33,716 nucleotides of DNA from Methylococcaceae bacterium (GTDB lineage Bacteria > Pseudomonadota > Gammaproteobacteria > Methylococcales > Methylomonadaceae): positions 1 to 33,716 of the forward strand of contig JAJRDU010000142.1 of NCBI GenBank assembly GCA_028748685.1, read 5' to 3'. A model generated the notes under the pieces. That model was not told the DNA's origin, did no database searches, and was given only the letters and a program-made list of their open reading frames with translations. The translations under genes and the position numbers were made by a program. Shown here one piece after another: positions 1 to 33,716 of the stretch; positions within the stretch are counted from its first letter, which is position 1, and the number at the start of each line of letters is the position of its first letter.

Positions 1-389
1 TGGCTCGTGACCACGGTCAAACCGTCGGCGTTGGCGGCGTCTTTGTCCAAGTTGACGCTGATAACGATGCCGTCTTCGTCGACTTTTTCCAATCCTTTAG
101 TTTCGCTCCGGCTGGGCAAACGCTGGACCAGCGTTTTACTGCCGGCGATTTTTTGCAACAGATAGGGTATCTCGACGCCATTCTGATCGATCAGGCGCAA
201 GTCGCGGAAATCCACTGCGCTGGCGGCATAGACTGCGCTATCCAAGGGCACGGCCAGCAAGCTTTGCTGTCCGCCATCCTGCCAGATAACCGACCGGCTA
301 AACCGATACCTTGGCCCATCGTCCGACGTGGCCGCGGCGATGGCTTGGATTAGAAACAGGCCGGCAATCAATGCTATTTTGGCAATCAT
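1..389 (-). CDS. DUF3999 family protein, 5' part (cut by window edge)
   Basis: The first 129 codons are visible on the minus strand; the rest lies left of the window. The protein starts [20 protein letters not shown], a typical Sec signal peptide, then a periplasmic beta-rich segment (RYRFSRSVIWQDG, RDLRLIDQNGVEIPYLL). This matches the N-terminus of DUF3999 proteins, which usually sit directly downstream of DUF2339 genes, as here. Its ATG shares an ATGA overlap with the DUF2339 stop codon (386-389), so the two are probably translationally coupled. The molecular function is unknown; the pairing suggests an envelope role together with the multi-pass partner. Confidence 0.75.
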   Translation of the reverse strand, partial: MIAKIALIAGLFLIQAIAAATSDDGPRYRFSRSVIWQDGGQQSLLAVPLDSAVYAASAVDFRDLRLIDQNGVEIPYLLQKIAGSKTLVQRLPSRSETKGLEKVDEDGIVISVNLDKDAANADGLTVVTS

Positions 390-2893
390 GAGGTTTTCTC
401 GTCGGCAGTATTGCCCATAAAGGTTTGTTGATAGCGCATATAGAAAAACGCGCCGCCCAGCGCCAGCATGCCCAACACGATGAAGGCCACGATACGGTAA
501 ATCTGCTCCAGGCGGGCCAGATCGATGAAAAACACCTTCCAGGCCACCAAGGCAAACAGCGCCAAACCGGTCAAGCGGAAGGCCGAGACTTGGCGCTTGA
601 TGCCGGCAAAAACCAGACTCAACGCGAACAGCGACCACAAGATAGACACGCCGCCGGAGCGCAGGCCAGGCACGTATTGATACAGCAAGGAATTGATTTC
701 CAGGCTCAGGAAGGCGAACAGCAAGGCCAACGCCGCACCGCCCAGCCATTGCCGGATGTTGCCGGCCTCTTCGCCGACGGACGACAAACGGCGGAACGCG
801 AACAGCAGAAAACCTATGATGGCCGCGAAATCCAGCAAGCGCATCAATGCCAATTGGAAGGAATAAGCGCCGCCGTAGCGCAAGGTCCAGACGCTATCGT
901 CATAGGCTATCCGTCCCAGGTCGATGTCCCAGGACGGCAGGTCGAACAGCAGCAGCTTGATTAACACGCCAATCAGAAATAGCCGCAAGGCTTGCAGCAA
1001 CCACACGCCGGGCGCGGCTAGATAACGCAGCAGCAACAGCAAGCTCATCGCCAGCCATACCAGCGTCAGTACCGGCAGTTGCAGCGGCGGATACAGATAG
1101 CCGAAGCTACGGTAAAGCTCCAATTGCAGCACCACGAACAGCATGCCGGCGACGGCTATCAGTATGGCTTGTAACAACCAATTATCCTTAAGCCACAACG
1201 GTACGTCGTTGCCGGCTTCGCAGGCCAGTTCGGAAGCCGGCACCGGTTTTTCGATCAATCTAAAGGCCAGTGCCAGCGAGGCAATCGGGATGCCGAAGCT
1301 GATCACCCTTTCCAGCAAACCCAGCAGAAAGTCGCCGAATGCTTGATCGCCGTCCATCGCCATGCCGTATTGTCCGGGCAAATCGATGAAACAGAAGCGA
1401 ACCAGCACGATCAGATATAGCAGATAGGCCACCTGCCGCAAGAACGCACTGCGCAATTTGCCGGCCATCCACAGCATCACCAAGGCCTGCAACGACCAGC
1501 TGACGGTAATCCATTGGTTCGACAGCAGCAGCGGCAAGGTAATGGTGACGAAGAAGGACGCCAGGCCGATAAAACTGACCAGCAACTCGCGGTCCGCCAC
1601 CCGCCGCGCCAGACAGTAATAGACATGGACTACATAAAACGCCGCCAGCGCCACGGTCAACAGGGCCGTCCGGATTTGCCCGTAAGCGTCGTCGATCAGA
1701 TCGTAGGCCGTCATGAAGAAGATAGCGGCATTGACGATCAGCGCCAGCAAATCCAGCAGCGTCGACTTAGTCCGGCTGACCAGACAGAATAGAAACACCG
1801 TGGTCGAATACAGCACGAAAAAGCCGGTTAAAAACGGCAGTACCTGCCAAAAATAGCCAACTTCGTATTTCTGCATAGCCCCGAAAAACAGCAGGTAATT
1901 GAAGAAAAAGCCCAAAAAATTCAGCAAATGCCATTGTTTGTACCAGTTGACGGCCAGGATGCCAACGCCTAACAAAAGCATGTAGCTGAACAGCCCTGGG
2001 AAATTGACTTGGCCGGTGGACAGCAGAATCGGCGTGCAATAGCCGCCGACGATGGCGAAAATCGCCACCAACATCGAATCCAAACGTATCGCCAATGTGG
2101 CCGCGCAGGCGGTGACCAATATCATCAAGGCAAAGGTCGGATAGGCCTCTATTAGATGGTAAAAGCTATGGGCGGCAAACACGCTGAAATATAGCACCGC
2201 GATACCGCCGCCCAGCAAGCCTTGGCTGAACAAATGATACTTGCCGCCAACCAGCCTTACGCCGCCGATGATCATCCCCACCCCGGCCAACACCGTCAGC
2301 GCCACCCGCGCCTGCTCGCCGAGCAAGCCGTTGTCTATCGAGTATTTCAGGAAGAAGCCAATACCGGTGACCAGAATCAACACACCGATCCGTAGCAGCC
2401 AGTTGCTGGCCACCGCATATTCCATCGCCACGCCTTCCGGCCTATGGCCTTCGCCGACGATGATCCAGTTCCAGATTTCCCGCAGGATTTGCTTGGCGGC
2501 CAGTTCGAAGCGGCTGGGTTCGGCGGGTTGCCGATCGGCTTTGGCCCAAGGGTTTTCGGGTGCAATAGCCGGGGCCGGTTCGGCGGCGGATTCCATGATA
2601 GCTTCCGTGACGGTTTCTTCGGCCCTAGGCTCTGGTTCGATGGCGGCTGGCGGCGGACTCTCGAACAGCACTCGCTCTATGCTGGACGCTTGAGGCTGAA
2701 ATATTGCCGGTTGCGGCGCTTCCGCAACCGGCGCGGAAGACCGTTTCGAAAATTCCCTCAACAGCTTGCGATCCTCGCGAAGCGCATCCTCTATTTTCCG
2801 CAGCGTCCGGGTGATTTCGTTCTGGTGGCGATTCTGTCGCGTCATCGCCACTACAAGGAGAATAAACACGATAAAACTGAAAAAATCGGCCAC
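386..2893 (-). CDS. DUF2339 multi-pass membrane protein
   Basis: About 835 aa. It has one N-terminal membrane segment ([16 protein letters not shown]), a charged coiled-coil (residues about 20-60), a Pro/Ala/Glu-rich linker, and then some twenty or more hydrophobic helices to the C-terminus, the layout of DUF2339 proteins. The longest open frame starts at 2944. I prefer the GTG at 2893 because a perfect AGGAG lies 8 nt upstream and translation then begins at the first membrane helix. The reaction is unknown. It overlaps the DUF3999 gene by 4 bp and is divergent from the yfa-like operon, with about 200 bp between start codons. Confidence 0.85.
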
Positions 2894-3020
2894 GGCAAAA
2901 CTCCTAGGCAGGGATGATCGGAAGTGTGGTTTATCGCGAAGCATAGCCGCTCACTGGCCAATTTACCATGCAGGCAGGCAGATCCAACTATGTTTATCCA
3001 CCCTGGAAAGTCCGACAGAT

Positions 3021-3049
3021 TTGCCGTTAGCTCATTTCATTGCTACATT
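3021..3049 (+). promoter_or_regulatory. Candidate sigma70 promoter of the yfa-like operon
   Basis: TTGCCG (3021-3026) and TACATT (3044-3049) are separated by exactly 17 bp and lie 43 bp before the ATG at 3093. Each box matches four of six consensus positions. This is sequence-based only. Confidence 0.35.
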
Positions 3050-3092
3050 TCGGCCATCGAAAACATCCCCACAGCGGAAATCGGAGGCCTTG

Positions 3093-4622
3093 ATGCGGAT
3101 ATTTAACCTATTTTCCGGCCGACGGCTTGGACTCTGCGCTGCGCTGCTGTTGGGTTTTCCCATACTGGTTTCCGCAGCCCCTAGCGACGATCCGGACATA
3201 CTGGCTCGGCGCGGCCAGCAAAAACCGCCGCAAACCGCGTCCGCGCCGCCGACCATGACGCTGAGCCAACCGGCCGGCGGCTGGACCAGCGCGATGCAGA
3301 TCACCGTGGCCGGCACCTGTTCCGATCCCGCCGCCGATCCTATCATCGTCAACATCAACGGCGTGCGCTATTACGTGCGCAACGCTAACGGCAGTTTCGC
3401 CAGGGCTTTTCCGGCCGCCAAGGGCAAGAATACCGTGATCGCCGAATGCGCCAACAGCGCCGGCGCCGCCAAGGTCTCGACTACCGTAGATGCGGTGATT
3501 TCGCCTATCCCTCTGAAAGTGGTGCTGACCAGCGATACCGACGGCGTTTACACCGACCTGCACATTTACGAACCGGACAACAGCCACGTCTATTGGGCCG
3601 ACACCAACTCGGCCAGCGGCGGCATTTTCTTCTTGAACCAAAACGGCGATAACTTCGACCAACCCGGCTACGGGCCTTATTTATATGTACATCCCGCCCC
3701 TCCGGTTGGCGTGTTCCGCATCGACAGCAACTACTGGCCGGGCGGCGCGGTGCAGCATACCCTGGCCAATCTGGACATCATACTCGACGAAGGCTTGCCC
3801 ACCGAAAGCCGCCGCCGGATACAGAAACCGCTGGCCAGGCCCGGCGAAACCAAGACCTTCGCCTACGTGGTGATCCAGGGCAACCGCCAACCGGCGAAAA
3901 TCTACGTGCCCGGCCAGGACGCCGAGCGCGACATGCCGGCTGAAGTGAAGGAATACATCAAGCACGAACCCGTGCGCGAGGGCGAGGATGGCGGCGAAGA
4001 GATAGCTTATTTGTCGCCGCAAGACGAAACCGCATTGCGGCAGGCGGCTACCAACGTCGCGCTACTACAAGCCAAAAAGCTCAGCCCCTTGTGGGAACCC
4101 AAGCAGCGCGATTGCGCGGGACTGGTGCGCTTCGCCTACCGCACCGCCTTGGAACAACGCGACGCCGAACGCACCGCCAAAATCGGCATTCCGGCCAAGC
4201 TGAATCTGCCGTCCCTGTCCGAGCAGGCCAGGCAACTGTTTCCCCAATATCCCCAGATTTGGCAAACAGGTTTAGATAAAGGAAAGCCGCGTTTCGGCCA
4301 TTTCGCCGACGCCGAAACCCTGATCGGCTACAACTTCCGCCTGAAATCCCGCGAGCTGGAATCCGCCCGCAGCGGCGACCTGCTGGTCTATCAAAAACCC
4401 TTACAGAACGACGAGCCCTATCACTTGATGCTATTCGCCGCCGGCCGCTCCGAAAATCTGGCCGTCTACCATAATGGCGCGCAAGGCGACGAAGCCCAGG
4501 TACGGGTGGTGCGCATCAGCGAATTGCTGGAATCGCCCGACCCCGTGTGGATACCCCGCGCCGAAAATCCTTATTTCCTTGGAGTCTACGAATGGAACCG
4601 CTTACGCCCTCAAAACGCCTGA
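3093..4622 (+). CDS. YfaP-YfaT fusion: DUF2135 + DUF1175 secreted protein
   Basis: 509 aa. The ATG at 3093 has GGAGG 5 nt upstream and opens a signal peptide ([19 protein letters not shown]). Residues about 50-135 look like a beta-sandwich. Residues about 140-270 match DUF2135 ([28 protein letters not shown]), the YfaP domain. Residues about 330-505 match DUF1175, the YfaT domain, with [12 protein letters not shown] around Cys341 and YHLMLFAAG around His444. A Cys in a DCAGLV context plus a downstream His resembles NlpC/P60-type amidases; that catalytic reading is my inference. In Escherichia coli yfaP and yfaT are separate genes of the yfa cluster, so this is a fusion. It overlaps the next gene by 31 bp and heads a four-gene operon ending in alpha-2-macroglobulin. 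Confidence 0.85.
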
Positions 4623-6280
4623 TCGTGATCTCGGTGGCGGTTGCCCTGACCGCCACCGCCGGCATCGTCGCCTATCGCCAGTTATCGAAAGCACCCTTGA
4701 GCGGCATGCTGCGCGCCGATTTGCCGATGCTCGATCTGACGGTGAAACTGCGGGACGCCGATGATCAGGACCTCGACTCGTCCGGCTCAAGAATCGGCAG
4801 CAGCGATGAACCACCAACCGGCGACGAACATTGCCCGGCCTTGAGCGGCGGCGACATCGCTTCCGCCACGGTCGCATCGTCCGAGGTACAGCGCCCCGCC
4901 GATTGCCCGCGCCAGGCCGCCTGGTATATCAAAAAGCATCCGGTGGCCTTTACGCTGTATTTCAACCAGGGCGAAACGTTCCTGGCCTGGTGGGACAACC
5001 AGCCACAAATCAAGACCCTGGTCGACAACCGCTTCTCGCGGGGCCTGTTTTTCGGGCTGCTGCAAAGCCTGAAAGTCAAGGCCGAACAGCTCAATCTTCA
5101 AGGCTTGCAAGGCGAGTTTCTGGCTCACCTGCTGCGCGACGCCATCGCCGCCAACGCCGAACTGCATTACGACATGGCGCACGGCAACCGCGGCTGGGTG
5201 CTGAGTTATCTGCGCGGCGACAGCGAATTTGCCGAGCAAGCCTTACCGGCGATGGCCGGATTACTGGCCAGCAGCGGTTACCGCATCGCTAAACTGTCCG
5301 AGCCCATCCTGGAAATGAAAATCGGTTTTCAGCAATTTTTCCTGACCGAATATCAGCATCGCCTTTATCTGGCGCAAAGCCTGGAGGCCTTGCTCAACGT
5401 GATCGACAGCGTCGATCCGCTTTATAACCACTCTTCCGCCCCGCTGAACCTGACGGTCCGCGCCGAAGCCTTCATCGCCAATTTGCTGCCGGTACTGACC
5501 GGTTCGCCGAACCTGGACGCTCAATTTGATTTCGATCTCAAGGACGGCAAACTAGGCGCCTTGTCGCTGCCGTCCGGCCCCTGGAGCAAGCAGTTGCACG
5601 ACAAATTGTTCGAAGGCGTACTGGCCAGCATACCGCACGACGCCTTCGCCGCCGCCGCCGCGAGCATCCAACTCCCGCCGACCTTGACCGCGGACGACTG
5701 GCGCAAATTCGCCGAGGAAGGCCCGTCGCCAGCCGCGCCGAATCAAGAACCCGGCGGACTGGCCGTGGTCTGGGACTTCGACGCCGACAATCCGCGCGGC
5801 GCCGTCGGCGTGATCGTTGCCAATCCGAACCAGCCGCAAACCAGCCAGGCTTATCAACAATATCTGCGCAACGCCGAACTCAGCAGCGAATGCGCCGGCG
5901 GCAGCGTGTTCCTGGCCGCCACCTCCCAAGGTTTGCTGACCCGGATGAAGGAAGCCTGCGCCCATCAATCATTGAGCCCGCTGGATTGGCAGCGCGGTAG
6001 CGACAAACAGCGCCTCGAATCCTCGCAATTGATGACCTTCGTCAACCCCGGCGCCGGCATCCGCGAACTGTTCCTGGCCGGCGGCGCCGGCAATGCCAAG
6101 GACGCCAACGAGTTCGCCCCGCGCTGGCAACAGGATTACGAGAAGGCCAAGGCGGCGATGAGGGAGGATGGGGATAAGTTGTTTGCTAGTTTGCCGATTT
6201 TTAGTTATGCGGGGAGGGTTTCCGGGGGATCGGAAGTGAGTTTGGAGGGGAAATTGGTGGCGCAGGAGGTGGTGAAATGA
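4592..6280 (+). CDS. yfaA: YfaA-like DUF2138 protein
   Basis: 562 aa when started at the ATG at 4592, which has GGAG 7 nt upstream; a longer frame from 4547 lacks such a site. An N-terminal membrane anchor ([20 protein letters not shown]) is followed by a large extracytoplasmic domain. Segments such as [40 protein letters not shown] and [20 protein letters not shown] match DUF2138 (YfaA), the usual companion of YfaS-type macroglobulins. The start lies inside the YfaP-YfaT frame, and the stop forms an ATGA overlap with the next gene at 6277, so the operon is tightly coupled. The biochemical function is unknown. The last 120 bp are conspicuously G-rich compared with the rest of the gene. Confidence 0.8.
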
Positions 6281-7065
6281 AACTGATTTTGGGATGGTTT
6301 TTAGTTGTTAATCGGCTGTTTGTAGAGGGTGTCGCTATCGCGACGTTTTTTTTAACGTCGGTTCGCGGACCGACAGCCGCGATACTTTCTTTTGCGTCGC
6401 CAAAAGAAAGTATCCAAAGAAAAGGCGACCCGGATGCCGCTTTGATCCTGCGCGCCGAAGCTTTTGGCGAGGGTTTTCGGAAGGGCCATCCGTGGCCCTC
6501 CGAAAACGAGCGGCATCCTTGCCGCTCCCCTGATGGGCTGTTCTCGTCAAAAGCTCCGGTGCTCGGCGCGGCAAACGGGATTACAACCGCCACACTTACC
6601 ACTGTCATATGTTTATCGGTACTGGCTTTAGTGTCCTGGCCGAATAACAGTTTTGCCTGTAAATCTTTAGGTTCTCTGCCATCTTTTCCGTTAGAAGAAT
6701 TAAAAGAATACGACCAAATTTATGTCGTCAACGTCGAGACGGTGAACTACAGCAAGCCGCTTAATGAAAGTTGGTATGCACCCAATTTCGATTTTGAAGG
6801 CCGAATAGTGGAGGTTTTAAAGGGCACTGGAAAGTCCGGTGATATTATTCAGGGGGCTACAGACTCGACTCAAGAGCCTCACGCCAGATGTCCAATACTT
6901 TTAGAAGCAGGAAAAACCTATTTACTATTTTTGTTAGGAAATAGCTCACCTTATGTACTGCCTCGTTTTGGCTCGCTGCATATCCCATCCTCTGACTCGA
7001 GTTTTCGTCGATATGTTACAGATATTCGTCGTGCTCAAAAAAAGCGCCATAAAAAACAGCAATGA
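6277..7065 (+). CDS. Small secreted protein, possibly TIMP/NTR-like, with in-frame repeat in its 5' part
   Basis: The ATG at 6277 overlaps the yfaA stop (ATGA) and has AGGAGG upstream, so it looks like the genuine start. Codons about 18-101 are a copy of a dispersed repeat (6329-6578). The real exported part follows: hydrophobic core TTVICLSVLALVSWPNNSFA, then Cys128 as likely first mature residue and about 135 aa. The mature part (YDQIYVVNVETV; FEGRIVEVLKG; HARCPILLEAGKTYLLFLLG) resembles bacterial TIMP/netrin-type OB-fold domains, which begin with Cys. This assignment is tentative. A GTG at 6559 would give a normal signal peptide but has no clear ribosome site. Its place before a protease-trapping macroglobulin would suit an inhibitor. 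Base composition is more AT-rich than in its neighbours. Confidence 0.6.
   Translation: MKLILGWFLVVNRLFVEGVAIATFFLTSVRGPTAAILSFASPKESIQRKGDPDAALILRAEAFGEGFRKGHPWPSENERHPCRSPDGLFSSKAPVLGAANGITTATLTTVICLSVLALVSWPNNSFACKSLGSLPSFPLEELKEYDQIYVVNVETVNYSKPLNESWYAPNFDFEGRIVEVLKGTGKSGDIIQGATDSTQEPHARCPILLEAGKTYLLFLLGNSSPYVLPRFGSLHIPSSDSSFRRYVTDIRRAQKKRHKKQQ
6329..6578 (+). repeat. Dispersed repeat, copy A (inverted relative to copy B)
   Basis: About 250 bp running from GTCGCTATCGCGACG to TGCTCGGCGCGGCAAACG. It shares long near-identical blocks with the reverse complement of 7171-7486, including CTTTCTTTTGCGTCGCCAAA, AAAGAAAAGGCGACCCGGAT and the AGCTTTTGGCGAGGGTTTTC region. It contains internal hairpins, for example AGGGCCATCCGTGGCCCT. 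It lies wholly within the reading frame of the gene at 6277-7065 and has no stop in that frame. No transposase is encoded. Confidence 0.9.
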
Positions 7066-7094
7066 CACTCCAAATGAATATCGGAGGCAGGGAA

Positions 7095-10000
7095 ATGCGT
7101 AAGCAAAATTTAGTTATGAAAATCAATGTTACCAATGCCAACCCTGAGTTTGGGGAGGGTTTTCTCCCGTATGCCGCGCCGAGCACCGGAGCTTTTGGCG
7201 GGATCAGCCCGATAGGGGTGCGGCAGGGAGGCCGCTCGTCGGCGGAGGGGCTGGGAAGCCCCTTCTGCCGACCCTCGCCAAAAGCTTCGGCGCGCAGGAC
7301 AAATCGGCAGGATAGCCGATTTGCATGCGCAGCACCCGAAGGGCGAGGTACAGGGATGTACCGAGTGAACAAAGCGGCGTCCGGGTCGCCTTTTCTTTGG
7401 ATACTTTCTTTTGGCGACGCAAAAGAAAGTATCGCGGTTGTCGGTCCGCGAACCGACATAAACAAAACCGTCGCGGTAGCGACACAAAACCCAAACAGCC
7501 TGACAGCAATCATCAGCCACCTAATCCTGCTCACGACACTGCTAATACCGCTAAGCGCCAACGCCGGCAGCCCCTTCTACCTCACCGCCGAACGCAGCTT
7601 CAGCAACACGGAATCCCCCAACATCCGCCTGGACTACACCCTCACCGACCAACCCATGATGATCCGGGTACTGAAGGCCAATAACCTGGAAACCTTCCTG
7701 GACGGCCAGTTCAACGTCAGCCGCAGCTACGAACAACCGGTCAGCGAGCTGAATCCCGGCCATTATTTCGCCAAGGGCCTGAACGCCGCGCAATCGCCGC
7801 TGAAACTGTTTCGCGGCATGCTGGATGTCGAATTCCGCAAATCCTTGAAGGAAACCAACTTCGGCGGCTCGGTGCTGACCGTCACCGAAAAGCCTTTAGT
7901 GTCGGTGCCTCAGCAGATTCTGGTCGCCCCGCCTTCGGGTTTTCAGGTGGTCAAGGAAAACTATCTGGATTTGCAACATAACGGCCAAACCACTCAAGAT
8001 TTAGGCTGGTGGTTCGGCCAGGATACCTGGAGCGAGCAACGCTACAAAACCCGGCAAATCGCGCTGGAACCGCTACCCGACGGCATCTATCTGCTGCAAG
8101 CGGTGCAAGGCAAGACCGAAGCCCAATGCCTGATCCAGGTCAGCAGCTTAAGTATCCAGATCAAGCAATCCAGCGAACAGTTATTGGTGCGGGCGATCAA
8201 CCGCGACTTGCAACCCGTCGCCAACGCCAAGGTCAGCTACCGCGACGGACGCGGCCGCTGGCAAGCCGTACCGGAAGCCACCAACGCCGCCGGCGAACTG
8301 AGCTTTAAAAACCCCGAAGGCGTACTGGACGGCAAATTGCTAGTCCGGGTCGACGCGCCCGCCGCCAAGCCCGGTGAAGCGGTGCGCACCGCGCTGACCG
8401 CTACTGATTTCCTGCCGACCCAGGCCAAGGACGACTCGGTATTCGTCCTCACCGACCGGCCCATCTTCAAGCCCGGCGAGACCTTTTATTACAAGGGCAT
8501 CGTCCGCAATTTGCAGGACGGGCAGTTGAAAATTCCGGCATTCCAGTCCCGGCAAACCGACGTCTCGCTGATCCGAGCCGACGGCAACGCCACCGGCCTG
8601 CAAGGCCAAACCGCGCTGACCGATTTCGGCTCATTCTCCGGCAGCTTCGACCTCGATCCAGGCCAGACGCCCGGCCTGTACCGCCTGTTGGCCGAGATCG
8701 ACCACAAGGCCTACGGCGGCGAATTTAGGGTTCGCGATTACATCAAGCCGACCTTTTACCTGGAATGGCTGGATAGAAGTCCGGTCGTACAAGCCGGCCA
8801 GCCGTTCAACTTGAAATTCCGCGCCAAGCGTTACAGCGGCGGCGTGCCGCAGAACGTCAAATTCGAGGTGTTCCTGTACCGGAAAAAGTTCGAGGCACCG
8901 CAGTTCGTCATGGAGGCCGGCGCCGGTTTGGCGGCAGGCAACGACTATTTCGGCGCGGTCAAATCCGCCGCGCCCCTGACCCAGCCGCAACGGCTGTTCA
9001 GCTCCATCGAAGAGCGGCAAGCCGCCGAGCTGAGCAATCCCTGGGAAACCGCCGCCAAGCTGGACGACAACGGCGACGGCAGTTTCGAGTTCACCGTGCC
9101 GGCGGGCGATAAGGAAAAAGCCGATCAGGAGTGGATATACACGCTGATGGTGCGCGCCCAAGATCAAAGCGGCGGCATGGCAATCCTGACCGACAATCTT
9201 TACGCCACCCTGTCGGAAGCCCAGCCGGCGCTGAGCTTCAACAAAACCGTGGCGGCGGTCGGCGATCAGGATTTGCAGTTGCTGCTGCAATCCAACTATA
9301 GCGATGGCAAGCCTGCGCCTAAGGCCGGCGGCGTAGTCGACGTGATGCTGGAACAACCCGGCACGGCTAAGCGCAACCTGGTGAAGCTGGATTTTGCCAC
9401 CGACGAGCGCGGCCAGCAGAGATTGACGATTCCGGCCTTGAAAGAATTCGGCCGGCTCACCGCTGTCGCCCGCCTGGAAACTCTGGATGGCCGCAGCCTG
9501 AACCATCCCGCCAGCTCCCAGCCCAGCACTTTGATCGTGGCCGGCAGCGGCGGCGAAGCGGTGGCCGACAATCCGGAACTGGAGTTGTACACGCCGACCA
9601 CCATCCTCAGCCCCGGCGAGCAAGCCAAGGTCTTCGCCTTGCTGCCCAAAGCCTGGGGTAACAACGAGAGCGGCCCGGTCTGGGAAACCGTGGCCGGCTC
9701 CCGCTTGTTCGACAGCCGAGGCAGCCAAATGCAAGGCCGCAGCCGCTGGTTCGAAGTCACCGCCAAGCCCGAATACGGCACCGGCTTTTACCACACCGTC
9801 ACGGTGCCGGTGGCCGGCGGCAAATACAAGGAGCAAACCTTAGGATTTAGAATCGTGCCCAAGGAGAAGCGCCTGCAAATCGCCATCCAACCGGAAAAAG
9901 CCGAAACCGAACCCTTGAAACCCACCAAAGTCAAGCTGGAAGTGAAACGCGCCGACGGCAGCCCATCAGCCAATACCGAATTGGCGGTGTCCATCGTCGA

Positions 10001-12353
10001 CCGCGCCGTGTATGCGGTGCAGGCCGAATTCCGTCCCGGCATCTTCGACTTTTTCTACCCTCTGCAACGCAGCAACCTGTCGACTTACTATTCCGACGAC
10101 CTGCAAGGCTACGGTTACGCCGACTTGCTGCGTAAACCCAACTTCGCGCTCAACGCCCTGAAAAGCCAGAGCAAGCTGGCGAAGAAAGCCATGCGCGACA
10201 CCGCCGGCTGGTTTCCGCATGTGATCACCGATGCCGACGGTATTGCGACCATAGATGTCGAGATGCCGGCCAACATCACCGAATGGCTGGTCACCGCCGT
10301 CGCCAGCGACAAGGACGGACGGATCGGCGAAACAACCGGCCAGTTTCGTAGCGTCACGGACGTGGCGGTAGACATGGTCGGCCCGCAGTTCTTGCGGCAA
10401 GGCGATGAAGTGGAATTGGCCGTGAAGCTGACCAACCATCTGGCCGAGCCGGTAAAACTGGCGGGCAACATTGGTTTGCCTGATACCTTGCAATTACAGA
10501 GTGGAGAGATAGCACCGAAAGCCGAAATGGCCGGCAAGGCCGAACAATTGTGGCCCTTGCATCTGACCACAAATGGTAGCCAAGGCACGGCGGCCTTTAA
10601 GGTCGGCTTGAGCGCGCCGGCGAATGTCCGGGTCGGCGGTGCAGAGGAATTTGAGATTCCATTAAAAGCCGCCGCGCTGCCGCAAGTCTATAGCAGCAGC
10701 CAGCAGGACAATCTGTTGCGTATCGATTTGCCTGCCGAGGCTACGCCGCGCCAAGTCAGCGTCCGCGTCAATTCCGGCTTGCTGGGAGCCTCGCTGCAAG
10801 CGGCGGCAATGCTGGTGCAATACCCTTACGGCTGCACCGAACAGCTGGCGCACAGCACCGTGCCGAATCTGGTGCTGCTGGATCTGATCGAGCGAGCCGG
10901 CCTGAAACCCGAGCAATTGGGACCTCTGGAAAACACCTTGAAACGCGCCAAGCAAAACGCGGCGCTGGGCATACGCAAGCTGATCCAGAACCAGAAGGCC
11001 GACGGCGGTTTCAGTCTGTGGCCCGGCGACAGCGAAGCCAGCCTGCCGGTGAGCCTGATCGCCATGCAAGCCTTGAAATACGCCAACGACCTGCAACTGG
11101 AAGGTGTCAACAGCGCCTATTACAAAGGCACGGAATGGCTGGCAACCCAGGCCAACGGCAATATCCCGCTCGACGGCTTCGCGCTGGCCGGCTTTGCCTT
11201 GACCGGCACCGGCTATCAGTCGCCGTGGCAACAACAGGCCGATTTCGTCGCCAAGGTCGCCGGTGATGCCAATGCCGGAACGGCCGATCTGGTCGCTGCG
11301 TTGCGCATATTCATGGCCTACGAAAAACAAAGCTGGCACAGCTTCAACCAGCAGTTCAAGGACCAGCCGCAGCTGAAAACCAACTTGGCCAAGCGCTTGC
11401 AGCAAGCCCTGGAAGCCATCGACCCGGCCAATTACCAGCAAAATCGGGGCGAGCTATATAAACAACTCGGCTTCGGTTTCGGCCTGCCCAGCCTGATTTC
11501 CTCTGGTTTGGGCACGCTGAACGACGCCCAGGCCTTGCCGCCGGAATTGGAAACCAAGCTGAAACGTTGGTTGCTGCAAACCCAGAAAAACGGCTACTGG
11601 ACCTCGACCTACGACACCGCCCAGGTGATCTTCAACAGCCGCGAACTGCTCAGCAAGGAAGCGGCGACGGCCGGCAAACAGAAAGCCCGCACCCTCACCG
11701 CCAGCACCAAGAACGGCTTCGCGCTGGGCAACTTGGCACGCATCCCCGGCGGCTATCTGGGCAATTTCAGCCAATTCGGCGACAGCCCCGATCTGAGCGA
11801 AATCCGCATCGGCGAGCTCAATGCCGACGAAATCGCCAGCGCCACGGTAGCGGTCGAAGTGCCCTATCAAGCCGTCGCCGCCCGCGCCGCGGGCCTTGAT
11901 GTACAACGCAGCTTCCGCCGCATCACCGCCAAGGGCAGCGAACTGTTCGACATGAGCCAGGCCTTGAAACCCGGTGATGTGGTGGTTAGCGAAGTCCGCG
12001 TCAAACGCACCGCCGACGCCGGCCGCCCTGCCCCCGGCAGCGAGTTCGTGGTAATCGAGGACGGCATCCCCAGCTTGGCGGAAGGCCAGGAAAACGACCA
12101 GACCTATCTGGCCGACGCCAAGATCCAGCCCAAGGAGGACAGCTACTGGGCCAACATCAAGGAAACCCAACGCTTCCCGGACCGCATCGTCCGCGTCGCT
12201 AAGCTACAGCCCCAAGGCGAATTGACTTTGTATCAGGTCTGGCGGGTCACTAGGCCCGGCAACGCCGCGATTCCGCCGGCGACCGGGTTCGATATGTATA
12301 ACGAGGCGGTACAGGGGAATACATCCTCTGCAAGAGTAAGTGTGGTGAAGTAA
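7095..12353 (+). CDS. yfaS: Alpha-2-macroglobulin family protein (YfaS-like) with intact thioester
   Basis: 1752 aa from the ATG at 7095, which has GGAGG 7 nt upstream. A bacterial protease-trapping macroglobulin of the periplasm. The family traps proteases after bait cleavage, using an internal Cys-Gln thioester. Visible here are successive MG-type beta domains, the segment FVLTDRPIFKPGETFYYKGI, the pre-thioester segment VITDADGIATIDVEMPANI, and the thioester motif YGCTEQ with Cys about 1247. E. coli YfaS is shorter. No lipobox is seen: the signal peptide (SLTAIISHLILLTTLLIPL, then SANA) lies at residues about 134-158, not at the N-terminus. The first 130 codons include repeat copy B (7171-7486) in frame. 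No ATG, GTG or TTG lies in frame between the repeat and the signal peptide; the closest starts are ATG 7356 and GTG 7365, inside the repeat. Last gene of the operon, 29 bp after its neighbour. Confidence 0.9.
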   Translation: MRKQNLVMKINVTNANPEFGEGFLPYAAPSTGAFGGISPIGVRQGGRSSAEGLGSPFCRPSPKASARRTNRQDSRFACAAPEGRGTGMYRVNKAASGSPFLWILSFGDAKESIAVVGPRTDINKTVAVATQNPNSLTAIISHLILLTTLLIPLSANAGSPFYLTAERSFSNTESPNIRLDYTLTDQPMMIRVLKANNLETFLDGQFNVSRSYEQPVSELNPGHYFAKGLNAAQSPLKLFRGMLDVEFRKSLKETNFGGSVLTVTEKPLVSVPQQILVAPPSGFQVVKENYLDLQHNGQTTQDLGWWFGQDTWSEQRYKTRQIALEPLPDGIYLLQAVQGKTEAQCLIQVSSLSIQIKQSSEQLLVRAINRDLQPVANAKVSYRDGRGRWQAVPEATNAAGELSFKNPEGVLDGKLLVRVDAPAAKPGEAVRTALTATDFLPTQAKDDSVFVLTDRPIFKPGETFYYKGIVRNLQDGQLKIPAFQSRQTDVSLIRADGNATGLQGQTALTDFGSFSGSFDLDPGQTPGLYRLLAEIDHKAYGGEFRVRDYIKPTFYLEWLDRSPVVQAGQPFNLKFRAKRYSGGVPQNVKFEVFLYRKKFEAPQFVMEAGAGLAAGNDYFGAVKSAAPLTQPQRLFSSIEERQAAELSNPWETAAKLDDNGDGSFEFTVPAGDKEKADQEWIYTLMVRAQDQSGGMAILTDNLYATLSEAQPALSFNKTVAAVGDQDLQLLLQSNYSDGKPAPKAGGVVDVMLEQPGTAKRNLVKLDFATDERGQQRLTIPALKEFGRLTAVARLETLDGRSLNHPASSQPSTLIVAGSGGEAVADNPELELYTPTTILSPGEQAKVFALLPKAWGNNESGPVWETVAGSRLFDSRGSQMQGRSRWFEVTAKPEYGTGFYHTVTVPVAGGKYKEQTLGFRIVPKEKRLQIAIQPEKAETEPLKPTKVKLEVKRADGSPSANTELAVSIVDRAVYAVQAEFRPGIFDFFYPLQRSNLSTYYSDDLQGYGYADLLRKPNFALNALKSQSKLAKKAMRDTAGWFPHVITDADGIATIDVEMPANITEWLVTAVASDKDGRIGETTGQFRSVTDVAVDMVGPQFLRQGDEVELAVKLTNHLAEPVKLAGNIGLPDTLQLQSGEIAPKAEMAGKAEQLWPLHLTTNGSQGTAAFKVGLSAPANVRVGGAEEFEIPLKAAALPQVYSSSQQDNLLRIDLPAEATPRQVSVRVNSGLLGASLQAAAMLVQYPYGCTEQLAHSTVPNLVLLDLIERAGLKPEQLGPLENTLKRAKQNAALGIRKLIQNQKADGGFSLWPGDSEASLPVSLIAMQALKYANDLQLEGVNSAYYKGTEWLATQANGNIPLDGFALAGFALTGTGYQSPWQQQADFVAKVAGDANAGTADLVAALRIFMAYEKQSWHSFNQQFKDQPQLKTNLAKRLQQALEAIDPANYQQNRGELYKQLGFGFGLPSLISSGLGTLNDAQALPPELETKLKRWLLQTQKNGYWTSTYDTAQVIFNSRELLSKEAATAGKQKARTLTASTKNGFALGNLARIPGGYLGNFSQFGDSPDLSEIRIGELNADEIASATVAVEVPYQAVAARAAGLDVQRSFRRITAKGSELFDMSQALKPGDVVVSEVRVKRTADAGRPAPGSEFVVIEDGIPSLAEGQENDQTYLADAKIQPKEDSYWANIKETQRFPDRIVRVAKLQPQGELTLYQVWRVTRPGNAAIPPATGFDMYNEAVQGNTSSARVSVVK
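7171..7486 (-). repeat. Dispersed repeat, copy B (inverted relative to copy A)
   Basis: About 316 bp, the reverse complement of copy A, with an extra internal stretch of roughly 65-70 bp (about 7300-7370) containing a GATGTACC-type segment. It is open in the alpha-2-macroglobulin frame and also open over most of its length on the opposite strand. Together with copy A it brackets the small secreted-protein gene in an inverted-repeat unit of about 1.16 kb. Confidence 0.9.
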
Positions 12354-12419
12354 AGAGGCGATTGTGCCTAAAAATACGGTTAGAACTGGATAATCAATGG
12401 TCGGGCCAGAGGGAGAGAA

Positions 12420-12902
12420 ATGATGTCGAATTACGAGTGCTCTTCAATAATCTTGCAAGTGCTGATAAGTTTTGTCGCGTTTGGCACTCTCGTCGTATAT
12501 TACCGCCAGTTGAAAGTAATGTCTCGACAGCTTAATGCAATGCAAGAGTCATCGCGTGCGCAAAGCGGCCTATCGTTAGTAGAGTTTTTACAATCACCGG
12601 AGGTTCGCAAAGCTCGTCACGCTGTGCGCGAAATACTCTCAACAAAGCCGTTTGACGATTGGTCTGACGAAGAACGGAATTATGCTGCTTTAGTTACGGC
12701 TAATTATGATGTTGCAGGTGCGTTAATTAGATCTGGCTTGGCACCTATAGAACTGATCACTGCTAATTGGGGACCGAGTATTAATCACTGTTATGAAGTT
12801 CTTGAACCATTTATTGCCGAACATCGAAACCGCCCAGGAGCAAGCCCTCGATACTGGAGCAACTTCAAATGGCTATATGAAAAGGCCAAGGAAATTGAAT
12901 AA
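12420..12902 (+). CDS. Hypothetical protein with one membrane helix (DUF4760-like layout)
   Basis: 160 aa. An N-terminal membrane segment (IILQVLISFVAFGTLVVYY) is followed by a short basic helix (RQLKVMSRQLNAMQESSRAQ) and a cytoplasmic helical domain with WSDEERNYAALVTANYDVAG and GPSINHCYEVLEPFI. This order resembles DUF4760-type proteins, whose function is unknown; the family match is from memory. GGAG at 12412-12415 could serve either of two adjacent ATGs (12420 or 12423). Codon use is AT-richer than in the upstream operon, which suggests accessory DNA. It lies 66 bp after the macroglobulin with no obvious terminator between. Confidence 0.6.
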   Translation: MMSNYECSSIILQVLISFVAFGTLVVYYRQLKVMSRQLNAMQESSRAQSGLSLVEFLQSPEVRKARHAVREILSTKPFDDWSDEERNYAALVTANYDVAGALIRSGLAPIELITANWGPSINHCYEVLEPFIAEHRNRPGASPRYWSNFKWLYEKAKEIE

Positions 12903-12923
12903 TTAAGAGCTCGGAAACTATAA

Positions 12924-13370
12924 ATGAATATTAGTGATAACGACGATCCGTTTGACCTTAACCGATTCCAGGAAGCTCAAGAGAACGTATATGGAACCGC
13001 GCTTTCCGAGCTAAAAAATGGACGCAAGCTTTCTCATTGGATGTGGTTTGTTTTTCCGCAAATAGAGGGCTTGGGTAACAGTTCCACTGCAAAACGATAT
13101 GCAATAAAAAGCATGGAAGAGGCTAAAGCCTATTTGAACCATCCGATATTAGGCTCCCGCTTGATCGAATGCACGAAAACATTACTCAATATTAAGGGAT
13201 TATCGGCATCCGATATTTTCGGCCACCCGGACGACCTTAAATTTTGTTCTTCAATGACGCTTTTCGAATATGTCGCCTCAAAAAATTCATTGTTTTCCGA
13301 GGCCCTTGATCAATATTTTGGAGGACAAAAAGACGCAAAAACATTGGCACTCATTGATTCGACTTGGTAA
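12924..13370 (+). CDS. DUF1810 family protein
   Basis: 148 aa, the usual length of this family. It carries the family hallmarks DLNRFQEAQENVYGTALSEL, the segment SHWMWFVFPQIEGLGNSSTA, the pattern HPILGSRLIECT, and a C-terminal LDQYFGGQKDAKTLALI. Soluble, no signal peptide, biochemical role unknown. It follows the preceding gene by 21 bp and shares its AT-rich codon use, so the pair may have been acquired together. It is followed by a REP palindrome. Confidence 0.85.
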   Translation: MNISDNDDPFDLNRFQEAQENVYGTALSELKNGRKLSHWMWFVFPQIEGLGNSSTAKRYAIKSMEEAKAYLNHPILGSRLIECTKTLLNIKGLSASDIFGHPDDLKFCSSMTLFEYVASKNSLFSEALDQYFGGQKDAKTLALIDSTW

Positions 13371-13387
13371 GACGCAATAACAGCCAG

Positions 13388-13463
13388 GTAGGCCGGAATA
13401 AGCGCAAGCCTTTCCGGCAAGCTTGGTTTCGCCGGAAACGCCTATCGGCTTATTCCGGCCTAC
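13388..13463. repeat. REP-like palindromic element
   Basis: Perfect 16-bp arms GTAGGCCGGAATAAGC (13388-13403) and GCTTATTCCGGCCTAC (13448-13463) enclose a second inverted pair, TTTCCGGC and GCCGGAAA. The two nested stems and 76-bp length are typical of an intergenic REP/BIME element. It separates the DUF1810 gene from the Tae4 gene and could also stop transcription. The remaining sequence up to 13587 shows no gene. Confidence 0.85.
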
Positions 13464-13587
13464 AATCTACCCGCCAATGAGAGGCGTACTGCGCGGATGT
13501 TTGCCACTACCGCGCATTTCATTTTACGTTAAGCGTCTAGCGCTTTCGTTTTTAACAATCAAAGTCAAACACCGAAGAGAGGAAACC

Positions 13588-14103
13588 ATGGCAGATGTGA
13601 AGTTTGAAACGATCTGGCAGAACTATCCAGGCGCGGACCCGTGCATAGACAGTAAGACGGGCTCCCCACCTATCGGATTTTCAAATCAATGCGCAATTCG
13701 GCTTGGATATGCCCTTGAAAAGTCTGGCATCTCATTTGCTTCGTTTCAGGGCAAACGCCGCCCTTGTGGTCCCCAAAACGGTGGCATGGTGGCTGGTGCG
13801 CAGGAATTGGCCAATTGGCTCGGGCCTAATCGTTTCTCGGGATGCCCCAAACCCGAGACTTATACGGGCAAAACCGCCTTCGAAAAAATCGACGGCCGAA
13901 CAGGAATCATCTTTCTGGCCAATTATTGGCAACGTCCGGGAGAGAAGGGAGCGACTCGTACCGGCGATCACATTGATTTATGGAACGGGTCAAGAATGAC
14001 TTCTTTATCCAGTTATATACGCGCTCAATGGGGAGTCTCATGGGATGGACTGTGGTCCGATTATCGGCTCGCTTCCAAAGTCCTGTTTTGGCCTATCGCA
14101 TGA
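13588..14103 (+). CDS. tae4: Tae4-family peptidoglycan amidase (T6SS-type effector)
   Basis: 171 aa, usual for Tae4. This family comprises NlpC/P60-like amidases that cleave the gamma-D-Glu-mDAP bond of peptidoglycan and are delivered by type VI secretion. The catalytic Cys is visible as Cys35 in GFSNQCAIRLGYAL, and the catalytic His as His128 in TRTGDHIDLWNG, with acidic residues beside it. The C-terminal aromatic segment (WGVSWDGLWSDY) is also usual. The start ATG at 13588 has AGAGGA upstream; the longer open frame runs back through the REP element and is not real. No signal peptide is present, as expected for an injected effector. No T6SS structural gene, Hcp or VgrG lies in the window, so it is an orphan. 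Its stop overlaps the next start (ATGA). Confidence 0.85.
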   Translation: MADVKFETIWQNYPGADPCIDSKTGSPPIGFSNQCAIRLGYALEKSGISFASFQGKRRPCGPQNGGMVAGAQELANWLGPNRFSGCPKPETYTGKTAFEKIDGRTGIIFLANYWQRPGEKGATRTGDHIDLWNGSRMTSLSSYIRAQWGVSWDGLWSDYRLASKVLFWPIA

Positions 14104-14510
14104 ACAGGCTCGCCTTCATATTAACCTCGTCTGTTTGCGGCCTTGGCGTCTGCCTTGGATTCGTGTGGTTGTCTCAAACGCTCGGGATTTCGGTCAAGTT
14201 TCCCTCCCCCGGCGGCGAGAACGATTTTGCCTTGAGGGCGCAGTGGTTCTTTTTCGGCGTCTGCCCGGCATTTCTAATGCTTGGAGCGTGGATAGGATAC
14301 GCCGGCTTTGGTCACACAAGAAGGTGGCTATCGATGTGGACGGGAGCCTTGCTTGGCGCAGCTATCGTGTTCGCGGCAGCCCGTCTGCTTCAGGGCCAGA
14401 TTGAAACATTGTCGGATGATGGTTCGGCAAACCATGCTGTTCTCGTCTTTTACCTGTTCTGGACCGTCTCTTCTGCCTTGGGTGCGAGGATAGTACTATG
14501 GCGGCATTGA
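14100..14510 (+). CDS. 4-TM membrane protein, candidate immunity or holin-like partner of Tae4
   Basis: 136 aa. The start at 14100 overlaps the Tae4 stop codon by 4 bp, so the pair is translationally coupled. Four hydrophobic segments are visible (about residues 4-27, 46-68, 76-98 and 112-133), with an acidic loop between the last two. I do not recognise the family. Position and coupling suggest that it protects the cell from Tae4. Known Tai4 immunity proteins are soluble periplasmic proteins, so a membrane protein would be a different solution. A holin-like export role is the alternative. Confidence 0.6.
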   Translation: MNRLAFILTSSVCGLGVCLGFVWLSQTLGISVKFPSPGGENDFALRAQWFFFGVCPAFLMLGAWIGYAGFGHTRRWLSMWTGALLGAAIVFAAARLLQGQIETLSDDGSANHAVLVFYLFWTVSSALGARIVLWRH

Positions 14511-14578
14511 GTGAGAGCGTCGCAACGCCATCATTCAGGTGTACGCCTATCGGCACCGTTTAATTCAAGAGCGTATAA

Positions 14579-15097
14579 ATGAAACGATCAACAAAAATCC
14601 TCATAGGGCTCATATCCATCTTGCTGCTCGGCTTCCTGGTGCCGGAACGGATCAGAATTCCGGTAGTCGGCGCGTCAAAGCAGGACTGGAATCAGGTGTC
14701 TTTTTGGTTTGAGCCTTGGGGCACTTCCGGCGTGCATAAGGGTATCGACATCTTTGGCAAGATAGGCACCGGCGTGACCAGCACCACCGATGGTATCGTG
14801 TTGTATGCAGGTCAAATCAGCAAGGGCGGCAATGTCGTCGTGGTCTTGGGACCGAAATGGCGGTTTCACTATTTCGCACACCTAAACACCATCAACGCCT
14901 CGATGTTCAGTTTTGTTAAATCAGGCGGCGTGATCGGTACGGTCGGCGACAGCGGCAATGCCAAGGGAAAACCACCTCATCTGCATTATGCTATCGTCAG
15001 GTTGATTCCGGCGCCTTGGGCGATGGACGGTTCCACCCAGGGCTATAAGAAAGCGTTTTTTATCAATCCCAGCGCCTATCTGAGCGGTCAAATATAG
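14579..15097 (+). CDS. M23 family peptidoglycan metallopeptidase
   Basis: 172 aa. An N-terminal signal or anchor (ILIGLISILLLGFLVPE) precedes a compact LytM/M23 domain. The zinc ligands are visible: His53 and Asp57 in GVHKGIDIFG, and His136 in PPHLHYAI, with His101 (YFAHL) and His134 as catalytic histidines. The family cleaves peptide cross-links in peptidoglycan and acts in the periplasm. The fold is minimal, with no LysM or coiled-coil region. It lies 68 bp after the 4-TM gene on the same strand, giving a Tae4, 4-TM, M23 order. The ribosome site is weak (AAGAG 7 nt upstream). Confidence 0.85.
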   Translation: MKRSTKILIGLISILLLGFLVPERIRIPVVGASKQDWNQVSFWFEPWGTSGVHKGIDIFGKIGTGVTSTTDGIVLYAGQISKGGNVVVVLGPKWRFHYFAHLNTINASMFSFVKSGGVIGTVGDSGNAKGKPPHLHYAIVRLIPAPWAMDGSTQGYKKAFFINPSAYLSGQI

Positions 15098-15121
15098 CCG
15101 CTCACACGGCTTATGCCTTTT
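15096..15121 (+). terminator. Weak intrinsic terminator after the M23 gene
   Basis: A short stem AGCCG/CGGCT with a 6-nt loop starts at the M23 stop codon and is followed by TATGCCTTTTTT. It lies between convergent genes. The stem is only 5 bp. Confidence 0.35.
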
Positions 15122-15122
15122 T

Positions 15123-15380
15123 TCAACGGGCGGCGGATTCAATGTAATTAGCCAACGCCGACACCGAGGCAAAGATTTTCACCACGTCTTCTTTTTCGGC
15201 ATCGATTTTTACGTGGTATTTTTTGCGTATCGCTAGGCCCAGTTCCAGGGCATCGATGGAATCCAGCCCCAGCCCTTCGTTGAACAGAGCCGCCTCGCTA
15301 TCAATATCGTCGACATCGACATCCTCCAGATCCAGCGTGTCGATGATCAGGTGTTTTAACTCGTTTTCCATGGTGCTCAT
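15123..15380 (-). CDS. Acyl carrier protein
   Basis: 85 aa, acidic, helical, with the phosphopantetheine attachment motif LGLDSIDALEL (Ser in the DSI triplet). ACPs carry acyl chains on a 4'-phosphopantetheine arm. The start at 15380 has AAAGAG about 7 nt upstream; an internal ATG at 15371 is possible. It follows a chain-length-factor-type ketosynthase gene on the same strand, 98 bp away, so it probably belongs to a specialised (aryl-polyene-like) chain-building pathway rather than housekeeping fatty acid synthesis. It converges with the M23 peptidase gene. Confidence 0.9.
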   Translation of the reverse strand: MSTMENELKHLIIDTLDLEDVDVDDIDSEAALFNEGLGLDSIDALELGLAIRKKYHVKIDAEKEDVVKIFASVSALANYIESAAR

Positions 15381-15478
15381 AGCGATCTCTTTGTTGCGTA
15401 AATGTCCTGCGAGGATTGATTGAAGCTGTAATTCACCCGACGCCGGCTTCTCCGTCGCCGGCCATCATGCTATGTAAC

Positions 15479-16222
15479 TCAGTATTTCGCCCATTGCCAG
15501 CTATGGCTCCGGTTTCCAAGCTGCAATACACGCTGTTCGGACACCAGGAACTTGATGAATGTTGGCAATTGTACCGGTTGCTCGCCGTCGTGACGAGTCA
15601 GGGATAACCGGCTAAGCACAACCGGAAAGCCCTCGCCTTCCACTGCCAACCTCAAGGCCAGCGCACAGGGAAACGGCAGATTCAAATCGAAGGGCGCGGT
15701 CGGATAAAACGCCGGCAGGGGCTCGTCGTAGAAAGCCAGCAAAACCTGGGGATGGCCTTCGCGCAACAGGCCCAAGGCTTCGATAAATCCAGACGCCATG
15801 CCATCGTTCCCCGGCGCAACGACCGAAATTTCCTGGCGATTGCCATACACGATCGAAAACAGCCCGCCGATGGCGTTATGCACCGACAGACTGAAAGCCG
15901 TGGGCGACAGCTCTTCGCCGGACTGCAAGGCTTCCAGCATCTGCAGCGACTTGACGATCTCACCGTGCGAGGAACTGAATACCGCCGGCAGTTCGTCGCC
16001 AGCATCGACACATTGCTCGACCGCATTAAATACGGCCTTGGCCAAGGGACTTAAACGACGCAGCAAGGATTTGGGAACCGCCTTGGGCGACGGTGGACTT
16101 TCCGTACCGACGTTTTGTTTACCTTGCTGCCACTGTCTCCAGTCTTCGAGGCAATTCAATCCTGGCGCCCAAGCACCCCAGTCGCGGACAATAAATTGGG
16201 CAATATTCTTCTGCTCGGTCAC
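15479..16222 (-). CDS. Beta-ketoacyl synthase-like chain length factor
   Basis: 247 aa with a GTG start at 16222. The order FIVRDWGAWAPGLNCLEDWR, FSSSHGEIVKSLQMLEAL, SPTAFSLSVHNAIGGLFSI and SVVAPGNDGMASGFIEAL is that of the stand-alone N-terminal ketosynthase domain called chain length factor in aryl-polyene and related clusters. There the protein partners a full ketosynthase (ApeC with ApeO type). It has no active-site Cys in the usual ketosynthase context, as expected for a non-catalytic partner. Only one ACP follows. The ketosynthase, acyltransferases, dehydratases and ketoreductases normally adjacent are absent on both sides, so the locus looks degraded or split. Confidence 0.8.
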   Translation of the reverse strand: MTEQKNIAQFIVRDWGAWAPGLNCLEDWRQWQQGKQNVGTESPPSPKAVPKSLLRRLSPLAKAVFNAVEQCVDAGDELPAVFSSSHGEIVKSLQMLEALQSGEELSPTAFSLSVHNAIGGLFSIVYGNRQEISVVAPGNDGMASGFIEALGLLREGHPQVLLAFYDEPLPAFYPTAPFDLNLPFPCALALRLAVEGEGFPVVLSRLSLTRHDGEQPVQLPTFIKFLVSEQRVLQLGNRSHSWQWAKY

Positions 16223-16395
16223 GATTAATTAAAGCCTTACCAATGTTTTTCACTCAACGAGCAAACAAGTTTACCCGATCTTTGCGATGGATATTGAGGA
16301 GGTTTGGCGCTGGGGTCGATCAAAAGAGGCCGCTAATTCTTGTAAAAGACAATACCGGACTAGTGGGATTGAAAGCGATTCGATGATTTCCAGGC

Positions 16396-16424
16396 TTCAA
16401 AGTTACATCCCCAAGTCCTATAAT
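16396..16424 (+). promoter_or_regulatory. Sigma70 promoter of the 16462 gene
   Basis: TTCAAA (16396-16401), a 17-bp spacer and a perfect TATAAT (16419-16424). The expected transcription start near 16431 lies just before the AGGAG site at 16451 and the GTG start at 16462. Confidence 0.55.
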
Positions 16425-16461
16425 CGAACACTGTTCATGATCAACCAATGAGGAGAATTCC

Positions 16462-16878
16462 GTGAGGATCAGTAATGTCTTGGCCGTCCTGCTTACCGTG
16501 GGCTTTTGCAATTCAGTTTGGGCTCAGTCGACGGAAGGTCATTCCGGTCATGGCGGCGGCAGTGGCGGTGCCAGCAACGAGGTGTCGTGCATCAAGGCCA
16601 AGATCAGCCGCCATAACCCGGAACACTTAGCGACAGTCGCACCCGGCTCGGAATTTTCATTCGCCGTCTCCGGCAGCAACGGTCCAGGACATATCCATGT
16701 CAACATCCGCGACCAACCCGTTGACGTCAGCGTCGAAGATAAAGAAACCTTCTATCTGGTCAAGGGCAAATTGCCGGCCGACCTTAAAAACCAGACCGTG
16801 CGGATATCGATCAAAGCAAAGGCCAAAGTCGGCAAATGCGATGCCAACGATGGCTTTCTGCTAAAAATCACTGAATAA
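16462..16878 (+). CDS. Small secreted protein with His/Gly-rich N-terminus
   Basis: 138 aa with a GTG start at 16462 supported by AGGAG 6 nt upstream and a good promoter. A signal peptide (SNVLAVLLTVGFCNSVWA) precedes a His/Gly/Ser-rich linker (EGHSGHGGGSGG) and a beta-rich domain with two Cys (SCIKAKI and GKCDAND) that could form a disulfide. The GHIHVNIRDQPVDV segment and the His-rich linker hint at metal binding; that is a guess. I do not recognise the family. It is monocistronic and convergent with the Fae homologue. Confidence 0.65.
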   Translation: MRISNVLAVLLTVGFCNSVWAQSTEGHSGHGGGSGGASNEVSCIKAKISRHNPEHLATVAPGSEFSFAVSGSNGPGHIHVNIRDQPVDVSVEDKETFYLVKGKLPADLKNQTVRISIKAKAKVGKCDANDGFLLKITE

Positions 16879-16937
16879 ATCATGAAAAGATCCAGGGTTC
16901 AAGCTGCATAACAGCGGCTTTGAACGTTGGACTTATC

Positions 16938-17489
16938 TTACCACTGCGACTCGCCGGTTTCAGGGTCGTACATCTCGTGTGTAATTTTATGGCGATTCTC
17001 GATCAGCTCATCAATACTGGGCGAATTAGTCATCGCCCGCTGTATAGCCAACTTCATCGCTTCGTAGTTGGTGCGGTACAAATCCTTGCGGTCCAGATTG
17101 GGATTGGTCGCGCAGGAGGGGTCGATCCACAGCATGGCCACGATGCACAACTCGTTGGCTTGCAGGCGCGGAATCACGCCATCAGCCACGCTGTCGATCA
17201 CCGCGTCCGCCACCGCCGATTGTACAGGGCCGCCCAGCAGATTGACGTAAGCCGAAGACTTGATGGTCACTTTCGGCACCATGATGGTGGCCGGGCGCAC
17301 TTGCTGGTTACAGGCCCGAATCGCAAACATGCGAGTATGCCCCGCGGTCTGCCCCATCAGATTGGCAAAGGCATGGCCGGCCGGGCCTTTGACATCACCG
17401 ATCAGAATTTCAGGCATCGCGTCGGTGCCCTGCCCTTCGCTGGAAAACACGGTGGCTTCGCCGGTTCTGAACCAATATGAATCTGACAT
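16938..17489 (-). CDS. fae: Formaldehyde-activating enzyme paralogue lacking the catalytic His
   Basis: 183 aa, close to the usual Fae length of about 170. Fae condenses formaldehyde with tetrahydromethanopterin in the cytoplasm of methylotrophs. Family segments are clear: EILIGDVKGPAGHAFANLMG, ATIMVPKVTIKSSAYVNLLG, QSAVADAVIDSVADGVIP and YEAMKLAIQRAMTNSPSIDE. Canonical Fae has VAHIDLIIG, whose His17 is the proposed general acid; here the aligned stretch is DAMPEILIG, so the position is Met25. This may be a Fae2/Fae3-type paralogue with altered activity or a binding role. The C-terminal tail (HKITHEMYDPETGESQW) is also unusual. The start has GAGGAG 5 nt upstream and a strong promoter. Confidence 0.85.
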   Translation of the reverse strand: MSDSYWFRTGEATVFSSEGQGTDAMPEILIGDVKGPAGHAFANLMGQTAGHTRMFAIRACNQQVRPATIMVPKVTIKSSAYVNLLGGPVQSAVADAVIDSVADGVIPRLQANELCIVAMLWIDPSCATNPNLDRKDLYRTNYEAMKLAIQRAMTNSPSIDELIENRHKITHEMYDPETGESQW

Positions 17490-17522
17490 TGAAACTCCTC
17501 GATGTAGGTTAGGAAATGCGCC

Positions 17523-17551
17523 ATTCTATGCCGGTGCCGAGGATGCGGCAA
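17523..17551 (-). promoter_or_regulatory. Sigma70 promoter of the fae paralogue
   Basis: Read on the minus strand: TTGCCG (17551-17546), 17-bp spacer, TAGAAT (17528-17523), followed about 33 nt later by the start codon at 17489. Spacing is ideal and the -10 box matches five of six positions. Confidence 0.55.
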
Positions 17552-17671
17552 TAGTCGGTACGCCGACCGGTCGCGATTCATGGCCCTTATTTTGAGGCCA
17601 TCGCTACCCGACCTTGCCACATCTCGTCATCCACGATTTGAGTCAAGCATGAGAAAGCAAGCCATTGGCTA

Positions 17672-17711
17672 TAAAAACGCATGCTCCAATCAATACAAGA
17701 TTGGAGCATGC
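17672..17711 (-). terminator. Intrinsic terminator downstream of the 17732 gene
   Basis: Perfect 13-bp stem GCATGCTCCAATC / GATTGGAGCATGC (17679-17691 and 17699-17711) with a 7-nt loop. On the minus strand it is followed by GTTTTTAT. It sits 20 bp after the stop of the exported protein gene. Confidence 0.8.
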
Positions 17712-17731
17712 CGGCCTTTGAACTGCTCCGC

Positions 17732-18568
17732 TTAAGGCGTGGTATTTGCACCCGCAGGGGCATAACCCGGAACGCTGATTTCGAGGGGAGGCTGGCCTTC
17801 CTGACCCATTTGACGGAATCGCAAGGCGCCCGTCACGGCCGTCGGTGCCGCGGAGGTGCAGCCGCTCTGCACATAAAACCAGGAAGAATCTCGCATCGAG
17901 GAGCCGTCCGGATCCATAAAGTTGAGGTCGGAAGTAAAATCCACCCAATTGGTGCTTAGGGGGGCAACCGAGGTCAAGGGCTGTGCCGTCAGATCGGTCG
18001 ACAGATGGACGACGGCGGTTTTGGTCAAGCCGGCCCGGTACAAGACTTCATCGGACTGCGCGCCACCACGGGTCACGAAATTATAGGCCACCGCAACCGG
18101 GCCGCGGTTTCTGAATCCGGCGCGCTGAAAATCGTTGACTTCAAAATACTGTGTCCCGGCAACAGCTGGATTGTAATCGACACCATTCAGCCTGATCTTG
18201 GCGGCATAGATGCAACTGGTAGCCGCCGCATTGCGCAAAACCCGGTCGGTGACGGTGCCTATGGTGACATTATTGATCACGATGTTACGCACGGTACTGA
18301 CGACTTGGCTATAGCCCGTCAACGGTGGATTATTACTGGGTACCGCGCAGGTATTGTTGGCGCCGCCGTTTGGCGAGAAGGTGGGTGGCGTCGATCCCGC
18401 CGGGTTCGATCCGAAATTGCCGGTCAAGTTACAGGTGACGTAGGCCGAGGTGCCGCCCGAGACCGGCACGCCGGTGGCCGGCAAGGTCACGAAACCCGTC
18501 GCCATGGCCGAACCGGAGACGGCGGCCAGTCCGCCAAACAGGGAGGAAAGAATGGATTTTCTGTTCAT
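17732..18568 (-). CDS. Exported protein of unknown function
   Basis: 278 aa when started at the ATG at 18568, which has AGGA 7 nt upstream; a TTG six codons earlier is less likely. A signal peptide (ILSSLFGGLAAVSGSAMA) is followed by an all-beta, Asn/Thr/Ser-rich mature domain with four Cys (VTCNLTG, NTCAVP, TSCIYA, SGCTSA) that could form two disulfides. Segments such as IVINNVTIGTVTDRVLRN and STNWVDFTSDLNFMDPDGSS suggest a repeated beta-sandwich. I do not recognise the family. It lies 87 bp downstream of the pentapeptide-repeat gene on the same strand and ends at a strong terminator, so the two may be cotranscribed. Confidence 0.7.
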   Translation of the reverse strand: MNRKSILSSLFGGLAAVSGSAMATGFVTLPATGVPVSGGTSAYVTCNLTGNFGSNPAGSTPPTFSPNGGANNTCAVPSNNPPLTGYSQVVSTVRNIVINNVTIGTVTDRVLRNAAATSCIYAAKIRLNGVDYNPAVAGTQYFEVNDFQRAGFRNRGPVAVAYNFVTRGGAQSDEVLYRAGLTKTAVVHLSTDLTAQPLTSVAPLSTNWVDFTSDLNFMDPDGSSMRDSSWFYVQSGCTSAAPTAVTGALRFRQMGQEGQPPLEISVPGYAPAGANTTP

Positions 18569-18655
18569 AGTATTCCTAATATTCAAATTGCAATGATCGC
18601 TGCCTGGTTTTGGGCGGCGACGGTGAATGCACTTCCTTGTGCAACGAACAATGGC

Positions 18656-19828
18656 TCAAAAGCCGTGCCCGACGCAGGTCGAAACCTGGGTCCCATCCAC
18701 GGTCGCGCCGTCCGGACAGACGGCGGACGTGAAATCGGTTAGTTCGTCAATCACCGCCAACTCGGTATTTTTGGCGGATCGCAGATCGGCACCGCTTAGA
18801 TTGGCGCCGGAAAAATCGCTCCCCTTGAGATCGGCTCCCGCCAGATTGGCTTGCCGCAGATTGGTCTGGGACAGGTCGGCATCCGTCAAATTCGACTCCG
18901 ACAAGTCGGCTTCGCTTAGCGCGGCACGTGCCAGGAAGCCACCGGACAAATTGGCAAAGCTCAAATTGCTCCTGCCGAGTTCGGCGCCTTCCAGACGGCT
19001 GGAGCTCAATTCCGCGCCGGTCAGCGTACTGCCGGTCAACCTCGCCCCGGCCAGATTGGCATGATTGAGTTTCGCGCCGTAGAGTTTGGCTTCGGAAAAA
19101 TTGGTGTGATTCAAATCGGCTGAATCCGCAATCAGCGGATTGTTGCCGTCGGATTGCAGTTTCGACAGGTTGGCGTTTTCCAGACGAGTGTTCGGCCCTA
19201 TCACCAACGAACCTATCACCGCCGCCCCGCTCAAGTCGGCGCCATTCAGATTGGCGTTACCCAGCTCCCCGCTCAGTCTCGCCTTCTTCAACATCGCGCC
19301 GCTCAGGTCGCGGTCTTTTAGGTTCACCTCGCTGCTAAAATCGCATTTCGACAAATCGTCACCTGGTTTCGGCGCCAGACAGGCCCGCTGGTCAGCCGTC
19401 TGTAAGGTCTTCAACAGCAACCAATAATTAGGACTGATTGCCGGCGGCTGGTTTTGATTGCCGTTCTCCAGGCTCAAATAAGCCGCATCTTCATGGTTGA
19501 CCCGGTCATTTTTGGCGTAAACCGGGGTTTCCCCCCAATCGCCCCGGAACACGCCGGGCAACTTGTCGACAACCGACCGCGCGGCGCCCGAAGCTAGGTT
19601 TTCTGGCTCGAACGCCGCCGGCGGTTCCGGCGCTTCTTCAGAAAATATCGCCGACTCGGCGCTTGGCGAGGTAAACATTGAGGACGACTTTTCATGGAAT
19701 TTGCCGCCCAGCTTCGGAACGGCCAATGAAACATCAGTATGGCCACCAGTCAAAAAGCTCATGCCGGCGGCGAACAAGCTGATTGCCAGCAACGCCGATA
19801 GGATAAAAAAAGTTTTCCGAATGTTCAT
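18656..19828 (-). CDS. Exported pentapeptide-repeat protein
   Basis: 390 aa. An N-terminal signal anchor (TFFILSALLAISLFAAGMSF) leads to a linker of about 100 residues. Next comes a short module WGETPVYAKNDRVNHEDAAY with SLENGNQNQPPAISPNYWLL, which resembles chitin-binding type 3 modules. From about residue 165 to 355 there is a run of A(D/N)LXX pentapeptides such as ANLNGADLSGA and ADLSQTNLRQANLAGADLKG, which fold as a right-handed quadrilateral beta-helix. It ends with two Cys (AVCPDG and STCVGHG). Likely a periplasmic or surface protein; partner unknown. Divergent from the TonB-dependent receptor. Confidence 0.8.
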   Translation of the reverse strand: MNIRKTFFILSALLAISLFAAGMSFLTGGHTDVSLAVPKLGGKFHEKSSSMFTSPSAESAIFSEEAPEPPAAFEPENLASGAARSVVDKLPGVFRGDWGETPVYAKNDRVNHEDAAYLSLENGNQNQPPAISPNYWLLLKTLQTADQRACLAPKPGDDLSKCDFSSEVNLKDRDLSGAMLKKARLSGELGNANLNGADLSGAAVIGSLVIGPNTRLENANLSKLQSDGNNPLIADSADLNHTNFSEAKLYGAKLNHANLAGARLTGSTLTGAELSSSRLEGAELGRSNLSFANLSGGFLARAALSEADLSESNLTDADLSQTNLRQANLAGADLKGSDFSGANLSGADLRSAKNTELAVIDELTDFTSAVCPDGATVDGTQVSTCVGHGF

Positions 19829-20037
19829 GGTTTCGTTCGCTGGTAAAGGAGATCGTGGCCGATTGGCGGCTAATCCTACCTGCTAACGAATGGCAAAAAT
19901 ACGGGAAAAAATCCTAAAAAGCAATTGAAACATAAAGGAAATTTTCCCATATCAATGCGATTGACGGACGATTAGAATGCGCCGCCGAACTTTGGATGGA
20001 CCTGAGTTCGACGTGTTCCTAATCAACCATCACAGCC

Positions 20038-23000
20038 ATGCCTTCGAATACAACGAGCGTTTTTCTTCGATTCGGCGAATTTCGCCCAAGCAAATCCCAT
20101 CCTTTTGTTCTAGCAATATTCATGACGGCATTACCATACTGGAGTCGAGCCGAAGATAACGGAGCGGAATCCTCGCAAATGGATAGCGTCATCGTCGAAG
20201 GCAAGGCCAGGCCAACCGCCAAACTGGGTCCTCTGGAAGGCCTGTTGCTGGAGAGGGAGCAAATTCCCGGCAATATTCAATCCATCAGCAGTGAAGACAT
20301 TAAGGAATCCTTTGCCACCAGCCTCGGCGACCTGATGAACGGCAATTTGCAATCGGTCAACGTCAACGATTACCAGGGCAATCCGTTTCAGATGGACATC
20401 AGCTACCGGGGCTTTTCCGCTTCGCCGCAACTCGGCACGCCGCAAGGGCTTTCGGTGTTCATCGACGGAGTAAGGGTCAACGAACCCTTCGGCGATGTCG
20501 TGAACTGGGATTTGATCCCAATGAACGCCTTGAGCAGCATGGACATCTTTCCGGGTTCCAACCCGCTGTTCGGATTGAATACCTTAGGCGGCGCCTTGTC
20601 GCTACGCACCAAGAACGGTTTCGACGATAGCGGCGTCAATCTGCGTTTTACCGGTGGATCGTGGGACAGGAAAAAAGGCGAGTTGTCGGCCGGCTGGAAC
20701 AACGGCACGCTGGCGGGTTTCATCGCCTTTACCGGCTTCGACGAGGAAGGCTGGCGCAGCAATTCGCCGTCCCAGGTCAATCAGGGCTTTGCCCGTCTGG
20801 ACTTGCGCGGCGACAACTATTCCCTGCGTTTCAGCAGCCTGCTGGTCGGGAATAATCTGTTGGGCAACGGCCTGATTCCGACCGATCTTTACCGGCAAAA
20901 CCCCAGCTCGGTATTTACCTCGCCGGACAGCACCGAAAACCAATTGCAGCAATATACCCTGGGTGGCGAGCTGTTTCTGAACGACGAGTGGAGCGTGACC
21001 GGGCAAATCTACCGCCGCGACAGCAGCCGCAAGGCCGTCGCCGGCGATATTTACGAGGACTTTGCGGATATGGAGATTAATGACTGGAGCCGGCCGATGA
21101 CGCCGACCGGCGGCACATTGACCGGCGACCCCGTCTGCCGTTATCCGGATGCAAACCATGACGGCGTGATGGATTATGGTTTGGACAGGGATTTCGATTG
21201 GGAAATCGACCCAGGCACGCTGAATCAAAAGAATCTAAGCGTCGACGACAGCAATTACATCCTGACGGCTTGGCCCATGGAATTGCCTTGCAGCAATGTG
21301 GCCTATACCTTTCCGACCGGCCCGCGCAACGGCGCGGCGGGCGATAACGTTAACGCAGCTGCGGATCCATTTTATTCGCCGACCGGCTACATACCCGGCA
21401 CGCCTATAGGTGTGCTCAGTAAGACCGAAATAGGCCAGTTGACCGACGGCGCTTCGATGCAGCTAAACTGGAACAATAAAAAGCATAAATTCATGCTGGG
21501 CGGCTCCATCGATTATGCGACGACCGATTTCGATACCCGCCAGCGCCTAGGCTTGATCGACGCCAACCACCGAGTGTATCTGGATCCCGCCAACGTCGAC
21601 CCGATTTACACGGCCGGCCAGCAGGACATCCATAATAACTCCTTCAGCGGCATATCCCGCACCTTGAGTGGCTATTTCAGCGAAACCTTCTCGCCCCAAG
21701 ACAACCTGCACCTGAGCGTTTCCGGCCGCTTCAACCGCACCCACGTCAAGAACCGGATGCGGGCCCGTACCCGGGCTGGTTTCGAAAAGCTGAGCGACAT
21801 CCAGGATCTCAACAAATACCGTCCGACCGCCATCCTATGTAACGGCGCCGATCCGGCTTCCTGTCCGGATAAGCCCAACTATAACGACACCCGTTGGCTG
21901 AAGGATATTTATCTGGTTCAAAATCCTTATTATGGCCTGGGCCAATACAGCGATACGCCGACCTCGGAAAGCTTCGATTACACCTCGTTCAACCCGTCGG
22001 CCGGCTTCAGCTATCTGCCGTTCAAGGACAAGGACGTGCCCTACAAGGACCTGAATCCCTTCTTCAACTGGAGCCAGGGTACCAGGGCGCCCTCCAGCGT
22101 GGAGCTGGGCTGCGCCTACGACGGCACGATGGTGCCGCAAGACCCTAATGATCCCAACTCGACGAAGATACCCAAGAGCCTGGCGACCATCGGCGGCTCC
22201 TGTACGCTGCCAACCGCACTGTCTGGCGATCCTTTTTTGCCGCAGATTTTTGCCAGCTCCTATGAATTCGGCTTGCGGGGCAAGATGTTCGGCGATTGGG
22301 ATTGGAATGCCGGCGTCTACAGGACGGACCTGAAGGACGACATTTACCTGGTTGGCATCACCGCCGAGCGCAGCTTCTTCGACACCATAGGCGATACCCG
22401 GCGGCAAGGCATCGAGTTCGGCTTTTCCGGCAAGGTGGGTATCGTCGACTTCAAGCTCAACTACGGCTATACCGACGCCACCTTTCAGTCGCACTTGTTC
22501 ATGGTCAGCCGCCACAATAGCAGCGCCGCAGTGCGCGACGTGAGTGCCGATTTTGGCCAAGTGCTTTACGATTCAACCGGCCGGCCCACGGTTGCCTTGC
22601 AGGACATGATAGAGGTTCAACCGGGGGGCCGCATGCCTGGCATACCGTTACACAACCTCAACGTCGGCATGAATATACATTTCACCGAAAATTGGACGTT
22701 CGGCGTCAACATGGTCGCCCATTCATCGTCTTTCGTGCGCGGCAACGAAAACAACGACCATCAACAAGGCGCCTACCAATATTATTACAATTGGAATCAA
22801 AACAATCAGTGGGTATTGAACCAGGGCCGTCAATACAAGGACCCCGGAAAAGTGGCGGGTTTTGCGATCTTTAACCTGAAAACCCAATATGAACTGACCA
22901 AGGGCTTCAAAGTCTTCGGCATGGTCAACAACCTGTTCGACCGCCAATACGCGACCGCCGGAAGATTGGGCATCAATCCGTTTTCGCCTTCCGAACGAGG

Positions 23001-23112
23001 CGCCATTGGCTCCAGCGGCTGGAACTACAATTCCAACGAATGGCAAGGCAGCACCTTCATCGGCCCCGGCGCGCCGCGTGCCTATTGGGCGGGGATAGAG
23101 CTGGCATTCTGA
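20038..23112 (+). CDS. TonB-dependent outer membrane receptor
   Basis: 1024 aa. A signal peptide (KSHPFVLAIFMTALPYWSRA) is followed by a possible TonB box (MDSVIVEG). The plug domain spans residues about 75-190, with IPGNIQSISSEDIKESF, FQMDISYRGFSASPQLGTPQ, VFIDGVRVNEPFGDVVNWDL and FGLNTLGGALSLRTKNG. A 22-strand-type beta-barrel follows and ends in aromatic Phe (YWAGIELAF). TonB-dependent receptors import iron chelates, cobalamin, copper chelators or sugars; the sequence does not reveal the substrate. No fecI/fecR pair or siderophore gene is adjacent. The start lacks a clear Shine-Dalgarno. The 208 bp before it hold no recognisable Fur box. Confidence 0.9.
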   Translation: MPSNTTSVFLRFGEFRPSKSHPFVLAIFMTALPYWSRAEDNGAESSQMDSVIVEGKARPTAKLGPLEGLLLEREQIPGNIQSISSEDIKESFATSLGDLMNGNLQSVNVNDYQGNPFQMDISYRGFSASPQLGTPQGLSVFIDGVRVNEPFGDVVNWDLIPMNALSSMDIFPGSNPLFGLNTLGGALSLRTKNGFDDSGVNLRFTGGSWDRKKGELSAGWNNGTLAGFIAFTGFDEEGWRSNSPSQVNQGFARLDLRGDNYSLRFSSLLVGNNLLGNGLIPTDLYRQNPSSVFTSPDSTENQLQQYTLGGELFLNDEWSVTGQIYRRDSSRKAVAGDIYEDFADMEINDWSRPMTPTGGTLTGDPVCRYPDANHDGVMDYGLDRDFDWEIDPGTLNQKNLSVDDSNYILTAWPMELPCSNVAYTFPTGPRNGAAGDNVNAAADPFYSPTGYIPGTPIGVLSKTEIGQLTDGASMQLNWNNKKHKFMLGGSIDYATTDFDTRQRLGLIDANHRVYLDPANVDPIYTAGQQDIHNNSFSGISRTLSGYFSETFSPQDNLHLSVSGRFNRTHVKNRMRARTRAGFEKLSDIQDLNKYRPTAILCNGADPASCPDKPNYNDTRWLKDIYLVQNPYYGLGQYSDTPTSESFDYTSFNPSAGFSYLPFKDKDVPYKDLNPFFNWSQGTRAPSSVELGCAYDGTMVPQDPNDPNSTKIPKSLATIGGSCTLPTALSGDPFLPQIFASSYEFGLRGKMFGDWDWNAGVYRTDLKDDIYLVGITAERSFFDTIGDTRRQGIEFGFSGKVGIVDFKLNYGYTDATFQSHLFMVSRHNSSAAVRDVSADFGQVLYDSTGRPTVALQDMIEVQPGGRMPGIPLHNLNVGMNIHFTENWTFGVNMVAHSSSFVRGNENNDHQQGAYQYYYNWNQNNQWVLNQGRQYKDPGKVAGFAIFNLKTQYELTKGFKVFGMVNNLFDRQYATAGRLGINPFSPSERGAIGSSGWNYNSNEWQGSTFIGPGAPRAYWAGIELAF

Positions 23113-23169
23113 AACCAGGACGCCCTCTCCCACAGGGTAATACCGATTAATTAAGCCATTCGTGACAAG

Positions 23170-23190
23170 CCCTTCGACTACGCTCGGTGA
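23170..23190. repeat. Short dispersed repeat (CCCTTCGAC...GCTC type), single arm
   Basis: CCCTTCGACTACGCTCGG resembles the arms at 26337-26354 and 26448-26466. This core is common between genes in many proteobacterial genomes. The rest of 23113-23309 shows no gene. Confidence 0.5.
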
Positions 23191-23309
23191 TGACCCGGTT
23201 TTTCGCGAATGATGTAGTTCGGCTAAAAAATCGATATAGGTGTTTATACGGACTGGTGTTTTTATTTAAAAAATTGATATTGTGAATTTCAATTTTTTAG
23301 GAGAAGACC

Positions 23310-23450
23310 ATGCCTATAAATGAAAACAAACCTCACCTATTCAAAACTGGCTGCTACTGGATATGTCGTTGCGGAAAGGGCAATATTGGTATAAGCGCGG
23401 ATTTTTACCGGGCCTATTTTAACTGGCTGACTAGGGTAAAACTCTCATGA
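23310..23450 (+). CDS. 46-aa small protein with CX3CXC motif
   Basis: A short frame from the ATG at 23310, preceded by TTTTTTAGGAG with 6-8 nt spacing, an excellent ribosome site. It ends in an ATGA overlap with the next small gene. The protein contains TGCYWICRCGKGNIG, giving Cys15, Cys19 and Cys21, then an aromatic tail (DFYRAYFNWL). The good ribosome site and exact coupling argue that it is expressed. I recognise no family; metal binding through the Cys cluster is a guess. Confidence 0.5.
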   Translation: MPINENKPHLFKTGCYWICRCGKGNIGISADFYRAYFNWLTRVKLS

Positions 23451-23635
23451 GTGTGAAAGCCGTCAATGTTAAAGCGATTCACGACATGACCCACCAGGTG
23501 TTACTCGATTGGCTGGATAAGCCGCCGACGGAACGCAGAGAAGTACAGGCTCTACAATTGCTAGCAGAAGCCAATCAGATGTTGTATGCAGCCTGTATCA
23601 ACCTCGGAACCGTGGAGATCAAACAGAAATACTGA
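23447..23635 (+). CDS. 62-aa small hypothetical protein
   Basis: Starts within the stop of the preceding small gene (ATGA), so the two form a coupled pair. The sequence is amphipathic helical (HDMTHQVLLDWLDKPPTERR; ALQLLAEANQMLYAACINLG). No signal peptide, membrane segment or known motif is seen. Family unknown. Confidence 0.5.
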   Translation: MSVKAVNVKAIHDMTHQVLLDWLDKPPTERREVQALQLLAEANQMLYAACINLGTVEIKQKY

Positions 23636-23803
23636 CTTAGAGTCGAGACCGTTACCTTTATGAGCTGCCGCGCCGAGCAGGAATTTTATAATCAGCCGGT
23701 CAATTATTAGCGATTCCGGCACGGGTTATAGTATAGCGAGAAGCGCTCAATCAGCTTGGGGTAAATCCGCAATTGTTGGATCGCGCAAGAGCGTTATAGT
23801 CGT

Positions 23804-23889
23804 CGCACTTCAAATTTCGGTTTGTTGAACCCCACACCCTACCCTCTCCCACAGGGCGAGGGAACTAAGGTGCCGAAATTTGAAGTGCG
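23804..23889. repeat. Inverted-repeat element, 86 bp
   Basis: Perfect 17-bp arms CGCACTTCAAATTTCGG and CCGAAATTTGAAGTGCG flank a core containing CCCTCTCCCACAGGGCGAGG. A related core, CCCTCTCCCACAGGG, occurs at 23124. No gene is seen in 23636-23957 apart from this element. Confidence 0.75.
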
Positions 23890-23957
23890 AAAGGTATATA
23901 TTCAAAACCAGGGAATGCTAAATGACCGAGGGAATGGCAAATAAGAGGAGTGTCATC

Positions 23958-24149
23958 ATGAAGATATCAGACAGATTATTGGTAGAGCAGGCATGGAGTT
24001 TGAGGACTAATCTCAATCGCCACATTGAGACGGAAAGGCTTAGAAGAAGTGAAAGTTTTATGCCTTCCGTCAAAATTGAACGCCTCAATTCAATTCAAGA
24101 AACCGCTTATTCGCGTTATTTACGGCGGCTTAAAAAATTTTGGGCTTAA
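23958..24149 (+). CDS. 63-aa basic hypothetical protein
   Basis: The ATG at 23958 has AGGAG 7 nt upstream and is preferred over the in-frame ATG at 23922. The product is basic and helical (MKISDRLLVEQAWSLRTNLN; ERLNSIQETAYSRYLRRLKK). No known domain, signal peptide or membrane segment is recognised. It may be a small regulator, but nothing in the sequence shows this. Confidence 0.4.
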   Translation: MKISDRLLVEQAWSLRTNLNRHIETERLRRSESFMPSVKIERLNSIQETAYSRYLRRLKKFWA

Positions 24150-24327
24150 TTGTCATAAAGCCTTTTGGATAACGATTTTACAAATGATGGTTATAGGGAG
24201 CCGTTCAATCGAGCAATACTTTAACCATTACCACATGCGAACTTTAAAGCCGCAGAATTAAACGAGTGATCCTTATGTCCTAAGGAGGGGCTATAAATCT
24301 CCACATGAGCGGATTCCAGAACCGGCC

Positions 24328-24360
24328 ACACTCCATTCCGACGGAATCGTAATGGAGTGT
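24328..24360. repeat. Inverted repeat, 10-bp arms
   Basis: ACACTCCATT and AATGGAGTGT are perfect arms around a 13-nt loop that itself pairs (TTCCGACGGAA). It lies between convergent genes and may act as a bidirectional stem, but no T-tract follows. The remainder of 24150-24408 shows no gene. Confidence 0.4.
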
Positions 24361-24408
24361 GTAAAGAGGTTCTCGCGAAAGCTAACTTTGTTAGCAAAAC
24401 CCATATTC

Positions 24409-25554
24409 TCAAGATCGGGTGGCTGGTTTTACCGGCTCAAACGAGGCCACCTTCAGAGCCCTGTCCATTTCTTCGCGCGTATTGTGGAAGTGTGGCGAAA
24501 ACCGTATGCCGCCACCACGCAAGGCGCAAACCACGCCGTTATCCTGTAATTGTTTATAAACCGCCTCGTTTGTTTGCGTTCGGTGCTTGAAGGTCACGAT
24601 TCCGGATTTCAAGCGACTCGACCGGTTGGACAGTAGGATAAATTGATCATGCCCGGCTATGGCATCCATCAAATACTTGGCATTTTCAATCACCCTCGCT
24701 TCGACCGCCGCCATGCCCGTTTCCAGCAACAAGGACAAACTGGCGGACAGGGCATGGATACCCAGCATGTTGGGGCTGCCACATTCGAAACGGCGGGCGG
24801 CGGGATGAATTTCCCAGGGCTGGTTTTCGTAATTGTGGGTGTCTTTCATCATGTGCCAGCCGTACTGGGTCAGTTTCAACTGGTCTCTGGCCTTCGGCGT
24901 GGTGAAAAATACCCCCAAGCCTTCGGGTCCGAACATCCATTTATGACCGTCGGCCATCACGAAGTCGGCCTTGTATGCCTGCACGTCAAACTGTACCGCA
25001 CCCAGACTCTGAATGGCGTCGATACAAAACAGGATTCCACGCCGCTGGCAGAATTCGCCTATCCTTTGCAAATCCATGCGCAAGCCCGACGCAAATTGTA
25101 TGGAACTGATGGTTAATAAGCGGGTGTTGTCATCAACCAGTGCAAACAGCGCATCTTCGGGGGTATCGGCGCTGGCGAGGTCGGCCTGACGAAACTCCAC
25201 GCCCTGATCGGACAGGGACTGCCAGGGCAGCCGGTTGGACGGGAACTCCTCATTGCTGGAAACGATATTGTCGCCGGATTGCCACGGCAATCCATAGGCC
25301 ACAAACGACAAGGCTTCCGAGGTGTTTTTAACCAGGGCAATGTCGTCGGCGGAAGGAGCATTTAATAGCTGTTGCAATTGCTTGCGTAATTCAACTTCCT
25401 TCTTCAGCCAATCCAGGTAAAAGTGCGAGCCGTAACGGCTATTCTGTTTCGCAAACTGGATGACCGCCTCGCTGGTTCGTGTAGGCCAGGGAGCGACGGC
25501 GGCATGGTTCAGATAGATCAATTCGTCGGTTAGCGGAAATTCAGGGTGTTTCAT
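24409..25554 (-). CDS. Class V aminotransferase / cysteine desulfurase-like PLP enzyme
   Basis: 381 aa from the ATG at 25554; a GTG four codons upstream is possible. Fold-type I PLP enzyme. The N-terminal YLNHAAVAPWPTRT, the segment DDIALVKNTSEALSFVAYGL, the PLP-phosphate and ring contacts around GILFCIDAIQSLGAVQFDV, and the Schiff-base Lys205 in ADGHKWMFGPEGLGVFF are all present, with the C-terminal GIVTFKH and GGGIRFSPHFHNTREEMDRA. No catalytic Cys loop typical of cysteine desulfurases (such as SGSAC) is evident, so it is more like the isopenicillin-N-epimerase or kynureninase-like branch. Substrate unknown. It is monocistronic and convergent with small ORFs. Confidence 0.85.
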   Translation of the reverse strand: MKHPEFPLTDELIYLNHAAVAPWPTRTSEAVIQFAKQNSRYGSHFYLDWLKKEVELRKQLQQLLNAPSADDIALVKNTSEALSFVAYGLPWQSGDNIVSSNEEFPSNRLPWQSLSDQGVEFRQADLASADTPEDALFALVDDNTRLLTISSIQFASGLRMDLQRIGEFCQRRGILFCIDAIQSLGAVQFDVQAYKADFVMADGHKWMFGPEGLGVFFTTPKARDQLKLTQYGWHMMKDTHNYENQPWEIHPAARRFECGSPNMLGIHALSASLSLLLETGMAAVEARVIENAKYLMDAIAGHDQFILLSNRSSRLKSGIVTFKHRTQTNEAVYKQLQDNGVVCALRGGGIRFSPHFHNTREEMDRALKVASFEPVKPATRS

Positions 25555-25801
25555 GGTATCGACCACGTCGGTTTATGAGTCCATACATACTCTCAAGAAA
25601 CGCAGACAGCCGCAAAATTGTTTCATATCTGGCGCTATCGTTATCAGTGGAGTTGTTATGTATAGCTATCAACCGGGCGGAAAAAAATCTTCCTTTACTT
25701 TCTCGGTTTCTTAGTCGAAAATCAGATCGGTCCGATAGCCAGTCATGATGATTGTTAGATACGGTATGCTGTTGGTGAAGCTTGCCGTGGAGGGGGACAC
25801 T

Positions 25802-26299
25802 ATGAAAGAACGTATTACGGTGCGGAAACTGATGCAGGAAGGCTGGATACCGGTCTTAACGGGAGCATTAAGTGCCGCCGCCATCCTTTCATTGGAATAT
25901 TCTACCGGTATGGTGTATCTCACGGCATTCTTGCTGATGGCGCTATACTTTGTGGCGATAGCCGCCAACCGAGTGAATGCCAAAGTCGTCGTGGCCGGTA
26001 TCGCTAAACGGATACTGCAACAGGCGATACTAAAAGGCAGAGAAGTCTTACATGCCATGGAGATGGACAAGCTGGCAGGAAATGTTTTGTCTCTGTGCTC
26101 AATGCAAATTAATCTGGCCAGACATCATATAGGTGAATCGATTGCCGGATTGAACGATGGCTTTTCCGGCCTGATGAGACGCGTCGATTTGATGTTGTCG
26201 CGTTTCATCGGTATCGATATTGACGGCTTGATTGACTCGTTCCGGAAAAGCAAAATTGCGCTGGACAAGATCGTTCAATCGTTCAAAAGTCTTGCATAG
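25802..26299 (+). CDS. Small membrane protein of unknown function
   Basis: 165 aa from the ATG at 25802, preceded by GGAGGGGG with 5-nt spacing. The frame also opens upstream at 25745. Two adjacent membrane segments (VLTGALSAAAILSLEYSTGM and VYLTAFLLMALYFVAIA) form a hairpin. After them comes a cytoplasmic amphipathic-helical region (ILQQAILKGREVLHAMEMDK; GLMRRVDLMLSRFIGIDIDG). The layout recalls the membrane hairpin of a signalling protein without its output domain. Family not recognised. Confidence 0.55.
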   Translation: MKERITVRKLMQEGWIPVLTGALSAAAILSLEYSTGMVYLTAFLLMALYFVAIAANRVNAKVVVAGIAKRILQQAILKGREVLHAMEMDKLAGNVLSLCSMQINLARHHIGESIAGLNDGFSGLMRRVDLMLSRFIGIDIDGLIDSFRKSKIALDKIVQSFKSLA

Positions 26300-26732
26300 T
26301 CTGTTTTTAATGCTGTCGGGGAAACTCCGAACCAGTCCCTTCGACTAGCTCAGGAGGAGCTGTAATTGATTGATTCCGTTCGTAGCGAGCCAACCATGAA
26401 TGGAATCAACTAATTCAGATATTGCTTAAGCTTACAGGCAATCGTTCGCCCTGAGTTTGTCGAAACAGGAGCGGCTTTGCTTAACCGAAAACCGTCTGGC
26501 GTGAGATTCCTTGGCCGTTCGCCTTAGCTAATGGCACTTCCACCGATCCAGGATAGTCTTGGTGAAGTATTCGTCCGCCAGTTCGCCCACGGTAACTTCC
26601 AAGGGTGGACACCAGTAAAATGCCGATTTTTTGCTATTGGTGCCCTTCTATTATGCGCTCTTTTGGGAATGCTTAGGCATGATTTACTGGGCTTAGTTTG
26701 TTCAGCGAAACGGTCCCGAACAGCCTGAAACC
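26300..26732. other. Gene-free intergenic region with short inverted repeats
   Basis: 433 bp without a convincing gene. It holds an inverted pair of the CCCTTCGAC...CTCAGG family (26337-26354 and 26448-26466) and a small TTGATTCC/GGAATCAA stem between them (26370-26409). From about 26530 there is an open stretch in two frames, but no ribosome site or recognisable protein; it could be a decayed gene. Confidence 0.5.
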
Positions 26733-27596
26733 TCATTCAATGTTCTGAATTTGCTCTCTCATCTGCTCGATCAATACCTTGAGATCGATCGAAATCTGGG
26801 TCATTTCCCGGTCGGCGGATTTGGAACCCAGGGTATTGGCTTCGCGGTTCATTTCCTGCATCAGAAAATCCAGGCGGCGGCCGGTCGGTTCCGGTTGTTT
26901 GAGTGCGCGCAATACCTCGGTGACATGGGTTTCCAGCCTATCCAGTTCCTCGGCGACATCCAGCTTTTGCGCCAACAACACCAGCTCCTGTTCCAGACGG
27001 TCGAAATTGGGTTCGGCAACCAGTTCCACGACGCGTGAGGTAAGCTTGCCGCGCAAATTACCCAGCACTTCCGGCATGCGTTGGTGCGCGGCCTCGACCA
27101 GTTGACCGACTTTCTGGCAGCGTTCTGTCAGCAACACGGCGAGTTGCGCGCCTTCCCGCGCACGGGTTTCCAATAGCTTATCTAGCGTATCGTTCAAAAG
27201 GCCTATGATCTTTTCGCGCAGGGCATCCTTGTCGGTCTCGGTTTCCTGCTGAACGCCGGGGAACGCCAGTACATCCAGCGCCGAGAAGGCTTGCGGATTG
27301 GACATACGTGCCTCGATTGCCGCCGTGGCGGCCAGCAGTTTCTCTACCATCTCGGGGTTGACCGCAAACGCCTGGGCGCTTAGCTGCTTTTTATAGTTCA
27401 AGGCGCATTCGATTTTGCCGCGCTTGAGTTTTTCGCCGATCAAGCGGCGCACGTCGGATTCGACAAATTTTAGACGTTCGGGCAATTTGACGCTGACATC
27501 GCTGTAGCGGTGATTGACGGAACGTAGCTCGCAAAGGATAACCAAGTTATCCGCTGCAACTTCGCCATCAGCGAAAGCGGTCATGCTTCTAATCAT
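26733..27596 (-). CDS. yicC: YicC/YloC family endoribonuclease
   Basis: 287 aa, the usual length. The hallmark N-terminus MIRSMTAFADGEV with CELRSVNHRYSDVSVKLPER, and the C-terminal DUF1732 segment GRRLDFLMQEMNREANTLGS, QISIDLKVLIEQMREQIQNIE, identify it. YicC proteins are cytoplasmic, metal-dependent single-strand endoribonucleases linked to stationary-phase RNA turnover. The start at 27596 has AGGTGA upstream. The gene is divergent from the kinase with 45 bp between start codons. In many gammaproteobacteria yicC neighbours rph or gmk; neither is seen here. Confidence 0.93.
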   Translation of the reverse strand: MIRSMTAFADGEVAADNLVILCELRSVNHRYSDVSVKLPERLKFVESDVRRLIGEKLKRGKIECALNYKKQLSAQAFAVNPEMVEKLLAATAAIEARMSNPQAFSALDVLAFPGVQQETETDKDALREKIIGLLNDTLDKLLETRAREGAQLAVLLTERCQKVGQLVEAAHQRMPEVLGNLRGKLTSRVVELVAEPNFDRLEQELVLLAQKLDVAEELDRLETHVTEVLRALKQPEPTGRRLDFLMQEMNREANTLGSKSADREMTQISIDLKVLIEQMREQIQNIE

Positions 27597-27641
27597 TTTT
27601 CACCTATAATTGTTATGCTTATCGCCCATCGCATTTAAACA

Positions 27642-28571
27642 ATGGCTGAATACTACGACCCTCAAACCTATCCCAAACAGTGGAACTATCTGCAATCGGG
27701 CACTATTATAGATCAGTACATGATCGAGCGGGAACTCGCACACGGCGGCTTCAGTTCGGTGTATCTGGCCCGGCAACTATCCGACCAGATACAGGTTGCG
27801 ATCAAGGAATATCTGCCGCGAAAGCTGGCGCATCGCACCTGGAACAATCTGGTGGTGCCTAACGACGACGAAAGCCGGACGTTGTTCATGCGCGGACGCG
27901 CACTGTTCTTTGAAGAAGCCAAGGTGTTGGCCAAGTTAAAGCATCGCAACATCGTCGAGGTAATCAATTTCTTTCAGGCCAACGACACCGTCTATCTGGT
28001 AATGACCTACGACTACGGTGTCACGCTGGATAAAATCCTGCAAAAGAAAAGCTTAGCCATCACCGAGGCATTTTTGCTCACCGTTTTTACCCATCTGTTG
28101 ACAGGCGTCGAAGTGATACACGGCAATGGCCTGATTCATCTGGACATCAAACCGGCCAACATCCTGATACGCGCCGAGAACGATCCTTTATTGCTGGATT
28201 TCGGCGCGATACGCCACTTTCCCCACGACCCACAGAACCAACGTTCCAAGGTGCTGACCAACGGCTTCTCGCCGATCGAACAATACGATATTCGCGGCAA
28301 TCTTGGCCCTTGGTCGGATATTTATGCCATAGGCGCCAGCATGCGCGCCTGTCTGGATGGCAAGATACCACCGGCGTCGACGGAACGGATCAAGCAGAAC
28401 GACCTGCCGCTGGCCGCGAAAACTTATAGGAAAAAATTTCCCGACTATTTGCTGAAAGCCATCGACTGGGCGATGGAAACTTTGCCGGAAAACCGCCCAC
28501 AATCGGTCACCGAATTACAGCAAGCCTTGAATATTCCGGCGTTAAGCGATGAGGCTGTGAATGGTGAGTAG
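27642..28571 (+). CDS. Serine/threonine protein kinase
   Basis: 309 aa, essentially a bare Hanks-type kinase domain. The Gly loop is IERELAHGGFSSVYLA, the ATP-binding Lys lies in QVAIKEYLPRKL, the catalytic loop is IHLDIKPANIL (HLDIK instead of HRDLK) and the metal-binding triplet is LLDFGAIRH. The C-lobe has GFSPIEQYDIRGNLGPWSDI (activation segment and APE-like region) and ENRPQSVTELQQAL. There is no transmembrane or sensor domain, so it is cytoplasmic; substrates are unknown. The C-terminus (NGE, stop) is encoded by the first heptamers of a degenerate tandem array. No clear Shine-Dalgarno is seen. A TATAAT at 27605 lies upstream without a good -35 box. Confidence 0.9.
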   Translation: MAEYYDPQTYPKQWNYLQSGTIIDQYMIERELAHGGFSSVYLARQLSDQIQVAIKEYLPRKLAHRTWNNLVVPNDDESRTLFMRGRALFFEEAKVLAKLKHRNIVEVINFFQANDTVYLVMTYDYGVTLDKILQKKSLAITEAFLLTVFTHLLTGVEVIHGNGLIHLDIKPANILIRAENDPLLLDFGAIRHFPHDPQNQRSKVLTNGFSPIEQYDIRGNLGPWSDIYAIGASMRACLDGKIPPASTERIKQNDLPLAAKTYRKKFPDYLLKAIDWAMETLPENRPQSVTELQQALNIPALSDEAVNGE

Positions 28572-28632
28572 TGAGTGGATAGTAGGGAGTAGGTTGAACC
28601 GGAAGCCCCCACTCACCACTCCCTACTTACCC
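28563..28632. repeat. Degenerate heptamer tandem array 1 (two facing blocks)
   Basis: Block one (28563-28593) reads as heptamers TGAGTAG, TGAGTGG, ATAGTAG, GGAGTAG. Block two (28607-28632) reads as CACTCAC, CACTCCC, TACTTAC, the opposite-strand form. The blocks can fold on each other. The kinase TAG stop is inside block one, and the regA stop lies 2 bp after block two. Confidence 0.7.
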
Positions 28633-28633
28633 A

Positions 28634-29182
28634 TCATTCCTTGACCGGCCGCTTTTCCAGTTTCCGCTGCAGGGTGCGCCGGTGCATGTTCAGGGCTCTG
28701 GCGGCGGCGGAGATGTTGCCGTCGTGCTGCATCAGCACTTTCTGCAAATGCTCCCACTCCAGACGCTTGACCGAAAGCGGATTATCGCTGATCGCTACCG
28801 AAGCATCGCCTTCGTTCTTGTGCAGCGCGTTGACGATTTCATCCGCGTTGGCTGGCTTGGTCAGATAATGAATGGCGCCGAGCTTGATGGCTTCCACGGC
28901 GGTGGCGATGCTGGCAAAGCCGGTGAGCATGACGATCTGGGTGTTTGAATCCAAGGAAATCAGTTTCTTGACCATCTCCAGGCCGGATTCGAAACCGATA
29001 CGCAAGTCGATCACCGCGTATTCGGGTTCGGTCTGCTCGGCCAACTGCATCGCGGTGGCGACATCATTGGCGACGGTCACCTGAAAATTCCGCTTTTCCA
29101 GCGCCGGTTTCAGCACCGAACAAAACGTCACGTCGTCGTCGACTAGCAATAAATTGGGTATATCCGTAGATAATTCAGTCAT
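28634..29182 (-). CDS. regA: RegA/PrrA/ActR-type response regulator
   Basis: 182 aa. Receiver domain residues 10-125: acidic pocket Asp15-Asp17 (LLLVDDDVTF), phosphoacceptor Asp59 (YAVIDLRIGFESGLEMV), and Lys in YLTKPANADEIVNAL. A short linker leads to a Fis-type helix-turn-helix (HDGNISAAARALNMHRRTLQ) that is the signature of RegA-family regulators. RegA activates or represses genes for redox balance, respiration and carbon or nitrogen assimilation according to RegB phosphorylation. It overlaps regB by 8 bp, so they are cotranscribed. It sits downstream of the kinase gene in convergent orientation. Confidence 0.92.
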   Translation of the reverse strand: MTELSTDIPNLLLVDDDVTFCSVLKPALEKRNFQVTVANDVATAMQLAEQTEPEYAVIDLRIGFESGLEMVKKLISLDSNTQIVMLTGFASIATAVEAIKLGAIHYLTKPANADEIVNALHKNEGDASVAISDNPLSVKRLEWEHLQKVLMQHDGNISAAARALNMHRRTLQRKLEKRPVKE

Positions 29183-30533
29183 CCATACTCTCCGTAGTTA
29201 ATAGCGGCAGGCTGATTTCGACACAGGCCCCGCCCGATTCAAGATTGCTAAATTGTATTTTACCGCCGATGCGCTTGATGGTGGTATAGGTCAAAAACAA
29301 CCCGACGCCCATGCCCTGCTTGTTACTCTTGACCGGTTGATGGCCGGCGAAGTCGATGAATTCGGCCGGCAGGCCCGGCCCGAAATCCCTGATTTTCAGA
29401 TTCAAGTCCCATCGGTCCCATTCGACATGAAACTCGATACCGGCATCGGCGGGCGATGCTTCGGCGGCATTATTCAAAATATTGATGATGGAATGCGTGA
29501 CGGTGCGTTCGGCGATGATCTGCGCACTGGTATCGACCTCGGGGGATATGAACAATTTGAGCTTAGTCGCCGCCTTATGGGTGCGCCATAGATTCAACAC
29601 ATCATCGACATATTCGGAGACCAGCATCACCTTACCGGATTCGGCGCGCATTTCGCCTGCCGAGGCCGACATCACCGACAAGGCTTGTTTACAGCGATCG
29701 ATCTGCTGCTGAACGATCAGCAGCTTTTGATTGAGCTCCGGAAAACGATGCTCGGGTAATTCCTCGGCCATTTCGTGGGCCAGGATCGCAATCGTGCCCA
29801 GCGGCGTCCCCATGTCGTGCGCGGCACTGGCCGCCAGCGTACCCAAGGATACCACCCTATCATCGCGCAAGGCGCTTTCCCTGGCCTCGGCCAAATTACG
29901 CTCGCGCTCCTTCAGGGTATTGGAGAGTTCCACGACGAAAAACGCCACCAAACCGGCGCTGAACACGAAGCCGAACCACATGCCGAACACATGCAAATTG
30001 AAATAGCGCCTATCATTCAATAGATGCATCTGCAAGACCATTTCCGGCGTCAAGTCTGACATGGCTGGATGCATCATGTGCGGTTCGATGGCCGGCAGCG
30101 GAATATTGTAAGCAATCAGCACCGTATAAACGCAAGACGTGATAATCACCATATTCCAGGCATAAGCCTGGGGCAGCATGATGGCGGTGACGATCAAAGG
30201 CAGCAGAAATACCCAGATGATGGGATTGGAAGCGCCGCCGGTCAGATACAGCAGATAGGCCAGGGCCAGCACATCCATGCAGATTTGCGAAAATATCTCG
30301 TGCTCGGTGACTTCTTCCGCGGTCCGCAAGCGCAACCAGGTATAAAGATTGAGGATGGAAATCGCGAAAATCGCCAGCCAAAGCTGGTTCTGCGGCAGAT
30401 TGATGCCCAGGCCGTTGATCGCAATAAACACCGTAAAGGTCACGACGAACAGCATTAGGTTTCTGAGGATGTACAGCCATTTCAGGTTTTCCCGGATGGA
30501 AATTTCGGTCTTGGGCAGGATGTGTGAAAGCAT
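29175..30533 (-). CDS. regB: RegB/PrrB/ActS-type redox sensor histidine kinase
   Basis: 452 aa. Six hydrophobic segments occupy roughly residues 20-190, with the ubiquinone-binding motif GGASNPI at 99-105 (GGXXNPF-type in RegB). The H-box is AASAAHDMGTPLGTIAI with His239; Cys281 in QQIDRCKQAL aligns with the redox-active Cys265 of Rhodobacter RegB. The ATPase domain shows NILNNAAEASP (N box), IRDFGPGLP (G1) and KQGMGVGLFL (G2). RegB autophosphorylates when the quinone pool or cytoplasm is reduced and passes the phosphate to RegA, encoded immediately downstream. In a methanotroph it may adjust respiration or methane oxidation to oxygen supply (inference). Confidence 0.92.
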   Translation of the reverse strand: MLSHILPKTEISIRENLKWLYILRNLMLFVVTFTVFIAINGLGINLPQNQLWLAIFAISILNLYTWLRLRTAEEVTEHEIFSQICMDVLALAYLLYLTGGASNPIIWVFLLPLIVTAIMLPQAYAWNMVIITSCVYTVLIAYNIPLPAIEPHMMHPAMSDLTPEMVLQMHLLNDRRYFNLHVFGMWFGFVFSAGLVAFFVVELSNTLKERERNLAEARESALRDDRVVSLGTLAASAAHDMGTPLGTIAILAHEMAEELPEHRFPELNQKLLIVQQQIDRCKQALSVMSASAGEMRAESGKVMLVSEYVDDVLNLWRTHKAATKLKLFISPEVDTSAQIIAERTVTHSIINILNNAAEASPADAGIEFHVEWDRWDLNLKIRDFGPGLPAEFIDFAGHQPVKSNKQGMGVGLFLTYTTIKRIGGKIQFSNLESGGACVEISLPLLTTESMDD

Positions 30534-30624
30534 GGCAACGCGAAGGGCTTAAAAGTGGCGGCTATGTTACCGCTGTCCGGCCTGCGTGTCTGCGCCCGGA
30601 CGGAAATTTCGTTTGAGAAGTTTG

Positions 30625-30712
30625 GGGAGTGGATAGTAGAGAGTAGAAAGTGAGGAGTTGTTTGATTTCCCACTTCCCACTTCCTACTTCCTACTTCCTA
30701 CTTCCTACTTCC
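30625..30712. repeat. Degenerate heptamer tandem array 2 (two facing blocks)
   Basis: Block one (30625-30657) reads GGAGTGG, ATAGTAG, AGAGTAG, AAAGTGA, closely matching array 1. Block two (30667-30712) is near-perfect: CCCACTT twice, then CCTACTT four times. It lies between regB and atpG. Block two overlaps the end of atpG and supplies its last codons and stop. The 91 bp between the regB start and this array have no clear promoter. Confidence 0.85.
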
Positions 30713-31510
30713 AACCATCAACTCGATTTCCTCGACAATTTCCTCCTGCCTGAGCCGATTCCGCTGCCGCTGCAACTCCTCGCCGCCGCGCTCCAGATGC
30801 CGCAACGCGGTTTCCATCTGTATCAGCCGCATGTGGTTTTCCACCCGAATCGAGCGTAGCAATAGCGCCAACAGGGTGTGAAACAGGTAATGTTCGGCGA
30901 CGCCGGCGGCAATCTCCGCCGCCGGTGCATGCGTCAGCGGTGGATAACCACCAGGGACTAGCCTCTCGGCAGACAAGGGCCACAACCGTTGGCTGCGTGC
31001 ACCTTGTTCGTCGCGGATGCAAGCCAACAGGCCGAAGGGAAGATTGCCGTCGCCACGCAATTCGGCGAGCGCCGCCAGCATCCTGTCTATCGCCGCCGGC
31101 GCATCCATACCACCTTCGGCGCCCGCGAGCCGTTGCTGACTATCCCGGCAATCTATCATGTCGTGCAGGCGTTCGCCCATCAGAATCAATGGGCCTTGTT
31201 CACCCGTTTCCACGCGCCAGAAGCGAATCACGTCCTCGTTAAAACTGCCGCAGAAACCGCGCACCGAACCGAACAGCAACCAGATATCGTGATCGGATTT
31301 ACTGCCGGCGTGTTCGACCGCGTGTTCCGGCAAGGCATCGGCCAGATCATCCAAGGACGCCGCCAACGATTGCACCACCTGTTGCTGGGCGGCCTCGCGC
31401 TTACCGACCTTCCGCAGCTCGGCCAACGCGAAGCTTCGCATCGCGCCGAGGATGCCTGACAGCTCGTCATACAAGGCCAGGCGCGCCTCGATTTCACGGC
31501 GCTGGCTCAT
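30698..31510 (-). CDS. atpG: ATP synthase gamma subunit, N-ATPase type
   Basis: 270 aa from the ATG at 31510, in an ATGA overlap with the atpA stop; the longer open frame has no support. Gamma is the rotor shaft of F1. The N-terminal helix ([20 protein letters not shown], then [12 protein letters not shown]) and C-terminal helix ([20 protein letters not shown]) form the coiled-coil; the central Rossmann-like region includes [19 protein letters not shown]. It is shorter and more divergent than housekeeping gamma. The family rule that atpG ends N-type operons fits. The last residues (GSRK) and the stop come from heptamer repeats, so the original C-terminus may have been altered. Confidence 0.88.
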
Positions 31511-32946
31511 GGTTGATAATCCAACAATTGCCCCAGCACATCCAGCCATTGCTGTCTGGGCGTGTCCAGCTTCAGATCGTACGCGGGCAGTTGCGTCAAC
31601 ATTCGGGCCAACACACCGGCCGCTTGATCCGGAGCAACGTGAGTCAACATGCCCTCGCCATAAGCCAGCAACCAGGCCAGCTGAGCCTGCTCGGACAAGG
31701 GTTGCAAGCGATCCTGCTTCAAAATTTCCCGCAGCAATCGGCCACGCTGTAATTTTTCCTCGACTCCGGCTTCCAGCCGGGTGCCGAAACGGGCGAATAG
31801 CTCCAGTTCCAGAAACTGCAGATAATCCAAACGGATGTGCGCGGCGGCGGTCTTGATAGCTGGGTGCTGGGCCTTGCCACCTATCCTCGACACCGAGCGG
31901 CCGATGTCGATGGCGGGCAGCATACCGGCCGCAAACAGCTTGCTTTCAAAATAGATCTGGCCGTCAGTAATCGAAATCAGATTGGTGGGAATATAGGCCG
32001 ACAACTCACCCTGCCGGGTCTCGATGATGGGCAGCGCGGTCATACTACCACCGCCGTATTCCAGTGCTAGCACCGTCGAGCGCTCCAGCAACCGGGAATG
32101 CAGATAGAAAATGTCGCCCGGATAGGCCTCGCGGCCCGGCGGCCGTTGCAGCAATAGCGACAGTTCGCGGTAAGACTGGGCGTGACGGGTCAAATCATCG
32201 TAGATCACCAGCGTATCGCGCCCCATCCGCATCCAGTGTTCGGCAATCGCGCAACCGGCAAACGGCGCCAAATAACGAAAACCCGGCAAGGCATTGGCTT
32301 CGGCCACCACCACCACGGTGTATTCCAGGGCGCCAGCCAGGCGTAAGGCCTCTATCGTACCGGCCACAGACGATCGTGGCTGGCCGATCATGACCATCAC
32401 GCACAACACGTTGCGGCCGCGCTGGTTGATCACCGCGTCCAGCGCCAGCGCGCTCTTGCCTATGCCGTCATCGCCTATGATCAGCTGGCGTTGGCCCTTG
32501 CCGATCGGGATCAAGGCATCGACGATCTTGCAACCCGTATACAAGGGTTCCTTGACGAAATCACGCTCTATGATGGGCGGCGCGGCGGCTTCCAGCGCAT
32601 GAAACTGCCTAAGCTCCGGCGGCGGCAGGCCATCCAATGGATTGCCTAGCGGATCGACCACCCGGCCCAGCAAAACGTCGCCGACACCGATTTCCAGTTT
32701 ACGGCCGATATGCTGCACCGACATGCCGGCGGTGACGCCCCGGCTCTGCGACAGCAGGATAGCGCCCAATACTTCCTTGCCGAGTTGAAACACGAGGCCA
32801 GTGCTACCATCATCGAAACCGATCAACTCGTCGAGCCGCGCCGTGGGCAGGCCGCGTATCCAGGCGATACCGTCGCCGATGCCGGCCACGCAGCCACGCT
32901 CGGACAAGCGCAAGCCGAAACGGTAGGGTTTATCCGCATTAACCAT
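31507..32946 (-). CDS. atpA: ATP synthase alpha subunit, N-ATPase type
   Basis: 479 aa from the ATG at 32946, overlapping atpF by 8 bp. Alpha is the regulatory nucleotide-binding subunit of the F1 hexamer. The beta-barrel N-domain, the nucleotide-binding domain with P-loop GDDGIGKS (158-165), the Walker B region ([20 protein letters not shown]) and the arginine-finger segment [12 protein letters not shown] are all visible. The P-loop differs from the GDRQTGKT of housekeeping alpha subunits. The protein is about 30 residues shorter than usual, mainly at the N-terminus. Order atpF-atpA-atpG without atpH, and with no atpD or atpC after atpG, matches N-type operons, where atpD and atpC come first. 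Confidence 0.9.
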
Positions 32947-33694
32947 GATTGGCCTGGCGCCTGAAAAAAGACAATTCGTCGGCGAGATTGGCATGCAGCT
33001 GACATTCGCCGACCACGGCGCGCGCACCCGCGATCAGGCTGGCATCCTCCTTGAAAGTCAGTTGCAAGGGGTGTTCGGCCGCCACCGACAAGCCGTGGGT
33101 CAACGCGGCACGCGCGCTTTCGTCCAGAGTGTGGGCACTGATCACCTCGACGGCGGAAGCGGTAATCAGCATCGCCGCTGCCTTGCGCAACGCGGCTTGT
33201 TCGGGCTCTGGCATGTTGAGTAGGTCTTCCAGAAAAATATCGATGATACTGTTCGTCAATTGCGGCGACGCCAGCCTTTGTAACATCGCCGCCGCCTGTC
33301 CGTAGGCCGCGCTGGCCGCCTCCCGTATCAGCGCCGTTTCCCGCGCCGCGGTCAATGCCTCGTTCCGAGCTCGTGATTTGGCTTCTTCATCGGCCAGGGT
33401 CTGTTTCAAATCTTCCAGCGCCTTACCGTGCAACTGAGCCAATTCCTCATCCAACTGGCGGCGGCTCGCTTCCTTTTCCTGACTCCAGTCCGCCAGCCTC
33501 GATTCGTATTGTTTTCTCAGCGCGTCCGCTTCGTTGCGCAGTTGTTCGGCGCGAAGTGTTTCATCCTTGATCCGTTGCTGACGCGCGTCGAGCATCGCCA
33601 GTACCGGCCTGTAAATGAAGCGTTGCAGTATCCACACCAGCACCAGAAAGTTGAGAATTTCCAGGATGAAGGTCGTCCAGTCGAATTGCATCAT
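32939..33694 (-). CDS. atpF: ATP synthase b subunit with delta-like C-terminal domain
   Basis: 251 aa, much longer than a usual b subunit (about 156). The N-terminal membrane anchor is [20 protein letters not shown], followed by [17 protein letters not shown] and a long charged coiled-coil (residues about 35-115), the stator stalk. Residues about 130-245 look like the delta/OSCP subunit: [20 protein letters not shown], then [20 protein letters not shown] and [21 protein letters not shown] b-delta fusion explains the missing atpH. N-type (often Na+-translocating) ATPases carry such long atpF products. The ion specificity is set by subunit c, which is outside the window. The start overlaps an upstream stop by ATGA. 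Confidence 0.85.
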
Positions 33695-33716
33695 GTCGGG
33701 GCAGCCTGATTTGTTT
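33691..33716 (-). CDS. 3' end of the upstream gene, probably atpE (subunit c)
   Basis: Only seven codons and a stop are visible in the frame that ends TNQAAPT and overlaps the atpF start as ATGA. In N-type operons the gene before atpF is atpE, so position suggests this identity; the short peptide itself cannot prove it. Confidence 0.3.

What the first reader, a model, noticed from the sequence alone, without database searches (positions are those of the whole stretch)
6329..7486. Inverted dispersed-repeat pair lies in frame inside two secreted-protein genes
Copies A (6329-6578) and B (7171-7486) are in opposite orientations yet each keeps the host frame open, and each lies just before the hydrophobic core of a signal peptide. 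In the macroglobulin gene no ATG, GTG or TTG lies between repeat and signal peptide, so either about 130 residues precede the signal or translation starts inside the repeat (ATG 7356 or GTG 7365). This recalls the in-frame palindromic elements of Rickettsia. The family may behave as a mobile in-frame peptide cassette or a start-codon donor.
Basis: partly seen in the sequence, partly recalled or inferred. Interest (0 to 1): 0.75.

Follow-up and report, generated by a model that had tools for sequence, protein, structure and literature searches.

The report
Swappable gene cassettes at fixed docks
The two repeats are the ends of one gene cassette: methane-eating Methylomonas bacteria appear to keep many such cassettes at fixed chromosomal places and to swap the gene inside, and at this place the repeats stay readable as protein, probably so that the neighbouring secreted-protein gene can still be made.

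Summary
Confirmed: A (6329-6579, +) and B (7165-7485, -) are inverted copies of one repeat, open in the host frames, with no ATG/GTG/TTG between B and the macroglobulin signal peptide. They are the two arms of a cassette. The repeat is ~251 bp, highly foldable, with matches in 34 of 37 Methylomonas genomes and 67 of 151 family genomes. In regions fetched from three genomes, 47 of 57 neighbouring couples are convergent pairs around low-GC cargo. Docks are conserved, cargo is not: 19 of 23 cassettes of one genome have a cassette at the matching place in another, yet 12 of 15 long cargos are under 30% covered there. At this dock nine species carry four unrelated cargos, or none, in conflict with the gene tree; two cargos were found at other docks in other species. 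In-frame insertion is not a family trait: it is peculiar to this dock, where both arms are open in 9 of 9 species although the peptide shows no purifying selection. ATG 7356/GTG 7365 lie in or at the edge of an insert that the other eight species lack here. How cargo is exchanged (homologous recombination in the arms, or a RAYT-like enzyme) is inferred, not shown.

The parts
4547..6280 (+). upstream partner gene (577 aa; no Pfam or NCBIfam hit); conserved neighbour on the left of the dock
6277..6279 (+). ATG overlapping the upstream TGA (possible translational coupling); starts the frame that runs through arm A
   Evidence: overlap seen in all nine species with the cassette, in the A frame in 8 of 9; SD scored for G027 (GGAGGTG) and G025 (AGGTG)
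6329..6579 (+). arm A, full-length copy of the 251-bp repeat, outer end left
6559..6561 (+). in-frame GTG in the inner end of arm A, possible start for the cargo ORF
   Evidence: same in G021
6577..7065 (+). cargo: ORF of unknown family with a signal-peptide-like stretch; relatives in 2 of 37 Methylomonas genomes (this one and G021), both at this dock
7095..7097 (+). ATG with GGAGG Shine-Dalgarno upstream of arm B; best candidate start of the macroglobulin gene here
   Evidence: 5095 + 2000
7165..7485 (-). arm B, inverted copy with about 69 extra bp, in frame with the macroglobulin gene
7310..7365 (.). extra segment of arm B, absent from arm B of the other eight species; contains ATG 7356, GTG 7365 at its edge; a like segment occurs in L162 and L192
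7062..12353 (+). alpha-2-macroglobulin family ORF; signal-peptide-like core just after arm B

Best explanation
A and B are the inverted arms of one cassette of a dispersed family in Methylomonadaceae. Each cassette is arm - cargo - arm: ~251-bp hairpin-rich arms whose GTGTCGC ends face outward, with a low-GC filling that usually holds one or a few genes. Shown by comparison: cassettes sit at docks conserved across species; the cargo differs while flanks and arms remain, the arms' inner parts being the most site-specific; two cargos occur at different docks in different species. Inferred: exchange is mainly homologous recombination or gene conversion, the arms serving as portable homology, fed by incoming DNA. 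At this dock the cassette interrupts the 5' end of the macroglobulin reading frame, between a start coupled to the upstream gene and the signal peptide. Shown: both arms are open in all nine species. Inferred: ribosomes pass through A and B (from the coupled start, or from an ATG before B), only openness is selected, and the leader is discarded with the signal peptide.
For: Pairs: 47 of 57 neighbouring couples under 3.5 kb are convergent (p about 1e-19 against 1/4); 42 of 49 without the G000 contigs and the window (hand count). Docks: of 23 G021 cassettes, 20 have matching flanks among fetched G026 regions, 19 of those hold a convergent pair; of 15 G021 cargos over 500 bp, 12 are covered under 30% (median 5%), while 32 of 40 flanks are covered at least 80%. 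This dock: G000+G021, G001+G019 and G003+G011 share cargos, G026 has its own, G025 and G027 none, although G001/G003 and G000/G027 are sister pairs; sharers do not have closer arms. Other docks: G001 (L234), G011 (L217). Inner arm bins 0.93 between orthologous sites against 0.81-0.84. Cargo GC 0.427, flanks 0.535. Near-contiguous flanks in four genomes. Openness 9/9 and 9/9; at 17 other docks it persists between G021 and G026 in 36 of 91 cases, 2 of 17 (A-frame), 6 of 15 (B-frame).
Against: No recombination event was observed; all is comparative. No target-site duplication (by eye) or recombinase was identified. 30 of 124 copies are not in a convergent pair, and of 30 loci fetched across the family with 1.5-kb flanks only 9 show a pair. 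One of the 12 unmatched cargos (L173) faces a single copy, not a pair, in G026. Short spacers are mostly shared: four of five under 500 bp are covered 77-100%. Of 12 genomes without the pair at this dock, only four have the upstream partner gene there. Start codons within the signal peptide exist in five of nine species. The peptide shows no purifying selection (pN/pS 1.2 for A on 8 species, 0.89 for B, not below background). A neutral simulation without indels is only moderately improbable (A 0.03-0.14, B 0.007-0.06), and the species are related. G003 joins arm A only from other start codons. Starts before B have weak SDs in G001, G019 and G021. Arms are a repeat family, so alignments across them cannot separate exchange within arms from movement of whole cassettes.
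Confidence: 0.76

Rival explanations
1. The cassettes are terminal-inverted-repeat transposons mostly without their own transposase, moved as whole arm-cargo-arm units by an enzyme acting in trans, possibly a RAYT (REP-associated tyrosine transposase); conserved docks are simply old insertions.
For: Arms are hairpin-rich (DNA fold z = -9.0). RAYT genes (NF047646) lie inside two G021 cassettes, L165 and L151, and by DNA match in G026 L176. The L234 cassette aligns with its relative at another dock from outer edge to outer edge, though any two arms would align.
Against: Docks are shared between species with different cargo, which insertion of whole units does not predict. No target-site duplication was seen by eye at this junction or in the four empty sites read. 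The arms' inner parts stay with the dock.
Confidence: 0.3
2. The open frames are chance: the arms are untranslated leader DNA, and the macroglobulin gene starts after arm B, at a non-canonical codon or at a start inside the signal peptide.
For: Elsewhere the same frames are open in 34 of 110 and 21 of 110 copies; the peptide is not conserved; five of nine species have a GTG, TTG or ATG within or at the edge of the signal peptide.
Against: 9 of 9 and 9 of 9 open at 15% mean divergence; openness seldom persists at other docks; in G027 and G025 one frame is open from the coupled start through A, spacer and B; four of nine species have no start at all after B.
Confidence: 0.22
3. A Rickettsia-palindromic-element-like family of in-frame peptide inserts.
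For: In-frame openness at this dock in nine species.
Against: Only this dock shows it; the other eight outward ORFs reaching a repeat have starts outside it; the unit is usually a paired cassette with cargo.
Confidence: 0.06
4. The repeat donates a start codon to downstream genes.
For: GTG 6559 at the inner end of A is in frame with the cargo in G000 and G021. ATG 7356 has a GAGGT Shine-Dalgarno six bases upstream, and its insert recurs in L162 and L192.
Against: The other eight species lack that insert in arm B and have no conserved start inside B; other cargo ORFs listed mostly begin inside the spacer.
Confidence: 0.1

Closest known systems
Mobile insertion cassettes (mic; e.g. the qnrD mic, PMC3913671, abstract read)
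   Same: passenger gene between inverted repeats, usually no transposase inside (definition recalled)
   Different: long 251-bp hairpin-rich arms, dozens of copies per genome, docks conserved across species, cargo replaced inside persistent arms; no parent insertion sequence was looked for
Integron gene cassettes (recalled)
   Same: low-GC accessory genes carried as cassettes
   Different: dispersed docks with inverted arms on both sides; no integrase or attC was looked for
Minimal mobile elements of Neisseria and mating-type or antigen cassette switching (recalled)
   Same: conserved flanks, variable filling, replacement by homologous recombination
   Different: the homology is a shared repeat present at many docks, so cargo can change dock
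Rickettsia palindromic elements (PMC10969869, passages read) and enterobacterial RU elements (PMC2759123, abstract read)
   Same: repeats open in frame inside genes
   Different: here forced in frame at one dock only; the repeat is one arm of a cassette
REPIN/RAYT systems (PMC3116915, PMC2817692; search listings only)
   Same: hairpin repeats; RAYT genes ride in some cassettes; GTAG-type repeats lie at inner cargo ends
   Different: arms are much longer than REPs (recalled) and flank cargo

Membership tests
Rickettsia palindromic elements | in-frame insertion into many unrelated protein genes | tested here: not met
   11 outward ORFs among 116 edges; three are this dock in three genomes, the other eight have starts 8-28 codons outside the repeat
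Mobile insertion cassette | passenger gene flanked by inverted repeats, no transposase | tested here: met
   five of 47 cassettes hold transposase-like genes (L151, L152, L165, L168, L176; RAYT, IS110 and IS256 by eye)
Mobile insertion cassette | ends derived from a known insertion sequence | not tested
   no search of insertion-sequence ends was made
MITE / TIR transposon | target-site duplication at insertion | tested here: inconclusive
   none visible by eye at the junctions read, but only four empty sites, in divergent species
REPIN | short GTAG-type hairpins in inverted pairs | tested here: not met
   arms are about 251 bp and begin GTGTCGC; definition recalled
Integron cassette | attC sites and an integron integrase | not tested
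   no search made
Known RNA family | match to Rfam at gathering score | tested here: not met
   0 matches in the window

The most novel reading that the evidence does not exclude
Methylomonadaceae, and perhaps other Gammaproteobacteria, run a chromosome-wide plug-in system: dozens of fixed docks, each bounded by a pair of shared inverted arms recognised by a dedicated and still unknown recombination mechanism, through which single horizontally acquired genes (defence nucleases, secreted proteins, membrane proteins) are exchanged between docks and species; some docks lie inside operons and are kept translatable so that neighbours survive each exchange.
Probability: 0.35. Interest if true: 0.9.

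Novelty: new variant of a known kind. Interest (0 to 1): 0.76.

Why it matters
It gives a concrete, testable account of how single accessory genes could come and go at the same chromosomal places without an integron or a resident transposase, and may explain many orphan genes in methanotroph genomes. Arms of known sequence let one predict docks and cargo boundaries in genomes of the family. The dock studied here suggests how a disruptive insert upstream of a signal peptide can be tolerated: keep the frame open and let processing remove the leader.

Tried and rejected
Start-codon donation by ATG 7356/GTG 7365: not supported for the macroglobulin gene, since the other eight species lack the insert in arm B; the insert itself is not unique in the family. 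Peptide under selection: not supported. Family-wide in-frame insertion: rejected. Crossovers inside the inner half of the arms: the expected loss of site identity towards the inside was not seen, rather the reverse. Arm-by-arm chimera analysis of the two moved cargos: the alignment failed (493 columns) and is not used. Structure of the cargo protein: model too poor to use (mean pLDDT 42); a resemblance to TIMP/NTR proteins is by eye and recalled. Rfam: nothing. Literature: eight searches listed no paper on such cassettes in Methylomonas; only open-licence papers are held, and and one search returned none at all. The names yfaA/yfaS for the neighbours are recalled from E. coli; the upstream gene had no family hit.

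Full report
Setting. The window is contig C142 of a 3.68-Mb draft (337 contigs, 77% complete). The upstream gene (4547-6280) has no Pfam or NCBIfam hit; the downstream gene is a bacterial alpha-2-macroglobulin.

Observation. A and B are inverted copies. Profile boundaries are 6329-6579 and 7165-7485, B with about 69 extra bp. Both lie in open frames that run into a cargo ORF and the macroglobulin ORF. In this genome no ATG, GTG or TTG lies between B and the mature protein.

The repeat family. A profile of 251 positions was built from 85 copies in three genomes. The consensus folds as a string of hairpins (-75.7 kcal/mol, z = -9.0). Matches at E <= 1e-3 occur in 34 of 37 genus genomes, weakly in some, in 67 of 151 family genomes and 16 of 29 genera, and, mostly as a shorter core, in 42 of 369 genomes of the class. 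Four of the 11 new loci of the class search show a convergent pair (L284, L285, L286, L290), as do 9 of the 30 loci of the family search, whose flanks are only 1.5 kb.

Pairs. In 59 fetched regions plus the window, 124 copies scored 40 or more. Of 57 neighbouring couples under 3.5 kb, 47 are convergent with the GTGTCGC ends outward, 4 are ++, 4 are -+, 2 are -- (p about 1e-19). Without the G000 contigs, chosen for having several copies, and the window it is 42 of 49 (hand count). 94 of 124 copies are in convergent pairs, 30 are not. Spacers are 152-2907 bp; 40 of 47 are at least 500 bp, with mean GC 0.427 against 0.535 in flanks and 0.589 in arms. Eight of 20 cargo proteins scanned, the window's included, have a Pfam family: Mrr (two), HNH, KAP NTPase, GNAT, LprI, DUF1152 and a Y1 transposase. 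The KAP protein matches the candidate defence model PDC-S20 at E = 5e-154, and one Mrr protein a type IV restriction model. RAYT genes lie in L165 and L151 and, by DNA match, L176; an IS110-like gene (by eye) lies in L151 and L152.

Fixed docks, changing cargo. Of 23 convergent cassettes in G021, 20 have matching flanks in the fetched G026 regions (3 have none), and 19 of these regions hold a convergent pair, in one case with a partial arm; 32 of the 40 flanks are covered at least 80%, eight less, two of them 5% or none. Of the 15 with cargo over 500 bp, coverage by the G026 region is under 30% in 12, one of which (L173) faces a single copy; the exceptions are L147 (0.76), L165 (0.48, the RAYT half) and L159 (0.39). 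Of five short spacers four are covered 77-100%. Among the rows printed by a genus-wide search with joined flanks of eight docks (list truncated), I paired 32 dock-genome cases outside G021 with both flanks in order within 5 kb: 26 with 0.9-4.2 kb between them, four nearly contiguous (G031, G005, G006 at dock 158; G017 at dock 163), one with 0.18 kb and one with 0.58 kb (hand count). Eleven of the 32 were fetched: the five long ones all have the pair, the 0.58-kb case one copy, the 0.18-kb case a 62-bp remnant, the four contiguous ones none.

Cargo at other docks. A search with pieces of 13 cargos returned 30 loci. Thirteen have the repeat within 1.5 kb; four of these are the query cassettes themselves, and of the other nine seven are at the same dock and two at another: a DUF1152 cargo of dock 193/170 (G026, G003, G012, G007) sits at dock 157/179 in G001, identified by one flank (L234), and a lipoprotein-like cargo of dock 147/187 sits at dock 173 in G011, identified by both flanks (L217). 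The other 17 loci, mostly relatives of the cupin cargo, have no repeat nearby, so cargo families also live outside cassettes.

Arms. For 35 orthologous arm pairs between G021 and G026 identity per 50-bp bin, outer to inner, is 0.86, 0.86, 0.89, 0.93, 0.93, against 0.83, 0.84, 0.77, 0.81, 0.84 for 2557 non-orthologous pairs; the two ends of one cassette are little closer than random copies. In the ungapped alignments visible, homology often stops at or near the inner end, but in several pairs it runs on for tens of bases. A broken cargo repaired from another cassette, with unlike tails trimmed back to the arms, would leave this pattern; this is inference.

This dock. Nine of 21 genomes (G000 and 20 fetched) have the inverted pair before the macroglobulin gene; of the 12 without it, four (G014, G028, G033, G035) still have the upstream partner gene there, so only these are clean empty comparisons. 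Cargo: G000 and G021 share one protein (70% over 138 aa by tblastx); G001 and G019 another (58% over 137 aa); G003 and G011 a third (44% over 41 aa in the best piece, E = 4e-37); G026 has a 427-aa ORF unlike the others; G025 and G027 have 129 and 271 bp without an ORF of 45 aa. G001/G003 and G000/G027 are well-supported sister pairs on the macroglobulin tree, so cargo conflicts with descent; presence of the cassette needs four changes on the tree of 22 rows. Genomes that share cargo do not have closer arms.

Frames at this dock. The ATG overlapping the upstream stop exists in all nine; its frame runs open through A in eight, while in G003 the open A frame has only other start codons. The macroglobulin frame is open through B in nine of nine and reaches an ATG upstream of, or at the inner edge of, B; in G027 and G025 it is open through A, spacer and B. 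Between B and the mature protein four species have no ATG, GTG or TTG; five have one to three inside or at the edge of the signal peptide. In other copies these frames are open in 34 of 110 and 21 of 110, and openness seldom persists between G021 and G026 at 17 other docks: 36 of 91 over six frames, 2 of 17 and 6 of 15 for the two frames concerned. A simple neutral simulation is less extreme. pN/pS shows no constraint on the peptide, and in G025 and G003 the inner third of B is read in a shifted frame, still open. Reading: openness, not sequence, is kept. Likely reasons are continued translation in an operon and a leader removed with the signal peptide; both are inference.

In-frame arms elsewhere. 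Of 116 edges, 11 have an outward ORF of 120 aa or more running at least 20 aa inward; three are this dock in three genomes (in G026 a GTG lies four codons outside), and the other eight have starts 8-28 codons outside the repeat.

Known systems. In-frame palindromic elements are described in Rickettsia (PMC10969869, passages) and enterobacteria (PMC2759123, abstract). Passenger genes in mobile insertion cassettes are described (PMC3913671, abstract). I know of no described system with shared inverted arms at many fixed docks with exchanged cargo; eight literature searches in an open-licence library listed none.

Noticed in passing
L158, L178, L185, L193, L179, L170 and others, just inside the arms: Other short repeats (GTAG...hairpin...CTAC, REPIN-like by eye) cluster at the inner cargo ends; several families.
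   Followed up: partly
L165 4293-4829 (-), L151 5049-5795 (-), L176: RAYT transposase genes inside cassettes; in G021 L165 and G026 L176 the RAYT half of the cargo matches while the other half differs.
   Followed up: partly
L151 and L152 (G021): A 1.27-kb block with an IS110-like gene (by eye), 99% identical, sits in two different cassettes of one genome.
   Followed up: no
window 7310-7365; L162 7018; L192 4668: The same kind of extra segment, with an ATG, recurs in arms at three docks of three genomes.
   Followed up: no
L273 (G002): Solo 62-bp outer remnant of an arm at an otherwise empty dock.
   Followed up: no
G028 junction, L078: Possible in-frame scar of arm B's outer end (GCGATAGCG...) before the macroglobulin signal peptide, by eye; the profile found no repeat there.
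   Followed up: no
G025 and G003 arm B: Inner third of arm B is frameshifted relative to the other seven species yet still open to an upstream ATG.
   Followed up: partly
L150 4920-6524 (-): Cargo protein with an HNH domain that weakly matches Cas9 HNH models (E = 4e-7).
   Followed up: no
window 386-2944 (-), 14579-15097 (+): DUF2339 membrane protein and a protein matching peptidoglycan metallopeptidase models below their cut-offs.
   Followed up: no
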